Source: Terriglobia bacterium (GTDB lineage Bacteria; Acidobacteriota; Terriglobia; Terriglobales; SCQP01). Taken from it: DNA of 64,000 nt. Location of the stretch: positions 1-64,000 of the forward strand of contig JAJPKR010000016.1 in the NCBI GenBank assembly GCA_021323595.1. Reading direction: 5' to 3'. Below, piece by piece: positions 1 through 64,000 of this stretch; within the stretch, counting starts at the first letter, position 1; every line of letters starts with the position of its first letter. The position numbers and the translations under genes were made by a program. The notes below the pieces were generated by a model. The model was not told where the DNA came from and ran no database searches. It saw only the letters and a program-made list of their open reading frames with translations.

Positions 1-122
1 GAGGCCGCACCGTCGGTGGATTCGCTCTGCCATGAGCGCTCCACGAACTGCTGGAGCAGATCGGCGAAATACTCGAGCGTCTTGCGAATCCCGTTCCGCA
101 GCGCCGCTTCGGCAAATTCATC
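1..122 (-). CDS. Possible partial ORF at left edge, unknown
   Basis: On the minus strand, directly after the stop of the phosphatase gene, one frame stays open to the window edge with strongly GC-rich third positions. It reads DEFAEAALRNGIRKTLEYFA and then a helical, hydrophobic/acidic pattern, which looks more protein-like than the other two frames. No ATG, GTG or TTG start is visible at a sensible place: the frame runs back into the end of the upstream gene, and a nearby ATG is in another frame. It may be the start of a downstream gene with an unusual start, or chance. I do not recognise a family. Confidence 0.28.
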
Positions 123-1827
123 CGACCGGCGGGGCTTCGACCCCGCGCTCGGCGGCGGGGCCGGCGCCGCGGTACCGGACGAGCAAGAGCGTGATGTCAT
201 CGGCCTGGGGAGCGCCGCGGCTAAATTCGCTGATGGCGTGAAGCACGGCGTTTTGCACCGCCGTCAAGCTCGCGCCTGCGCCGCCGGTCAGCAGTTGGCG
301 CAGGCGGTCGAGGCCGAAGGGCTCTTCGCGGAGGTCCATCGCCTCGCTCACGCCGTCGCTAAACAGGACCAAGGTATCGCCATCGCGCAAGGTCTTGGTT
401 TCCAGCACGTAGTCGGCTTCGCGAATGAGGCCCAAGGGAAACGAGCCTTCGGTGAGCAGGTCCACGGCTTGGCCGCCGCTGACCAGCATCGGCGAGGGGT
501 GGCCGGCATTGATGAAATCGAGCCGCCCGCCGGCGTGCAGGATGCCGAAGAACATGGTGGCGTACTTGCCCAATTCGGCGTGATCGCAGAGAAAGCGGTT
601 GATGTGCGCGAACACGCGCAACGGCTCGGCGCCGAGGCTCATGCCCGAGAGCGCGCCTTGCAGCATCGTGCTCAGCAAGGCGGCGCCGAGGCCCTTGCCC
701 GAAACATCGGCGACCAGAAGCGCGGTGCGCTCGGCGTCGAGAGGAAAAACGTCGAAGTAGTCGCCGCCCACCGAATGGCAGGGCTGGTGAACGCCGGCGA
801 TGGCGCAATAGGGAAGGTCGCGCAAGCCGTGCGGGATCAGCGCCTGCTGAATGTCGCGGGCGATTTGCAGCTCTTGCTCCAGCCGCTGGCGCTGGCGCTC
901 GCGTTCGACCAAGCGGGCGTTATCCAAGATGCTGGCGGCTTCGCGGGCGAGGGCCTCGAGCACCTGGCGATCGAGCTGGGAAAAGGCGGCGGCGCGGCGC
1001 GAATCGAGATAGAGGGCGCCGAGCAAAGGCCCGCGGCCGGCGGCGGCGGCGAGGGGGCGGGCGTAGAGCGGAATCGCGACCACCGCCCGCAGCGCCTGGC
1101 CGACGATGCTGCCCGCCATTTGCAGCGCGTCCTCGGCTTGGCGCAAGTCCTCGGTGATTATGCTGGTCTGGGTCGCGAGCGCGCGGCGCAGGACGGTTTG
1201 GCTGGGCGCCAGCGTTTCCGCCGCCAGGCTCACGCCCGCCGCGCCGCGCGCCAGCCGCACCGCCAGCGCCCCGGCGGCATCGGTCTCTAGCAACAGCCCG
1301 CGCTCGGCCTTGGTCACCGCGATCGCGTGATCGAGCATGGTGTTCAGGACGGAATCGAGCGGCAGGTCGGAATGCAGCAGCGACGTCGCCTGCAGCAGCA
1401 CGTTGAGCTGACGCAATCCCGCGGTGGCCGTCGTCGGCTCGCCCGGCGGCGGTTCCATGCGCGTCAGCAGCGCCGGCAGCGACAACCCGGCGGCAGGCGC
1501 GCAAAACACGATCGAAAAGGAATCCTCCAACCCGAACGCGATCACGTCCCCGTCGCGCAGGGGCGCGCGCTGGACTTTTTCCCCGTTGAGAAAAATGCCG
1601 CGCTGATGGCCGCGATCTTCGACGCTCCAGCCGCCCTCATCGCGCGTCACCGCGCAGCAGCGCCGCGAGATGCGCGGGTCGGCAAGCTGCAAGTGATTGC
1701 CGCTCTCGCTGCCGCGGCCGATCAGGAACGGCGACGCATCGAGCGGCACCGAGCGCCGCGCGCCGTCGGGGCTGCGCACCTCGAGCGAGGCTTCATCGCC
1801 GATTGCGAGCGCGCTCTGACTGACCAT
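118..1827 (-). CDS. FHA-GAF-SpoIIE (PP2C-type) serine phosphatase
   Basis: A roughly 569-residue cytoplasmic signalling phosphatase. Residues ~15-105 form an FHA phosphothreonine-binding domain (FLIGRGSES, ISRR, then GIFLNGEKV). Residues ~140-300 form a GAF domain. After a short coiled coil (QELQIARDIQQALIP), residues ~335-550 form a SpoIIE/RsbU PP2C catalytic domain with GGDYFD, DVSGKGLGAAL, FSDGVSEAMD and DDITLLLV, so the metal-binding aspartates are present. Such proteins usually dephosphorylate anti-anti-sigma factors or act in Ser/Thr kinase networks. The longest frame begins at TTG 1860, but ATG 1827 gives a normal N-terminus (MVSQSALAIG) and is preferred. No cognate STAS or anti-sigma gene is identifiable next to it. 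Confidence 0.9.
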   Translation of the reverse strand: MVSQSALAIGDEASLEVRSPDGARRSVPLDASPFLIGRGSESGNHLQLADPRISRRCCAVTRDEGGWSVEDRGHQRGIFLNGEKVQRAPLRDGDVIAFGLEDSFSIVFCAPAAGLSLPALLTRMEPPPGEPTTATAGLRQLNVLLQATSLLHSDLPLDSVLNTMLDHAIAVTKAERGLLLETDAAGALAVRLARGAAGVSLAAETLAPSQTVLRRALATQTSIITEDLRQAEDALQMAGSIVGQALRAVVAIPLYARPLAAAAGRGPLLGALYLDSRRAAAFSQLDRQVLEALAREAASILDNARLVERERQRQRLEQELQIARDIQQALIPHGLRDLPYCAIAGVHQPCHSVGGDYFDVFPLDAERTALLVADVSGKGLGAALLSTMLQGALSGMSLGAEPLRVFAHINRFLCDHAELGKYATMFFGILHAGGRLDFINAGHPSPMLVSGGQAVDLLTEGSFPLGLIREADYVLETKTLRDGDTLVLFSDGVSEAMDLREEPFGLDRLRQLLTGGAGASLTAVQNAVLHAISEFSRGAPQADDITLLLVRYRGAGPAAERGVEAPPVG

Positions 1828-1971
1828 GGCCTCGAACGATGATACGCCGCCCGCCCGCAAGGGGCGGCGGCACGCGCGGGGCGCGCCATTCCGCCGCTGC
1901 GGCCGGCGGCCGCTTGGAAGATCTCACGATAGGTGCAGGCACGCGCCGCCCGGCGCTCGCGCAGCGACCCG

Positions 1972-2181
1972 CTAGCACAAAGCCAACGGCACCCCATTGC
2001 CCGTGGCGCGCAGACAGACCTCGCGATTGAACTCCACCTCCGGAGCCGGAATTTGCGACCGCAGGGCCTCGAACGCGCGCTCGGCGCCCTGCAAGAACTT
2101 GCCGCTGTATTTCTCGCCGGTGGCGGCGAGAATGTCCGCCGCCGCCGGTAAATTGCTGCCGCAGGCCGCCGCCAATGGCAA
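1972..2181 (-). CDS. Small hypothetical protein (69 aa), tentative
   Basis: A 69-residue minus-strand frame in an otherwise empty stretch (1828-2249) between two divergent genes. It begins MPLAAACGSNLPAAADILAA, ends NGVPLALC, has GC-rich third positions and a balanced composition (EKYSGKFLQGAERAFEALRS). No convincing Shine-Dalgarno sequence precedes the ATG. It could be a real small protein, the remnant of a larger one, or chance in GC-rich DNA. I see nothing else in the flanking bases 1861-1971 or 2182-2249 beyond the RBS of the next gene. Confidence 0.35.
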   Translation of the reverse strand: MPLAAACGSNLPAAADILAATGEKYSGKFLQGAERAFEALRSQIPAPEVEFNREVCLRATGNGVPLALC

Positions 2182-2249
2182 TTCGAGGGAAAGGATGCAG
2201 CTGGAGTAAAATAGCTACCCTAAGCAGTTCTTCGGCACGGGGGGCGCAT

Positions 2250-3071
2250 ATGCGCGTCGTGGCTTGCTCTTGTTTGCTCGCGGCGTTTTCGCTCGCGAGT
2301 TGGTCGCAAGGTCCTCCCGGGACGGTCAAGCCGCCGGCCAACGGCATCGGCGCGGGCAATACGCTCGCCGCCGCAGGCGCGGCGCCGGCCTCGCCGCCGA
2401 TCAGCCTGCCCGAGCGCGCCGACATCCTGATGGCGCGCAAGCGGTATTACGCCGCCATCGACCTCTTGCAGCAGGGGCTGGAGCAATCCCCGCGCGACGC
2501 GACTTTGGCCAACCGGCTGGGCGTCTCCTATCAACTGCTGAGCAACGACCGCGAAGCGTCCAAGTACTACAAGCTCGCCATCCGCTACAACAAGCGGCTC
2601 GCCGACCCGTACAACAACCTCGGCACGGTCTATTACGAGCACGGCAACTACGGCAAGGCGCTCAAGTACTACAAAAAAGCGATGAAGCTGCAGCACGACG
2701 TCGCCACGTTCTACGTCAACGCCGGCACCGCCGAATTCATGCGCAAAAAGCTGGCCAACGCCCGCCGCGACTACATTGCCGCGCTGCGCCTCGATCCGAC
2801 CTCGCTCGATCCCACCGCGCACGGCGGCTCGGTGATCCAAGACCGCTCGGTGCGCGATCCGGCGGAGTATCACTTCTTCCTGGCGCGGCTCTATTGCATG
2901 GTCGGCGACCTGCAAGACGCGATGCACCAACTGCATCAGGCGGCCGACCTGCACTACAAGCATCTCAAGCTGGTGTACAAGGATCCGGCGTTCAAGCCGC
3001 TGCTCACCCGGCCCGACTTTCAGGAGCTCATGAACCCGGCGCCGGCGGTCAGCGCCAAGCCGAACTCGTAG
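2250..3071 (+). CDS. Exported TPR-repeat protein
   Basis: A 273-residue secreted or periplasmic protein. ATG 2250 follows a G-rich Shine-Dalgarno (GGGGGG) and opens a signal peptide (MRVVACSCLLAAFSLASWSQ). After a Pro/Ala/Gly linker come about four TPR units from residue ~65: ARKRYYAAIDLLQQGLEQSP, then SNDREASKYYKLAI, PYNNLGTVYYEHGNYGKALK and FYVNAGTAEFMRKKLANAR. The frame extends upstream to 2175, but that would bury the signal peptide. TPR proteins are scaffolds, so no specific role can be assigned. The following zinc-ribbon gene starts 17 bp downstream and may be cotranscribed. Confidence 0.85.
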   Translation: MRVVACSCLLAAFSLASWSQGPPGTVKPPANGIGAGNTLAAAGAAPASPPISLPERADILMARKRYYAAIDLLQQGLEQSPRDATLANRLGVSYQLLSNDREASKYYKLAIRYNKRLADPYNNLGTVYYEHGNYGKALKYYKKAMKLQHDVATFYVNAGTAEFMRKKLANARRDYIAALRLDPTSLDPTAHGGSVIQDRSVRDPAEYHFFLARLYCMVGDLQDAMHQLHQAADLHYKHLKLVYKDPAFKPLLTRPDFQELMNPAPAVSAKPNS

Positions 3072-3088
3072 AGATGCTACGATGACCG

Positions 3089-3727
3089 GTGTGCCCGCTC
3101 TGTGAATCGCGAAAGCCGAAGCGCCTGTGCCCGGCGCTCGGGCAGATGATCTGCGCCCCCTGCTGCGGCACGTACCGCGAAGTGACGATCGATTGCGTCG
3201 GGACGTGCCCGCACCTGCTTGCGAGCCGGCGCCACGACCGCCCAACGGCGGCGCCGGAAGCGCCGCCGATCGCGCCGGAGGTCGAGATCAGCGAGCGCTT
3301 CCTCCACAGCCAGCGCGGGCTGCTCATGGCGCTGAATCTGGCGATCGGCGATTATCGGGGCAAGCATCCGGGTCTCGTGGATGCCGATCTGCGGGCGGCG
3401 CTGGAAGGCCTGGTGCGGACGCTGGCGACGCGGCGGGCGGGCATCCTCTACGAGTCGCGGCCGCTGGGGGAATTTGCCGCCGGGCTGTTCGAGGCGCTGC
3501 TCGCGGCTTGGCGCCGATATCAAGAGGACGCGCGCCGGGAGCTGCTGCCGGAGGCGCCGCGCGAGAGCGATTTCGAGCGCGCCGTGGTGCTGCTGGCGCG
3601 GATGGCGCAAGCTCACGGCAACGGCCGCCCGCGCTCGCGCCGCGCGCTGAGCCTGCTCGCTCCGCCCGAGCTGATGCGCGCCGCGGGCCGCGCCGCCGAG
3701 CCCGCGCCCTTGTTGATCACGCCCTAG
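3089..3727 (+). CDS. Cys-rich zinc-ribbon protein of unknown function
   Basis: A 212-residue protein starting at GTG 3089; nearby ATGs are in other frames. The N-terminus carries CPLCESRKPKRLCPALGQ, then ICAPCCGTYREVTIDC, then GTCPHL. These are paired CxxC and CC motifs that should bind at least one zinc. The rest (~75-212) is helical with no recognised domain. I recall similar N-termini in hypothetical proteins of Acidobacteriota and related soil phyla, but know no experimental function. It sits 17 bp after an exported TPR gene and 34 bp before a membrane TPR gene, so the three may form one unit. Confidence 0.8.
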   Translation: MCPLCESRKPKRLCPALGQMICAPCCGTYREVTIDCVGTCPHLLASRRHDRPTAAPEAPPIAPEVEISERFLHSQRGLLMALNLAIGDYRGKHPGLVDADLRAALEGLVRTLATRRAGILYESRPLGEFAAGLFEALLAAWRRYQEDARRELLPEAPRESDFERAVVLLARMAQAHGNGRPRSRRALSLLAPPELMRAAGRAAEPAPLLITP

Positions 3728-3761
3728 GCGGCGGCCCCGAGCCGTTCGGTTAAGCTGAACG

Positions 3762-4940
3762 GTGATGGCCGAGCGCGGGTCCCAAGAGACAAGGCAGCGG
3801 CGATCGGCGCGGGTCGCGCACTTGGCGCGGCGCGAACTGGCCGCCTGGCTGACGCTGATCGCCATCATCGCTGTCGCCTTCGCCGTCACCGCGTTCTTCG
3901 TGGGCCGTTACCGCAGCAAGCGGGCGGCGCTGGCGCGCGAATGGTACGCGCGGGGCTTGGCCGCGCTGCAAAGCGGCCGCGCGCCGGCGGCCGAAGCCGC
4001 CTTTCGCAATGCGCTCGCCTACCAGCCCGGCTCGTTCGATGCGACCTTCGCCCTGGCGCAGTCGCTGGCCGCGGAGCATCGCCTCGCCGAGGCGCAATCC
4101 TACTTTCTGGCCCTGTGGCAGGAGGCGCCGCAGTCGGGGCCGGTCAATATCAACCTGGCGCGCTTGGCGGCGAGCCAGAATCGCACGCAAGACGTGATTC
4201 GCTACTACCACAACGCCATCTTCGGCCTGTGGAGCGCCCAGGGTGCGGAGCAGAGCCTGCGGGCGCGGCACGAGTTGATCTCCTACCTGCTGGACCACGG
4301 CCAAGAGAACCAGGCCGACTCGGAATTGCTGGCGGAGATTCAGTCGTTGCCGCCCACCGCCGCCGCCCATCTCGAGGCGGGGCGGCAGTTCCTCGCCGCC
4401 GGCGACCCGACGCACGCGCTTGCGCAATTTCGTGAGGTGCTGCGGCGCGATCCCGACAACGGCGGCGCCCTGGCCGGCGCCGGCGAGGCCGCGTATCAGC
4501 AAGGCAGTTACGGGCTGGCGCATCGGTATCTGGCGCGGGCGGCGGTGCGCTTGCCCGGCGATCCTGCGGTGGCGCAACGCCTGGCGACGGTGGCGGCGGT
4601 GCTGGATGCCGACCCGCTCGCCTACCATCTTTCCCGCGCCGAGCGCCGCAGCCGCATCCGGCGCGATCTGGCGACGGCGCAGGCGCGTCTGGCCGCTTGC
4701 GCGGCGCGGCTGCAGAGCACGAATTCGCAGCCGTCGCCGCTGGCGCCGCTGCTAGCGCGCTCGCAAGCGCTCACCGGGGCGGGACTGCGGCGGCTCTGGC
4801 GCGATCCCAATGCCATTCCCAACGTGCTCTCGTTCGTTTTCGCCGTGGAAGAGCAGACGGCCCGCTCCTGCGGCCCGCCGACGGGCGACGATCTCGCCTT
4901 GCTGCTGCTGGCCCATGCGCGGGAGCTGACATCGCCATGA
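3762..4940 (+). CDS. Membrane-anchored TPR protein
   Basis: About 392 residues from GTG 3762; ATG 3765 is the very next codon and equally possible. A basic N-terminus precedes one transmembrane helix (residues ~27-49, LTLIAIIAVAFAVTAFFVG). The remainder is TPR-like: AREWYARGLAALQSGRAPAA, FDATFALAQSLAAEHRLAEA, AAHLEAGRQFLAAGDPTHAL and ALAGAGEAAYQQGSYGLAHR. The repeat domain probably faces the periplasm. Its stop TGA overlaps the ATG of the CLC channel gene (ATGA), implying translational coupling. Role unknown. Confidence 0.83.
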   Translation: MMAERGSQETRQRRSARVAHLARRELAAWLTLIAIIAVAFAVTAFFVGRYRSKRAALAREWYARGLAALQSGRAPAAEAAFRNALAYQPGSFDATFALAQSLAAEHRLAEAQSYFLALWQEAPQSGPVNINLARLAASQNRTQDVIRYYHNAIFGLWSAQGAEQSLRARHELISYLLDHGQENQADSELLAEIQSLPPTAAAHLEAGRQFLAAGDPTHALAQFREVLRRDPDNGGALAGAGEAAYQQGSYGLAHRYLARAAVRLPGDPAVAQRLATVAAVLDADPLAYHLSRAERRSRIRRDLATAQARLAACAARLQSTNSQPSPLAPLLARSQALTGAGLRRLWRDPNAIPNVLSFVFAVEEQTARSCGPPTGDDLALLLLAHARELTSP

Positions 4941-6676
4941 GCACGTCTTCCGCAGCGGCGGCCTCGCGACTGGCACCGGCCTGGCCCTCGCGCCTGGCGC
5001 GCCGCTTGGCGGCGAAGCGCGAAGAACGCCTGTTCCTGTTCCTCGCCATCCTGATCGGGATCCTGGCCGGGCTGGCGGTGGTCTGCTTCCGGGTGACGAT
5101 CGAATGGCTGCGGATCGACGTCCTGGGCTCCTCGATCACGCCCGCGCCGCTGCGGCTTTTGTGGGCGCCGGCGGCGGTCGGCTTGGTGATCGCGGCGCTG
5201 CTGTTCTTTTGCTTCCCCGGCGCGGGCGGCAGCGGCGTCAACCAAACCAAAGCCGCGCTCTACATCTTCGACGGACACATTCCTTTCTCCACCGTGGTCG
5301 GCAAGTTCCTGACCGCGGCGCTGGCCATCGGCAGCGGCCAATCGCTCGGTCCGGAAGACCCCTCGCTGCAGGTCGGCGCGGGGTTGGCGTCGCTGGTGGG
5401 ACGCAAGCTGCGCCTTTCCCGCGCGCGCTTGCGGCTGCTGGCGCCGCTCGGAGCCGCCGCCGGCCTCGCGGCCGCCTTCAACGCCCCGATCGCCGCCGTC
5501 CTGTTCGTCATCGAGGAAGTCGTCGGCCAGTGGAGCGTCGGAATCCTGGGCGCGGTCGTGCTGTCGGCGGTGTCGAGCACGGTGGTGGCGCGCTGGTTCC
5601 TGGGCGGCGAACCGCTGTTCCGGGTGCCGGAGTTCGAGCTGCGGAATCCGCTCGAACTCGCCGCCTACGTGGTGCTCGGCGTGATCGGCGGCTTCGCCTC
5701 CTTGCTCTTCGTCAAATTGGTGGCGTGGTTGCGGCCGCGCGCGCACGCCTTGCCGCGCCGCGCGCAGTTCTTTCTGCCCGCCGGGGCGGGCCTGCTGGTG
5801 GGGCTGATCGGCATGCGCTATCCGCAGGTGATGGGCGCCGGCTACGAATTCGTGGATCAAGCGCTGCACGCGCATTTCCTCTGGACGACGCTGGCGATCT
5901 TGGCGGCGCTCAAGCTGCTGGCGACGACGATCTCGTTCACCAGCGGCACGCCGGGCGGCATGTTCGCGCCGACGCTGGTGATCGGCGCCATGGTGGGCGG
6001 CGCGGTGGGCGGCTTCGAGCACCATTTCTTCCCCCGCGTGGCGGCCGCAAGCGGCGCGTATGCGCTGGTCGGCATGGGCACGACGTTCGCCGGCATCCTG
6101 CGCGCGCCGCTCACTTCCGTGTTCATGATCATCGAGGTCAGCGGCAGCTACACCGTGGTTTTGCCGCTGCTGATCTCGAACTTGATCGCCTACTTCATCT
6201 CCCGCACCTGGCAGCCGATTGCGATCTTCGACCTGCTGACCCGCCAGGACGGCCTCGATTTGCCTTCCATGGAGGAGCGCCGCGAGGAAGAAGTTCTGCA
6301 CGTTGAAGACGCGATGAAGCCGATGACCGATCCCATCGCCCGCCCTTCCGACCGCATCGCGGACGCGCTGGCGGCGGCCGGCGATCGCGCCTTTCTGCTC
6401 ATCGAGGGCCCCGACGGCAACTGGTCGGGCGCGTTGGCGAGCCGCCTCCAGGAGCTGGCGCGCCAAGGCGAAGGCGGCCGGACGCTGGCCGAGGCCGGCG
6501 CCGGCCACCCGCTGCCCGTGCTGCATCCCGACGAGCCGCTGGAAATGTTCTTGCGCGAAGCCGGCGACGCGCCGCTGCTGCCGGTGGTGCATCGCGCCGA
6601 CGGAAGATTGCTGGGCATCGTCTCGCTGGCGGATTTGCTGACCACTTACCGCGGCGCCGACATCGGCGGCGCGTAA
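4937..6676 (+). CDS. CLC-family chloride channel/transporter with CBS domains
   Basis: A 579-residue inner-membrane protein. ATG 4937 overlaps the upstream stop (ATGA); a longer upstream frame exists but would overlap the TPR gene out of phase. CLC signature regions are visible: GGSGVNQTK, LGPEDPSLQVG (aligning with GREGPxVQIG, gate Glu retained) and GGMFAPTLVIGAMVGG. After about ten hydrophobic segments, residues ~450-575 form a CBS pair (VEDAMKPMTDPIARPSD, then HPDEPLEMFLREAGDAPLL), probably nucleotide-responsive. It could be a channel or an H+/Cl- exchanger; the sequence does not decide this. Confidence 0.92.
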   Translation: MSTSSAAAASRLAPAWPSRLARRLAAKREERLFLFLAILIGILAGLAVVCFRVTIEWLRIDVLGSSITPAPLRLLWAPAAVGLVIAALLFFCFPGAGGSGVNQTKAALYIFDGHIPFSTVVGKFLTAALAIGSGQSLGPEDPSLQVGAGLASLVGRKLRLSRARLRLLAPLGAAAGLAAAFNAPIAAVLFVIEEVVGQWSVGILGAVVLSAVSSTVVARWFLGGEPLFRVPEFELRNPLELAAYVVLGVIGGFASLLFVKLVAWLRPRAHALPRRAQFFLPAGAGLLVGLIGMRYPQVMGAGYEFVDQALHAHFLWTTLAILAALKLLATTISFTSGTPGGMFAPTLVIGAMVGGAVGGFEHHFFPRVAAASGAYALVGMGTTFAGILRAPLTSVFMIIEVSGSYTVVLPLLISNLIAYFISRTWQPIAIFDLLTRQDGLDLPSMEERREEEVLHVEDAMKPMTDPIARPSDRIADALAAAGDRAFLLIEGPDGNWSGALASRLQELARQGEGGRTLAEAGAGHPLPVLHPDEPLEMFLREAGDAPLLPVVHRADGRLLGIVSLADLLTTYRGADIGGA

Positions 6677-6692
6677 GCCGGCGGGGCCGGAG

Positions 6693-8072
6693 TCAGTGGC
6701 CGGCGGCGCGAACGCCGGTCGCCAGCTCGATGGCGGCGCGCACGCGGGCCAAGCCCTGCGCCAGCGCCGTCGGGTTGCGCGCCTCGACGTTCAGGCGCAG
6801 GAGCGGTTCGGTATTCGAGGGCCGCAGATTGAAGCGCCAGTCGCGGTAAGCGGCCGAGAGGCCGTCGGTGAAGTCCTGCTCGCCATCGCTGAACCGCGGC
6901 GTCAGCTCCGCCACCACCGCCGCCGGGTCCTCGACTTCGAAGTTGATTTCGCCGGACGTGAAATAGCGCTCGCGCAGCGGTTGGACGAAATCCGCGAGCC
7001 GCTTCCCTTCCCGCCCCAGCAGCTCCAGCAGCACGAGCAGCGGAATCATGCCGTTGTCGCGGCACCAGTTGCGGCGGAAATAGAAATGCGCGGACATTTC
7101 GCCGGCGAATTCCGCGCCCACGGCCCGCATGGCGTCGGGAATGATGGTCATGCCCGCGCGGCTGAGCACGGTGCGGCCGCCCAGCTCGGCGATCGTCTCC
7201 TGCGTCGCCCAGATGCTGCGCGGATCGATCACGATCGTCGCCCCCGGCTGCCGCCGCAGGATCGAGCGCGCCAAGATCGCAGTCGTGAAGTAGCCGGAGA
7301 GGAAGTAGCCGGTGTGATCGACGAAGAAGCAGCGGTCGCCGTCGGCGTCCCAGGCGACGCCCAAATCCGCCCCGCGCGAGGTGACGGCGGCGGTGAGCGC
7401 GGCGTGGTTGGACTCGAGCAGCGGATTGGGCACGCCGCCGGGGACGGGGAACGAGCCGTCCGGATCGCCGTGCAGCGCGTGCAGGCGCAGGGGCAGCCGG
7501 CGGCGCGCGATCACGCGCTCGAGCACTTTTACCTGCATGCCGCAATTGGCATCCGCGACCAGCGTCACGCTGGGAATGAGGCGGCGGTCAATGTAGGAGA
7601 GCACATAATCCACGAAGCCCTCCCACACGTCGGCTTCCCGCCGCTGGCCGCGGCGCGCCGCCGGCGGCGGCATGGGCTGCAGCGCGCGCTCGCGCACCTC
7701 GGCGAGCCCGCTGGTCAGGGATAGCGGCTGGGCGCCGCGGCGGCAAAAATTGAAGCCGTTCCAATCCTTGGGATTGTGCGAGGCGGAGATGGTGAAGCCG
7801 CCGTCCACGGGCAAGGTGGCGACGGCGTAATAGAACATGTCGGTGGAGACGGTGCCGATGTCGAGCACGTCCACGCCGCCGGCCAGCAGCGCCTCGGTGG
7901 CGGCGGCGGCGAGCGCCGGGCCAGTGGCGCGCACGTCCTTGGCGACGACCAACGTTTTCGCGCCGAGCAGGCCGGCGAAGGCGCGCGCGATCGCCGCCGC
8001 GCCCGCTTCGTCGAGCTGCTGGGGCACGACGCCGCGCACATCGTAGCTCTTGAAGATGGCGGGATCGATCAT
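6693..8072 (-). CDS. Phosphomannomutase/phosphoglucomutase
   Basis: A 459-residue alpha-D-phosphohexomutase that interconverts hexose 1- and 6-phosphates for sugar-nucleotide synthesis. The four family motifs are in order: phosphoserine loop TISASHNPKDWNGF (~100), Mg-binding DADGDR (~245), sugar-binding GEMSAHFYFR (~325) and phosphate-binding RPSNTEPLLRL (~425). The N-terminus FKSYDVRGVVP is typical of the PMM/PGM group rather than GlmM. Length is normal (~455-465). The nearby NAD-dependent epimerase on the same strand suggests a shared role in envelope polysaccharide precursors, although a tRNA lies between them. Confidence 0.93.
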   Translation of the reverse strand: MIDPAIFKSYDVRGVVPQQLDEAGAAAIARAFAGLLGAKTLVVAKDVRATGPALAAAATEALLAGGVDVLDIGTVSTDMFYYAVATLPVDGGFTISASHNPKDWNGFNFCRRGAQPLSLTSGLAEVRERALQPMPPPAARRGQRREADVWEGFVDYVLSYIDRRLIPSVTLVADANCGMQVKVLERVIARRRLPLRLHALHGDPDGSFPVPGGVPNPLLESNHAALTAAVTSRGADLGVAWDADGDRCFFVDHTGYFLSGYFTTAILARSILRRQPGATIVIDPRSIWATQETIAELGGRTVLSRAGMTIIPDAMRAVGAEFAGEMSAHFYFRRNWCRDNGMIPLLVLLELLGREGKRLADFVQPLRERYFTSGEINFEVEDPAAVVAELTPRFSDGEQDFTDGLSAAYRDWRFNLRPSNTEPLLRLNVEARNPTALAQGLARVRAAIELATGVRAAGH

Positions 8073-8101
8073 GGGCGAAATACCGCGCCGGACGGCGCCG
8101 A

Positions 8102-8178
8102 TGGTGGCGGCGAGTGGACTCGAACCACTGACCTAGGGATTATGAGACCCTCGCTCTAACCAGCTGAGCTACGCCGCC
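8102..8178 (-). tRNA. tRNA with CAU anticodon (probably elongator Met)
   Basis: A complete cloverleaf on the minus strand. The 7-bp acceptor stem GGCGGCG pairs with CGCCGCC. There is a D-arm GCTC/GAGC, an anticodon loop CTCATAA (anticodon CAT), a T-arm with GGTTCGAGTCC, discriminator A and an encoded CCA (8102-8104). The anticodon stem AGGG/CCCT is capped by a U-U mismatch at 31-39. The first acceptor pair is Watson-Crick, so it is not the bacterial initiator. tRNA-Ile2 with lysidine-modified CAU cannot be excluded by eye. Confidence 0.95.
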
Positions 8179-8284
8179 GCTCGCGAATCGCGACCATAAA
8201 AAACGGCCGCCAGAACCGCGGCCTGATTCGATTTTATCATTCGGCGCGCGGCGAGGAACGCCGCGCCGCGGCGGCGGGCGCAAC

Positions 8285-9238
8285 CTACGCCGCGGCGGCG
8301 GCGCCGCGAAAATAGGCGACGGTGGCGGGCAAGCCTTCGTCGAGGCCGACGCTCGGCGCCCAGCCGAGCAGCGCACGGGCGCGGGAAATGTCGGGCCGCC
8401 GGCGCTTGGGGTCGTCCGCGGGCAAGGGCAAGAACGTGAGCGGGCCGGCAGCGGGGAGCAGCGCGCGCACCCGCTCCGCCAATTCCAAGATCGTGATCTC
8501 CTCCGGATTGCCGAGGTTGACCGGCGGCGCCAGCGCGCCTTCGAGTTCTGCGAGCGCCAGCAGACGATCCAGGCCGGCGATCAAATCCGAGACGTAACAA
8601 AACGATCGCGTCTGCGAACCATCTCCGTAGAGCGTCAAACCCTGGCCGTTGAGCGCCTGATCGACGAGCGTGGGAATCACGCGGCCGTCATTGCCGCGCA
8701 TGCGCGGGCCATAGGTGTTGAAGATGCGTGCGATGCGGACGCTAACGGCCCGCAGCCGCCGATAAGTGCTGGCCAGGGCCTCGGCGAAGCGTTTGGCCTC
8801 GTCATAACACGCGCGGAGGCCGATGGGATTGACACGGCCCCAATACTCCTCGCGCTGGGGATGTTCCTCGGGATCGCCGTAAACCTCCGAGGTCGAGGCC
8901 AGCAGAAAACGGGCGCGCTTGGCCTGCGCCAGCTCCAAGGCGTGATAGGTGCCGGCGCTGCCCGCGCGCAGGGTTTCGATCGGGTAGGCGCTGTAATCGG
9001 CAGGGCTGGCGGGCGAGGCCAAATGGGCTACGGCGCCGACCGGCCCGGCGACGCTCCAAGGATCGCTGACGTCGCGGCGCTCGAACGAGAAGCGCGGCTC
9101 GCGGCGCAGCGATGCCAAGTTTTCTTCCCGGCCGGTCAGCAGGTTGTCGAAGCAGACCACCTCGTGCCCCTGGGCGATCAGCCGCTCGCAGAAGTGCGAG
9201 CCTAAGAAACCGGCGCCGCCGGTGACCACTACGCGCAT
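8285..9238 (-). CDS. UDP-glucuronate decarboxylase-like NAD-dependent epimerase/dehydratase
   Basis: A 317-residue extended short-chain dehydrogenase, starting at ATG 9238. The N-terminal NAD site is VVTGGAGFLGSHFCERL. The catalytic region reads ASTSEVYGDPEEHPQ, then EEYWGRVNPIGLRACYDEAK, giving the Ser/Tyr-x3-Lys site. This stretch closely matches the UXS (UDP-xylose synthase) group as I remember it. ARIFNTYGPRMR and RSFCYVSDLI are also family hallmarks. The likely product is UDP-xylose or a related nucleotide sugar for surface glycans. It lies 46 bp downstream of the hemerythrin gene on the same strand. Confidence 0.88.
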   Translation of the reverse strand: MRVVVTGGAGFLGSHFCERLIAQGHEVVCFDNLLTGREENLASLRREPRFSFERRDVSDPWSVAGPVGAVAHLASPASPADYSAYPIETLRAGSAGTYHALELAQAKRARFLLASTSEVYGDPEEHPQREEYWGRVNPIGLRACYDEAKRFAEALASTYRRLRAVSVRIARIFNTYGPRMRGNDGRVIPTLVDQALNGQGLTLYGDGSQTRSFCYVSDLIAGLDRLLALAELEGALAPPVNLGNPEEITILELAERVRALLPAAGPLTFLPLPADDPKRRRPDISRARALLGWAPSVGLDEGLPATVAYFRGAAAAA

Positions 9239-9284
9239 GCAGGCCCTGCCCTCCGGCGCTGAGGTCTGATGCGCGCGGCGGCGT

Positions 9285-9824
9285 TCAGGCAGTCCGGCGC
9301 GCGGCCATCTCGCGCGTGACCTCGGCTTTCGCCTCGGGCGAAAGGAGGCGTACGGCGAGCGGAAACACGACTTGATCCTCGAGGCCGATATGCTCGCCGT
9401 ACATCGCGCGCAACTCCGCCACCGCGGCGCGGAAGCGAGCCGCCTCCGCCGCGGGCAGCGGACCGTGCGCCAGGTACTGTTCGCCGAGCGTGTCCACGGT
9501 GGCGTGCAGGGGATCGGCCCGGCGATGTTCGCGCTCCAAGCGCTCGAGCAGGGCAAGTGCTGCGGCGGCCTCGGCGCTGCCGGTGGCGCGCAGCCGCGGG
9601 AACAGCGAAGCCTCCTCGTCGGCGTTGTGCTTGGGCGCGGCCTCGCGAAAATAGCGCAGCGCCGCCGCGAGCCCGTCGCGCAGCGTGCCGTCGGCGGGGC
9701 GCTCCAGCGCCTGCCCGGCGCGCTCCAGCGCGGTCAGGAACATCTCGATGCGGCGGTGGCAATCGCTCATCAGCCCCATGGGATCGGCTGCGGAATGCGG
9801 CCGGACGCCGATTTGAACAGGCAT
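9285..9824 (-). CDS. Hemerythrin-like HHE domain protein
   Basis: A 179-residue four-helix-bundle protein. The expected iron ligands occur at intervals: SDCHRRIE (~22), PKHNADEEASLFP (~65), LEREHRRAD (~98) and MYGEHIGLEDQVVFPLAV (~142). This His/Glu pattern defines the hemerythrin HHE cation-binding family, which binds a di-iron centre and may sense O2 or NO or protect iron. ATG 9824 gives a plausible cytosolic N-terminus and no signal peptide is seen. The neighbouring epimerase and peptidase do not indicate a specific role. Confidence 0.85.
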   Translation of the reverse strand: MPVQIGVRPHSAADPMGLMSDCHRRIEMFLTALERAGQALERPADGTLRDGLAAALRYFREAAPKHNADEEASLFPRLRATGSAEAAAALALLERLEREHRRADPLHATVDTLGEQYLAHGPLPAAEAARFRAAVAELRAMYGEHIGLEDQVVFPLAVRLLSPEAKAEVTREMAARRTA

Positions 9825-9869
9825 GCCCCTAGGATAGCAACTGCGCCGGCGCCCGTTGCCGCGCCCGGG

Positions 9870-12083
9870 TTAGGGCTGAAGCTCACGCTTCCAGAAGTTC
9901 TCCATCAGCGTGTAAAGGTGCGTGCGGGCGGCGCGGTCGGCGATCCCGTGGGTGCGGTTGGGATAGATCATCAACTGGAACGGGCGGTCGTGCTCGACCA
10001 ATTGCTCGATGAACTGCAGCGAATTCTGAAAATTGACGTTGTCGTCGCCGGTGCCGTGCACGAGCAGCAGATGGTCGCGCAGGTCGCCGGCGAAGTTGAC
10101 GGGGCTGCTGTCGTGGTAGCCCTCGGCGTTGGTCTGCGGCATGCCCATGTAGCGCTCGGTGTAGATCGAGTCGTAATCGGTCCAGTTCGTCACCGGGGCG
10201 ACGGCGATGGCCGCTTTCCAATTGCCGGGCGCGCGGGTCAGTTCGTAGAGGGTCATGTAGCCGCCGTAGCTCCAGCCCCAGATGCCGATGCGATCGGCCG
10301 CGACATAGGGCTGCGCTTTGAGCCAATGGAGGGCGGCCAACTGGTCGGCGAGTTCGATGCGCCCGAACTGGTGCTTGATCAGCGCCTGCTGCGCGCGATC
10401 GGAGTACATGTTGGCGCGATTATCGACGTCGAAGAGGATGAAGCCGTCGCGCAGGAGCAAATTGTCGAACCAGGTATTCGGGCCGCTCCAGGCGTCATTC
10501 ACGGTCTGCGCCGTGGGACCGCCGTATTGGTTCATGATCACGGGATATTTGCGCGCAGGATCGAAGTGGGCCGGTTTCATCATCCAGGCCCAAAGCTTGG
10601 TGCGGCCGTCGGCGGCGAGGATCTGGAAGAACTCGGGCGGCTGCAAGCGATAGGCGGAGACGTCGGCGGCGGCGTGAATCACCTGCTCCGCGCCGCCCCC
10701 GACCGCGCGCAGCGTCATCGCAGGCGGCGCGACGGCGGTGGAGAACGTGTCGACGTAATGGGTGAAATCGGGCGACATCGAGACGGCGTGGGTGCCCGCG
10801 CCGTCTGTGATGCGCTGCGGCGCGCCGCCGTCGAGCGACACGCGATAGAGATCGGTGCGATAGGGGACTTCGCGGGAGGCGGTGAAATAGACCCAGCCGC
10901 CCTGCTCATCCACGCCTTCGAAGTGCTTCACGTGCCAGGGCCCGTCCGTCAGCTTGCGCAGCTCGTGGCCCTGAAGATCGAACAAATAGAGATGATGCCA
11001 GCCGTCGCGATCGGAGCCCCAAAGCAGCCAGGGCTTGCTTTTAAAGAAGTAGTAATCGAAGACGGGGTCGAGCCAATACGGATTGTGCTCGTGCAAGATC
11101 GGCCGCGCTTGGCCGGTAGCCGGATCGGCTTCATACAGCGTTTCGTCGGTTTGGGCGCGATTCATCACCAGGGCGTAGACATGCTGGCCGTCGGGCATCC
11201 AGCCGACGCGCGGCAGGTATTGGTCGGGCATGCCCGCGACGTGGATCCAGCGGATGCGCTGCGTCGCCAGCGAATAGACGCCGAAATGCAAGATCGGGTT
11301 CGGATCGCCCGCCTTGGGATATTTCTCCTCGTACACCGTCGGCCAGTGCGGCAGCAAATTCGGAATGGGATAATCCGGCACGGGATGCTCGTCGAATTGC
11401 ATGAAGGCGATGTGCGTGCTGTCGGGCGACCAGGAGTAGCCGCTGCGCAGGTCGAGTTCCTCGGGATAGACCCAATCCATGCCGCCATTCAGGATTTGAT
11501 CCTGGTGCGGCGCGATGGCCGTGGCCGGGGCATCGCCATCGGCTTCGATCTTCTGATAATGAACGTCGCCGTCGAGCACGTAGCTGATGTACTGTTCGTC
11601 GGGCGAGACCTGCGGGTTTTCCTTGTAGCCGGGCTCGCTGCTCAGGCGGGCGATCTGGCCGGTGGCGGGCGTGAAGCGATAGAGCTGGTCGTGATTGACG
11701 TATACGAGAAAATCGCCCTTGGGCGACCAATGATAGCTGGCCATCCCGTAGCGCGACTGGCGCTCCTGCCGCACCTCGCTCTGCACCGAATGGCTTTCCT
11801 TCTGGCCGGCGCCGGCCAGCACCGAACCTTTCACCAGCAGCCGCGTTTCCCCCGTCGCTACGTCCACCACATACAGGTCGGCCAGCTTGCTGCCCGCCTG
11901 CTGTAACAGATACGTCAAGTGGCGGCCGTCGGGACTCCACTCGACGGTGCTGGGCGCATAGCCGGTCAGGCCGGGCTCGCTGTAAATATCGGCAACGGCA
12001 TAGGGCTTCTGCGCAAGCGCCAGCGCGCTGAGAGCGCACACGATCACGCAGCCAACGGGCCCAATTCGACGAAACGGCGGCAT
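9870..12083 (-). CDS. Secreted dipeptidyl-peptidase IV family serine peptidase (S9B)
   Basis: A 737-residue protein with a signal peptide (CVIVCALSALALAQ) and a GAGGA-type Shine-Dalgarno upstream of ATG 12083. Residues ~40-480 form the beta-propeller, including DWVYPEELDLRSGYSWSPD, whose Glu-Glu pair binds the substrate N-terminus in DPP-IV. The alpha/beta-hydrolase domain has the nucleophile GWSYGGYM (~608), acid HGTGDDNVNFQN (~680) and His in NRTHGI (~715), so the triad is complete. It should release N-terminal dipeptides, often Xaa-Pro, from peptides in the periplasm or outside. Confidence 0.94.
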   Translation of the reverse strand: MPPFRRIGPVGCVIVCALSALALAQKPYAVADIYSEPGLTGYAPSTVEWSPDGRHLTYLLQQAGSKLADLYVVDVATGETRLLVKGSVLAGAGQKESHSVQSEVRQERQSRYGMASYHWSPKGDFLVYVNHDQLYRFTPATGQIARLSSEPGYKENPQVSPDEQYISYVLDGDVHYQKIEADGDAPATAIAPHQDQILNGGMDWVYPEELDLRSGYSWSPDSTHIAFMQFDEHPVPDYPIPNLLPHWPTVYEEKYPKAGDPNPILHFGVYSLATQRIRWIHVAGMPDQYLPRVGWMPDGQHVYALVMNRAQTDETLYEADPATGQARPILHEHNPYWLDPVFDYYFFKSKPWLLWGSDRDGWHHLYLFDLQGHELRKLTDGPWHVKHFEGVDEQGGWVYFTASREVPYRTDLYRVSLDGGAPQRITDGAGTHAVSMSPDFTHYVDTFSTAVAPPAMTLRAVGGGAEQVIHAAADVSAYRLQPPEFFQILAADGRTKLWAWMMKPAHFDPARKYPVIMNQYGGPTAQTVNDAWSGPNTWFDNLLLRDGFILFDVDNRANMYSDRAQQALIKHQFGRIELADQLAALHWLKAQPYVAADRIGIWGWSYGGYMTLYELTRAPGNWKAAIAVAPVTNWTDYDSIYTERYMGMPQTNAEGYHDSSPVNFAGDLRDHLLLVHGTGDDNVNFQNSLQFIEQLVEHDRPFQLMIYPNRTHGIADRAARTHLYTLMENFWKRELQP

Positions 12084-12344
12084 CGGGGTTTTCCTCGGGA
12101 GTGACAGGCGAGTTTACAACACCGCACCGGCCGCTAGCGCGTCCCGGCGCGCGCGTCACGCCCGGCGGCGCCAGCCGCGCGTTGAACCCGGAGGACAGGC
12201 GCGCGCCAGCCGCCGAAGCGGCGGTTTAAGGGGCGGGACCGGCTAATCTCCCGACGCAGAATGGGCGTTTTTTTACTCCTCGCTTGCCTTGGACGCTATC
12301 CTTTTTAGGTATGCTCACCAGCAAGGGGCGGGTTAGGAGGAGAA
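12084..12344. other. Intergenic region with weak promoter-like elements
   Basis: No gene is seen between the divergent DPP-IV gene and the small gene at 12345. On the plus strand, TTGCCT (12284-12289) or TTGGAC (12289-12294) lies 15-16 bases from the -10-like hexamers TAGGTA/TATGCT (12306-12315). This is a weak sigma-70 candidate for the small gene. A seven-T run at 12268-12274 lies upstream of it. A 6-bp GC hairpin (CCGCCG-AAG-CGGCGG) sits near 12213-12227. None of these is decisive. Confidence 0.3.
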
Positions 12345-12533
12345 GTGATCAAGAAGACGAAGCGGCGCCCGACCATGGAGGAGATCGGACGCGCGGCGCG
12401 GAAGCATTTGAGTGAGGAAGGAGCGGTGGAGATTACGTCCGAAGCCGTCCGCCAAGCGGTGCAATCTGTGGCGGAAGGCGAGGTCGCCGAGTCCGTTCGA
12501 CATTCGCAGAAATCGCCCAATGGCAAGGATTAG
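12345..12533 (+). CDS. Small basic protein of unknown function (62 aa)
   Basis: A 62-residue product starting at GTG 12345 behind a strong Shine-Dalgarno (TAGGAGGAGAA), which is the best evidence that it is translated. It opens with a Lys/Arg cluster (MIKKTKRRPTMEEIGRAARK), continues with two predicted amphipathic helices (SEAVRQAVQSVAEGEVAESV) and ends HSQKSPNGKD. The charge pattern suggests nucleic-acid or partner binding, but no family is recognised. A faint likeness of EGAVEITSEAVRQAV to the loop1-alpha2 part of histone-fold proteins is noted, but the third helix is missing. Bases 12534-12694 hold nothing supportable. Confidence 0.65.
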   Translation: MIKKTKRRPTMEEIGRAARKHLSEEGAVEITSEAVRQAVQSVAEGEVAESVRHSQKSPNGKD

Positions 12534-12694
12534 GACAGCGATGCAGGACCGACCTTTCTGAGCTTTACGCCGATGACGGCGCCTTCGCGCCGCCGCCGGA
12601 TGCCCGGAAGCGTGACGGCACTTTGGTGTGAGCGCCGAAGACGGAATCGTACGCGGAAGCGAACGCCGCCCGCTCGGCGGGCTTCCCTGCGTGC

Positions 12695-13228
12695 ATGGCG
12701 TCGGCAGTGCAAGAGCCGGTGGTAGCCAGCGTGCGCACCGCCTGGGAGGCGTTGCGGGGAGAAGAGCCCGACCTGAACCGCGTGGCGCGCCGCCTGGCCA
12801 AATTGCTGACAGTGACGGCGCTGGCCAGCGCGCTGATCGGCGGTTTCGAGGCGCTGGCGGAACACTATCGCGGCAGCTTCAATCAATGGTCCATGTGGAC
12901 CCCGGTGGGCGCCAGCGCCGCTCTGCTCGGCGCCAGCGCCGCCGCGCTCAAGAGCCGGCGCGCCTTTCGCCGCTGGCTGCCGGCCGCGAGCTGGCTCACC
13001 GTTGCCGACGGCTTGGCCGGCGTCTTCTATCACACTCGCGGCATTCACCGGCGGCCGGGTGGCTTCCGCCATGCGACGTTCAACATTCCCGCCGGCGCGC
13101 CGCTGTTCGCGCCGCTGATCCTTTCCGGCGCCGGCGTGATCGGCCTATTGGCCGCCCTGCTTGATCGCAGCGCCGAGGCGCAAAGCCGCCGCCAGCCCGG
13201 CGCACTTCCCCATGAGCCGGCAGCCTAG
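12695..13228 (+). CDS. Multi-spanning membrane protein of the GMC-dehydrogenase cluster
   Basis: A 177-residue protein with about four hydrophobic segments: TVTALASALIGG (~40-60), VGASAALLGASAAAL (~70-85), LPAASWLTVADGLAGVFY (~94-112) and APLFAPLILSGAGVIGLLAALL (~138-160). YHTRGIHRRPGGFRH between the last two is rich in His, as a metal or heme ligand region might be. ATG 12695 is used; GTG 12707 is an alternative, and the Shine-Dalgarno is poor. It overlaps the next gene (gluconate dehydrogenase subunit 3-like) by 17 bp, so it is probably a membrane partner of that dehydrogenase. No known family name is recognised. Confidence 0.72.
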   Translation: MASAVQEPVVASVRTAWEALRGEEPDLNRVARRLAKLLTVTALASALIGGFEALAEHYRGSFNQWSMWTPVGASAALLGASAAALKSRRAFRRWLPAASWLTVADGLAGVFYHTRGIHRRPGGFRHATFNIPAGAPLFAPLILSGAGVIGLLAALLDRSAEAQSRRQPGALPHEPAA

Positions 13229-13904
13229 CCCCCGGCATCCGCCTCGCGGTGAACGGATCGCCAGCCGCTACGTCGATACCGGCTATTACCCCGGCTACGA
13301 CGTTCTGGACAACCAACAAAATTGGGACGAAGTGACCTGGAAGGCGATCCGCGAGCGCATGGAGCAAACGCCGCCGATTCGCTTCTTCACGGGGCACGAG
13401 CATCGCCTCTACGAGCGCCTTTGCAACCTGATCGCCGGCCAAGATCCCGAGCGCGACCCCTGGATCGTGCCGATCGTCAATTTTCTCGACCGCAAGCTTG
13501 ACCGCAATGAAACCGACGGTTATCGTTTCGCCGGCATGCCGCCCATGCAAGAGGCGTTTCGCCTCGGCGCCCGCGCCGTGGATGAAAGCGCCATGGCGGT
13601 CGGCGGCGGCAGCTTCAGCCAACTCGCCGCAGCCGGCCAGCGCCGGGTGATTTCGCTGCTGGCGCGACACGAGCCGCCGGGCGAGCTGTGGCGGCAGCTC
13701 GAGCCCAAGCACTTCTGGCACATGCTCACCACGGCGGTGCTGCACATCTTTTACTCGCATCCTTATGCCTGGAACGAAATCGGTTTCGGGGGTCCCGTCT
13801 ATCCCCTCGGGTATTTGCGCCTGACCGAAGGCCTGCCGGACCCTTGGGAACGGCGCGAAGACCGGGCGGCGCCGCGCTACCGGCGCGGCGAGCGGGCCGC
13901 GTAA
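13212..13904 (+). CDS. Gluconate 2-dehydrogenase subunit 3-like protein
   Basis: A 230-residue protein from ATG 13212; an upstream TTG in frame would overlap the previous gene further. The core FFTGHEHRLYERLCNLIAGQ, then VPIVNFLDRKLD, then FRLGARAVDESAM and FWHMLTTAVLHIFYSHPYAW, matches the Gluconate_2-dh3 family, the small subunit that accompanies membrane-linked FAD GMC dehydrogenases. No twin-arginine signal is obvious at its N-terminus, although many homologues have one. It overlaps the upstream membrane gene by 17 bp and precedes the GMC subunit by 13 bp, so the three are surely cotranscribed. Confidence 0.83.
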   Translation: MSRQPSPRHPPRGERIASRYVDTGYYPGYDVLDNQQNWDEVTWKAIRERMEQTPPIRFFTGHEHRLYERLCNLIAGQDPERDPWIVPIVNFLDRKLDRNETDGYRFAGMPPMQEAFRLGARAVDESAMAVGGGSFSQLAAAGQRRVISLLARHEPPGELWRQLEPKHFWHMLTTAVLHIFYSHPYAWNEIGFGGPVYPLGYLRLTEGLPDPWERREDRAAPRYRRGERAA

Positions 13905-13917
13905 GGAGCAGCCGGCG

Positions 13918-15537
13918 ATGTGGCGGCATTTGAGCATCAAGCGGCTTATGCGCGAGCAGATGCGCCGCTACCGCCGGGACGAAGTGATTGATTTCGCAAT
14001 CGTGGGCTCGGGTCCCGGCGGCAGCATGCTGGCGGATAAGCTTTCGCAGGTCGCGGGGCTGAAGATCGTGGTCTTCGAAGCCGGGCCGGTGGTGGACCCG
14101 CTCGAAGACATGGTGAGCGACGAAATGGCGGCTCGGCCGCTGTACTGGAACGAAGACCGCATCAGCGGCGGCGGCCATCCGCTGCATTTCGGCCGCAACA
14201 ACAGCGGCAAGTGCGTGGGCGGCTCGAGCGTGCACATGGCGGCGTTCGTGCCGCGCTTGCATCCCTCCGATTTCCGGACGCACACGCTGGACGGGGTGGG
14301 CGTGGATTGGCCGATCCAATACGAAGATCTCGAGCCCTATTACGAATGGCTCGAAGACGAGGAGCCGGTGTCGGGACCGCTGTGGTATCCGTGGGGCAAG
14401 CCGCATGGGCCTTATCGCAACGGCCCGCATTTGATTTCCTCGGCAGGCCTGAAGCTGGCCGAAGGGTGCAGCAGGCTGGGTATTCGCTGGGTGCCGGGGC
14501 CGGTCTCGATTCTCAACGGCAGTTCGCGGCCCGATGGCCGCTCCCGCTGCACCTACCGGGGCATGTGCCTGCTCGGCTGCAAGCCCAACGCCAAGGCCAG
14601 CCCGATCACCAACCAATTGCCGCGGGCGATTCGCCGCGGCGTGGAGGTGCGCGCCGACACCATGGTCGGGCGGCTCGAGCACGACGCGCAGGGCAAAATC
14701 ACCGCGCTGCTCTGCTTCGACAGCGACGGCCGCGCCTATCGCCAGCGCACGCGCTTCGCCGCCGTGTGCGGGTATGCGATCGAGACGCCGCGGCTGTTGC
14801 TGAACTCCGACTCGCCGCTGTTTCCCGACGGCCTGGCCAACCGCAGCGGCGCCGTGGGCCATTACTTCATGGCGCAGGCGGCGGCCAAGTGCGTGGCGTG
14901 GTTTCCGGACCTGGTGCGGCAATACAAGGGGCCGCCGGCGCAATGCTTGTCGGAAGATTTCTACGAGACCGACCCGCGCAACGATTTCAAGCGCGGGTTC
15001 TCGCTGCAAACCATCGGGCCGCTTCCGGCCGAGTTCTCCGAATCGCTGGCCGAGCAGGGCTTGTGGGGCGAGGAGCTGCGCGACGCCATGCGCGATTACA
15101 ACCATTACGCGGCCATCGGCATATTGGGCGAATTGCTGCCCGACGAGCGCAACTACGTCCGCCTCGCGCGCGGCCCCGACACCAAGGACCGCTTCGGTTT
15201 GCCGGTCGCCGAAGTCATCTTCAACCTCTTTGAAAACGACCGGAAGCTGATCGCCGCCGCGACGCGCAAGGCCGTCGAGGTGCTCGAGGCGGCCGGCGGC
15301 TCGCGGGCGTTCACGCAATTGAGATTCGCGCACATCGTGGGCGGCTGCCGCATGGGCCGCGATCCGCGCGCGAGCGTGGTTGACGAATGGTGCCGCAGCC
15401 ACGACGTGCCCAACCTCTTCATCGCCGACGGCAGCGTCATGGTGACCCAAGGCGCCGCCAATCCCGCGCTGACCATCCAGGCGATCGCCGCCCGCGCGGG
15501 AGACCATCTTGCCGGGCAAGCGCAGCGCTGGGCCTGA
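13918..15537 (+). CDS. GMC-family FAD oxidoreductase (sugar/alcohol dehydrogenase large subunit)
   Basis: A 539-residue flavoprotein with a good AAGGAG Shine-Dalgarno before ATG 13918. The dinucleotide-binding motif is DFAIVGSGPGGSMLADKL (~25-42). FGRNNSGKCVGGSSVHMAAF (~98-117) is the GMC FAD loop. The C-terminal domain ends with LRFAHIVGGCRMG, then NLFIADGSVMVTQGAANPALTIQA, including the active-site region. With the small subunit upstream it should oxidise a sugar, polyol or sugar acid and pass electrons to the membrane. There is no cytochrome c subunit gene next to it; a four-helix membrane protein takes that place. Confidence 0.9.
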   Translation: MWRHLSIKRLMREQMRRYRRDEVIDFAIVGSGPGGSMLADKLSQVAGLKIVVFEAGPVVDPLEDMVSDEMAARPLYWNEDRISGGGHPLHFGRNNSGKCVGGSSVHMAAFVPRLHPSDFRTHTLDGVGVDWPIQYEDLEPYYEWLEDEEPVSGPLWYPWGKPHGPYRNGPHLISSAGLKLAEGCSRLGIRWVPGPVSILNGSSRPDGRSRCTYRGMCLLGCKPNAKASPITNQLPRAIRRGVEVRADTMVGRLEHDAQGKITALLCFDSDGRAYRQRTRFAAVCGYAIETPRLLLNSDSPLFPDGLANRSGAVGHYFMAQAAAKCVAWFPDLVRQYKGPPAQCLSEDFYETDPRNDFKRGFSLQTIGPLPAEFSESLAEQGLWGEELRDAMRDYNHYAAIGILGELLPDERNYVRLARGPDTKDRFGLPVAEVIFNLFENDRKLIAAATRKAVEVLEAAGGSRAFTQLRFAHIVGGCRMGRDPRASVVDEWCRSHDVPNLFIADGSVMVTQGAANPALTIQAIAARAGDHLAGQAQRWA

Positions 15538-15585
15538 ACTCGCACCGCCGGCGCCGCCGCGTCCGGCGGCGGGTCGAATTCGCAT

Positions 15586-15612
15586 GGAACTTTGCAGCGG
15601 GAACTGCGTATA
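15586..15612 (+). promoter_or_regulatory. ECF sigma-type promoter before DUF4097 gene
   Basis: GGAAC (15586-15590) is followed after exactly 16 bases by CGTATA (15607-15612). This matches the general ECF sigma promoter pattern (GGAAC, N16-17, CGT-rich -10). A start site would fall near 15618-15620, leaving a short leader that contains GGGAGAAG and the GTG at 15632. The fit to both boxes, spacing and downstream RBS is good, but the sigma factor itself is not in the window. Confidence 0.6.
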
Positions 15613-15631
15613 CGGGGTGGGAGAAGCGAGC

Positions 15632-16426
15632 GTGCAAGCACGAATGATCTTGATCGCCGTCCTATTGGCCGCGCTGCAACCGGCGCCGGCTCACGCCGAC
15701 GAATGGCACAAAACCTTCAACGTTCAGAGCCAGCCGGCCGTGCACGTCACGACCAATGAGGGCAGCGTGCAGATCAACTCCTGGGATCGGCCGCAAATCG
15801 ACGCGCGCGTGGTCACCAGCGGCTGGCGGATTGGCGATGGCGGCGTGCAAGTCACCGCGATGCAAAGCGGAAACGAAGTCGATCTGACGGTCAAAGAGCC
15901 GAGGAACTGGGGTTTTAGCTTCGGCAGCCGGTGGGTGAGGGTCGAGCTTACGGTGCCCCGGCGTCTCACGCTGAATGCCCGGACGGGCGATGGCAACGTG
16001 GCGCTGTCGTTTGTGGGCGGCACGCTCGAGGTCCATACCGGCGACGGCAACGTCGAGGGCCATAACCTCGACACGGCCAGCTTCCAGGCCACGACCGGCG
16101 ACGGAAATATCCGGCTGGACGGGCGCTTCATGGCGCTCAACGCCCGCAGCGGCGACGGCAATCTGCAGATCGAAGCCGCGGACGGCTCGACCGCGGCGCA
16201 GCCTTGGTCGCTGCGCAGCGGCGACGGCAACATCACCCTGGCGCTGCCCGACGGCTTCAAGGCCGACCTGGCCGCGCATACCGGCGACGGCTCGATTACG
16301 CTCGATCTGCCGGTGACCACCACGGGTGAGGTCCGGCGCTCCGACGTGCATGGCCAAATCAACGGCGGCGGCGGCGCGCTGAACTTGGAGACCGGCGACG
16401 GCTCGATTCACCTGACGCGCAATTGA
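15632..16426 (+). CDS. DUF4097-type exported beta-repeat protein
   Basis: A 264-residue secreted protein. GTG 15632 follows GGGAGAAG and opens a signal peptide (MILIAVLLAALQPAPAHA). The mature part is built of short beta repeats marked by seven TGDG/SGDG motifs (TGDGNVALSF, TGDGNVEGHN, TGDGNIRLDG, SGDGNLQIEA, SGDGNITLAL, TGDGSITLDL, TGDGSIHL), spaced about 17-35 residues, as in the DUF4097/putative-adhesin beta-helix family. Its function is unknown; such genes often sit near sigma/anti-sigma pairs. The ECF-type promoter just upstream fits an envelope-stress link. Confidence 0.85.
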   Translation: MQARMILIAVLLAALQPAPAHADEWHKTFNVQSQPAVHVTTNEGSVQINSWDRPQIDARVVTSGWRIGDGGVQVTAMQSGNEVDLTVKEPRNWGFSFGSRWVRVELTVPRRLTLNARTGDGNVALSFVGGTLEVHTGDGNVEGHNLDTASFQATTGDGNIRLDGRFMALNARSGDGNLQIEAADGSTAAQPWSLRSGDGNITLALPDGFKADLAAHTGDGSITLDLPVTTTGEVRRSDVHGQINGGGGALNLETGDGSIHLTRN

Positions 16427-16555
16427 CGGCGCGGCGCGGCGGGATCGCTGCGGGGCGTCGCCGCGCGTCGCGCCGGCGCGCCTCCGCCGCGCCGAGGACG
16501 GGCCGCCAGCCGCTGGCAGCGTTCCCCGGCCTGTGCCCACGGGCGATACTAGAGC

Positions 16556-17491
16556 GTGGCTCCACGGCTGCGCATCGGCTCCCGCGGCTCGCAATTGGCG
16601 CTCTGGCAGGCGCGCCATGTCGCGGCGCGGCTCGGCGCGGATATCGAAGTGATCACGACCAGCGGCGATCGCATCGCTCAAGCACCGCTTGCGCTTTTCG
16701 GCGGCAAAGGCCTGTTCACCAAGGAGATCGAGGAAGCGCTATTGGCCGGCCAGATCGACCTCGCCGTGCACAGCCTCAAGGACGTTCCCGCGGAGCTGCC
16801 CGCCGGCCTAGTGCTGGCCGCGTTTTTGCCGCGCGAGGACGCCCGCGACGCCTTGATCGCGCCGCCCGGCACGACCCTCGCTTCCCTTCCCGCCGGAGCC
16901 CGCGTGGGAACGAGCAGCTTGCGCCGCAAGGCGCAATTGCTGGCGCATCGGCCCGACCTGCGCGCGTGCGACTTGCGCGGGAATGTGGACACACGGCTCT
17001 CCAAATGGGCGCAGGGCGAATGCGACGCGCTGGTGCTGGCTGCGGCGGGATTGCTGCGGCTGGGCAGACAGGAAACGATCGCCGAATATTTGCCGGTGGA
17101 AACCATGTGCCCGGCGGCGGGCCAGGGCATTCTGGCCCTGGAGTGCCGGGCTCAGGATCGCGCGGCGCTCGCGGCCGCCGCGGCCCTCAACGACGAGGCG
17201 AGCGCGATGGCGGCGTCGGCCGAGCGCGCGGTGCTGCACGCGCTGGGAGCCGGATGCCAAACGCCGATCGGCGTGCATGCAAGCGCCGCCGCCGGGGAGC
17301 TGCGCCTGCGCGCGGTTTTGGCGGAACCGGACGGCTCGCGCGTCCTGCGCGCGGAAGCGGCAAGCGCGCGCGGCCCGGCCGCCGCCGCGGCGCTGGGCGA
17401 AGCCGTGGCCGCGCAACTCGAGCGCCAGGGCGCGCGGGTACTGCTGGCGCGGCTCGAGGGCCTTCCCGCTTCGGCTCCGGAGGCGCCGTGA
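16556..17491 (+). CDS. hemC: Porphobilinogen deaminase (hydroxymethylbilane synthase)
   Basis: A 311-residue enzyme that polymerises four porphobilinogens into hydroxymethylbilane in tetrapyrrole synthesis. Seen: LRIGSRGSQLALWQA at the N-terminus, LFGGKGLFTKEIEEALL, DLAVHSLKDVPAELP (with the catalytic-Asp region), TSSLRRKAQLL and the dipyrromethane-cofactor Cys in LGAGCQTPIG (~240). Start GTG 16556; a -10-like GATACT lies ~10 bases upstream. The gene ends in a GTGA overlap with hemD. Bases 16427-16555 hold no other gene. Confidence 0.96.
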   Translation: MAPRLRIGSRGSQLALWQARHVAARLGADIEVITTSGDRIAQAPLALFGGKGLFTKEIEEALLAGQIDLAVHSLKDVPAELPAGLVLAAFLPREDARDALIAPPGTTLASLPAGARVGTSSLRRKAQLLAHRPDLRACDLRGNVDTRLSKWAQGECDALVLAAAGLLRLGRQETIAEYLPVETMCPAAGQGILALECRAQDRAALAAAAALNDEASAMAASAERAVLHALGAGCQTPIGVHASAAAGELRLRAVLAEPDGSRVLRAEAASARGPAAAAALGEAVAAQLERQGARVLLARLEGLPASAPEAP

Positions 17492-18315
17492 CCGAAGATA
17501 GCAAGCCTTTCGCGGGCCGCCGCATCGTCGTCACGCGCGCGCGGGAGCAGGCGAGCGGTGTGCTGAGCGCCTTGCGCGCCGCGGGCGCCGAAGCCATCTC
17601 TCTGCCCACGATCGCGTTTGCACCGCCGGCCGAGTGGGCGCCGCTCGATGCCGCGCTGGCGCGCTTGGCGGAGTACGACGGCCTGATTTTCACCAGCGCC
17701 AACGGCGTGCGCGCCTTCTTCCGGCGGGGGCAAGCGCTGGGATTGGCGCCGGCGCGCCCGGCGCGGGCCTGGCTTTGCGCCATCGGCCCGGCGACGGCGG
17801 CGGCGCTTGCCGAGCAGGGCTGGCGCGCCGACATCATTCCCGCCGACTACGTGGCCGAGGGCGTGGCGGCGGCGCTGGCCGGGCGGGAGCTGCGCGGCCG
17901 GCGCATCCTGCTGCCGCGCGCCGCGGCCGCGCGCGACGCGCTGCCGCGCGCGCTGGCGGCGGCGGGGGCCGAAGTCGACGTGGTCGCCGCCTACCGCACC
18001 GAATTGCCGGCCCGGGCGCGCGCGCAAGCGCGCCGCCTTTTCCCCGCCGGCCCGGGACCGCGGCCCGACACCGTGCTGTTCACGAGTTCTTCGACGGCGG
18101 AGAATCTCGCGCGCTTGCTGGGCGAGGACTACCGCGAACGCTTGGCGGGCGTTTTGCTGGCCTCGATCGGGCCGGTGACGAGCGCCACCCTGCGCCGCTT
18201 GGGCCTCGAAGCCGGCATCGAAGCCCGCGAATTCACCACCGACGGCCTGCTGGCGGCGCTGGCAAGCGGCGCGCCGCGCCCGCGCCGTGCGCCCGGCGCC
18301 AACAGCTCGACATAG
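17488..18315 (+). CDS. hemD: Uroporphyrinogen-III synthase
   Basis: A 275-residue protein from GTG 17488, overlapping the hemC stop by four bases (GTGA). The HemD fold shows poorly conserved but recognisable landmarks: RRIVVTRAREQASGVLSALR at the start, DGLIFTSANGVRAFF (~62), CAIGPATAAALAEQG (~98), VDVVAAYRT (~165) and DTVLFTSSSTAENLARLL (~190). It cyclises hydroxymethylbilane to uroporphyrinogen III. A longer in-phase frame extends upstream through hemC but is only a shadow. The last ~187 bp are also open on the opposite strand as the tail of the convergent CYTH gene. Confidence 0.92.
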   Translation: MTEDSKPFAGRRIVVTRAREQASGVLSALRAAGAEAISLPTIAFAPPAEWAPLDAALARLAEYDGLIFTSANGVRAFFRRGQALGLAPARPARAWLCAIGPATAAALAEQGWRADIIPADYVAEGVAAALAGRELRGRRILLPRAAAARDALPRALAAAGAEVDVVAAYRTELPARARAQARRLFPAGPGPRPDTVLFTSSSTAENLARLLGEDYRERLAGVLLASIGPVTSATLRRLGLEAGIEAREFTTDGLLAALASGAPRPRRAPGANSST

Positions 18316-18809
18316 GATGCGGTGATGTAGTCCGCCGCGCCGCGCCCGAGCGCGGCGGCCACGCGGTCGATCCAGCGCGGCGGGCCCTCCAGCTCGAGAA
18401 AGCATCCCGCCGCGGTTTCGTCGAGCGAGGCCTCGCCGTGGCCGTCTGCGAAGACCGTGCGGTAGCGGTCGTAGATGAAGACGGGATGAAAGCCGGCCAC
18501 GGCGAGCACGGCCGCCATCTCGCCGCCAGCCGGCAGGGCCAGCTCCGCCTCCTCGCGGGCTTTATAGCGCCCGCGCGCGACCGGCCCTTTCGCGGTGAGC
18601 GTCCACAACGCGCGCCGGGCGGCGCCGCGGCGGCGCAAGCGGAAAAGCCGCTGCGCCCGCCGCAGGCAGCCGCGTTCGTCGTCGAAGATCCAGTTGCGCT
18701 CGAACTGGCGACCGCCGCGGCGGCGAAAACCGAGCCGCGCCAGCTCGCGCACGGCGGCGCGCGGGCTCGCCAGGGCCAGCTTGATTTCGACTTCGGTTTT
18801 GCGGGGCAT
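18129..18809 (-). CDS. CYTH domain protein (class IV adenylate cyclase/triphosphatase fold)
   Basis: A 226-residue frame. The first ~165 residues are a CYTH domain: the KTEVEIKLAL N-terminus with the ExExK signature, then RLFRLRRRG, LTAKGP, KAREEAELAL, YDRYRTVF, ASLDETAAGCFLELEG and ITASYVELL. These acidic and basic residues line the metal-dependent triphosphate tunnel; activity could be thiamine- or tripolyphosphatase or adenylate cyclase. The last ~60 residues are Arg/Ala/Pro/Ser-rich and lie antisense to hemD; the family normally ends near YVELL. So the gene core is secure, but its tail is probably run-on sequence. Confidence 0.82.
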   Translation of the reverse strand: MPRKTEVEIKLALASPRAAVRELARLGFRRRGGRQFERNWIFDDERGCLRRAQRLFRLRRRGAARRALWTLTAKGPVARGRYKAREEAELALPAGGEMAAVLAVAGFHPVFIYDRYRTVFADGHGEASLDETAAGCFLELEGPPRWIDRVAAALGRGAADYITASYVELLAPGARRGRGAPLASAASRPSVVNSRASMPASRPKRRRVALVTGPIEASKTPAKRSR

Positions 18810-18838
18810 GGGGGCGCAAGCGCAGGGCGCGCGGGCGG

Positions 18839-19852
18839 TCAGCTCGCCCGCTCGACCATGAGCAGGGGCAAGTCCTCGAGGGCGTCGCGGTAGGGCGAAG
18901 GGGGAAAGAGCAGGATGAGCTCGCGCGCGCGTTCGGCATGTTGGCGCGCTTCCAGCCGCGCGCGCGTTAGGGCGCCGGAGGCGGCCAGCAAGGCCTGGAT
19001 TTCATCGAAGGCGACCGACCGATATCCCCGTTCGCGCAGCACGCACTCGAAGTGGGCGCGGCCCTCGGCGGAAGCGGCGGCATAAGCATCGAGACAGGCG
19101 AGCGTCATCTTCCCCTCGCGCAGGTCGTTGCCCACGGGCTTGCCCAATTGCGCGGCGGAGGCGGTCAGGTCGAGCAGATCGTCCACCATTTGGAACGCCA
19201 GGCCGAGGTGGTGGCCGTAGGCGCCCAGGCGCGCGATGATGTCATCGCCGAGTCCGCCCAGCATCGCCGCCAGCTTGCACGAGACCGAGAACAGGCGCGC
19301 GGTCTTGCGTTCGATCAACTCCAGGTGCTGCTCGCGCGTAACCACCCGGCCCGTCATCTCCTGCTGCAGCAATTCGCCTTCCACCATGGCTTGCGTCAGC
19401 GTGATCAGCTCGTCGAGGATGCCGAAGTGGCGCAACTGCAGCGCGACCTTGAAGGCCTGCATGTAGAGCCAGTCGCCGGCGAGCACGCATTTCTGCGTGC
19501 CCCAGCGGAAATTGGTCGAGGGCCGGCCGCGCCGCGTCTCCGCGCCGTCGATCACGTCATCGTGGATCAGCGTCGCCGCGTGGATCATCTCCACCACCGT
19601 CGCCAGCGCGATCACTCCCGGCCCCTCCACGCCGCAGAGCGCCGCCGCCAGCAGCACCAGCGCCGGCCGCACGCGCTTGCCGCCGCCGGCGTGCAGGTAC
19701 TGGCCGATCTCGGTGATCCCGGAGACCGTGGAGACCGTGTCTTCCAGAAATTGCGCCTCGACGCGACGCAGCGCATCGCGCACCAAATCGAAGGGCGACG
19801 GGCGCGGCACGGCGCCGGCCGGCGCCGACGAGGCTGGAGCGGCGTCACTCAC
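18839..19852 (-). CDS. Long-chain polyprenyl diphosphate synthase
   Basis: A 337-residue trans-prenyltransferase. Seen: GGGKRVRPALVLLAA (~57), the first Asp-rich motif LIHDDVIDGAETRRGRPSTN (~95), AGDWLYMQAF, and the second Asp-rich motif FQMVDDLLDLT (~215) followed by GKPVGNDLREGKMTLA. Length and motifs fit octaprenyl/solanesyl (IspB-type) synthases that make the quinone side chain. Start GTG 19852 overlaps the yajQ stop by four bases (GTGA), so translation is probably coupled. Product chain length cannot be judged safely by eye. Confidence 0.92.
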   Translation of the reverse strand: MSDAAPASSAPAGAVPRPSPFDLVRDALRRVEAQFLEDTVSTVSGITEIGQYLHAGGGKRVRPALVLLAAALCGVEGPGVIALATVVEMIHAATLIHDDVIDGAETRRGRPSTNFRWGTQKCVLAGDWLYMQAFKVALQLRHFGILDELITLTQAMVEGELLQQEMTGRVVTREQHLELIERKTARLFSVSCKLAAMLGGLGDDIIARLGAYGHHLGLAFQMVDDLLDLTASAAQLGKPVGNDLREGKMTLACLDAYAAASAEGRAHFECVLRERGYRSVAFDEIQALLAASGALTRARLEARQHAERARELILLFPPSPYRDALEDLPLLMVERAS

Positions 19853-20352
19853 AAGCTGCGGTAGTTGGCGAACTGCATGTCGATGCCGAAATCGTGCTGC
19901 TTCAGCAGCGCGATCACTTCTTGCAGGGTATCGCGATCCTTGCCCGCCACCCGCACGGAATCGGACTGGATCGAAGCCTGCACCTTCTTCTTGGTGTCTT
20001 TGATGTACCGGACGATCTCCCGGGCTTTATCGGCCGAAATTCCCTGCTGGATGTCGATCTCTTGCCGCGCCCGTCCGCCCGCGGCCGGCTCGATCTTGCC
20101 CGGCGACAGCGCGCGCAGCGGCACGCCGCGCTTCACCAGCTTTTGGTGCAGCACTTCGGCCACCGCCTTGAGCTTGAATTCGTCGGCGCTCTCGAGCAAT
20201 AGCTTGTGGTCCTTTTCGTTCAGCTCGATGCGGCTGTGCGAATCCTTCAGGTCATAGCGCGTTCCCACTTCCTTTAACGTCTGCTGAACGGCGTTCGAGA
20301 CTTCCTGCAGGTTGACGTTGCTGACGATATCGAAGGAGTTTTCCTTGGCCAT
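19849..20352 (-). CDS. yajQ: YajQ family nucleotide-binding protein
   Basis: A 167-residue protein from ATG 20352. The sequence NSFDIVSNVNLQEVSNAVQQ, then RYDLKDSHSRIELNEKDHKL and KVQASIQSDSVRVAGKDRDT, ending GIDMQFANYRSL, is the highly conserved YajQ (DUF520) family. Members bind nucleotides/RNA; a Xanthomonas homologue binds cyclic-di-GMP. Given the GGDEF proteins encoded nearby, a c-di-GMP effector role is possible but is inference. Its stop overlaps the GTG start of the polyprenyl synthase. rnr diverges upstream, with 138 bp between them. Confidence 0.95.
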   Translation of the reverse strand: MAKENSFDIVSNVNLQEVSNAVQQTLKEVGTRYDLKDSHSRIELNEKDHKLLLESADEFKLKAVAEVLHQKLVKRGVPLRALSPGKIEPAAGGRARQEIDIQQGISADKAREIVRYIKDTKKKVQASIQSDSVRVAGKDRDTLQEVIALLKQHDFGIDMQFANYRSL

Positions 20353-20490
20353 GGACGCGGGCTCCGGCGCGACTCGCGCTCGATCTTTTATTGAAGCACA
20401 GCCGCGCCCCAAGCTGGCCGTGAAGCCGCCCCGAGCCGCGGCCGGCGGGGGCGCCGGGACGCGCGCGCCCGCCCCATACTGAAAGCGTCG

Positions 20491-22830
20491 ATGCCCCTCG
20501 ATCCCGAGAGTCTGCTGCGGCACATCGAACGCCAGCCGCATCGCCGCGCCAGCTTCAAGCAACTGCTGCGCACCCTCGGGACCAAGGCCGCCGCGCGGCG
20601 GGAACTGAAACTCATGCTCGCCGAACTGGTGCGCGAGCGCCGTCTGATCGAATCCCGGCATTATTTCGGACTGCCGGCGCGGCCGCGGCCGGCTCCGGAG
20701 CGGCTGCCGGCGCGCACGGCCGAGCGGCCGGCCGCTCCGGGCGAGATCGCCGGCCGCATCAGCGTGCATCGCGACGGCTTTGCCTTCGTGCTGCCCCGCG
20801 ACCGGCGCCAGGCCGAACCGCTGCGCGGCGACATTTTCATTCCGCCGCCGTTCGTGGGCGGCGCCATGCACGGCGACACCGTGGCGGTGCGGGTGCTGCG
20901 GCGCAGCGCCGAGGGCCGCGCCGAAGGCAAGGTGACGCGCATCCTGCGCCGCGCCCACGCCACCGTGGTCGGCGAGTTCCGCCTGGGGCGCCCGCACAAC
21001 CTGGTGCTGCCCTTCGACGAGCGGCTGCGCGAGCCGGTGGTGATCCCCGCCGGCCAGGAGCGGCCGGCGGCTGGGAGCGCCGCAACGCCCGATCGCGTGC
21101 TGGGCGGCGAGGCGCGCGCGCGCCACCGCGCCGCCGCCGTTCCCGGCTCCGTGGAAGCGCTTGACGGCCTGATCGTCGACGCCGAGATCACCGAATTCCC
21201 GACGCCGACGAGCGCCGCGCGCGGCCGCGTCCTCGAGGTCCTCGGCCGCCGCGACGACTTCGGCATCGATATCGAGATCATCATCCGCAAGTACCATCAG
21301 CCGCATCGCTTCCCGGAGGAAGTGCTCGCCGAAGCCGCCGCAGCACCCGCGGCCATACCGACGGACGAGATCGCGCGCCGCCGCGACTTCCGCGCGCTGC
21401 CGGTCGTCACGATTGACGGCGAGTCGGCGCGCGACTTCGACGACGCCGTACACGTGGCGCGCCTGCCCGGCGGGGAGTTCGAACTGCAAGTGCACATCGC
21501 CGACGTCGCCTACTACGTCGCCGCCGGCTCGGCCATGGACCGCGAGGCGCGCTTGCGCGGCACCTCGGTGTACTTTCCCGATCGCGCGGTGCCCATGCTG
21601 CCGGTCGAGCTCTCGACCGACCTTTGCAGCTTGCGCCCGGGCGTGGATCGCCTGGTCTTGAGCTGCTTGATGCGCTTCGATGGCGAGGGGCGGCGCCGCG
21701 CGTACGAGATCGTGCCCGGCATCATTCGCTCCGCCGCGCGCATGACCTATACGGAAGTCAACGCCATCTTGCAGGGCGACGAACTCGCGCGCCGCCGCCA
21801 CGGCGATCTGGCGCCAGGCTTCACGTCCATGCTCGATCTGCAACAGCGCCTCTACCAACGACGCATGGCGCGGGGCTCGATCGACTTCGATTTGCCCGAG
21901 CCGGAGATCGCCTTCGATGAGTTCGGCCTCATGCGCTCGATCGTGAAATCCGAGCGCAACGTCGCCCATCGCATCATCGAGGAGTTCATGCTGGCGGCCA
22001 ACGAGACCGTCGCCGGCCATCTGCAGGACCGCGGCATCGCCTCGCTGTATCGCATCCACGAACCGCCCGACCCGGAAAAGGTCGCCGAGTTCGAAGAGAT
22101 CGCCGCCGGTTTCGGCTATTCCCTCGGCGCCGCCGTGCCCATGCGCCGCATCGCGCCGCGCGGCGGCGCCGGGCGGCGGCGCGCCCCGCTGCTGGCGGCC
22201 TCGCGCCACGAGTTCGAGATTTCGCCGCGGCAATACCAGCGCCTCGCCGCCAAGCTGGCGGGCAAGCCCGAGGAACGCATCCTATCGTTTCTCATGCTGC
22301 GTTCGCTCAAGCAGGCGCGCTACGCTGAAGAGAATCGCGGCCATTTCGCGCTCGCGACCTCCACCTACACCCATTTCACCTCGCCCATCCGCCGCTATCC
22401 CGATCTGCTGGTGCATCGCATTCTTAAGGCGGCGCTGCCCGGCTCAGCGGGAAACCCGCCCCTGGAGCCTGCCGAACTGAGAGTGCTGGCCGAAGAGACG
22501 AGCGATGCCGAACGCCGCGCCGACGAAGCCGAGCGGGAGCTGATGGAGTGGAAGAAGGTTCGCTTCATGGAAGGGCGATTGGGCGAACGCTTCCCCGCCC
22601 TGATCTTGCACGTCACGAAGGCGGGCTTTTTCGTCGAACTCGTGGATCTCTTCATCGAAGGATTCGTGCCGATAGGCGCGCTGCCCGGCGGCCGCTATCA
22701 ATTCCGCGAGGGGGCGCACGAGCTCGTCAGCGAACGTTCTCGCCATCGCTATCGCCTTGGCGACCGCTTGGAGGTGATCGTGGACCGAGTCGATCCGGTG
22801 CGCCACCGCATTGACTTCGCTCCGGCGTAA
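20491..22830 (+). CDS. rnr: Ribonuclease R
   Basis: A 779-residue 3'-5' exoribonuclease of the RNase II/R superfamily. A winged-helix-like N-terminus (SFKQLLRTLGTKAAARRELK) is followed by cold-shock/OB regions (GRISVHRDGFAFVLP). The RNB catalytic domain has TIDGESARDFDDAVHV (~310), the aspartates that bind Mg. Later come SIVKSERNVAHRIIEEFMLAAN and TSTYTHFTSPIRRYPDLLVHR (~630). An S1 domain closes the protein (ALILHVTKAGFFVELVDLFIEGF). It degrades structured RNA and matures rRNA. Start ATG 20491 follows a short divergent intergenic region. Confidence 0.95.
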   Translation: MPLDPESLLRHIERQPHRRASFKQLLRTLGTKAAARRELKLMLAELVRERRLIESRHYFGLPARPRPAPERLPARTAERPAAPGEIAGRISVHRDGFAFVLPRDRRQAEPLRGDIFIPPPFVGGAMHGDTVAVRVLRRSAEGRAEGKVTRILRRAHATVVGEFRLGRPHNLVLPFDERLREPVVIPAGQERPAAGSAATPDRVLGGEARARHRAAAVPGSVEALDGLIVDAEITEFPTPTSAARGRVLEVLGRRDDFGIDIEIIIRKYHQPHRFPEEVLAEAAAAPAAIPTDEIARRRDFRALPVVTIDGESARDFDDAVHVARLPGGEFELQVHIADVAYYVAAGSAMDREARLRGTSVYFPDRAVPMLPVELSTDLCSLRPGVDRLVLSCLMRFDGEGRRRAYEIVPGIIRSAARMTYTEVNAILQGDELARRRHGDLAPGFTSMLDLQQRLYQRRMARGSIDFDLPEPEIAFDEFGLMRSIVKSERNVAHRIIEEFMLAANETVAGHLQDRGIASLYRIHEPPDPEKVAEFEEIAAGFGYSLGAAVPMRRIAPRGGAGRRRAPLLAASRHEFEISPRQYQRLAAKLAGKPEERILSFLMLRSLKQARYAEENRGHFALATSTYTHFTSPIRRYPDLLVHRILKAALPGSAGNPPLEPAELRVLAEETSDAERRADEAERELMEWKKVRFMEGRLGERFPALILHVTKAGFFVELVDLFIEGFVPIGALPGGRYQFREGAHELVSERSRHRYRLGDRLEVIVDRVDPVRHRIDFAPA

Positions 22831-22896
22831 CCCCGCCGGAGCCACTCTGGCGCTTCAGGCGCGAAACGGGCTTCCGAACTGGAGGTTGCCGCTCGG

Positions 22897-24429
22897 CTAG
22901 GCGGCGGAGAGCGCGAACTTCACCTGATTGCGCCCGGCGGCCTTGGCGGCATAGAGCGCCTGGTCGGCGACCCGCAGCAGTTGCGCGGCGGTGCCGCCGG
23001 CGCCGGGAAACGCGGCCACTCCCACCGACAAGCTGACGCCCTCGAGCGCAATCCCGTCGTGCTCGATGCGGATGCGCTCGACCCCGGCGCGGATCTCCTC
23101 GGCGCGCTGCCGCAGGGTCTCCGCATCCGTATCCGGCAATAAAACGAGAAACTCCTCGCCGCCATAGCGGCAAGCCAAATCGGCGCCGCGCGTATGATGT
23201 TCGAGAAAGCGGCCGATGGCTTGCAGCAGCGCGTCGCCGGCGCCGTGGCCATGGCGGTCGTTGAAATTTTTGAAATAGTCGATATCGAGCATCAGCAGGC
23301 CGGCGCCGCGTCCGGTGCGCTGGGCCCGGCGCAGTTCCCGCTCCAGCGATTCTTCCATGTAGCGGCGGTTGTACAGGCCGGTGAGCGGGTCGCGCAGCGC
23401 CTGCCGCTCCAGCTTGCCGCGCAGTTGCAGATTGCTCAGCGCCAGGGCCGCCTGCACGGCCAACGCCGCCGCCATCGGCGCCAAATTCCGCGCCAGGGAG
23501 GACTCGTTCATGGCCGGAGACGCGGTCGCGAGATGGAGCACGCCCATGGTGCCGCCCGGGCCCAGCAGCGGGACGCAGAGCGAATGGGTGGTGCCGGGCG
23601 CCTTGTGTGCGCAGGTCAAGCCGCCCATCTCCCCGCTGCGATGCAAGCGTCCGCGGCGGCAGGCCCAGCACTGGTCGGCCGCGAAGACCAGCGCCGGCGG
23701 CGCCGCACCCCAAGCCGCTACCACCTCCAAGGTCGAGTCGTCACCGCGCGCCATGGCCAATAGGCCGGTCTCGGCCCGGTAGGCTGCGCCCTCGGGGCTC
23801 TCATCGCCGCCGGCCGCGAACATCAGCTCCGCGCTGCGGGCGATTACGCGAAAGGCTTCCTCGAACGTTTGGCAGCTTTGCAGCCATTCGCTCATTTCGT
23901 TGAGGCGGCGCATCCATCTCTCACGCTGCTCCAGAGCCATGACCTTATTCGTCAGCTCCGCGGTGCGCTGGCGCACTTGCTCTTCGGTGGCGGCCTGGGC
24001 GGCCCGCAGGCGCTGCTCCAGCTCCTTTTGCTCCGCCAGAAAACGATGGCGCTCGATGGCGTAGCGCAGCGCGCGCGGCAGCAAGGCGCTGCCGCTATCC
24101 ACCTGGCTCTTCAGTAAATAATCCTGCGCTCCCCGTTGCACCGCGCTGATCGCCAGTTCGTCATCGTCGCGGCCGGTCAGCACCACCACGGGCAAGTCAG
24201 GCGCCCGCTCGCGGACCGCGGCGAGCAAATCGAGCCCCCAGCCGTCGGGCAAGGACAAGTCGAGCAAGAGCACATCGAACCGGCGCGCGTCGATCGCCGC
24301 CAAGCCGTCGCGCAGCCGTGACCGATGCGTCACGCGCGCCGCCCCAAGGCGCTCGAGCAACTGTGTCACCAGCGCCGCGTAGGCCGCGTCGTCCTCCACC
24401 AACAAGATTTCTAGTGGGGTTGTCGTCAT
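22897..24429 (-). CDS. Response regulator REC-GAF-GGDEF diguanylate cyclase
   Basis: About 510 residues. A receiver domain (EILLVEDDAAYAALV, phospho-acceptor in VLLLDLSLPDGWGLD, switch VVVLTGRDD, Lys in YLLKSQ) is followed by a coiled coil (~140-180), a GAF-like domain with Cys-rich DQCWACRRGRLH (~265), and a GGDEF domain (DPLTGLYNRRYMEE, then CRYGGEEFLVLLP) whose GGEEF signature is active-type. It should make c-di-GMP under phosphorelay control. ATG 24429 has GAGAGG upstream; ATG 24450 would form an ATGA overlap with the preceding gene and is the alternative. No clear inhibitory RxxD site was noted. Last gene of the signalling operon. Confidence 0.9.
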   Translation of the reverse strand: MTTTPLEILLVEDDAAYAALVTQLLERLGAARVTHRSRLRDGLAAIDARRFDVLLLDLSLPDGWGLDLLAAVRERAPDLPVVVLTGRDDDELAISAVQRGAQDYLLKSQVDSGSALLPRALRYAIERHRFLAEQKELEQRLRAAQAATEEQVRQRTAELTNKVMALEQRERWMRRLNEMSEWLQSCQTFEEAFRVIARSAELMFAAGGDESPEGAAYRAETGLLAMARGDDSTLEVVAAWGAAPPALVFAADQCWACRRGRLHRSGEMGGLTCAHKAPGTTHSLCVPLLGPGGTMGVLHLATASPAMNESSLARNLAPMAAALAVQAALALSNLQLRGKLERQALRDPLTGLYNRRYMEESLERELRRAQRTGRGAGLLMLDIDYFKNFNDRHGHGAGDALLQAIGRFLEHHTRGADLACRYGGEEFLVLLPDTDAETLRQRAEEIRAGVERIRIEHDGIALEGVSLSVGVAAFPGAGGTAAQLLRVADQALYAAKAAGRNQVKFALSAA

Positions 24430-24446
24430 GCACCAGCCTCTCGATT

Positions 24447-24911
24447 TCATGCCACCGACGGCAGCACGCACTCACGCATCCAGAACGCGGCGAGCGCGCG
24501 CACCACGGCGCGAAAATCAGCCAACTCCATCGGTTTGCAGACGTAGCAACTGGCAAACTCGGCGTAGGCGCCGAAGATCTCCGCTTCCTCCCTGGAGGTG
24601 GTGAAGATCACCACAGGAATCGCCTGCAGCCGGGGATCGCGCTTGATGTCCTGCAACAATTCCTGGCCGCTTTTCTTGGGCAGCTGCAAGTCCAGAATCA
24701 CGAGATCGGGCCGGCGCGGCAAAGAAGCTTCCAGGTATTTCCAGGCCTCCTCGCCATTCCATGCATGATCCAGTTCCAAGTGCCGCGCGTTAGCCAGATC
24801 GGGAATCGCGGCCAGCAGCGTTTGCATGGTCAGGTGGGCGTCAGCGGGATTGTCCTCGACCAGGAGAATTCGAATCACGGGTTTAAGGTCATTTGGTGTC
24901 GGCGTTGGCAT
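24447..24911 (-). CDS. Single-domain response regulator (Rcp1-like REC)
   Basis: A stand-alone receiver domain of about 154 residues. Seen: IRILLVEDNPADAHLTMQTL (acidic pocket), WNGEEAWKYLEASLPRRPDL then VILDLQLPKKSGQELL (phospho-Asp), VVIFTTSREEAEI (Thr switch) and SCYVCKPMEL (Lys). The expanded alpha/beta spacing and DLQLPKKSG are typical of Rcp1-type regulators that pair with phytochrome-like kinases. ATG 24911 lies inside the end of the upstream kinase gene (23-bp overlap), so coupling is likely; an upstream ATG at 24947 is less plausible. It likely shuttles phosphate between kinases and the GGDEF protein. Confidence 0.88.
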   Translation of the reverse strand: MPTPTPNDLKPVIRILLVEDNPADAHLTMQTLLAAIPDLANARHLELDHAWNGEEAWKYLEASLPRRPDLVILDLQLPKKSGQELLQDIKRDPRLQAIPVVIFTTSREEAEIFGAYAEFASCYVCKPMELADFRAVVRALAAFWMRECVLPSVA

Positions 24912-26072
24912 GAACGTCAGGGTTCGGCGCTCCTTCCTCGGCGGCATCGGCGGCGGGCAGGGTGAAATAAAAGGTCGATCCCTCGCCCGGGGCGCTCTCC
25001 ACCCATATCCGGCCGCCGTGCATCACAACGATCTTCTTGCACAGGGCCAGTCCGATGCCGGTGCCGCTGTATTCGGCCGCGGTGTGCAGACGCTGAAAGG
25101 GAACAAAAATGCGCTCCGCATGCTTGGGTTCAAAGCCGATACCGTGATCGCGAACCCAAAACTGCCACTCCGCGCCTTGGCGGCAGCTGCCGATCTCCAC
25201 CCGCGGGATAGAGCCGTGCGGGACAAACTTGAGCGCGTTGGCGAGCAAATTCTGCATGAGTTGTTCGAGACGGCTGGGAATGCCGGCCACTTCCGGCAGC
25301 GGACCGACGCTGACCAGGGCATGTGAACTCTCGATCATCGCGCGCATGCCGGCGATGACCGCGGCCAGCAGGCTTTGCATCGCCACCCGTTCGCCCGGCT
25401 TTTCAGACATGCCCAGGCGCGCGTACTCGAGCAGGCCGTCAATGAGGCGTTGCAGCCGCCGCGCGCCGTCGAGAGCGAAACCCAAATATTGCCGCGCGGG
25501 CTCGTCGAGCCCATCGCCCAGGTGCTCGGCCAACAACTGAAGAAAGCTGGCGATCGTGCGCAGCGGCTCTTTCAAGTCGTGGGCGGCGATGGAGGCGAAT
25601 TGCGCCAACTCGGCTCGCGATCGCTGGAGCTGATCGAGCGCGGCGGCGAGCTCCTGCATCTGGCGCCGAATAATCCCGTTTTGGCGGTGCAGCTCGACGA
25701 AGGCGCCGACCTTGGCGCGCAACACCGCCGGCACCACCGGCTTCAGCAAATAATCCACGGCGCCCAAATCGTAAGCACGGTAGAGAGCGGCTTCGCCCGG
25801 CCGGCCGGTGAGGAAAATGATCGGCGTCGTCTGGCTGCGCGGCTGCGCCCGAATCAGGCGCGCCGCCGCGAAGCCATCGAGATCCGGCAAGCCGACGTCC
25901 AAGATCACCAGCGCAAAATCGCGTTCGTGGAGGCGCTGCAGCGCCTCCCGCGCGGAGGCCGCGCCGACGATATCGGCGCCGAGATCCGCCAGCACCGCTT
26001 CCTCGGCCAAGAGACTGACGGGGTCGTCGTCCACGAGCAGCACCGGCGCGGGCGGCAGCTCGCTGGCGGCGG

Positions 26073-29507
<3,435 letters not shown>

Positions 29508-29613
29508 GCAAACCGAAAGAAACGGCAGGAATTTCCCTGATGCTAGCAGATAAGGTATATACCTGCCAGAAAATAGGCGATTCTAAGTAGATGGAAGGCG
29601 CCGGCCGCGGCGC
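29508..29613 (-). promoter_or_regulatory. Leader of the signalling operon with 12-bp palindrome
   Basis: This AT-richer stretch upstream of the poly-HAMP kinase contains the perfect palindrome AGGTATATACCT (29553-29564), a possible operator for a dimeric regulator. On the minus strand it is followed at once by TTATCT, a weak -10-like element. No good -35 is visible. It is the only AT-rich window upstream of the operon, so it probably holds its promoter. Confidence 0.4.
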
Positions 29614-31011
29614 TTATGCGCGCGCCGCCGCGCGCCGCCGCTTCCAGTAGTAGTAGGGGATGCCGGTCAAGATGATACCCAAGCCGATCGACGACGGCCC
29701 GAGGTTGTGGAGATAGTTCTGCACCAAGAGCGCCACCGAGGCGATCAAGAACAACGCCGGCACCACGGGATAGCCGAAGCTGCGATAGGGCGAGCGCTCG
29801 CCGCGGCGGCGAAACGCGAACAGGGCGCTGACCGAGAGCGCATAAAAGAGCCATTCCGCGAAAATCGTCAGCGTGTACAAGCTCTGGTAGGTGCCGGTGA
29901 GGCCGAGGAGCGAGGCGAACACGGCTTGGATCACCAGCGAGACGTGCGGCGTGCGGAAGCGGGGATGCACCCGCGCCAGCGGTTCGAAGAAGAGCCCTTC
30001 GCGAGCCAGCGCGAAAGGCGCCCGCGCGCCGGAGAGAATCGAGCTGTTGATGGTGGCGAACGCGGAGATCATCACCGCCGCCGCCACCAGCGCGCCGCCG
30101 TAACGCCCCAGGAAGACGGCCGCCATGCTCGCGGCCACGTTGTCGGCCCGTGCAATCTGTTCCGGCCGCAAGACGTAAAAATACGCGACGTTGATCACCG
30201 CGTACGCCAGGAAGACGACGAGCACGCCCAGCCCCATGGCCAAGGGGATGGTGCGTTGCGGGTTCTTGATTTCGCTGCCCGCCAGCGTCAGGTTGTTCCA
30301 GCCGTCGTAGCCCCAGAGCGCGGCCACCAACGCCGCGGTGAAGCCGCCGACTCCAACCGGCCCGCTCAGCCGCTGCGCCAGATGCTGCCAGTGGCCCGGC
30401 GCCCACGCGAAGGCGGCGACGATCAGAAAGGCGATCAGCAAGAGTTTCAGCGCCGTAAAGATCGTCTGCGTCTGCCCGCCCCGGCGCACGCCCAAATAGT
30501 TGATCGCGGTGACGCCGGCGATGAGCACCGCTGCCAGCAATTGCGCGCCGTCCACGGCGAGAAACCCGAAGTGGTGCGCCACATCCAGGCCCGGCCAGAT
30601 GAAGCTGGCGGCGCGGGAGAAGCCGGCGGCGATGGTGGCGATCGAAGCCGGGCGAATGATCCAGAACATGCCCCAGCCGAAGAGGAAGCCCAACAGCGGT
30701 CCCCAGCCGTCGCGCAAATAGGCGACTTCGCCTCCCGCCTCCGGCCGCATCGCGCCGAGCTCGGCGTACGCCAGCGCCCCGAAGAGTGACAGCACGCCGC
30801 CGATGACCCAGGCGGCCATGACCCAGCCGAAGTTGTGCACGGCCAGGACCATTTCCTTGGGCACGAGAAAAATGCCGGTGCCGATCAGCGTGCCCACGAC
30901 CAGCGCGATGCACTGCGTCGCGGTCAGCTCGCGCACGAGGCCGTCGCCGGCTTTCGCCGCGGGCGGCGATGCCGTGGCTCGCGCGCGTCCCGGGGGCGCC
31001 GCTCCGCTCAA
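29614..31011 (-). CDS. APC-superfamily amino acid permease
   Basis: 465 residues with about twelve hydrophobic helices. The first helix has the APC substrate-binding signature VVGTLIGTGIFLVPKE (~36), and AYAELGAMRPEAGGEVAYLR follows in helix 3, as in LAT/AdiC-like transporters. SEIKNPQRTIPLA (~262) is another family mark. Start TTG 31011 overlaps the stop of the sodium/solute symporter gene by four bases (TTGA); no ATG exists before the first helix, though GTG at residue 26 is an alternative. Substrate unknown, probably a neutral or aromatic amino acid. Confidence 0.9.
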   Translation of the reverse strand: MSGAAPPGRARATASPPAAKAGDGLVRELTATQCIALVVGTLIGTGIFLVPKEMVLAVHNFGWVMAAWVIGGVLSLFGALAYAELGAMRPEAGGEVAYLRDGWGPLLGFLFGWGMFWIIRPASIATIAAGFSRAASFIWPGLDVAHHFGFLAVDGAQLLAAVLIAGVTAINYLGVRRGGQTQTIFTALKLLLIAFLIVAAFAWAPGHWQHLAQRLSGPVGVGGFTAALVAALWGYDGWNNLTLAGSEIKNPQRTIPLAMGLGVLVVFLAYAVINVAYFYVLRPEQIARADNVAASMAAVFLGRYGGALVAAAVMISAFATINSSILSGARAPFALAREGLFFEPLARVHPRFRTPHVSLVIQAVFASLLGLTGTYQSLYTLTIFAEWLFYALSVSALFAFRRRGERSPYRSFGYPVVPALFLIASVALLVQNYLHNLGPSSIGLGIILTGIPYYYWKRRRAAARA

Positions 31012-32525
31012 AGCGCCGCCTCCGCCGGGCGGGGTTCGCCGTCGATGCTATGTTCGCGGTCGCGCGGTCGCAGCCAACTGGCCGCATAGCCGGTCACGAA
31101 GGTGGTCACCGTTCCGCCTACGATAAACCAAGTGAAGGGCAGCCCCAAGCGCCACAGCGCCAGCGCCGCGATCACGCCCAGCACCATGCCCACCATCGCC
31201 CCGAATTCGTTGGCGCGGCGGGTCAGCGTGCCCAGCATGAAAACCCCCAGCAGGGCGCTGAACGGATAGCTAATGATCGCCAAACCCGCCTCCAGCACCG
31301 ATTTCGAATCGCGGCTGGCGTAAGCCACGACGCTGAGCACGACCGTCCAGCCCACCGTCGCCAGCCGCGACATCCAGACGTAGTGGCGTTCGCTGCGGCC
31401 GGGGTTGAGGTGCGGCTTGTAGAAATCCATGATCGTGGTCGAGCTCAGTGAATTCAGCGCCGCACTCAGATTCGACATGGCGGCGGCGATGATGGCGGCG
31501 ATCACCAGGCCCCCCAGCCCAGCGGGAAAATATCGCGCCAGGTACTCCGGGTACAGCCGGTCGTAGCGGCCAAACTGGCCCGCCGCGGGCAGCGGATGCG
31601 TCTGGTAGAAGACGAAGAGCATCACGCCGATCACCAGAAACAGGGCGAACTGCCCGAAGATCACCAGCCAGCTGCTCAGCAGCGCCCAGCGGCTTTCGCG
31701 TTCGTTGCGCGCGGAAAGCAGGCGCTGCACCATCAGCTGATCGGTTCCGTGCGTGGCGGTCGTCAGGAACATGCCGCCGATCAGGCCCGACCAAAAGGTG
31801 TAGGTAACGTGCCAGGAGAAGTGAAAATCGAATACTTGAAACTTGTGCCCGTGGACGGCGGCTTCGTAAGCGACCCGCGCCCAGCCCCCGGGGATGCCGC
31901 GCAAAATCAGGAAGAAGCTGACCAGCGCGCCGAAGAGGTAAATGCAGATCTGGATGAAATCCGTCCAGATCACCGCGCGCATGCCGCCCTCGAAGGTATA
32001 GGCCAAGGTCAAGACCGCGATCAGGCCGATCACTTGAATTTCGCTGAAGTGCCAGGGAAACCCCAGCCGTGGCAGCGCCTCCAGCACGACCCCCACGACG
32101 ATGGCCACGGCCCACACGCGCACGCCCTCGGCCAGCGCGCGCCCGCCCAAAAAAATCAGTGCACTCAGGCTCTTGATTCGCGTGCCGAAGCGCCGCTGCA
32201 TGAGCTGGTACGCCGTGAACAGTTCGCCGCGGAAATAGTGCGGCAGCAGCACCACCACGATGACGATGCGGGCCAGCAAATAGCCCAGCACGAGTTGCAG
32301 GAATTCGAAATTGCCGGCGAAGCTCAGCCCCGGCGTGCTGATGATCGTGAGCACGCTGGTTTCCGCCGCGACGATGGAGAGCGAGATCGCCCACCAAGGA
32401 ATCCGCCGGCCGCCCAGAAAATAATCCTTCAGGGTGGCGCCCCGGCGGCGAAACGACATGCCGAAGGCGGTGACGCCGGCCAGGTAAGCGGCGATGATGA
32501 CGAGGTCAAGGCGATGCAGGCCCAT
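31008..32525 (-). CDS. Sodium:solute symporter (SSS family)
   Basis: 505 residues from ATG 32525, with about 13-14 hydrophobic helices. SSS landmarks: FGMSFRRRGATLKDYFLGGR (~20-40), PWWAISLSIVAAETSVLTII (~45), YQLMQRRFGTRIKS, and the sodium-site region AAMSNLSAALNSLSSTTIMDFY (~375). It imports an unknown solute (sugar, proline, organic acid or vitamin) driven by Na+. The downstream APC permease overlaps it by four bases, so the two transporters form one operon. The frame is open far upstream of 32525 but lacks protein-like sequence there. Confidence 0.92.
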   Translation of the reverse strand: MGLHRLDLVIIAAYLAGVTAFGMSFRRRGATLKDYFLGGRRIPWWAISLSIVAAETSVLTIISTPGLSFAGNFEFLQLVLGYLLARIVIVVVLLPHYFRGELFTAYQLMQRRFGTRIKSLSALIFLGGRALAEGVRVWAVAIVVGVVLEALPRLGFPWHFSEIQVIGLIAVLTLAYTFEGGMRAVIWTDFIQICIYLFGALVSFFLILRGIPGGWARVAYEAAVHGHKFQVFDFHFSWHVTYTFWSGLIGGMFLTTATHGTDQLMVQRLLSARNERESRWALLSSWLVIFGQFALFLVIGVMLFVFYQTHPLPAAGQFGRYDRLYPEYLARYFPAGLGGLVIAAIIAAAMSNLSAALNSLSSTTIMDFYKPHLNPGRSERHYVWMSRLATVGWTVVLSVVAYASRDSKSVLEAGLAIISYPFSALLGVFMLGTLTRRANEFGAMVGMVLGVIAALALWRLGLPFTWFIVGGTVTTFVTGYAASWLRPRDREHSIDGEPRPAEAAL

Positions 32526-32608
32526 GCGGGGCGATGGAGAGGCGGGAGCTAGCCTCCAGGGTACAGCAGGGCCGCGGCGGCGCAAAGATGCACAGCGGCA
32601 GGTGAAGG

Positions 32609-33319
32609 TTACGGTTTTCGCGTCGGCCGGATCAAGACTTCGCTGGCGAAGCTCTGCGGGGCCTGCGTCACCAGCATGGCCACGACGTGAGCTACGTCGT
32701 CCGGTTGCAACATCTTGCGCCGATCCTTGCCCCGCTCCGGCACCAGGTCCGTATCCACCGAGCCCGGGCAGATCACGCTGACCCGAATGCCGTAACCGCG
32801 CAACTCCTCCGCAATCGAATAGCTGAGCCCGTTGAGGGCCCATTTCGACGCCGCGTAGGCGGCGCCGCCGGGGACGGGATTATGCGCCGCCAGCGAGGAG
32901 ATGTTGACAATATGGCCGGTCTGGCGCTGGATCATGTAAGGAGCGGCAGCCCGCACCGCGAGATAGATCGCGCGCAAGTTCGTCTCCATCACCGCGTCCC
33001 AGGTCTCGGGAGGAGTCTCGTGCAACGGCAACCCAAAGGCGCCCACCCCGGCGTTGTTGACGAGAATGTCGAGCCGTCCATGCGGCCGAGCGGCGGCATG
33101 CACCATCTCCGCGACGGCCTGGGGCTGGCGCAAATCCAGGCAATGAATGCGGCCGCGGCCGTTCAGCCCGCGCGCCACTTCTTCCAGCCGCTCCCGGCTC
33201 CGCGCCGCCAGCACGACTTCCGCTCCCAATTGCGCGAGCCGGCGCGCGATCGCTTCCCCAATCCCGTGGCTGGCGCCGGTGACGAGCGCAACTTGCTCCG
33301 CGAGGGGTGTTTCTGCCAT
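32609..33319 (-). CDS. Short-chain dehydrogenase/reductase (SDR)
   Basis: A 236-residue classical SDR. The cofactor motif is VTGASHGIGEAIARRL (~14), with AARSRERL suggesting NADP preference. Next come LVNNAGVGAFG (~84), the catalytic Ser in HIVNISSLAAHNP (~138) and YAASK (~152), then VSVICPGSVDTDL. A GAAGGAA Shine-Dalgarno precedes ATG 33319. The Asn, Ser, Tyr and Lys of the active site are all present. Substrate unknown; 3-oxoacyl-ACP reductase-like and sugar/sepiapterin reductase-like roles are possible. Confidence 0.92.
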   Translation of the reverse strand: MAETPLAEQVALVTGASHGIGEAIARRLAQLGAEVVLAARSRERLEEVARGLNGRGRIHCLDLRQPQAVAEMVHAAARPHGRLDILVNNAGVGAFGLPLHETPPETWDAVMETNLRAIYLAVRAAAPYMIQRQTGHIVNISSLAAHNPVPGGAAYAASKWALNGLSYSIAEELRGYGIRVSVICPGSVDTDLVPERGKDRRKMLQPDDVAHVVAMLVTQAPQSFASEVLIRPTRKP

Positions 33320-33421
33320 ATTTCCTTCAAACCTTCCGGGCTGAGGTTTTTACCCATCCATCCGCGCGATCCGAGCCCGGCGGGTCTGGCATCTCAAGAC
33401 GATGGGAAATCTCCGCTCGGC

Positions 33422-33450
33422 TTGCCGAAACGCAGATTCCCTTCTATAAT
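33422..33450 (+). promoter_or_regulatory. Sigma-70 promoter
   Basis: TTGCCG (33422-33427), an exact 17-base spacer and a perfect TATAAT (33445-33450). The start site should lie near 33457, about 56 bases upstream of the ATG at 33513 of the TPR protein gene. Confidence 0.75.
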
Positions 33451-33512
33451 CCACCCTTTTGCAAGGTGGTGCCCTGAATAGGCAAGCTCAAGGAGTGAAG
33501 GGAGAAGAGGAG

Positions 33513-34940
33513 ATGAAGCACGTGGCAAAACTCATGGCGCCGATTTCGGTGTCGCTGGCGTTGCTGGCGGGCCTGACCCTGGCCGCGCAGAATCAAGCGG
33601 TCCAGCAACAACAGGCGCCGCCCCCCAATTCCGCGCAGCAACAGACTTCTCCCGCCCCGGCGCCGGCGACGCAGGCAGCGCCGGCCGCGGAGCCCGCTTC
33701 GCCTCCGATCCCACCCTGCCCCGCGCCGGCCCCCGCGCTAACCACGCGCAAGTGGAAGGGCAACGGCACCCCCAATTCTGAGCGCGCCGAATACGACGCT
33801 TACGTCAAGGCAACCCAGGCCACCGACCGAGCGCAGCAAGCCCAGGACTTCGCCGCCTTCGTGCAGCAGTTCCCGAATTCCGATTACCTCATGCCCGCGC
33901 TCGAAGGCGAGATGGGCGCGCAAGCGCAAAGCAACAACAACGCCGGGGCCATCGATACCGCGCTGCAAATTTTGAAAAGTCCTAAGGCGGACGCCGACGC
34001 GCAGGCCGATGCCTATACCGTTTTGGCCTATTTGCTCCCCGCCGAAATCGGCAAGCTGACCGGCAACGATCCCAAGATCGAGACCATGCTCGGCCAGCTG
34101 GACTGGGCGGCGCAGTGTGGCGCGAAGGAACTGGCCGGCGCGACGCCGCCGGCGGGCCAGAGCGCCGAGCAATTCGATCAGAAAAAGGCCCAATCCGCGT
34201 ACATCTTCAATCGCGCCGAAGGCTTCGTGGCCTTACAGCGCAAACAGTACACGACGGCGGTGGCCGACCTGACATCCGCGATTCAGTTCAACAACAAGGA
34301 CGTCTCCGCTTACTACTGGCTCGGCATCGCAGAACTGTCGCAAAAGCCCAATCCCGATTTCAGCGCCGGCATCTTTTATATCGCCCGCGCCAACAGCCTG
34401 TCACCGCAAACCTCCGTGATCAGCCAGTACTTGAACAACGTCTATAACGGCTATCACGGCTCGCTGGACGGGTTGGAACAAGTGAAGCAGGCAGCCGCCG
34501 CCAATCCGACGCCACCCGCCGGCTTCCACATCCAGTCCGCGGCCGAGATCGCGGAAGCGGCCAACGAGGCGGCCATCGCGGCGGCGAAGGCGGAGCGGGA
34601 AAAGCAGATGCAGGTTCTGTATCCGCCCGATACCTTCCGGGGCATGAAGCAGCGGCTCATGAATCCCGACACTGCCTCGGGGGAATGGAAGCAGATCAAG
34701 GGCCAGGGCTATCAGTTTGAAGGCATCGTGATCTCCGCCGAGCCGCGGAGCGTGCAAGTAGCCGTGGATCCCTTCGACATTCAGGATCAGAAGGCGGATG
34801 TGCACCTGATTTTGACGACGCCGCATCACGATCTCCAGCCGGGCCAAAAGGTGATTCTGGAAGGCATTGCAACCGATCTGCAAACCAGTCCGGACTTCAT
34901 GCTGACCCTGACGAAGGGCACGATCAAGCCGGCCTCTTAA
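33513..34940 (+). CDS. Exported TPR-like protein with Pro/Gln-rich linker
   Basis: A 475-residue exported protein. ATG 33513 follows a strong GGAGAAGAGGAG Shine-Dalgarno and opens a signal peptide (ISVSLALLAGLTLAAQ). A Gln/Pro/Ala-rich linker (~30-85) leads to helical repeats (SERAEYDAYVKATQATDRAQ, ADAYTVLAYLLPAEIG, AYYWLGIAELSQKPNPDFSA) and a C-terminal beta-like domain (~405-470) of unknown type. A consensus sigma-70 promoter upstream suggests high housekeeping expression. Such proteins are common in Acidobacteriota; no function is known. After the stop, CCGG-GCTCGCG-CCGG then AAGTTTTT (34942-34964) is a weak terminator candidate. Confidence 0.82.
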   Translation: MKHVAKLMAPISVSLALLAGLTLAAQNQAVQQQQAPPPNSAQQQTSPAPAPATQAAPAAEPASPPIPPCPAPAPALTTRKWKGNGTPNSERAEYDAYVKATQATDRAQQAQDFAAFVQQFPNSDYLMPALEGEMGAQAQSNNNAGAIDTALQILKSPKADADAQADAYTVLAYLLPAEIGKLTGNDPKIETMLGQLDWAAQCGAKELAGATPPAGQSAEQFDQKKAQSAYIFNRAEGFVALQRKQYTTAVADLTSAIQFNNKDVSAYYWLGIAELSQKPNPDFSAGIFYIARANSLSPQTSVISQYLNNVYNGYHGSLDGLEQVKQAAAANPTPPAGFHIQSAAEIAEAANEAAIAAAKAEREKQMQVLYPPDTFRGMKQRLMNPDTASGEWKQIKGQGYQFEGIVISAEPRSVQVAVDPFDIQDQKADVHLILTTPHHDLQPGQKVILEGIATDLQTSPDFMLTLTKGTIKPAS

Positions 34941-35020
34941 GCCGGGCTCGCGCCGGAAGTTTTTCTGTCCCTTGGACCGCGGCGACGGGCACCGCCAAAC
35001 CACGCAAAGCGCAGCGTGTG

Positions 35021-35839
35021 CTAACGCGCCGCGGCAGTGCGCTCAGCTTCGAGCGCGCGCAAGCGGGCGGGCAAGAACGGGTGAATCAAGGCCTGGTAGG
35101 CTGCCGCGCCCACAACACCGCCGATTAAGGGCCCGGCGATCGGCACCCACCAATAATGGTTCGGCGCGGGCAGCGCCGCTGTCCCCCAACCGCTAAAGAA
35201 GCAGAAAAGTCGCGGCCCAAAATCTCGCGCCGGATTGATCGGCCAGCCTTCCAGATAGCCCATCGAAGCGCCGATCGCCGCCACCAGCAATCCGATGATC
35301 AAAGCGCTGGAATTGGCCATGGGCGCCATTTCGTTGTACTGCTCGGTGATGGCGAACAGGCCGAAAAGAAAGAACCCCGTCATCACGATTTGATCCACGA
35401 AGGCGTGCATCGGCGTGATCGCGAAGCCGGGATGGGTGAAAAACACCGCCGCCGCCCCGCCCGCTGCGCGCGTCAGTTGGTGCGATTGGTTGAACGCGTC
35501 AATCACCGGCGAAAAGAGCAAGTACACGATGCCGGCGCCCACGAAGGCGCCGGCCACCTGGGCCGCACAATAAGGGCCGACTTTTTTCCAAGGAAAGCGA
35601 CGAAAGAAAGCCAGCGCCAGGGTGACCGCCGGGTTGGCGTGCGTGCCGGATACCGAGCCGGTGACGTAAATGGCAATCGCCACGGCGAGGCCCCACGCGA
35701 TGCACAGGCCCCAATATGCCCGGCTATACGGGCTGGGCTGATACAGCGTGAACATCGCCGCGGCCGAATCGCCGAAGGCGATGATGATGATGACTGCCAC
35801 GGCCTCCGAAATCAGCTCCCCCGTCCACTGTCGCCGCAT
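35021..35839 (-). CDS. MIP-family aquaglyceroporin
   Basis: A 272-residue protein with six hydrophobic segments and the two half-helix NPA boxes: [15 protein letters not shown] (~65) and [18 protein letters not shown] (~200). Asp directly after the second NPAR is the classic mark of glycerol facilitators as opposed to strict water channels. [19 protein letters not shown] at the N-terminus also fits GlpF-like proteins. It probably passes glycerol or small polyols through the inner membrane. No glpK or glpD is nearby. Confidence 0.92.
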
Positions 35840-35915
35840 CGGCCCTATTCACCTCGGCAGGGAGTCTGCCACGAATGTCGCCTACCGCGCCAGCCCCAGT
35901 GATCCAACTTTCCCC

Positions 35916-35944
35916 TTGCACTTGGCCGGAAGTTCGGATATTTT
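35916..35944 (+). promoter_or_regulatory. Sigma-70 promoter of the cold-shock gene
   Basis: TTGCAC (35916-35921), a 17-base spacer and TATTTT (35939-35944). This places the start ~35 bases upstream of the GTG at 35985, with AAGGAGGG in the leader. Confidence 0.6.
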
Positions 35945-35984
35945 CGGCCCGAATCAGCGCAGCGGCCGGGAAGGAGGGCCGATC

Positions 35985-36195
35985 GTGAAGGAACGAGGCA
36001 CAGTGAAATGGTTCAATGGAGCCAAAGGTTACGGCTTCATCCAGCGGGCAAGCGGTGAAGACGTTTTCGTGCATTACTCCGCCATTCAGGAATCGGGTTT
36101 TCGCACCCTGAACGTAAGGTGAAGCCGTCGAATACGAGCTCTTGAAGGGGCCGAAAGGCTATCAGGCGGCCAACGTCACGCGCGTGGCGGTTTAA
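35985..36195 (+). pseudogene. Cold-shock protein (CspA family), frameshifted
   Basis: GTG 35985 follows AAGGAGGG and starts [20 protein letters not shown], then [12 protein letters not shown]. These are the RNP1/RNP2 motifs of a ~69-residue cold-shock domain. After TLN the expected Glu-Gly-Glu is disrupted: bases 36111-36123 read AACGTAAGGTGAA, and one extra base (the T at 36115 is the simplest choice) brings in a TGA stop at 36120-36122. Removing it restores EAVEYELLKGPKGYQAANVT to a TAA at 36193-36195. Total length is 3n+1. This may be a sequencing/assembly error, a recent mutation, or +1 frameshifting at AGG-UGA. The last base overlaps the GH16 ATG (TAATG). Confidence 0.82.
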
Positions 36196-37292
36196 TGATC
36201 TTGCGGGCTTGTGTCGCCGCTCTGGCGGCACTGCTTCTTGCCGGATGCGGGGCGTCGGGCATCCCCGGGCCGAACGCAGCGGCCGGCGTGGCGGCGCCGG
36301 CCATCGCGCTAACACCGGCGCTGAATAGCGCTCAGATAGTCCATTTGACCGCAACCACACCCGGCGCCGCGATCTATTACACGCTCGACGGAACCCAGCC
36401 GAGCGCGAGTTCGCCGCAATACCGGGCGCCGTTCTTGCTCACCGCTTCGGCAACCATCACGGCCATCGCCATCGTGGGCGTTCAGGCCAGCGCGGCGGCA
36501 AGCCAAAAAGTCACGTTGTCGATCCCCTCGGGAACTTTGGTCTGGGCTGACGATTTTGCCAACGCGACGGGTGCAAACGCGCAGCCCGATCCCTCGATTT
36601 GGACCTACGACACTGGCAGCGGGGGATGGGGCAATCAAGAGTTGGAGACTTATTGCGCTTGGAACTCCTCCGCCGCACCTTGCGATCCTGCCCAGCCTAA
36701 TGCTTACGTCGGCACCGACCACACATTGCACATCGTCGCTCGCGAGACGGCGCCAGGCGTTTATACTTCGGCGCGCTTGAAGAGTCAGGGCTTGTTCAGC
36801 TTCCAATACGGCCGCGTGGAAGCGCGCATGCTGCTGCCCGAAGGCCAAGGCTTATGGCCCGCGTTCTGGCTTTTGGGCAACGACATTCCCGGCGTTGGTT
36901 GGCCAGCATGCGGCGAGCAAGACGTGATGGAGCATATCAATCTGCCCAGTCCGGATTGGATCGCCGGCTCGCTGCACGGTCCGAGCGCCAATCTCTCGCA
37001 AAAGTACTACTTTCCCTCGGGCCAATCCCCCGCCGGCTGGCACGTGTATGGGATGATCTGGTCGCCGGCAAAGATCCAGTACTACGTGGACTCGCCCGCG
37101 AACGTCTATGCGACGTTCACGCCCGACAGCTTAGCCGGCCAGGCCAACGCCGTCTGGCCCTTCGACCACGGCGACGGAGCGTTCTTGCTCTTGAACCTGG
37201 CCGTCGGCGGCAACTGGCCGGGTTCGCCCAATAGCACGACGCCATTCCCCGCCTCCGTCCTCGTCTCCTACGTCCATATCTATACGAACTAA
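36195..37292 (+). CDS. GH16 beta-glucanase-like lipoprotein
   Basis: 365 residues. The N-terminus ends in lipobox LLLAGC (Cys ~18), so it is a lipoprotein. Residues ~45-105 resemble the chitobiase/beta-hexosaminidase C-terminal-like beta domain (GAAIYYTLDGTQPSASSPQY). Residues ~115-365 form a GH16 domain: WTYDTGSGGWGNQELETYC, then FSFQYGRVEARMLLPEGQGL, WPAFWLLG and catalytic EQDVMEH. The family signature is ExDxxE; both Glu and the Asp are kept, with Gln where Ile or Val is usual. It likely cleaves laminarin-like beta-1,3-glucans. ATG 36195 overlaps the csp stop (TAATG). Confidence 0.9.
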   Translation: MILRACVAALAALLLAGCGASGIPGPNAAAGVAAPAIALTPALNSAQIVHLTATTPGAAIYYTLDGTQPSASSPQYRAPFLLTASATITAIAIVGVQASAAASQKVTLSIPSGTLVWADDFANATGANAQPDPSIWTYDTGSGGWGNQELETYCAWNSSAAPCDPAQPNAYVGTDHTLHIVARETAPGVYTSARLKSQGLFSFQYGRVEARMLLPEGQGLWPAFWLLGNDIPGVGWPACGEQDVMEHINLPSPDWIAGSLHGPSANLSQKYYFPSGQSPAGWHVYGMIWSPAKIQYYVDSPANVYATFTPDSLAGQANAVWPFDHGDGAFLLLNLAVGGNWPGSPNSTTPFPASVLVSYVHIYTN

Positions 37293-37298
37293 GCCGGC

Positions 37299-37317
37299 CG
37301 CCGCACCGGGTGCGGCC
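37299..37317. terminator. Hairpin between convergent genes, possible terminator
   Basis: CCGCACC and GGTGCGG (37301-37315) form a tight GC hairpin in the 37-bp gap between the convergent GH16 and dapD genes. There is no U-run, so intrinsic termination is uncertain. Confidence 0.3.
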
Positions 37318-37329
37318 GCCCGCCATCGT

Positions 37330-38175
37330 CTAACGCAGCCATTCTTCGAGCAGCGCGGCGCGGTCGGATTTCTCGTCCCGGTACTTGACGATCACGGGCG
37401 CATACAGCGATAAACCCCACTCCGGCCCGCGCCCCTGTTTCACGGCGCGAGCGCCGGGCACCACCACCGCGCGTTCTGGCACGCGCAACGGCTGGTCATC
37501 TGTGGCGCGATGGATCATGTCCCGCGGCAAATCGTATAGCGGCGTCGAACGAGTGAGGATCACGCCCGCGCCCAGGATGGCGCCGGCGCCGACTTGTGTT
37601 CCTTCGTAAACGCCGGTATTGCCGCCAATCAACGCATCGTCTTCGACGATGACGGGGCTCGCGTTCACCGGCTCGAGCACGCCGCCGATTTGCGCGCCGG
37701 CGCTGAGGTGCACACGCTTGCCGATCTGCGCGCAGGATCCGACCAGGGCATGAGAATCGATCATGGCGCCTTCGTCCACGTACGCGCCGATATTGATGAA
37801 CATCGGCGGCATGCAAATGACGCCCGGCGCGACGTAGGCCCCGTCGCGCACGCTCGATCCGCCTGGAACCAACCGCACCCGGTCCGCCAGCTGCCAGGGC
37901 CGCAAGGGCAGGGTCTCTTTGTCGAAGTAGCGCAGTCCCGCCGCCTCCCCCATTTCCACCAATGCGCCGATCTGGAAGCCGAGCAGAATCCCTTCCTTCA
38001 CCCAAGCCTCGGCCTGCCAGCCCTTCGGGCCGCGGCGGGCGGCGCGCGCCTGGCCTCGATTCAGAGCGTCTTTGAGTTCGGCGAAGGCGGCCAGCGCTTC
38101 GCCGCGCCGGGCCTCGAGATCGGGAGCGGCGCGCAGTTCACGAATTCGAGATGCGAGGCGGTCGAGGTTGGCCAT
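37330..38175 (-). CDS. dapD: Tetrahydrodipicolinate N-succinyltransferase
   Basis: A 281-residue left-handed beta-helix acyltransferase in the succinylase branch of lysine/diaminopimelate synthesis. Seen: RGPKGWQAEAWVKEGILLGF (~48), the hexapeptide repeat region VRDGAYVAPGVICMPPMFIN then IGAYVDEGAMIDSHALVGSC, IGGVLEPVNASPVIVEDD and NTGVYEGTQVGAGAILGAGV. Length fits the ~275-residue proteobacterial-type DapD. It is third in the dapB-dapA-dapD operon, 12 bp after dapA. Its presence implies a DapC/DapE route encoded elsewhere. Confidence 0.95.
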   Translation of the reverse strand: MANLDRLASRIRELRAAPDLEARRGEALAAFAELKDALNRGQARAARRGPKGWQAEAWVKEGILLGFQIGALVEMGEAAGLRYFDKETLPLRPWQLADRVRLVPGGSSVRDGAYVAPGVICMPPMFINIGAYVDEGAMIDSHALVGSCAQIGKRVHLSAGAQIGGVLEPVNASPVIVEDDALIGGNTGVYEGTQVGAGAILGAGVILTRSTPLYDLPRDMIHRATDDQPLRVPERAVVVPGARAVKQGRGPEWGLSLYAPVIVKYRDEKSDRAALLEEWLR

Positions 38176-38187
38176 GTCGGCGCCGGG

Positions 38188-39087
38188 CTATTTCGCGGCG
38201 GCCAGGCCCACGGCCGCCAGCGCCCGCTCCAGCTTCTCCCGCGCGCCGCTCGAGAGCGGCACGAGCGGCAGCCGATAGATTTCCTGGCAATAACCTAAAC
38301 GCGCCAGCACGGCTTTGACGGGAATGGGATTCGACTCGACGAAGTTCATTTGAAAGAGCGGCCAATATCGGAACTGCAGCCGCCGCGCCGCCGGCCAATC
38401 GCCGGCCCGCGCGAAGCGAATCAATTCCGTCATCGGCCCGGGAATTTCATTCGAGGCCACGCTCACCACGCCGCGGCCGCCGAGCGCGATCAAGGGCAGC
38501 GCCAGGGCGTCGTCGCCGGAAAGCACGGTGAATTCCGCAGGCACGGCGGCAAGCACGTCCGTCATTTGGGTAATGCTGCCGGAAGCCTCCTTGACGCCGA
38601 GGATATTGGGAATTTTGGCCAGCCGCGCCACCGTGGCCGGTTCGATGTTACTGCTCGTCCGCCCCGGCACGTTATACAAAACGATGGGCAGGCGCACGGC
38701 GGCGGCGATGGCCGCGTAATGCTGGTAAAGCCCTTCTTGGGTCGGCTTGTTGTAATACGGCGCCACGGAGAGGATGCCGTCGGCGCCGAGGCGCTCGATC
38801 TCGCGCGCGAGCGCGATCACGCCGGCGGTGTTGTTGCCGCCCGCGCCCGCCAGCACCGGCACCCGCCGCTCCCGCCGCGCCTCTTCGAGGGTAATGGCGA
38901 CGACGCGCAGATGCTCGTCGCGCGTCAGCGTCGGCGACTCTCCGGTCGTGCCGCCCGGCACCAAGAAATCAATGCCTTCGGCGATCTGCCAGCGCACCAA
39001 GCGCCGCAGCGCCGTCTCGTCGAGGCTGCCGTCGGGGAGAAACGGCGTGATCAGCGCCGTGCCGCAACCTTGAAATGCCGCCTTCAC
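38188..39087 (-). CDS. dapA: 4-hydroxy-tetrahydrodipicolinate synthase
   Basis: A 299-residue TIM-barrel aldolase that condenses pyruvate with aspartate semialdehyde. Seen: GTALITPFLPDGSLD, PGGTTGESPTLTRDEHLRV, VAPYYNKPTQEGLYQHYAAI (catalytic Tyr), VLYNVPGRTSSNI, the Schiff-base Lys in ILGVKEASGSI (~165) and VLSGDDALALP. Its ATG (39087) overlaps the dapB stop by four bases (ATGA). Confidence 0.96.
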   Translation of the reverse strand: MKAAFQGCGTALITPFLPDGSLDETALRRLVRWQIAEGIDFLVPGGTTGESPTLTRDEHLRVVAITLEEARRERRVPVLAGAGGNNTAGVIALAREIERLGADGILSVAPYYNKPTQEGLYQHYAAIAAAVRLPIVLYNVPGRTSSNIEPATVARLAKIPNILGVKEASGSITQMTDVLAAVPAEFTVLSGDDALALPLIALGGRGVVSVASNEIPGPMTELIRFARAGDWPAARRLQFRYWPLFQMNFVESNPIPVKAVLARLGYCQEIYRLPLVPLSSGAREKLERALAAVGLAAAK

Positions 39088-39770
39088 TTGGATGCCCCTT
39101 TCCCGCCGCCGGCTTCGCGCACTTCGGCGAACTCATGCCAGCCGCGCTTGCCAAGAATCCACTGTGCCGCCGCCAAAGCGCCCTCGGCAAAACCACGGCG
39201 CGAGCGGGCCGCGTGCGTGAGCGTGACCGTGTCGGCTTCGCTGTCAAAGCCGACGCTATGGGTGCCCGGCAAAGCGCCCGCGCGCACGCTGGCCACGGTG
39301 TGCTGATGGCCGGCCTCGGCGAGGATCGCCGCCAGCCGCTTGGCCGTGCCCGACGGCGCGTCGCGCTTGTGACGATGGTGGGCTTCGACGATGAAGGCGT
39401 CATAGCAAGCGGGAGGCAGCGCTGCTGCCGCTGCCGCGACAATCCCATAGAACGCCGCCACGCCCAACGAAAAGTTGGCGCCGTACACCGCGCCCACGTC
39501 GGCAGCCTCCACTCGTCTTCGCGCCTGTTCCAAGCGGTCGTACCATCCCGTCGTGCCGATCACCGCCGGAATGCCCGCCGTCATCAGCCGATCCAAGTTC
39601 TCGAGCACGGCGCCTGGAACGCTGAAATCGATGGCGACCAAACCCGGCGTCCAGCCGTCGCTCCAATCCGCCGGGGAGCGAATGATCCTGACCACGCGAT
39701 GACCCCGCTCCACCGCCAATTGCTCGACCAAGCGGTTCATCTTGCCGTAGCCGACCAGGATTAGGTCCAT
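39084..39770 (-). CDS. dapB: 4-hydroxy-tetrahydrodipicolinate reductase
   Basis: A 228-residue NAD(P)H-dependent reductase acting after DapA. The catalytic segment EAHHRHKRDAPSGTAKRLA (~133) is unmistakable; IGTTGW and YGANFSLGV also match. It belongs to the shorter DapB type (E. coli is ~273). The cofactor loop reads LVGYGKMN, so the third Gly of GxGxxG is replaced by Asn. It is first of dapB-dapA-dapD and overlaps dapA by four bases. Bases 39771-39925, between it and the divergent Cys-rich gene, show no lysine riboswitch by eye. Confidence 0.94.
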   Translation of the reverse strand: MDLILVGYGKMNRLVEQLAVERGHRVVRIIRSPADWSDGWTPGLVAIDFSVPGAVLENLDRLMTAGIPAVIGTTGWYDRLEQARRRVEAADVGAVYGANFSLGVAAFYGIVAAAAAALPPACYDAFIVEAHHRHKRDAPSGTAKRLAAILAEAGHQHTVASVRAGALPGTHSVGFDSEADTVTLTHAARSRRGFAEGALAAAQWILGKRGWHEFAEVREAGGGKGASK

Positions 39771-39925
39771 GGGGTAAAGGCAAGTTTAGCAACTCGAACG
39801 AGATCGGGAGCGATGCCCGCGAAAGCCGCTTGCAGCCGGCGATCGCGAACCAGCAAGCGAAAATACCTGCCATTTCCGTCACCCCGGGCGCGAACGGACA
39901 TCGGATAATCTGGAAGAGTCAGGCG

Positions 39926-40282
39926 GTGACTAGCGCACCCAAACTTTTCGTGCTGGCGGTGCTGATTCTGCCGCTCGCCAACTGGGCCGCGAGCAACGGC
40001 GGATTGCCGGTCTGCTGCTGGGGCGGTTTGGCCTGCCCGCGGCAAAGCGCGGCGGTCGCTTGCCCCATGGCCTCGATGCATGGCTCCGGCCGCCAGTGCC
40101 TGATGAGGGCGGCGGCCCACCTCCTCCTGCCCTCGCCGGCGATGCCCATTTTTCCCGTCCGGCTTACGCACGCAGCGCCATTCGGAGGCGCGACTACCCG
40201 GGCCCTGTCCGCTTCTCTCATCGCGCCGCTTCCGGCCTGGAGCCCGTCGGTCTTTCACCCGCCGCGATCCTTCTTCCGTTAG
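39926..40282 (+). CDS. Small Cys/His-rich exported protein, unknown
   Basis: 118 residues from GTG 39926, starting MTSAPKLFVLAVLILPLANW, a likely signal peptide or membrane anchor. The mature start holds a Cys cluster: LPVCCWGGLACPRQSAAVAC, then PMASMHGSGRQCLMRAA, giving five Cys with Met and His, which suggests metal or thiol chemistry. The C-terminus is Pro/Ala/Ser-rich. The frame is open further upstream from 39830, but that part is not signal-like. It lies 190 bp upstream of the TonB receptor on the same strand, and the two may share a metal-related role. Bases 40283-40472 show no other feature. Confidence 0.6.
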   Translation: MTSAPKLFVLAVLILPLANWAASNGGLPVCCWGGLACPRQSAAVACPMASMHGSGRQCLMRAAAHLLLPSPAMPIFPVRLTHAAPFGGATTRALSASLIAPLPAWSPSVFHPPRSFFR

Positions 40283-40472
40283 AGCGCACTCCCACGCGAC
40301 CGTCTTTCGCGAGCCGCTCCTGTTCGCGTGCGAGCGAAGGATGATCGCACTTTGGCCACGTACGTTCCGCGGGCGTCAACGCCAACCGCCTGGACGGCTG
40401 GTCCTCAGGACTGACAGCCGCGGCTTTCGATCGCGGCGACCGCGATGCGAACCGTTCTCGCAAGGAGGATTC

Positions 40473-42671
40473 ATGCGCCGAGGCGCGCGCATCTTGTTTT
40501 CGCTGGTACTGCTCCCCTGGCTCGCCCAGGGCTCCATTCTGGGCATCGTGCGCGGGATCGTTCACGACCCTCAGCATCGCCCGATCTTCGGGGCGCAAAT
40601 CGTCATTCAATCCACGCAGTCGCAGTGGCATGCCTCGGCTCGGAGCGATCGCAACGGCGAGTTCCTGGTCAATGCCGTCCCGATCGGCGATTACACGGTG
40701 ACCGTGCGAGCGCCGGGCTTTGCGCCGATGATGCAAGCGGTCACGGTGACCACCGGCAGCGCGCCTATTCTGCACTTCGCTTTGGCCCTCGCGGCCGGCA
40801 AGACGACTATCGCGGTGTCCGCGGCGGCGCCCGTCGTCGATACCCATTCCTCGACCGCAGCCACGCTCATCAGCGGCGGGCAAATCGCCCGCGCTCCCGG
40901 CGCCGAGCGCGCGAATAGCCTGGCCATGATCACCGACTTCGTTCCCGGCGCGGTCGTCGTGCACGATCAGCTGCACGTGCGCGGCGGCCACCAAGTCACC
41001 TGGATGCTGGACGGCGTGCCCGTGCCCAGCACCAGCATCGCCAGCAACGTTGGCCCGCAATTCAACCCCGCCGACATCGAGGAGCTGGAAGTGCAGCGGG
41101 GCGGCTACTCGGCCGAATATGGCAACCGCACCTTCGCCGTCCTTAATGTAGTCACGCGCTCCGGTTTTGAGCGTAACAACGAGGGCGAACTGCGCCTGGG
41201 CTTTGGCAGCTTCGATCAGACCGACGATACCGTGAGTTTCGGGAGCCACACCGACCGGGTTGCGTATTTCTTCAGTTTGGCCGGCAACCGCTCCGATCTG
41301 GGTCTGGAAACGCCCTCTCCCGCGGTGCTGCACGATCTGGCCAGCGGCGAGGGGGGCTTCGGCTCATTCATCTTCAACACCGATTCCGCCGACCAACTGC
41401 GCATGGTGGTGGCCCTGCGCCACGATCATTACCAAGTGCCGAATACCCCCGAGCAGGAAGCGCTGGGCACGGCGGATTTGGATATCGAAGACGACTCCTA
41501 CGTCAATTTCACCTGGCTCCATACATTCAGCCCGGCCCTGCTCCTGACGGTTTCGCCCTACTACCATTTCAATCGCGCCAACTATTTTGGGGTCAATGAC
41601 GTGCCAGTGAGCCCGCGCGACGACCGCGGGGCGCAATTGGCCGGCGGCGAGGCCGAGCTCTCCGGCGTTGCGGGCCGGCACATCTGGAAAGCCGGCCTGT
41701 CCGGCTTCGCCGAGCGCGATGACACGCGCTTCTCCCTGGCCGGAGCCGGCGGCACGCTGGGGGAGCGCGAAGTCGTCTGGGGGCAGGTCGAAGCCGCATT
41801 CCTCCAGGATCAGTTCCAGGTCGCGCCCTGGCTCACTTTGAACGCCGGCGTGCGCGCAACGCGGTTTGCGGCGACGCTGGCCGAAACCGCGCTCCATCCC
41901 CGCCTCGGCATCGCCCTGCGCATCCCCAAGCTCGGCTGGGTGGCACGCGCCTACTACGGACGCTTCTACCAGCCGCCTCCGCTCGATACCGTTGCCGGCC
42001 CGTTGTTGGCCTTTGCGACCACGCAAGGCTTCGGATTCACGCCCCTCCACGGCGAGCGCGATGCGCAATCGGAAGTTGGCCTGACGATCCCTTGGCGGGG
42101 CTGGAGCCTCGATACCGATGCGTTTCGCACCATCGCGCAGAACTACTTCGACCATGACGTGCTGGGCAATTCCAACATCTTCTTGCCGCTCACGATCGCC
42201 GCCGCGCGCCTCGAGGGCTGGGAGGCGGCGCTGCGCTCGCCCCGGCTATTCCAGCGCGGCAGCCTGCACGCGGTCTTTTCCCACCAATACGCCCAGGGTC
42301 TCGGCGGGGTGACTGGCGGGCTGACGGACTTTTCGCCGCCCGCCGCGCAGTACTACTTTCTTGACCACGATCAACGCAACACGGCGAGCGTGGGCGGCAC
42401 GTGGAATCTGCCTCGCAATGCCTGGGCTGCCGCCAACGTCAGCTTTGGATCGGGGTTCCTTCTGGGCGACGGCCCCGCGCACTTGCCCGCTCACACCACC
42501 GTGGATCTATCGGTTGGCATGAAGTGGAATGAACATTGGAATTTGGGCGCCAGCGTACTTAACCTCGGCAACCATCGGTTTTTGTTGGATACCAGCAACA
42601 CCTTCGGTGGGACGCATTACGCCGATCCCCGTCAATTCCTGGTGCAGCTGCGCTATCGGTTCCATTATTGA
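40473..42671 (+). CDS. TonB-dependent outer-membrane receptor with carboxypeptidase-like domain
   Basis: 732 residues; ATG 40473 follows AAGGAGG. After a signal peptide (ILFSLVLLPWLAQG), residues ~20-105 are a CarboxypepD_reg-like domain (GIVRGIVHDPQHRPIFGAQI, SDRNGEFLVNAVPIGDYTV). The plug domain follows (~120-240: VVVHDQLHVRGGHQVTWMLD, FNPADIEELEVQRGGYSAEY), then a beta-barrel ending in aromatic RFHY as OMPs do. It imports an unknown large or scarce substrate (siderophore, cobalamin, peptide, metal complex). No TonB box was confirmed. Its last ~165 bp lie opposite a small convergent ORF. Confidence 0.92.
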   Translation: MRRGARILFSLVLLPWLAQGSILGIVRGIVHDPQHRPIFGAQIVIQSTQSQWHASARSDRNGEFLVNAVPIGDYTVTVRAPGFAPMMQAVTVTTGSAPILHFALALAAGKTTIAVSAAAPVVDTHSSTAATLISGGQIARAPGAERANSLAMITDFVPGAVVVHDQLHVRGGHQVTWMLDGVPVPSTSIASNVGPQFNPADIEELEVQRGGYSAEYGNRTFAVLNVVTRSGFERNNEGELRLGFGSFDQTDDTVSFGSHTDRVAYFFSLAGNRSDLGLETPSPAVLHDLASGEGGFGSFIFNTDSADQLRMVVALRHDHYQVPNTPEQEALGTADLDIEDDSYVNFTWLHTFSPALLLTVSPYYHFNRANYFGVNDVPVSPRDDRGAQLAGGEAELSGVAGRHIWKAGLSGFAERDDTRFSLAGAGGTLGEREVVWGQVEAAFLQDQFQVAPWLTLNAGVRATRFAATLAETALHPRLGIALRIPKLGWVARAYYGRFYQPPPLDTVAGPLLAFATTQGFGFTPLHGERDAQSEVGLTIPWRGWSLDTDAFRTIAQNYFDHDVLGNSNIFLPLTIAAARLEGWEAALRSPRLFQRGSLHAVFSHQYAQGLGGVTGGLTDFSPPAAQYYFLDHDQRNTASVGGTWNLPRNAWAAANVSFGSGFLLGDGPAHLPAHTTVDLSVGMKWNEHWNLGASVLNLGNHRFLLDTSNTFGGTHYADPRQFLVQLRYRFHY

Positions 42672-42845
42672 GACCGGCATCACGCTGGCGGCGCGGCGGA
42701 CGAGAATGCCGGCGCCGATCAAAAGCAGCATGATAATGACGATCTCGAGCCAAATGCGGCGCCCGCGCCCGGCGCGCATGCGCCTCAAGCCGGCAACACG
42801 CCGTCCCGGCTCTTCGGGTCCGAAATCTTGAGGTAATGCTGCCAT
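42507..42845 (-). CDS. Small single-pass membrane protein (tentative)
   Basis: A 112-residue minus-strand frame convergent with, and overlapping, the TonB receptor. Residues ~20-32 are very basic (RRMRAGRGRR) and precede one transmembrane helix (IWLEIVIIMLLLIGAGILV). The C-terminal half is antisense to the receptor and may be run-on. Upstream, TTGGCA (42881-42886) and TATCGA (42857-42862) are 18 bases apart on the minus strand, a plausible promoter, with a weak AAGAG before the ATG. Function unknown. Bases 42846-43055 hold only that promoter and an inverted repeat (GTTCGA-TC-TCGAAC, 42965-42978). Confidence 0.45.
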   Translation of the reverse strand: MAALPQDFGPEEPGRRVAGLRRMRAGRGRRIWLEIVIIMLLLIGAGILVRRAASVMPVSIMEPIAQLHQELTGIGVMRPTEGVAGIQQKPMVAEVKYAGAQIPMFIPLHANR

Positions 42846-43055
42846 GTCGCTGCTCTTCGATAGGCATTACGCAGTCTGCTTGCCAAACGTTTCACCCTAA
42901 ACCGTTGATTTGGCGGGTGCCGAATTAAAACGCTGCTTGCACCTGTCCGGGGATGGGACGCGCCGTTCGATCTCGAACATCGGCGCCGCCTCCTCTGGCT
43001 ATTTCGACGGAGCGCGTCTCGCGGCGTGAGCAAGCGAGGAGACTCGCAACCTGTC

Positions 43056-43571
43056 CTATTGAACGTGTACGGTCAGATGAACCGGCAGGGTCGCCGGAGG
43101 GCGGCAAAGCGTCGCGGTGCAGGCTTGATAGCGCAGCGTGCCGTTGAGCACGCGCGTGCCCGAGGCATTCGCCGCCGCTCGCAGCTTGAGATTGACGGGC
43201 AAGCTGCCGCTAAACACCGCTAGCGGGTCCGGCGAGAACGCAAGCTTCAACTCTTGCGCCTGCGGCCAGCGCACGGCCGAGATGCTCACTCCGGAAGCGG
43301 AGCTGATTGCGAGCGTGGTGGGAATCAAGTAGGGCGACTTGGGTTGGTTTGACTGGATATGAAAGCCCGGCGCGATGACGAATACCAGCTTGACCTCCGC
43401 CGTTCCTCCCGCCTTCACTGCCGCCTCACCCGACCCGCGCATGGAGACGACCGCGGGCGCCATCGCCGTCTGCGCCACCAGCGCGAGCGCCACGCAGCCC
43501 AGAATGCCAATGACGATGCACCCCCACGCCGGGGAATTAGAGAATGCTCTTGATGTGCTGTTGCAGCTCAT
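43056..43571 (-). CDS. DsbD alpha-domain-like thiol:disulfide protein (periplasmic)
   Basis: 171 residues. A hydrophobic N-terminus (WGCIVIGILGCVALALVAQ) suggests export or anchoring. The rest resembles the N-terminal immunoglobulin-like domain of DsbD: LVFVIAPGFHIQSNQPKSPY, then LRYQACTATLCRPP, whose two Cys five apart match the redox pair YQACxxxxC of nDsbD. It has no membrane-core or thioredoxin domains; these are supplied by the two adjacent genes. It overlaps the tlpA-like gene by 35 bp if ATG 43571 is used. It should pass electrons to periplasmic partners such as cytochrome maturation or disulfide-isomerase systems. Confidence 0.78.
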   Translation of the reverse strand: MSCNSTSRAFSNSPAWGCIVIGILGCVALALVAQTAMAPAVVSMRGSGEAAVKAGGTAEVKLVFVIAPGFHIQSNQPKSPYLIPTTLAISSASGVSISAVRWPQAQELKLAFSPDPLAVFSGSLPVNLKLRAAANASGTRVLNGTLRYQACTATLCRPPATLPVHLTVHVQ

Positions 43572-44163
43572 CCTTGCCTTCCAGTCCCTCGATGCGCATG
43601 GCGATGGTGCCGTCGCGGCGAATGAAAAAGGTCGTCGGCAGCCCTAGCGGCAACCCCCAGGATTTAGCCAGCGCGTTGTGGTCCATGACGATCGGATAAT
43701 CGAGGTGGTTCTTGGCCAAGAAGTCGCGCACATCCTGATCATTGTCGTCTTCGGAGATGCCGATGATCTGCAAGCCCTGCGCTTTGTACTGCGCTTGCAG
43801 CTCGTTCCACCAGGGAATTTCGATCTTGCACGGGCCGCACCACGACGCCCAGAAATCGAGCACGACAGGTTGCCCCTTGAACTGCGCCAAGCTCAGCGTT
43901 TGCCCGTTGAGCTCTTTCAGCGTCCAGTTGGGCGCGGGCGCGCCGGCGATGTTTCCCGCCGTCATCAATTCTCCGGCGGAGGCATCGGCCGGACCCTTGC
44001 CTGCCGTCGCCGCCGCCAGCTCTTGCCGCTGCCGCGCCAGGTAAACCAATCCAACCACGATCACGACCGCGATCACCAGCCAACTGGTGATCTTCGAGCG
44101 GTCGCCGTTTCGCGCCGCGGGCGGCGCCGGTGGCTTGGATGGATCTTGCGGTGCGCTTGTCAT
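43537..44163 (-). CDS. TlpA/ResA-like membrane-anchored thioredoxin
   Basis: 208 residues: a Pro-rich cytosolic start, one transmembrane anchor (SWLVIAVVIVVGLVYLA, ~28-44), then a periplasmic thioredoxin fold. The active site is VVLDFWASWCGPCKIEIPWW (~105), and the cis-Pro loop is GLPLGLPTTFFI (~178). The WCGPC site is thioredoxin-like. ATG 44163 lies 9 bp downstream of ccdA, whose product should reduce it. With the DsbD-alpha protein after it, the three form a split DsbD-like electron relay. Confidence 0.92.
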   Translation of the reverse strand: MTSAPQDPSKPPAPPAARNGDRSKITSWLVIAVVIVVGLVYLARQRQELAAATAGKGPADASAGELMTAGNIAGAPAPNWTLKELNGQTLSLAQFKGQPVVLDFWASWCGPCKIEIPWWNELQAQYKAQGLQIIGISEDDNDQDVRDFLAKNHLDYPIVMDHNALAKSWGLPLGLPTTFFIRRDGTIAMRIEGLEGKDELQQHIKSIL

Positions 44164-44172
44164 GGAAATCTC

Positions 44173-44967
44173 CTACATCACCAGCTTATTGAAAAACGGG
44201 ATTTTGGCCAAATAGCCGGATAGCACCGTGAACCGATTCGTCAGCAGCAGCACGCCGATCAAGATCAACAGCGCCCCGGAAACCAGTTCCACCGTGTGCA
44301 GATGGCGGCGAAAGCCACGGTAAAAATTGGCGAAACGATCGAGAGCGATGGCGGTGGCCAAGAAGGGCACCGCCAAGCCCAGGGAATAGACGACCAGCAA
44401 ATATATCCCCACTCCGACCGTGTTCTGGCCCGCGGCCAACAAGAGAATCGTCCCCAGGATCGGCCCGATGCACGGCGTCCAGCCGAAGGCGAAGGCGAAC
44501 CCGATCACGAACGCCCCCAAGCCGCTGCCCGCCGCGTGGGCGCGCAAGCGCTTGTCGGCATAGAGGGCGCTGATCTTGATTACGCCGATCAGATGCAGGC
44601 CGAAGAGGATGACGATGATGCCGCTGATCTCGCCCAGCAGGACGCGATAGGTGCGCAGAATCTGGCCGACCGAGGTGGCGGCGGCGCCCAAGGCGATGAA
44701 GACGAGCGAGAAGCCGAGGACGAAGAAGATCGCATTGCGCAGCAGCGCCTGCGAGCGCCAGACGCCGGCCGCCGGCGGCGCGGCGACCGCCACGCCTCCG
44801 CCCGCGGCCCCGGCCGCCGGCGCCGCTGCTTGGGTTTCGCCGCCGGCCTCCTTGGCGGTGCCCGACAGCATGGAGATGTAGCCCGGCACCAACGGCAGCA
44901 CGCACGGCGATAAGAACGACAGCAGTCCGGCGAGAAAGGCGTAGGCGAAAGTGACGGAGTGCGCCAT
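44173..44967 (-). CDS. ccdA: CcdA/DsbD-type transmembrane electron transporter
   Basis: 264 residues with six or more hydrophobic helices. The two redox cysteines sit in LSFLSPCVLPLVPGYISML (~23) and FAFGWTPCIGPILGTILL (~163), the classic CcdA arrangement for moving electrons from cytosolic thioredoxin across the membrane. A Gly/Ala/Pro-rich loop (~40-68) is inserted after the first helix and is longer than in most CcdA. It is the first of three genes (ccdA, tlpA-like, DsbD-alpha) with minimal spacing, probably for cytochrome c maturation or periplasmic thiol reduction. Confidence 0.93.
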   Translation of the reverse strand: MAHSVTFAYAFLAGLLSFLSPCVLPLVPGYISMLSGTAKEAGGETQAAAPAAGAAGGGVAVAAPPAAGVWRSQALLRNAIFFVLGFSLVFIALGAAATSVGQILRTYRVLLGEISGIIVILFGLHLIGVIKISALYADKRLRAHAAGSGLGAFVIGFAFAFGWTPCIGPILGTILLLAAGQNTVGVGIYLLVVYSLGLAVPFLATAIALDRFANFYRGFRRHLHTVELVSGALLILIGVLLLTNRFTVLSGYLAKIPFFNKLVM

Positions 44968-45059
44968 GCGTGACTGCTACCAGAATATTGGATTGCCGAG
45001 CGGCTGTCCGGTTGCGGGAAAACCGGCCGCTCGGAGCCAGCCGCCCAGGCCCCGCCCCG

Positions 45060-46256
45060 CTAAACGGCGACGGGCAAAACCCCCAAACGGCGGCCCACGC
45101 GGTCCAAAATATCGAGCGCCTGCCGCAGTTCCTCCGAAGTATGGGTGGCGGTCACGATGGTGCGCAGCCGCGCCTTGCCCTCCGGTACGGTGGGATAGGC
45201 AATGCCGGTGGCGAGCAATCCCGCCTGGAACAGCGCCCCCGAAAACTCCATCGCCTTGCGGCCCTCGCCGACCATGATCGGCGTGATCGGAGTTTCGCTG
45301 GCGCCGGTATCGAACCCGAGCTGCTTCAAGCCGGCCTTGAAGAACCGCGTGTTCTCCCAGAGCTGTTCGATACGCTCCGGCTCTTGTTCCAGCACGTCGA
45401 AGGCGGCCAGGCAGGTCGCGGCCACCGACGGCGGATGCGACGTCGAGAAAAGAAAGGGCCGGCCGCGATGATACAGAAACTCGATCAGTTCGCGCGACCC
45501 GCACACGTATCCGCCCAGCGCGCCGATGGCCTTCGACAGCGTGCCGACTTGGATATCCACACGCCCGTGCAGGCCGAAATGATCGACGGTGCCGCGTCCG
45601 GCTCGCCCGAGCACGCCCGAGGCGTGCGCGTCGTCCACCATCATGATCGCGCCGTGCTTTTCGGCGATCTCGCACAATGCCGGCAGCGGCGCAATGTCGC
45701 CATCCATGCTGAACACGCCGTCGGTGATCAGCAGCTTGCGCCCCGGCTGGCCGGCCACTTCCGCCAGCAGGCGGTCGGCGGCGGCGGCATCGCGATGCGG
45801 AAAGACCTTGATCGTGGCGCGCGACAGCCGTGCGCCGTCAATGATGCTGGCGTGGTTGAGCTCGTCGCTGATGATGAAGTCCTCGCGGCCGAGCACCGCG
45901 CTTACCGTGCCGGCATTGGCGGTGAAGCCGCTCTGGAACACCACCGATGCCTCGGTCTGCTTGAACTCGGCGATGCGGCGCTCGAGCTCCATGTGAATCT
46001 TCATGGTGCCGGTGATCGTCCGCACCGCGCCCGAGCCCACTCCCTCGGCATCGATCGCCGCGTGCGCGGCGGCGCGCAGCCGCGGATGGGTCGTCAGGCC
46101 CAGATAGTTGTTGGAGCTCAGGTTGATGACCTTCCGGCCGTCGAAGACCGCCACCGGCTTCTGCTCGCCTTCGAGCACGCGCAACTGGAAGCGCAGCCCC
46201 TTCTGCTCCAGCTTCGCCAATTCCTCGCCCAAGTACCGCAATTGTGGACGCGCCAT
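45060..46256 (-). CDS. kbl: Glycine C-acetyltransferase (2-amino-3-ketobutyrate CoA ligase)
   Basis: 398-residue PLP enzyme of the alpha-oxoamine synthase family. Seen: NLSSNNYLGLTTHPRLRAAA (~45), GVGSGAVRTITGTMKIHMEL, SDELNHASIIDG, the Asp/His pair MMVDDAHASGVLGR (~205) and the PLP Lys in VGTLSKAIGALGGYVCGSR (~243). RTITGTMKIH fits Kbl more than BioF. It cleaves 2-amino-3-oxobutyrate with CoA to glycine and acetyl-CoA. The threonine dehydrogenase gene lies 13 bp upstream, completing the pathway. ATG 46256 has GGGAGG close upstream. Confidence 0.93.
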   Translation of the reverse strand: MARPQLRYLGEELAKLEQKGLRFQLRVLEGEQKPVAVFDGRKVINLSSNNYLGLTTHPRLRAAAHAAIDAEGVGSGAVRTITGTMKIHMELERRIAEFKQTEASVVFQSGFTANAGTVSAVLGREDFIISDELNHASIIDGARLSRATIKVFPHRDAAAADRLLAEVAGQPGRKLLITDGVFSMDGDIAPLPALCEIAEKHGAIMMVDDAHASGVLGRAGRGTVDHFGLHGRVDIQVGTLSKAIGALGGYVCGSRELIEFLYHRGRPFLFSTSHPPSVAATCLAAFDVLEQEPERIEQLWENTRFFKAGLKQLGFDTGASETPITPIMVGEGRKAMEFSGALFQAGLLATGIAYPTVPEGKARLRTIVTATHTSEELRQALDILDRVGRRLGVLPVAV

Positions 46257-46269
46257 GCTTCCTCCCTGC

Positions 46270-47319
46270 TCAGATGCCGCCGTTGGGAAACAACAAGATC
46301 TTCGCCGCGTCGCCGCGCTGCAAGCGCGCCATCGCGCCGGCGAATTCGGCCAGAGGCAAGCGGTCGGTGAAGAGCGGATCGAGCTCCAACTTGCGCTGGC
46401 GCAAGAGCGACAGCATCTGATGCCAGGTCTCGAACATGCGGCGGCCGTGAATGCCCTGCACCACCAGACCCTTGAGGATCAGCTCGTTCGCCAAGTCCAG
46501 TTCCACCGCGCGCGCCGGGATGCCGAGCAGGCTCACCCGCCCGCCCGCGCGCGCCACGCGCAGCGCCGCGCGCACGCCGTCGGCATGGCCGGAGAATTCC
46601 AGCGCCACGTCCACGCCACCGCCCTCGCTCGCCGCCGCGATCTCCTCGACCGCCCCCGCCTGGCGCGAATCGAGCACGTGGTCGGCCCGCAAGGCCTGCG
46701 CCATCGCCCGCCGCCGCGGATTCGGTTCGAGGGCGAAGATCGGCCCGGCGCCGCACGCCCGGCACACGGCGATGGCCATCAGGCCGATCGGCCCGCAGCC
46801 CACGATCGCCACGCTGCGCGCGGCGATCTCACCCGCCAGCACCGTGTGCACGGCATTGCCCAGCGGATCCAGAATGGCGCCGTATTCCGGCGCGATCGCG
46901 CCATCCAGCTTGACGATATTGGCGGCCGGCACGCGCACGAATTCGGCGAAGCAGCCGTCCGCATCCACGCCCAAGATGCGCACGTTGGCGCAGATGTGCG
47001 CCTGGCCGGTGCGGCATTGCAGGCAATGCCCGCAGGGCACATGCATCTCGGCGGAGACATAATCTCCCGCCTTGACGGCTTCCACCTCCGCTCCGACCTT
47101 CTCGACCACGCCGCAAAACTCGTGGCCGAAGGTCAGCGGCGGCCGCAGACGCCGCCGCGACCACTCATCCCACTCATAAATATGCAGATCGGTGCCGCAA
47201 ATCGAGGCGATTCGCACCCGCACGAGCGCATCGTGCGCCGCCAAATCGGGCACGCGCACCGATTGCAACTCCGCGCCCGGAGCGGGAGCGGGCTTGACCA
47301 GAGCTTGCATGGAGGCCAT
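46270..47319 (-). CDS. tdh: L-threonine 3-dehydrogenase
   Basis: About 349 residues, zinc-dependent medium-chain dehydrogenase. Catalytic zinc ligands lie in ASICGTDLHIYEWDEW (~38), TFGHEFCGVVEKVG (~63); the structural-zinc loop is CGHCLQCRTGQAHIC (~95). The NAD site is VGCGPIGLMAIAVC (~172). HIYEWDEWS is typical of Tdh as opposed to other sorbitol-dehydrogenase relatives. It oxidises threonine to 2-amino-3-oxobutyrate, the Kbl substrate. ATG 47319 or ATG 47310 (three residues later) may be used; neither has a clear Shine-Dalgarno. Bases 47320-47489 hold no recognisable gene. Confidence 0.92.
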   Translation of the reverse strand: MASMQALVKPAPAPGAELQSVRVPDLAAHDALVRVRIASICGTDLHIYEWDEWSRRRLRPPLTFGHEFCGVVEKVGAEVEAVKAGDYVSAEMHVPCGHCLQCRTGQAHICANVRILGVDADGCFAEFVRVPAANIVKLDGAIAPEYGAILDPLGNAVHTVLAGEIAARSVAIVGCGPIGLMAIAVCRACGAGPIFALEPNPRRRAMAQALRADHVLDSRQAGAVEEIAAASEGGGVDVALEFSGHADGVRAALRVARAGGRVSLLGIPARAVELDLANELILKGLVVQGIHGRRMFETWHQMLSLLRQRKLELDPLFTDRLPLAEFAGAMARLQRGDAAKILLFPNGGI

Positions 47320-47489
47320 GGAAATTCGCGCTCGGCGAGCAACCCCAGATGTTAGCACGCGGCCTCGAGCGCCAGCCCATCCCAGCCCATCGCGCGCCGC
47401 GGCCGCGTGCCGAAATCGCGCAAGGGCCGGAGCCGGCGTGCATGCCCGTGCCGGCCGGCCGCGGGCGCAGTGACGAAGGGATGGCCCGA

Positions 47490-47945
47490 TCAGCCTCCCA
47501 GCAAGCGCCTGGCGGCTTCGCTCACCGCCTTGCCCTCCACGCGCTGTCCCGCCGCCTGGAATTTCGCCATGGCCGCCTTCATCGCCGCGCCCATCTGCTT
47601 CGGCTCGCGCGCGCCGATTTCAGCGATGGCCGCGCGAACCGTGGCCTCGATTTCCGCCGCCGAGAGCGCGCGCGGCAAGTACCCCTCGATGATTTGGATT
47701 TCGGCGCGCTCCTTTTCGGCCAGCTCCGGGCGCCCGCCCTGATCGAATTGCGCGGCCGAATCCTGCCGCTGCTTGATCTGCGTCGCCAGCACTGCCATGA
47801 CCTCGGCATCGTCGAGCGGCTGGCGCCGCTCGATCTCGCGGTGCTTGATCGCCGCCTTCAGCATCCGCAACGTCGAAAGCTTCAGTTCCTGGTGCGCCTT
47901 CATCGCCGCCGTCATGTCTTGATGGATGCGATCAGCCAGACTCAT
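47490..47945 (-). CDS. GatB/YqeY domain protein
   Basis: A 151-residue YqeY-family protein: [20 protein letters not shown], then LSTLRMLKAAIKHREIE, a KERAEIQIIEGYLPRALS centre and KQMGAAMKAAMAKF. The family resembles the C-terminal helical domain of the amidotransferase subunit GatB and has been linked to tRNA biology, but its exact role is unsettled. ATG 47945 overlaps the hisA stop by four bases (ATGA), so it is translated as the last gene of the distal his segment. Confidence 0.93.
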   Translation of the reverse strand: MSLADRIHQDMTAAMKAHQELKLSTLRMLKAAIKHREIERRQPLDDAEVMAVLATQIKQRQDSAAQFDQGGRPELAEKERAEIQIIEGYLPRALSAAEIEATVRAAIAEIGAREPKQMGAAMKAAMAKFQAAGQRVEGKAVSEAARRLLGG

Positions 47946-48673
47946 GGTCGTAGTTCCTTTCCTTGGCTATTGTCGCCGTCTTTGCCGCTCCAGCGCCGCA
48001 AGCGCGCGAGCGGCAGCTTGCCGGTGTAGAGCGCCATGCCGAGCACGGAGTCGCAACCGAGCGCCTCGAGGCGCTCGATCTCCTCCAAGCTGGCGATGCC
48101 GCCGGCCACGCTCAGCGGCAGGCCGGTGGCGGCGCGCAGCTCGCGCACGCGCTCGAGCGGCAGCCCGCGCATCAGCCCCTCCGTCTCGACCTGGGTGTAG
48201 AGAAATCCGCCGCAGTGCGGCGCCGCCATCTGCAGGGCCTCAAGCGGCGTCCAGGGCAATCGCTCCCGCCACCCGCGCACCGCGAGGCGGCCGTCGCGGG
48301 CGTCGAGTGCGACGATGATATGCTCGCGCCCCAGGCCGCGCAGGCTGGGCAAAAATGGCGTCAGCCCGGCGGCGGAGAAGGCGGCGCTAGCGACGATGAC
48401 CGCCTCCGCGCCCCAGCCCAACACTTCCTCGGCGCGCGCCCGGTCGCGAATGCCGCCGCCGACGCGCACGCGAAATCCGGCGCCGCAGCAGCGCCGCACC
48501 AATTCGCGATTGTCGCCGGCGCCTTTGGCCGCGTCCAGATCCACAACCTGCACCACGCCAAAGCCACGCAAGGCGTCGAGCGTCGCCTCCAGCTCGCGCG
48601 CCAGCGCCTGGCGTTCGCCCTGCACGAGTTGAACGACCTTGCCGCCGGCCAAATCGATCGCCGGGATCACCAT
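47942..48673 (-). CDS. hisA: ProFAR isomerase (phosphoribosylformimino-AICAR-P isomerase)
   Basis: A 243-residue (beta-alpha)8 barrel that isomerises ProFAR to PRFAR in histidine synthesis. Catalytic Asp in [19 protein letters not shown] (~7) and in [10 protein letters not shown] (~125) are both present. [18 protein letters not shown] and [18 protein letters not shown] are phosphate-binding loops. ATG 48673 overlaps the hisHF stop by seven bases. It fits the ~240-residue family. Downstream it overlaps yqeY. Confidence 0.95.
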
Positions 48674-50067
48674 GACGGCCGCACCGGAATCCCGCCCGCG
48701 GCGAGCGCGCGCTTGAGGGCGGCGATGCTGGTCTCGCCGAAGTGAAAGATGGAAGCCGCCAAGGCGGCATCGGCGCGGCCGCGAGTGAAAACGGCGGCGA
48801 AGTCCTCGGCCGAGCCGCCGCCCCCGGAAGCGATCACGGGAATGGAAACCGCGCCGGCAACGGCGGCCGTCAGTTCGCAGTCGAACCCTTGCTTGGTTCC
48901 GTCGCGGTCCATGCTGGTCAAGAGAATCTCCCCGGCGCCCATCGCTTCCGCCTCGCGCGCCCAATCCACCGCGTCGCGGCCCGCCGCCCGCGATCCGCCA
49001 TGCGTGAACGCTTCCCAGCCTTGGCCGGCGCCGCGGCGGGCGTCGATCGCCACGACCACCGCCTGCGCGCCGAAGGCTTGCGCCATCTCGGCAATGAGCC
49101 GCGGACGCGCCAGCGCGGCGCTATTGACCGCGACCTTATCCGCCCCGGCGCCCAGCAGCGCACCGCCTTCTTCGAGGGTTCGCACACCGCCGCCGACGCA
49201 GAGCGGAATCCAGGTCTCGCGCGCGATCGCCCGCACCGTCTCCAGCAGCGTCGAGCGTTCCTCCCGCGACGCCGACACGTCGAGCATCACCAGCTCGTCG
49301 GCGCCCTGCCGGTTATAAGCCGCGGCCAACTCCGCCGGATTGCCGCTGTCGCGCAGCCGCTCGAACTGCACGCCCTTTACCACGCGCCCGCCGTGCACGT
49401 CGAGGCACGCGATAATGCGCCGCGTCGCGCCGCCCGCCGGCCGGGATGGAATCGCCACCGGTGCGCTCCGCGGCCAGGTGACGAAATTCGCCAGCACGAG
49501 TTCACCGGCGGCGCCCGATTTCTCGGGATGGAACTGCACCCCCATGACATTGCCGGCCTCGGCCGCTGCCGTGAACTCCTCCCCGTGGCACGCGACGTAG
49601 CTCGTCGCCTCCGTTACCGGCGCGGCATAGGAGTGCGTGAAATAGAAGCTCGGCGCCAAGCCCGCGCCTGCCAGCAAGCGCGAGGGGCGCCGGCAGGCGA
49701 CTCCGGTCCAGCCGACATGCGGAATCTTTCCCGGTCCGCGCAACCGCCGCACACGGCCTGGCCAAAGCCCCAGGCCCGCGGCCTCCGGCGCCTCTTCGCT
49801 GGCTTCGTAGAGCGCCTGCAAGCCCACGCAAACGCCCAAGAACGGCTTGCCGCTCGCGATGAAGTCGAGGATCGGACGCCGCAGGCCGCGCCCGTCGATC
49901 GCCCCCATCACCGCGCCGAAATGGCCAACGCCCGGCAGCACCGCCGCCTGCGCTCGCACCAGCGCGCTCGCGTCGCCGGCCAAGTACGGCTCGGCGCCGA
50001 GCCCCGCCAGCGCGCGCCGCACCGAATCGGTGTTGCCGCCGCCGTAATCAACGATCGCGACCGCCAA
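48667..50067 (-). CDS. hisHF: HisH-HisF fusion: imidazole glycerol phosphate synthase
   Basis: One uninterrupted 466-residue frame carrying both subunits. Residues 1-~203 are the class I glutaminase His[31 protein letters not shown], nucleophile Cys in [12 protein letters not shown] (~79) and His/Glu in [10 protein letters not shown] (~178). A ~15-residue Pro/Ser/Arg linker follows. Residues ~218-466 are the cyclase His[21 protein letters not shown] (catalytic Asp), [28 protein letters not shown] (catalytic Asp) and [12 protein letters not shown]. This matches the domain order of eukaryotic HIS7; bacteria usually have separate genes. Start is TTG 50067 with GGGAG six bases upstream; the nearby ATG is out of frame. 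Confidence 0.95.
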
Positions 50068-50078
50068 TCATCTCTCCC

Positions 50079-50112
50079 GAAAACAAAGCGCCCGCCGCGA
50101 ATGCGGCGGGCG
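50079..50112 (-). terminator. Attenuator-type terminator before hisHF
   Basis: A perfect 10-bp GC stem (50089-50098 with 50103-50112, loop 50099-50102) is followed on the minus strand by a U-rich tail (CTTTGTTTTC, 50088-50079). It ends one base before the GGGAG ribosome binding site of hisHF. Its position in the leader, not after a gene end, suggests attenuation. The stem is almost the same as that before hisI. Confidence 0.75.
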
Positions 50113-50138
50113 TCGCGAAATCCGAATGCTGAACCGGC

Positions 50139-50210
50139 TCAGCCCAGCCGCCGCCCGCGCGCCGCGCCAGGGGCGCGATGCAGGCCGCAATGCTGTAAGC
50201 GAGCGCTCAC
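50139..50210 (-). CDS. Second leader-peptide-like ORF (23 codons) before hisHF
   Basis: GTG 50210 opens a 23-residue peptide, starting MSARLQHCGLHRAPG and ending ARGRRLG. His codons are at positions 7 and 11. GAGG lies four bases before the GTG, and a -10-like TATACT lies at 50219-50224 just upstream, so the RNA may be nearly leaderless if that promoter is used. Length and the ARGRR tail resemble the leader peptide before hisI, and the tail is encoded by the same 15-base GC segment (50148-50162). It is followed by the terminator at 50079-50112. With only two separated His codons, it may be degenerate or answer to another signal. Bases 50211-50381 hold no other convincing feature. Confidence 0.55.
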   Translation of the reverse strand: MSARLQHCGLHRAPGAARGRRLG

Positions 50211-50381
50211 GAAGCCTCAGTATAACAGTCAGCCGTTTCTGCAGGCTCGAGAGGGCCCTCCAACGCGGGATGAGCATGGGAGCCGGGGCGAGGGCGATGC
50301 GGACTGCGCATGAGCAGACCGAGCGCGGGCAGGCCGTTTCGGTATTCACGTGCAAGCGCAAACGAGCACCCTCCCTTCGAG

Positions 50382-50981
50382 TCACAGCAACTCCTTCGTG
50401 CTCGGCAGCACGTCCAGCAACCGGCGGTCGCGGGCGCAAGCCACGCGCAAGGCGCGCGCAAAAGCCTTGAAACTGGCCTCCACCAAATGATGGCTGCTGC
50501 GGCCGTACAGGGTTTTGATATGCACGTTGCCGCCCGCCCCGGCGGCGAAGCCGGCGAAAAAGTCGGGCAGCAACTCGGTTTGCAGGTCGCCGACCTGGCG
50601 CGCCCGCGCTTGCACGGCAATGATGGCGTGCGCGCGGCCGCTCAGGTCCACCGCCGCCACCGCCAGCGCCTCGTCCATGGGCATCACGAAGTAGCCGGCG
50701 CGATTGATGCCACGCCGGTCGCCCAGCGCCCGCGAGACCGCGGCGCCGAGCGCCAAGCCGGTGTCTTCGACGGTATGGTGCTGATCGACGTCGAGGTCGC
50801 CCTCTGCGCTCAATTTCAAATCGAAGCCGCCGTGGCGCGCGAATAGCTCCAGCATGTGATCCAGAAATCGAATCCCGGTGGCGACCTGGTATTGGCCGCG
50901 GCCCTCGATGCGAAAGTCCACGTGCAACCGTGTCTCCTTGGTCACGCGCTCGACCACCCCGCGCCGGATCTTCAGCCCCAT
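50382..50981 (-). CDS. hisB: Imidazoleglycerol-phosphate dehydratase
   Basis: A 199-residue monofunctional IGPD with no phosphatase domain. The two metal-binding HHxxE-type motifs are present: [32 protein letters not shown] (~70) and [20 protein letters not shown] (~165). [20 protein letters not shown] is also typical. It makes imidazole-acetol phosphate, the substrate of the HisC domain encoded just upstream. ATG 50981 overlaps the hisC::HAD stop by ten bases. The hisHF gene follows after a 314-bp gap containing a second attenuator-like leader. Confidence 0.96.
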
Positions 50982-52819
50982 ATCCCCTCCAGCGCCGGCA
51001 AAAGCCGCAAGGCTGCGCCCACATCCGCCGCCGCCGCCTGGCAGCCCAGCTCGCGGAATCGGCGGCGCAGCCGCTCGGCATCGGCATGCCCGGGCACGAT
51101 CACGCCGACGAACGGCACGTTCGCCGCGCGCGCGCACATGGCGTCGTCCACGGTGTCGCCGCAATACGCGAGGACGCCCGCCGCCCCCGCGCGGCGCGCG
51201 ATCGCTGCCAGGCCCTCGGCGTCGGGCTTGCCGCGGCGCACGTCCTCGAGCGCGATCACCCAATCGAACCAGTGCGCCACACCGAAGCGCGCGAGCGTCC
51301 AGGCGGCGTCGGCGCGCGGGCGCCCGGTAAAGATCGCCAGCCGATAGCGCGCCGCCAGCCTCGCCAGCTCCGCAGCCGGCAGCAACCATCGTTCCTCGCG
51401 CCGCAAGCCGTCGTCTTCCCCGGCGCCGCGGTAAAAGGCATCGAAGACCGCGACCACGGTTTCGTAGGCCAAGTCGCGGCCGCGGCGGCGCAGCAGTTCC
51501 GCCGTGAGATCCCAATCGTTATTGAAACCACCGGCATCCTTCAACGCCTGAATCTCGTCCGGGGCGACTTCGCCGCCGCCCAAGTGGCGCACCGTCGCCG
51601 CGATCGCCCGGCGATATGACCGGCTCACATCCACGAGCACGCCGTCCAGATCGAAGGCCAGCACCGGCCTTTCCGCGCCAGCACCCCCGCCGGACGATGC
51701 ATCGCGCCGGTTGACCGCGGGTTCCCCTCGCTCCGCGCCACCGGTCCCAGGCCGCTCATCGACCCTACGCCAAATCCGGCGCAGCAACGCCACCACCCGC
51801 TCGGTCTGCTCGCTTGTGCCGCAGGTGACGCGCACCGTCCCCGGCACGTCGCGCCGCCGGTCGCGCAGCAGCACGCCTTCCTCGCGCGCCGCCGCCAGCA
51901 GTTCGTCGGTGCGCTCGCCCGCCTCGAACAACACGAAATTCGCCGCGCTGCGCCACCATCGCAGCCCCAGCTCGGTCAAGACCTGCTCCAGCCGGGCGCG
52001 GCTGGCCCAAATCTGCCGCCGATAGTTTTCCGCCCATGCGCGGTCGGCCAGGGCCGCCCGCCCGCAGGCGAGCGCGAGCGAGTTGACTGCGTATGGAGAA
52101 TGCACCTTCCGCAGCATCTTCACCAGATCCGCATGTGCCGCCAGCACGCCCAAGCGCAGGCCCGCCAAGCCATAGAGCTTCGAAAACGTCCGCGCCACCA
52201 GCAAATTGGGCGGCGAGCCAGCGCGCGCCATCAGCGTCGGCTCGCCGTCGCCCAAGAAATCGGCGTAGGCCTCATCCACGAAGAACGCGCAATCGGGCGC
52301 GGAGGCAATGCATTCGAGCAGTTCCGCCGCGGCGGTGTGACTGCCCGTCGGATTATTCGGGTTGGCCAAGAACATCAGCCGCGTCCGCGGCCCAATCGCG
52401 GCGCGCAAGGAGCCGAGATCGAGCGCGAATCGCCGCCCATCGTCCGCGTAACGAAGCGGCTTCAGCCGCGCGCCGGCGGCTTCGCAGTAGAAACGGTACA
52501 TCGCATAGGTCGGCTCGACCATGACGGCCTCGTCGCCCGGCTCGAGGAGCGCCGTAACCGCCAGCGCAATCGCATCGTCCACGCCGTTGGTCACGATCAG
52601 GGTTTCTGGCGGATGCCCGAACGCTCGCGCGATCTCCGCTTCCGCTTCGCCGTATTCCGGATATCGCGCCAAATCCTCAGCGCCCACCGCCGCCAGCGCG
52701 GCCAGCGCGCTCGGGGCGCAGCCAACGGTGTTTTCGTTGAAATCCAGCCGTAGGCCGCGGCGGCCCTCGAGCGGGGGATGATAAGGCTGCATGCGCAGCA
52801 CCGCTTCCCGCACCTTCAT
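50972..52819 (-). CDS. hisC: Histidinol-phosphate aminotransferase fused to HAD phosphatase
   Basis: One continuous 615-residue frame. Residues ~1-355 are His[61 protein letters not shown] and the PLP Lys in [16 protein letters not shown] (~220). After a ~40-residue Arg/Gly/Ala linker, residues ~395-600 form a HAD subfamily-IA hydrolase with all motifs: nucleophile [28 protein letters not shown], Lys in [10 protein letters not shown] and [11 protein letters not shown]. HisC makes L-histidinol phosphate, so the attached phosphatase is a strong candidate for the histidinol-phosphatase step, for which no other gene is seen here. It overlaps hisD by four bases (ATGA) and hisB by ten. Confidence 0.92.
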
Positions 52820-54144
52820 TTCCTCCCCTCCGGGGTCAGGGTCGCTGCGGCGGTGCGCTGCGCGGCGGGTTGCAGGCGCACGGCCACCGAGCCCGCATGC
52901 GCGTGCAAGCCTTCGGCCTCGGCGAGGGTGACGATGTGCAGCGCCAACCGCCGCAGCCCGGCCTTCGTCAGCCGCTGCACCGTGATCAACTTCAAAAAGT
53001 CCGTCACCGACAACCCGCCCCGCAAGCGCGCCCGGCCTTGCGTCGGCAGCACGTGATTGGTGCCGCTCAGGTAATCGCCCACGGCCTGGGGCGCATAGTC
53101 GCCCAGAAACACCGAGCCGGCGTTATGGACCTTGGCCAGGTCCGCGGCGGGCAGCGTCAAATGCTCCGGCGCCAGGCGATCGGCGAGCGCGAGCGCATGC
53201 GTCCAATCGCGCGCCAGGATAATGGCGGAGCGCCGCCGCAGCGCCGCGGCCGCGACCGCGTTCGGGCGCGCGCCCATCTGCCGCTCCACTTCCTGCTGAA
53301 CGGCTCGCGCCAAGTCCCCCGCCGGCGTCACCAGCCACGCCGCCGCCCGGGGATCGTGCTCCGCCTGCGCAATCAAGTCGGCGGCGATGAACGCCGGATT
53401 CTCGCCGCCGCGCGCCAGCCACAGCACCTCGGTCGGCCCGGCCGCGAAATCGATCTCACAGTCGCCGGCGACCAGACGCTTCGCCGCCGTCACGTATTCG
53501 TTGCCCGGTCCCACGATCTTCGCCACCGGCGCGAGCGTGCGCGTGCCGTAGGCCAGCGCGGCGATCGCCTGGGCTCCGCCCATCACCCGGAACTCCTCCA
53601 CGCCGGCCAAATGCGCCGCCGCGAGCACCGCGTCCGCCGGCGACGGGCACGCCACCACCACGCGCGGCACACCCGCCGTGCGCGCCGGCAGCGCGGTCAT
53701 CAGCAGCGTCGAAGGCAGCGGATACCGCCCGCCCGGCACGTAACAGCCGACGCTCTCGATCGCGCGCACCAGTTGCCCGACGCACACGCCCGGCAGGACG
53801 CGCCGCATCCATGGGCGCGGCTTTTGCCATTCCGCCATCCGCCGAATGTTGCCCGCCGCCTGGCGCAGGGCCCGGCGCAAGGCCGGTGGCGTGCGCCGCC
53901 AGGCCGCGGCCAAGGCGGCCGCGGAGACGCGCTCGCCCGGTGCATACCGGCCCTGCCCCGCCGCCGGGAAGCGGCGGCTCCATTCCGCCAGTGCCGCATC
54001 GCCGCGCCGCCGCACGTCGCGCACGATGCGTTCCGCCACGCGTTCGGCGGCGGCGCTCGCACGCTCCGCCTCGCGCCAGCGCCGTTCCAGCCCGGGCGAG
54101 CCCGCCCGCACGATCTCCAGCAAGGGTGGCGATGGCCGCGCCAT
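52816..54144 (-). CDS. hisD: Histidinol dehydrogenase
   Basis: 442-residue zinc enzyme that oxidises L-histidinol to histidine in two steps. Seen: ESVGCYVPGGRYPLPSTLLM (~130), VMGGAQAIAALAYGT, PVAKIVGPGNEYVTAAKRLV, AAGPTEVLWLA, AADLIAQAEHDPRA (zinc-binding Gln/His region), LAPEHLTLPAADL (catalytic Glu-His), and SGTNHVLPTQGRARLRGGLS. Length is normal (~430). ATG 54144 overlaps the hisG stop (TGATG), and its own stop overlaps the hisC::HAD ATG. A longer frame upstream reads through hisG but is a shadow. Confidence 0.96.
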   Translation of the reverse strand: MARPSPPLLEIVRAGSPGLERRWREAERASAAAERVAERIVRDVRRRGDAALAEWSRRFPAAGQGRYAPGERVSAAALAAAWRRTPPALRRALRQAAGNIRRMAEWQKPRPWMRRVLPGVCVGQLVRAIESVGCYVPGGRYPLPSTLLMTALPARTAGVPRVVVACPSPADAVLAAAHLAGVEEFRVMGGAQAIAALAYGTRTLAPVAKIVGPGNEYVTAAKRLVAGDCEIDFAAGPTEVLWLARGGENPAFIAADLIAQAEHDPRAAAWLVTPAGDLARAVQQEVERQMGARPNAVAAAALRRRSAIILARDWTHALALADRLAPEHLTLPAADLAKVHNAGSVFLGDYAPQAVGDYLSGTNHVLPTQGRARLRGGLSVTDFLKLITVQRLTKAGLRRLALHIVTLAEAEGLHAHAGSVAVRLQPAAQRTAAATLTPEGRK

Positions 54145-55025
54145 CACATCACCACCTTGTTCAGCGGATACTCGACGATTCCCTGCGCCCTCGCCGCCTT
54201 GAGCCGCGGGATGATCTGGCGCACCCGCGCTTCCTCGATGACCGTATTGACCGCGACCCAGTCCGGGTCGCTCAGCGGCGCGACCGTCGGCCGCTTGAGC
54301 GCCTCCAGCACCGCCAGCACCGCCTCCAGATCCTCGCGCCGCACGTTGAGCATCAGCCCCACCCGCCCTTGCGCCGCGATCGCTCCATCCAGCAGCAGCG
54401 CCAGCGTCTCGATCTTGTCCCGCCGCCAGCCGTCGTTCCAGGCCGAGGGGTTGGCGATGAATTGCGTGTGCGATTCCAGCACGGTGTCGACGATTCGCAG
54501 CTTGTTGGCGCGCAGCGAACTTCCCGTCTCGGTCACTTCGACGATCGCGTCGGCCAGCACCGGCGGCTTGACCTCGGTCGCCCCCCAACTGAACTCGACC
54601 GTCGCCCGAATACCGCGCTCGGCGAGATACCGGCGGGTGACGCCCACCAGTTCCGTGGCGATCACTTTCCCGGCCAGATCGGCGGCCGCCTGCACCGGAG
54701 AATCCTCCGGTACAGCAAGCACCCAGCGCACTTTGTTAAAGCTTTGCTTCGCGTACACGAGATCCCGCACCGCCAGCACCTGCGCCTCGTTCTCGAGCAC
54801 CCAATCCTTGCCCGTCAGGCCGACATCGAGCACGCCGTCCTGGACGTACCGCGCCATCTCCTGCGCTCGAATCAGCATGCACTCGATCTCGGGATCGTCG
54901 ATGACCGGAAAGTAGGACCGCGAAGAGACGAAGATCTGAAAGCCGGCGCGCTGGAAAAGCTGCACCGTCGCCTCTTGCAGGCTGCCCTTGGGGATGCCCA
55001 GCCGCAATTTCCGGCCCGCGCTCAT
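54144..55025 (-). CDS. hisG: ATP phosphoribosyltransferase (long form)
   Basis: 293 residues, first enzyme of histidine synthesis. [20 protein letters not shown] at the start, then [37 protein letters not shown] and [20 protein letters not shown] are the catalytic PRPP/ATP regions. The C-terminal ~75 residues ([20 protein letters not shown], then [20 protein letters not shown]) are the ACT-like regulatory domain that binds histidine in long-form enzymes, so HisZ is not needed. Feedback inhibition by histidine is expected. ATG 55025 overlaps the hisI stop (ATGA). Confidence 0.96.
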
Positions 55026-55354
55026 GCGAACCCTCCCTCGCGCCACTCGTGAAAGAAGCAGCTCCGCCGGCCCTCGTGACAAACCTGCCCCGGCCCTTCC
55101 ACCTCGACCTCCACGAGCAGCGCATCGCCGTCGCAATCGGTGAAGGCCTGGCGCATGCGCAGCCGGTTGCCGCTGGTCTCGCCCTTCAGCCACAGTTTTT
55201 GCCGCGAGCGGCTGAAGAACGTGACGTAGCCCGTGGCCAGCGTCTGCTCCCAGGCCGCGCGGTTCATGAATCCGAGCATCAGCACGTCGCCTTGCGCGGC
55301 GTCGCGCACGATCGCCGGCAGCAAGCCGCCTTGTTTGTCAAAATCCAATTCCAT
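55022..55354 (-). CDS. hisI: Phosphoribosyl-AMP cyclohydrolase
   Basis: 110-residue monofunctional His[21 protein letters not shown], then [20 protein letters not shown], with metal-binding residues in [13 protein letters not shown] and the Cys ligands in [15 protein letters not shown]. It has no HisE pyrophosphohydrolase domain, unlike E. coli HisIE; hisE is not in this window. AAGGAG lies 7 bases before ATG 55354. It is the first structural gene after the leader-peptide attenuator. Confidence 0.95.
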
Positions 55355-55390
55355 GTTTCTCCTTGTGAGCCGCGGGGCCGGCGGGCACGC

Positions 55391-55422
55391 AAAATAAAAA
55401 CGCCCGCCGGGCGCGGCGGGCG
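55391..55422 (-). terminator. his operon attenuator terminator
   Basis: A perfect 9-bp GC stem (55401-55409 with 55414-55422, loop of four) is followed on the minus strand by UUUUUAUUUU (55400-55391). It lies between the His-rich leader ORF and hisI, 25-30 bases before the hisI Shine-Dalgarno. It can also work in the plus direction (CGTTTTTGG). The upstream GCGGGCG in the 15-base segment 55462-55476 is complementary to CGCCCGC in the terminator 5' arm, giving a possible antiterminator. Confidence 0.85.
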
Positions 55423-55449
55423 TTTTTGGGTCTCCTAATTGGGTGCCGA

Positions 55450-55536
55450 CTAGCTCCCGGACCGCCGCCCGCGCGCAAAATGATGCGCGTGATGGTGATG
55501 GCGGCGATGGAAGCCCCGAGTCATTCGGAAGTCCAT
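55450..55536 (-). CDS. hisL: His leader peptide
   Basis: A 28-codon ORF (ATG 55536) or 24-codon ORF (ATG 55524), ending TAG at 55450-55452. Its core reads FHRRHHHHAHHF: seven His codons (CAT/CAC) within ten residues, then ARGRRSGS. It is followed after ~28 bases by a terminator hairpin with U-run and then hisI, the classical his attenuator arrangement. Scarce charged tRNA-His would stall ribosomes in the His run and allow an alternative structure. If the promoter at 55535-55562 is used, the start site falls near 55528 and the second ATG is nearly leaderless. It is too short for normal gene callers. Confidence 0.9.
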   Translation of the reverse strand: MDFRMTRGFHRRHHHHAHHFARGRRSGS

Positions 55537-55562
55537 TGTACCTAAAACCGACCCGTCCGCAA
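55535..55562 (-). promoter_or_regulatory. Candidate his operon promoter
   Basis: On the minus strand TTGCGG (55562-55557) and TACAAT (55540-55535) are separated by 16 bases. The predicted start (~55528) would exclude the first ATG of the leader ORF and leave only a few bases before the second ATG (55524). The remaining bases to 55630 show nothing else. Confidence 0.5.
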
Positions 55563-55630
55563 AGCCGCGAGCCGGGCCTCCGCGCCCGCGGGCGGCAGCG
55601 CAGCCGTGATCCCCGGCCGAGGCAGGAAGC

Positions 55631-56827
55631 CTAGCGCTCCATCGCCAGTGCGGGCGGCGCGGCAGCCACGAGATCGCCGGCACGGCGCCGCCGGTTCTTG
55701 CGCACCGACTTGTGCAAGTACAGCGCGCGGTCGGCATCGGCGAGCAGCGAAGCCGGCGATTCGCCGCCCGCCACGTGCGCGAAGCCGGCCGAGCCTTCCA
55801 CCGCGAGTTCCCCGCCGTCGTCGCAGCGCACCTGCAGCGGAAACACGCTCCGCACGCGCTGCAACGCGACCTCGGCCTCCGCTTCGCTGGCGCCGGCCAG
55901 CAGGATCAGAAATTCGTCGCCGCCCAAGCGGAAAGCCATTCCCGGCGCCAGCCGGGCCAGCGCTTCGGCCAGCGCCTGGAGCGCGCGGTCGCCCACCGCG
56001 TGCCCGAAGCGATCGTTGATGGGCTTGAAGTCGTCGAGGTCCACCGCGATGGCCGCCAAGCCGCGTCCGCCGCTCTTCTGCAGCGCGGCGGCGCGCGCCA
56101 TCACCTCGTCGAGCCGGCGCCGATTGCCCAACCCGGTGAGCGAATCGGAGCGCGCGAGCACCGCGATACGCGATTCATATCGGTCCACCAGCGTGCCGAC
56201 AATGAACCACACCGCAACAAGCAATCCAGCCCATAAGAGAAACGTCGTCCGCAGAAAGAACGCGCTGAGCGCTTGCGTCCGCTTGATGACGCTCTCGGGA
56301 TCTTGCGTCACGCAGACCGCCGCGTCGAGGGGCGGCGACCAGTGCGCAGCGATCAAGCGCGTTTGCCCCGTCACCGGGTCCACGGCCCAGCCGCGCAGGG
56401 CTTCGCGCTGGGCTAGGGCGGCGGCGAGGGCGAGGGTGCCGCGGCTGCTGCGCACCGCCATTGCCCCCCAACCCGCGCCGACAAACGCCGCTACGGGATG
56501 GGCCAGCACGGTGCCGCGCCGGTCAATCAAGAACGCTTGGGCGCCGGGCGCGACCTCCAGGTGCTCGATCAGCCGCTCGGCATAGCGCTGGCCTTCGCCA
56601 CTTTGGACCGAGCCCCCCGGAGCGGTCTCCTCCAGCACGTTCGCCAGCATGGCCGCAGCCGCCGCGTCGTGGCCGAGGGCCTGCGCCAGCAGCGCGCGGC
56701 GCATCAAACTCCAACTGCGCGAGGTAAGTTGCCACTCGCCGATGGCCGAAATGAGCAGCAGCGAACCGACGATCGCCACTTGCAAAACGCGCTTGTTGGC
56801 TAGCGCCGCGGACCACTGCACGTCCAC
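55631..56827 (-). CDS. Membrane diguanylate cyclase (sensor-GGDEF)
   Basis: 398 residues. Two transmembrane helices (VLQVAIVGSLLLISAIG, ~14-30; and FLLWAGLLVAVWFIVGTLV, ~197-215) flank a ~165-residue periplasmic sensing region resembling a single-Cache domain (QAFLIDRRGTVLAHPVAA). The cytosolic GGDEF domain has SDSLTGLGNRRRLDE, VDLDDFKPINDRFGHAVGD and the intact signature FRLGGDEFLILLAG, so it should make c-di-GMP. No EAL or HD-GYP partner is near. It diverges from the P-type ATPase gene, with 90 bp between them. Confidence 0.92.
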   Translation of the reverse strand: MDVQWSAALANKRVLQVAIVGSLLLISAIGEWQLTSRSWSLMRRALLAQALGHDAAAAAMLANVLEETAPGGSVQSGEGQRYAERLIEHLEVAPGAQAFLIDRRGTVLAHPVAAFVGAGWGAMAVRSSRGTLALAAALAQREALRGWAVDPVTGQTRLIAAHWSPPLDAAVCVTQDPESVIKRTQALSAFFLRTTFLLWAGLLVAVWFIVGTLVDRYESRIAVLARSDSLTGLGNRRRLDEVMARAAALQKSGGRGLAAIAVDLDDFKPINDRFGHAVGDRALQALAEALARLAPGMAFRLGGDEFLILLAGASEAEAEVALQRVRSVFPLQVRCDDGGELAVEGSAGFAHVAGGESPASLLADADRALYLHKSVRKNRRRRAGDLVAAAPPALAMER

Positions 56828-56917
56828 ATTATCCGGTCGCCGGCCCCTGTTCGTTCGCGCGTATTGCCGGCGCCAGCTACTGATCGGACGCCGTACTTTC
56901 GGACAGGCCCACGCGCG

Positions 56918-59311
56918 ATGAGCTCGACCTCAACCGCCTGCGGACTTTGCGGCCGTCCCGCGCCGCCGGGCGAGCGGTTCTGCTGCCGCGGCTGCGCGGA
57001 GGTCCACGCGCTCTTCGAGCATCACGGCCTGCTCGACGCCTCCGCCACCGATCTCCATGCGCCGAGCGCCGCGAGCGGGCCGCGGCGCAGCGCGCGCTAC
57101 TCAATACGCGGCCTTTGGTGTCCTTCGTGCGCTTGGGCGCTGGAACGTTATTTGCGCCGTTGCTCCGGCGTCGTCGCAGCCCGAGTGGACTATCTCACCG
57201 CGACCTGCGAGATCGAATATCTGGGCGAAGAATTCACTTTGTCCGATCGCATCCGCGCACTCGGCTTCGAAGCCGTGCCGGCGGACGACGGCGATTGGAG
57301 TGGAACTTCCGCTTTGGCCCTGCACGCGGGCCTGGCGTTGTTTCTCGGCATGGGCGTGATGGTGCTGAGCTGGTCGGCCTATGCCCCCGTGCTGGCCGGC
57401 CGCCCCGACCCCGGCGGCACCCTGCTGGAAGGCGTGGCGGCTGCAGCCGCGGCCTTGGCGGTCTTTGTCTGCGGCTGGCCGATTTTGCGCCGGGGCGGCC
57501 TGGGTCTGATCCATCGCGCCGCCAACATGGATACGCTGATCGCCGCCAGCGGCTTGGCCGCCTTCGGCCTGAGCGTCGCCGAATGGACGCGCGGAAGGCT
57601 CACCTACTTCGATATCCCCGCCATGCTCTTCGCGCTGCTCCTCGCCGGACGCTGGCTGGAGAAGACCACGCTTCTCCGCTGCCAACGCGGGCTGGAGCGC
57701 TGGCAGCAGGCGCCTGCGGTGGCCTGGCGCTGGGATCCCGCAGCAGCCGCAGCGCGGCCGATTGCGGCCGCGACGCTCGGGCCCGGCGACGAAATCATGC
57801 TGCGCCCGGCCGAGCGGGTTCCGGCCGATTGCCGCCTGTCGGCCGGCGCCGTCCTCGCCGACGAATCCCTGCTCACCGGCGAGCCGCAGCCGCGGCGCCG
57901 CGAGCCTGGCGATGTGCTGGTCGCCGGCGCGCTCATCACCGAGATTCTCGGCGGGGAGATGGCGCAGGCCGTGGTCGCGCGACCCGCGGCAGCGAGCTGC
58001 CTGGCGGAGCTGGCCGCCCAGGTCGAGCGCGCCCGCGGCGCGCGCGCCGCCTCGCGGCGCGCGCAAAGACTCGATCGCTGGGCCGCCTACTTCGTCCCCG
58101 CGATCGCGCTCTTGGCGCTCGGCACGCTGCTGGCCAATCTGGCGTGCGGCATCGGCGGCGCCGCAGCCTGGCTGCGCGCCATCGCCGTGCTCGTCTTCGC
58201 CTGCCCCTGCACCCTCGGCCTTGCCGTGCCGCTGATCGAAGAGCGCGCGCTCTTGCTCGCCGCCCAGCGCGGCATCGTGGTGCAAGACCTCGATCGCCTA
58301 TTCGCGCTCGCCACTTGCGACACGCTGGTGCTCGACAAGACCGGCACCGTCACGGAAGGCTCAGCGCGCGTCGTCGCGTTCGCGCAAGTCGCGGTCCGCT
58401 CCACCGCGGCCGCCGGCGACAGCGCAGGCTCGGCCGGCAACGACGCGATCGCCCAAACCGTGCTGCGCGCAGCGCTCGCGCTCGAAGCCGGGAGCGTGCA
58501 TCCGCTGGGTGAAGCGGTGCGCGCCTTTGCCGCAGGGCGCCTGGCCCGCGCCAGCTCGATGCCGATCGCGCCATCCCGCCTCGAGGCGGTGGACGGCGAA
58601 GGCGTACGCGGCTGGCTCGATGGCGCGGAGTGGCGCATCGGCCGCCCCGAGTTCGCCGCACCCGCGGGCCTGCCCGCCGAATTCGCCTGCTTGACCGACG
58701 CCGCGCGCGCCGCGGCCGAAAGCGCTGTCATCCTCAGCCGCAACCAGCGCCCGCTCGCTCTGTTTCTGCTGCGTGCAACCGAACCGGCGGGCGCCAAGGC
58801 GATGCTGAGCGCCTGGAACCGCCGCCGCGAGTTGTGGCTGGTCAGCGGCGACGACCCTCAAGTCACCGCCGCCACCGCGCGCCGGCTGGGCATCGCCCAC
58901 GCTCAGGGCGGATGCGCACCGCCGCGCAAGGTCGAGCTGATCTCCGGCCTGCGGGCGCAAGGCCGCCGCGTCGCGATGGCGGGCGACGGCCACAACGACG
59001 CTCCCGCGCTTGCCGCCGCGCATGCCGGCATCGCCTTCGCCCGCGGCGCGCTGCTGGCTTGCCGCGCCGCAGCCATCACCCTCCTGCATCCGGATCTGGC
59101 GGGGCTCGACCGCGTTCTGGCGCTGGCCGGCCAGCTCCGCCGCCGCGAGCGCGCCGCCCTACTCTGGGCGGCAATCTACAACATGGCCGGGCTTCCGTTG
59201 GCGGCCATCGGCTGGATCGGTCCGCTCGCGGCGGCGATCGCCATGGTGGCTTCCAGCTTCTCCTTGCTGGCCGTGGCGCTGCTGCCCTTCTCCGCGCTCA
59301 GGCCGCGCTGA
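56918..59311 (+). CDS. FixI/CcoI-like heavy-metal P-type ATPase
   Basis: 797 residues from ATG 56918. The N-terminus has CGLCGRPAPPGERFCCRGCA, a Cys cluster as in FixI/CcoI, then an HMA-like domain with GLWCPSCAW (~82). The transmembrane metal site is VFACPCTLGLAVPL (~430), phosphorylation site VLDKTGTVTEG (~475), HP motif GSVHPLGEAV (~530) and hinge AGDGHNDAPAL (~690). It most likely exports Cu+ into the membrane or periplasm for cytochrome oxidase assembly; general Cu export is the alternative. No cco genes are adjacent. Its 3' end overlaps the convergent CPBP gene by 14 bp. Confidence 0.93.
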   Translation: MSSTSTACGLCGRPAPPGERFCCRGCAEVHALFEHHGLLDASATDLHAPSAASGPRRSARYSIRGLWCPSCAWALERYLRRCSGVVAARVDYLTATCEIEYLGEEFTLSDRIRALGFEAVPADDGDWSGTSALALHAGLALFLGMGVMVLSWSAYAPVLAGRPDPGGTLLEGVAAAAAALAVFVCGWPILRRGGLGLIHRAANMDTLIAASGLAAFGLSVAEWTRGRLTYFDIPAMLFALLLAGRWLEKTTLLRCQRGLERWQQAPAVAWRWDPAAAAARPIAAATLGPGDEIMLRPAERVPADCRLSAGAVLADESLLTGEPQPRRREPGDVLVAGALITEILGGEMAQAVVARPAAASCLAELAAQVERARGARAASRRAQRLDRWAAYFVPAIALLALGTLLANLACGIGGAAAWLRAIAVLVFACPCTLGLAVPLIEERALLLAAQRGIVVQDLDRLFALATCDTLVLDKTGTVTEGSARVVAFAQVAVRSTAAAGDSAGSAGNDAIAQTVLRAALALEAGSVHPLGEAVRAFAAGRLARASSMPIAPSRLEAVDGEGVRGWLDGAEWRIGRPEFAAPAGLPAEFACLTDAARAAAESAVILSRNQRPLALFLLRATEPAGAKAMLSAWNRRRELWLVSGDDPQVTAATARRLGIAHAQGGCAPPRKVELISGLRAQGRRVAMAGDGHNDAPALAAAHAGIAFARGALLACRAAAITLLHPDLAGLDRVLALAGQLRRRERAALLWAAIYNMAGLPLAAIGWIGPLAAAIAMVASSFSLLAVALLPFSALRPR

Positions 59312-60221
59312 ACTTGACTTCCGGCTGAAAGCGCGCGAACAGCCAGAAAAGAATCGCGATCAGCGGGAAGACCAACAAGCTTCCTTCCGGCCCGACGCTG
59401 CCGCCCGTGAGCCAGTGCGACCCATGAAACGACGAACTCAGCAGCGTGTGCCGCGGCACCATGCCGCTATCGGGAACCGAGTAAAGGAAGGTCTCGGAAT
59501 AGTCCCAGAGGAAATGGAAACCGACGGCAAACCACAGATGTCCGGTGCGCCGCACCGTGAAACAAAAAAACAGGCCGATCAATCCCGCGCTCAGCGCGCC
59601 CAGCGCGTTCTCGCCCGTATTGCCCAAATGCATCCCGCCGAAAATGATGGATAGGATGATCGCCGCCGGCCAGAACCCGACACCGCGCGCCAGCGTCACC
59701 AGCGCGTAGCCGCGCACCAAGTACTCCTCGGCGAATCCGACCAGAACGAAAACCGCCGCCCAGCTTGCCGCCGCTTGCACCAGCGCCGAGCCGTGAAGCG
59801 CCACCGCACCGAAATCGAAACTCCCCGTCGCTCGCAATGCCGCCAGCAGCGCCGTCAGCGCCGCGAAGCCCCAAAGCGCGCCCCGCCAAAACTGGCCGCG
59901 AAAGGCTTGCGCCAAGGGCAGTCCGTACGCGCCCATGGCGCGGCGTTCGCCCACACTCATTACTCCTGCCGCGCCGAGCGCCGCCAAGAACGTGGATCCT
60001 TCGGGGACCGCCATGAGCAGCGGGCTCAGTTCGTGCCCGCGCACACGCACCGGCAGCCCCAGCAGCACAGCGCCTCCGATTAAGATGACGTCGAAGACGA
60101 TAAACAAGAGAGCGAAAACCAGCACCCGCCAGCCGGGGCGCAAACCCTGCGGTCCGAGAAAGAGGTTCTCGTCCGGCGGCGGCGGGGCGGCCATATTGCT
60201 CGAAGCGTCGTCCATGTCCAT
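59298..60221 (-). CDS. CPBP-family intramembrane glutamic protease (CAAX-like)
   Basis: 307 residues with about eight hydrophobic segments. The active-site motifs of the CPBP/Rce1-like family are present: VGFAEEYLVRGYAL (EExxxR, ~173), SIIFGGMHLGNTGENALG (His, ~205) and WFAVGFHFLWDYSETF (FHxxWD-like, ~242). Such proteins are membrane proteases or tolerance factors; the substrate is unknown. ATG 60221 is chosen; ATG 60215 follows two codons later, and a longer frame upstream lacks a natural start. It converges on the P-type ATPase gene with a 14-bp overlap. Confidence 0.88.
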   Translation of the reverse strand: MDMDDASSNMAAPPPPDENLFLGPQGLRPGWRVLVFALLFIVFDVILIGGAVLLGLPVRVRGHELSPLLMAVPEGSTFLAALGAAGVMSVGERRAMGAYGLPLAQAFRGQFWRGALWGFAALTALLAALRATGSFDFGAVALHGSALVQAAASWAAVFVLVGFAEEYLVRGYALVTLARGVGFWPAAIILSIIFGGMHLGNTGENALGALSAGLIGLFFCFTVRRTGHLWFAVGFHFLWDYSETFLYSVPDSGMVPRHTLLSSSFHGSHWLTGGSVGPEGSLLVFPLIAILFWLFARFQPEVKFSAA

Positions 60222-60300
60222 GATCAGCCGGTATCTTACCCCCGTTCCCCGCCTCCGGCCGTGCACTCTCGCTCCCTTGCCCAATCAGCGATACTGATCC

Positions 60301-61314
60301 GTGGCACCGCAAGCACCGCGCTGCGACGCGGTCCTGATCGTCTCCTTCGGCGGCCCCGAAGCACGCGAGGAAGTCGTTCCTTTTCTCGAGAACGTGTTGC
60401 GCGGCCGCAACGTCCCACGCCAGCGGCTGCTCGAAGTCGCCGAGCACTACTATCACCTCGGCGGGCGGAGCCCGATCAACGATCAAAATCGCGCCCTCGT
60501 GGCCGCGCTCACCGCCGAATTTGCGCGCTCCGGCCCCGCCTTGCCCATTTACTGGGGCAACCGCAATTGGCGCCCGCTGCTCGCGGATACCGTCGCGCGC
60601 ATGCGCGATGATGGCGTGCGGCACGCGCTGGCATTCGTGACCGCGTCGTTTGGCTCTTTTTCGGGCTGCCGCCAGTACTTGGATGACATCGCCGCCGCGC
60701 GCGCCGCGGTCGGTCCCGGCGCTCCGGAAATCCGCAAGCTGCGCCTCTTCTACAACCACCCCGGCTTCATCAGGGCATGGGTGGCGCGCGTGGAAGAAGC
60801 GCTGGCGGCTGTGCCCGCCGCCGAGCGCGCGGGCATCCCGCTGCTGTTCAGCGCCCATTCGATTCCGCTGGGCATGGCTCGTTCCAGTCCCTACGTCGCG
60901 CAACTGCAAGCGGCAAGCCAATGGGTCGCGGAGGGCCTCGGCAGACAGGAATATCGTCTCGCTTATCAAAGCCGCAGCGGCCCGCCTTCGCAGCCTTGGC
61001 TCGAGCCCGACGTCAACACCGCCCTCGAAGATTTGGCGCGCACCGGCGCCGGAGCGGTTCTGGTGGCGCCGCTGGGCTTTCTTTCCGATCACATGGAGGT
61101 CGCCTACGATCTCGACTGCGAGGCGCGGCAGACGGCCGAGCGGCTGGGCCTGCGCCTGCTGCGCGCCGCCACGCCCGGCACGCACCCGGCGCTGATCGCG
61201 ATGATCCGCGAGCTGATCCTGGAGCGCCTCGAACCCGGCCGCTCGCGCGGCGTCATGCCGGGCAGCAAAATTTGGCCCGACGACTGTCCCGCCGATTGTT
61301 GCCTGCCGCAGTAA
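60301..61314 (+). CDS. hemH: Ferrochelatase, possible [2Fe-2S] type
   Basis: 337 residues from GTG 60301. Inserts ferrous iron into a porphyrin. Seen: DAVLIVSFGGPEAREEVVPF, YHLGGRSPINDQNRALV, YWGNRNWRPLL, catalytic His in LLFSAHSIPLGMA (~190) and Glu in GFLSDHMEVAYDLD (~260). Cys are unusual: one in SFGSFSGCRQYLDDI (~122) and three at the C-terminus (DDCPADCCLPQ). These could ligate a [2Fe-2S] cluster, as in actinobacterial and animal enzymes, though the tail spacing differs. Protoheme or coproheme substrate is undecided. hemC and hemD are far away at 16.5-18.3 kb. Confidence 0.93.
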   Translation: MAPQAPRCDAVLIVSFGGPEAREEVVPFLENVLRGRNVPRQRLLEVAEHYYHLGGRSPINDQNRALVAALTAEFARSGPALPIYWGNRNWRPLLADTVARMRDDGVRHALAFVTASFGSFSGCRQYLDDIAAARAAVGPGAPEIRKLRLFYNHPGFIRAWVARVEEALAAVPAAERAGIPLLFSAHSIPLGMARSSPYVAQLQAASQWVAEGLGRQEYRLAYQSRSGPPSQPWLEPDVNTALEDLARTGAGAVLVAPLGFLSDHMEVAYDLDCEARQTAERLGLRLLRAATPGTHPALIAMIRELILERLEPGRSRGVMPGSKIWPDDCPADCCLPQ

Positions 61315-61421
61315 GGGAGGCTGCAGGATTGGCGCCGGGCCCGGCGCCGGAGGGGCGCGCAGCCGCGCTGGGCCTGGAGGAACTCCGCGGTATGATGAAA
61401 CCGCTTCCCTTGGGTACGGTT

Positions 61422-62771
61422 ATGCGAATTTCTCGCCGAAAACTTCTGCAATGCGCGGGCGGCCTCGCCGCCGCCGCGCTGCCCGGCACACGCCGTCATG
61501 CCTGGGCGCAAGCGGCGGCGCCGGGTGACGAGTCAGGCGCGGACCCGGGTCACTCGCCCTATCCGCGGCTGCCGCTCACATTTTTCGCTCACCGCTTGGG
61601 CACCGATCACGCCGAGGGCGTCTCGCTGCTGGATATGAATGGCGACGGCCGCCTCGACATCCTGAGCGGCGCCTACTGGTATGAAAATCCCGGCCCCGCC
61701 GGCGGCCCATGGCCGCGCCATCAATTCCGCGAAGTGGTGCTGGTCGGCGAGTTTGTTTCCGACTGCGGCGAATTCATCTTCGACGTCAACAAAGACGGCC
61801 GCCCCGACTTGGTCACCGCCGGCTGGCAGCGCGACGGACTCTGGTGGTTCGAGAACCCCGGCCACGCCGGCCCATTCTGGCAGTCGCATAAGATCTGCCA
61901 CTCGATCGACACCGAGGGCATGGCCGCCGGCGATCTGCTGGGCTCGGGGAAGAACGACGACCTTCTCGCCTGCCATTACAACAGCGAGGGGCTGATCTGG
62001 GTGAACTTCGCCGGCCGCGAACCGGTGGTGCGCCAGGTCGGCGAGCGCATTGACGGCGGCAGGCACGGCCAGGGCGACGGCCATGGCGTCGGCATCGGCG
62101 ACGTGGATGGCGACGGCAAGAACGACATCCTGACCGCGCACGGCTGGTTTCGCAACATCGACGCCGCGCATAACCAATGGGAGTGGCATCCCGACTGGGA
62201 ACTGCAAGAAGCCGGCTTTCCGATCCTCGCGTATGACGTGAATGGCGACGGCTTGACCGACATCATCTACGGGCACGGCCACGATTACGGCATCTACTGG
62301 CTCGAGCAGACGCGCGGCGGCGGCCGCCGCAGCTGGCGCCGCCATCTCATTGACGACTCGTTCTCGCAAGCGCATGCGCTCGCCCTCGCCGACCTCGATG
62401 GCGACGGCCAGCCCGAACTCATCGCCGGCAAGCGCTATCGCTCCGACCCGAATCCCGGCAACTACGATCCCCTGGTGATCTATTACTACAAGATCGACCG
62501 CGCCCAGCGCCGTTTCATCCGTTATCCCATCAGCTACAACGGGACCGCGGGCGCGGGCACGCAGATTCTCGCCGCGGATATTGACGGCGACGGCGACCTC
62601 GATCTCATCGTCGCCGGCAAAACCGGGGTGCATTGGCTCGAAAACTACCGCATCGATCGCGTCCCTAACGCCGTGCGCGAGAAGGAACTGCTCTACGACT
62701 ATCACTGGCCCTTCCCCGGCGAGGGCCACCGCGCGGGCCAGCAAAATGCCCCCGCCGACACTCCGTACTGA
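61422..62771 (+). CDS. Tat-exported FG-GAP/VCBS repeat protein
   Basis: About 449 residues. MRISRRKLLQCAGGLAAAAL is a twin-arginine signal; ATG 61392/61395 a few codons upstream are alternatives behind GGAGG. The mature protein is a beta-propeller of FG-GAP/VCBS-type repeats with calcium-loop motifs DMNGDGRLD, DVNKDGRPD, DVDGDGKND, DVNGDGLTD, DLDGDGQPE and DIDGDGDLD. These proteins are extracellular or periplasmic; the function is unknown and may be carbohydrate- or lyase-related. Its end overlaps the Sfp-type gene by 26 bp. Confidence 0.88.
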   Translation: MRISRRKLLQCAGGLAAAALPGTRRHAWAQAAAPGDESGADPGHSPYPRLPLTFFAHRLGTDHAEGVSLLDMNGDGRLDILSGAYWYENPGPAGGPWPRHQFREVVLVGEFVSDCGEFIFDVNKDGRPDLVTAGWQRDGLWWFENPGHAGPFWQSHKICHSIDTEGMAAGDLLGSGKNDDLLACHYNSEGLIWVNFAGREPVVRQVGERIDGGRHGQGDGHGVGIGDVDGDGKNDILTAHGWFRNIDAAHNQWEWHPDWELQEAGFPILAYDVNGDGLTDIIYGHGHDYGIYWLEQTRGGGRRSWRRHLIDDSFSQAHALALADLDGDGQPELIAGKRYRSDPNPGNYDPLVIYYYKIDRAQRRFIRYPISYNGTAGAGTQILAADIDGDGDLDLIVAGKTGVHWLENYRIDRVPNAVREKELLYDYHWPFPGEGHRAGQQNAPADTPY

Positions 62772-63447
62772 GCCCCCGCCGCTGGCGGCCGATGAAGTGC
62801 ATCTCTGGCGCATCGCGCTGGATGCTCCGGCCGACGCATCACTGCTGAGCCCGGACGAACTCGAGCGCGCCGGGCGCTTTCATTTCGCGCGCGATCGCCG
62901 CCGCTTCGTGGCGGCCCGCGCCGGCCTGCGGCGCATTCTGGCGCGCTATCTCGGCCAAGCGCCGCAGGCGCTCGGTTTCGCCTATGGTCCGCAGGGCAAG
63001 CCCCGGCTGGCGGCCGCCGGTGCGCCGCCTTACTTCAATCTCAGCCACGCCGAAGGGCTGGCGCTGGTCGCGGTGACGGCCATCGGCGAGGTGGGCGTGG
63101 ATCTCGAATTTCCGCGTCCGATCGACCCCGGCCTGGCGGCACGGTACTTCGCCGCCGCCGAAATCGCCGCCTTGGAAGCTCTTCCTGCGCAGGAACGCAA
63201 CCTCGCCTTCTTCCGCTGCTGGACGCGCAAGGAGGCCTATCTCAAAGCGTGCGGCGACGGCGTGCTGGCGCCGCTCGACCGCTTCGAGGTTTCGCTCGAT
63301 CCGGCCTCGCCCCGCGTGCTCACGATCGGCGGCGACCGCGAGGAGGCTGCACGCTGGCAACTCGCGCATCTGGAGCCTGCGCCGGGCTACGTCGGCGCCG
63401 TCGCGCTGCGGGCGGTGGGCTGGCATTGGCACGAGTTGGCGGAATAA
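62746..63447 (+). CDS. Sfp-type 4'-phosphopantetheinyl transferase
   Basis: 233 residues from ATG 62746. Two-domain Sfp/AcpT-like enzyme: FHFARDRRRFVAARAGLRRI (~45), YGPQGKPRLA, YFNLSHAEGLALVAV (~98), the Mg-binding EVGVDLEFPRPIDP (~118) and FFRCWTRKEAYLKACGDG (~160). It transfers phosphopantetheine from CoA to carrier proteins of polyketide, peptide or fatty-acid synthases. No carrier-protein cluster is present in the window. It starts inside the end of the FG-GAP gene, so the two are probably cotranscribed despite unrelated roles. Confidence 0.92.
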   Translation: MPPPTLRTEPPPLAADEVHLWRIALDAPADASLLSPDELERAGRFHFARDRRRFVAARAGLRRILARYLGQAPQALGFAYGPQGKPRLAAAGAPPYFNLSHAEGLALVAVTAIGEVGVDLEFPRPIDPGLAARYFAAAEIAALEALPAQERNLAFFRCWTRKEAYLKACGDGVLAPLDRFEVSLDPASPRVLTIGGDREEAARWQLAHLEPAPGYVGAVALRAVGWHWHELAE

Positions 63448-63474
63448 GCCGCGCGCCCGCGCGCCGCGGCTTGA

Positions 63475-64000
63475 TTAGGCGGCGGCCGCGCCGGCGAGCG
63501 CCCGCCGCAGCCGGTCGAGCGCAATCGTCGTGCTCCACTGGCGGATGCGTTCGCGCTCGCCTACGAGGCGCCGCTCGACCACTTCCACCTTCGCGCCACC
63601 CGCGAGCCCGATGAAAACCGTCCCCACCGGCTTCGCCTCGCTGCCGCCGCCCGGTCCGGCAATGCCGGTGATGGCCAGCGCCCAATCGGTCGCGAGCGCG
63701 CGGCGCGCGCCCTGCGCCATCTCGCCCGCGGCCGCGCCGCTGACGGCGCCGTGGCGCGCCAGCGTCTCGGGCGCGACGCCGAGCAACGCCTGCTTCGCGT
63801 CGTTGCTATAGCTGATGACCCCGCCCTGGAAAAAGCATGATGCTCCCGCCGCCGCTGTCAGGCGCGCGCCCAAGAGCCCGCCGGTGCAGCTCTCGGCCAC
63901 CGCCAAGGTCTGGCCGGCGCGTCGCAACTGCTCTCCGACCACCGCCTCGAGCGCCAAGCCTTGCGAGGTGTAAACCGCCAGCCCGAGCGCCGCTTGCAGC
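63475..64000 (-). CDS. cinA: CinA-family protein, C-terminal part (gene runs off right edge)
   Basis: The C-terminal nicotinamide-nucleotide amidase (PncC) domain is complete: [53 protein letters not shown] and [23 protein letters not shown] at 63957 could start a stand-alone 160-residue PncC, but the frame stays open to position 64000 and reads [20 protein letters not shown], like the linker between the MoCF and amidase domains of full-length CinA. So the gene is probably truncated by the window. It deamidates NMN in pyridine-nucleotide salvage. Confidence 0.85.

Follow-up and report, generated by a model that had tools for sequence, protein, structure and literature searches.

The short reading frame with seven histidine codons in ten that lies ahead of hisI in the stretch of DNA analysed here (64 kb, called the window hereafter, from a 3.5-Mb draft genome) raises the question of whether a ribosome translating this frame decides the transcription of the histidine genes behind it. 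Our analyses lead us to regard the site as a ribosome-mediated transcription attenuator of the histidine operon, with a probability of about 0.93. The attenuation mechanism itself is already known and stands in textbooks as the "ribosome as histidine sensor"; the lineage, the RNA family and the leaderless form are apparently undescribed. A preliminary description of this DNA had pointed out an ORF of 24-28 codons with seven His in ten residues, a hairpin followed by a U-run and the ribosome binding site of hisI, and all of these are present in the sequence. Its guess of an acidobacterial source was also right, the genome belonging to Acidobacteriota, class Terriglobia, in the same order as Granulicella and in another family.

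A diguanylate cyclase gene (55631-56827) and hisI flank the leader ORF, all three on the minus strand (Table 1). The ORF may be read as 28 codons from the ATG at 55536 or as 24 codons from the ATG at 55524, the shorter reading being likelier because the ATG of the longer one overlaps the -10-like TACAAT (55540-55535). The His codons occupy positions 55509-07, 55500-498, 497-495, 494-492, 491-489, 485-483 and 482-480, and the region as a whole folds 4.2 s.d. better than shuffled sequences. A simple promoter scan of this part of the window returned no promoter at the leader, the putative -35 falling below the scan threshold. Within the operon itself, a 466-aa ORF (48667-50067, minus strand) carries a HisH-HisF fusion, with HisH at about residues 3-197 and HisF at about 215-463, in the same order as in the eukaryotic HIS7 enzyme; the fusion may be an effect of the assembly or of the frame. 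Another ORF (50972-52819, minus strand) joins HisC (residues 4-349) to a HAD-type hydrolase domain (residues 387-566, TIGR01548) that possibly supplies the histidinol-phosphatase step.

Table 1. Position of the leader elements and of the histidine genes in the window.
Feature	Position	Strand	Remarks
Putative -35, TTGCGG	55557..55562	-	weak (3 of 6); relatives have TTGACA, TTGACT or TTGACG there
Putative -10, TACAAT	55535..55540	-	spaced 16 nt from the -35; the 24-codon ATG follows after 10 nt
Leader peptide ORF	55450..55524	-	24 codons, MTRGFHRRHHHHAHHFARGRRSGS, stop TAG at 55452-55450
Segment 1, 5' strand of the 1:2 protector hairpin	55500..55515	-	contains the first His codon; from folding
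Sensor, seven His codons in ten	55480..55509	-	from sequence and stall folding
Segment 2, antiterminator 5' strand	55466..55476	-	GCGCGCGGGCG, 3 nt past the last His codon
3' strand of the 1:2 protector hairpin	55452..55470	-	from folding
Intrinsic terminator hairpin 3:4	55396..55427	-	perfect 14 bp, 4-nt loop, then ATTTT
Segment 3	55411..55422	-	pairs with segment 2 (antiterminator) or segment 4 (terminator)
U-run	55391..55400	-	TTTTTATTTT, first five bases paired within the hairpin
hisI, phosphoribosyl-AMP cyclohydrolase	55022..55354	-	AAGGAG at 55364-55359; identity checked
hisG, hisD, hisC with HAD-type hydrolase domain, hisB, hisHF	48667..55025	-	identities checked

The preliminary description had suggested folding the region for competing structures, and folding gave the alternatives 1:2, 2:3 and 3:4. 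The protector hairpin 1:2 overlaps the sensor codons, its duplex lying 3.2 s.d. below shuffles (z -3.2) in the window, and across relatives the hairpin over the His codons has a mean z of -2.0 against shuffles; an intrinsic terminator stands between the leader and the first gene. The pairing claimed earlier between a GC segment downstream of the His codons and the 5' arm of the terminator holds as such, while the exact best pair had to be corrected to 55476-55466 with 55422-55411, which makes 11 bp with one bulge (p 0.01 against shuffles). When a ribosome was placed with its A site on the His codon at 55497, 55494 or 55491 (His codons 3-5), the RNA made prior to the 3' arm of the terminator folded into this 11-bp antiterminator; a ribosome at the stop codon leaves the terminator as the sole possibility, and without any ribosome 1:2 and the terminator form together. 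Once the hairpin RNA is complete, the terminator is the structure of lowest free energy, also in the presence of a stalled ribosome. Since the terminator is always the more stable at full length, antitermination must be kinetic, i.e., decided during transcription. In the trp attenuator of E. coli the terminator is likewise the more stable structure at full length.

Taken together, these elements suggest the following course of events. RNA polymerase would start a few bases ahead of the leader AUG, and a ribosome would translate the 24-codon leader during transcription. With charged tRNA-His plentiful, the ribosome would reach the stop codon and cover segment 2, so that 3:4 (55427-55396) forms and transcription stops ahead of hisI. 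If tRNA-His were uncharged, the ribosome would stall on the His codons and 1:2 would be broken, leaving segment 2 (55476-55466) free to take segment 3 (55422-55411) before the 3' arm of the terminator exists, with readthrough into hisI-G-D-C-B-HF as the predicted result. Should no ribosome be loaded, 1:2 would form and the terminator would win.

The preliminary description had staked its reading on His codons being conserved in close relatives. We compared 90 hisI upstream regions from a single class (Terriglobia, Acidobacteriota; families f1, f2, f3, f5, f6, f7, f8, f13 and f15), counting as a leader any short ORF that has four or more His within twelve residues and a terminator behind it, and His codons and hairpin proved to be conserved in 87 of them. 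Of the three regions that fail, one (L118) shows a similar leader in weaker form. When stricter criteria were applied uniformly, 79 of the 90 regions had a His leader upstream of hisI, and none was found upstream of sat, DAHP synthase, trpE, ilvB or leuA. Other classes of Acidobacteriota (40 loci) have a leader ahead of hisI in eight cases and ahead of hisD or hisZ in three more; two further loci of the 40 have a His-rich ORF ahead of hisG with a weaker hairpin, the names hisD, hisZ and hisG of these first genes coming from a reading of the proteins and not from a family search. The run of tandem His codons that marks attenuators of his operons is found in the window, in the class and in some of the distant loci. 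It is worth adding that L204 and L207, both from other acidobacterial classes, have the His leader ahead of an apparent HisZ about 6.5 kb upstream of hisI, where hisZ would be the first gene of the operon. In non-acidobacterial loci, of which the 5 kb ahead of hisI were scanned, no His leader turned up within 300 nt of that gene.

Besides the codons, the relatives preserve the two alternative helices. In the alignment of 44 relatives, the strand CGUGYCRGCGG, which usually begins 7-8 nt past the last His codon, forms the antiterminator by pairing with CCGCYGRCGCG in the 5' arm of the terminator. The covariation score of this antiterminator was reached by none of 500 shuffles, and sliding the partners drops the paired fraction to 31-55%; the column pair 21-97, for instance, is UA in 23 sequences and CG in 16. 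Covariation of the terminator lies above all 500 of its shuffles, and the shared column 97 varies together with both its antiterminator and its terminator partner. Across relatives the 2:3 pairing has a mean z of -1.9 against shuffles, with 56% at p<=0.05. Pairing falls when the arm is swapped for that of another relative (p 0.0002 in f2, 0.002 in f7), an effect that was not significant in f5, f6 and f1 (p 0.54, 10 sequences), the last being the family of the window. An antiterminator that uses the terminator 5' arm, the two structures being mutually exclusive, is thus present, with f1 as a group not significant (2:3 pairing weakly better than shuffles, mean z -0.8). A covariance model built from the 44 sequences, none of them of the window's family, finds the site as its best match in the 64 kb (E 9e-4). 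Finally, an identical segment-2 strand CATGCCGGCGG is read as IPCRRT in L015 and as PMPAD in L030, and the frame of this RNA also differs between f2 and f5/f7; since the same RNA occurs in different reading frames, selection acts on the RNA and not on the peptide. Sensor codons, terminator, antiterminator and 1:2 hairpin each being supported, and the stall folding of the window switching in the right sense, the attenuation reading of the preliminary description stands.

In 63 of the 87 leaders a strong promoter precedes the ORF, with a -10 that ends 6-12 nt ahead of the start codon (8-10 nt in 49 of them), an arrangement found in 1.4% of shuffled upstream DNA. Given a -10 so close to the AUG and the usual distance between a -10 and the transcription start, the AUG should fall within a few nucleotides of the 5' end of the mRNA. 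The leader mRNA is thus probably leaderless, judging from the -10 position, in a phylum for which about 13% of the genes have been predicted to be leaderless (PMC3160421).

Could the hairpin simply be the terminator of the upstream diguanylate cyclase gene, accompanied by a His-rich frame that is there by chance? That gene is indeed on the same strand, GC-rich DNA yields many CAY-like runs (31 matches to CAYCAYCAYCAY in the genome) and the frame stays free of stops over 95 codons upstream. The preservation of leader and terminator in nearly all of the relatives (87/90) nonetheless refutes chance, the leader accompanies whichever his gene is first, not the gene upstream, and segment 2 covaries with the terminator arm, so that we find this explanation hardly credible. 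It is also very unlikely that a functional His-rich micropeptide, metal-binding for example, stands by chance ahead of hisI. Seven His in ten residues would suit such a peptide, and action in trans is known for small proteins such as peTrpL of Sinorhizobium (PMC7298713), but the conservation of the peptide does not extend beyond its His codons, the reading frame over the segment-2 RNA differs between relatives and leaders of the same build ahead of sat and DAHP synthase have Cys or aromatic codons instead. The leader peptide may still have an additional role in trans besides attenuation.

If one accepts that the leader regulates the operon, the level at which it acts has to be considered. Translational attenuators of his genes have been mentioned (PMC9413887), and the ribosome binding site of hisI could in principle be sequestered; yet the hairpin ends in a U-run (55400-55391) at least 26 nt upstream of the Shine-Dalgarno sequence (55364-55359), which is not inside it, and terminator-type hairpins with T tails recur throughout the relatives, leaving only a slight chance for control of translation rather than transcription. 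Still more remote is a His-specific T-box or a metabolite riboswitch, whose probability we hold to be practically negligible: T-boxes do control his operons in other phyla (PMC9413887), but neither the region nor 20 relatives contained a match to any Rfam family at threshold, and no T-box or riboswitch family was among the matches of a low-threshold search. Transcription attenuation by a translating ribosome accounts best for the locus.

This kind of leader is not limited to histidine. In three f5 genomes the covariance model also retrieved leaders with other sensors, such as MCCCHASVSG... ahead of sulfate adenylyltransferase and FFYYFSFW ahead of DAHP synthase. When sat and DAHP synthase genes were inspected directly, 6 of 30 sat genes had a Cys leader upstream and 19 of 50 DAHP synthase genes an aromatic one, the other genes looked at having few or none; their antiterminators have a mean z against shuffles of -2.7 (eight Cys leaders) and -2.2 (15 aromatic leaders). 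Cys-rich leaders with terminators upstream of sat, of which MCMCCCTCSVGGRRVTGN is an example, occur at L279-L283, L287 and L288, all in f5 genomes. The window's own genome encodes the aromatic leader MHRSVASRFWYYRSGGRGVS, closed by a stop codon and followed by a terminator and then DAHP synthase (G000 contig C6, L331, 1475-2400), with its ATG nine nt after the -10 TATACT and an antiterminator that is borderline against shuffles (p 0.065). In 15 relatives no leader was found directly upstream of trpE, ilvB or leuA, genes that are possibly not the first of their operons. The existence of three sensor classes, His, Cys and aromatic, is therefore supported. It is tempting to go further and see in them one modular leaderless chassis whose sensor codons were exchanged in evolution (His for his, Cys for sat, Phe/Tyr/Trp for DAHP synthase), providing lineage-wide amino acid control outside Rfam, a hypothesis that we put forward tentatively and with some doubt. 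Precedents exist in the Cys leaders of mycobacteria (PMC4633059) and in the aroF leaders with Phe/Tyr codons of Corynebacterium (PMC4046766).

At the gathering threshold, Rfam matched no leader in the window, in 20 relatives or at 12 loci whose leaders are of the sat, DAHP or distant his kind. The His_leader model (RF00514), which the preliminary description had proposed to run, stayed below its cut-off in all 41 genomes searched, the window's own among them, with the E. coli control matching. A low-threshold search of the region listed Leu and Thr leaders and small RNAs as its best matches, the Leu_leader (RF00512) reaching 31.8 bits against a gathering threshold of 50 bits, with His and not Leu as the codons in the window. 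A match to the Acido-Lenti-1 RNA (RF01687) at L316:3594-3639 (minus strand) is unrelated to the leader. The full-text literature, with most subscription papers outside its scope, held no report of His attenuation or leader-peptide attenuation in Acidobacteriota, and one mention of Acidobacteria together with leader genes turned out to concern the stop-to-start spacing, not His attenuation. The work of Lopatovskaya et al. in 2010 (Mol Biol 44:128), reportedly a large attenuation survey, could mention acidobacterial leaders. In 2010, almost no attenuator predicted in Acidobacteria had an assigned function (Naville and Gautheret, PMC2965389).

A function that is specific and testable can be given to a class-wide RNA element with covariation support. 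Together, the leaders collected here would form a new family of the Rfam type and would allow regulon prediction in abundant soil bacteria that are hard to cultivate. Since the leader apparently starts at the 5' end of the mRNA, it could serve to study how attenuation operates when initiation is leaderless.

Compared with known systems, the locus shares with the enterobacterial his leader (RF00514) the small size of the leader and its run of His codons, the 1:2, 2:3 and 3:4 hairpins, the intrinsic terminator and the his operon downstream; it differs in its first gene, hisI here and hisG there, in a start codon probably located at the 5' end of the mRNA, in its phylum, Acidobacteriota, and in falling outside RF00514. 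The earlier statement that such leaders are best known from Proteobacteria is fair, but they are also known in some Firmicutes (PMC9413887, PMC2965389). Those of the Bacillus cereus group, Peptostreptococcaceae and Erysipelotrichales likewise have a terminator and an antiterminator ahead of his genes and lie outside RF00514; they hold three to five His codons and are patchy, whereas the Terriglobia leaders are near universal in the class. A start at or near the 5' end is shared with trpL of Sinorhizobium (PMC7298713), with the ilvB leader of Corynebacterium, which has no ribosome binding site according to a reference in PMC4046766, and with the poly-Cys leaders of mycobacteria (PMC4633059), which have Cys codons in common with some of the leaders described here; all of these belong to other phyla and none senses His. 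In contrast to these leaderless leaders of Sinorhizobium and Actinobacteria, His, Cys and aromatic versions are here found in one lineage, some of them with the same antiterminator core.
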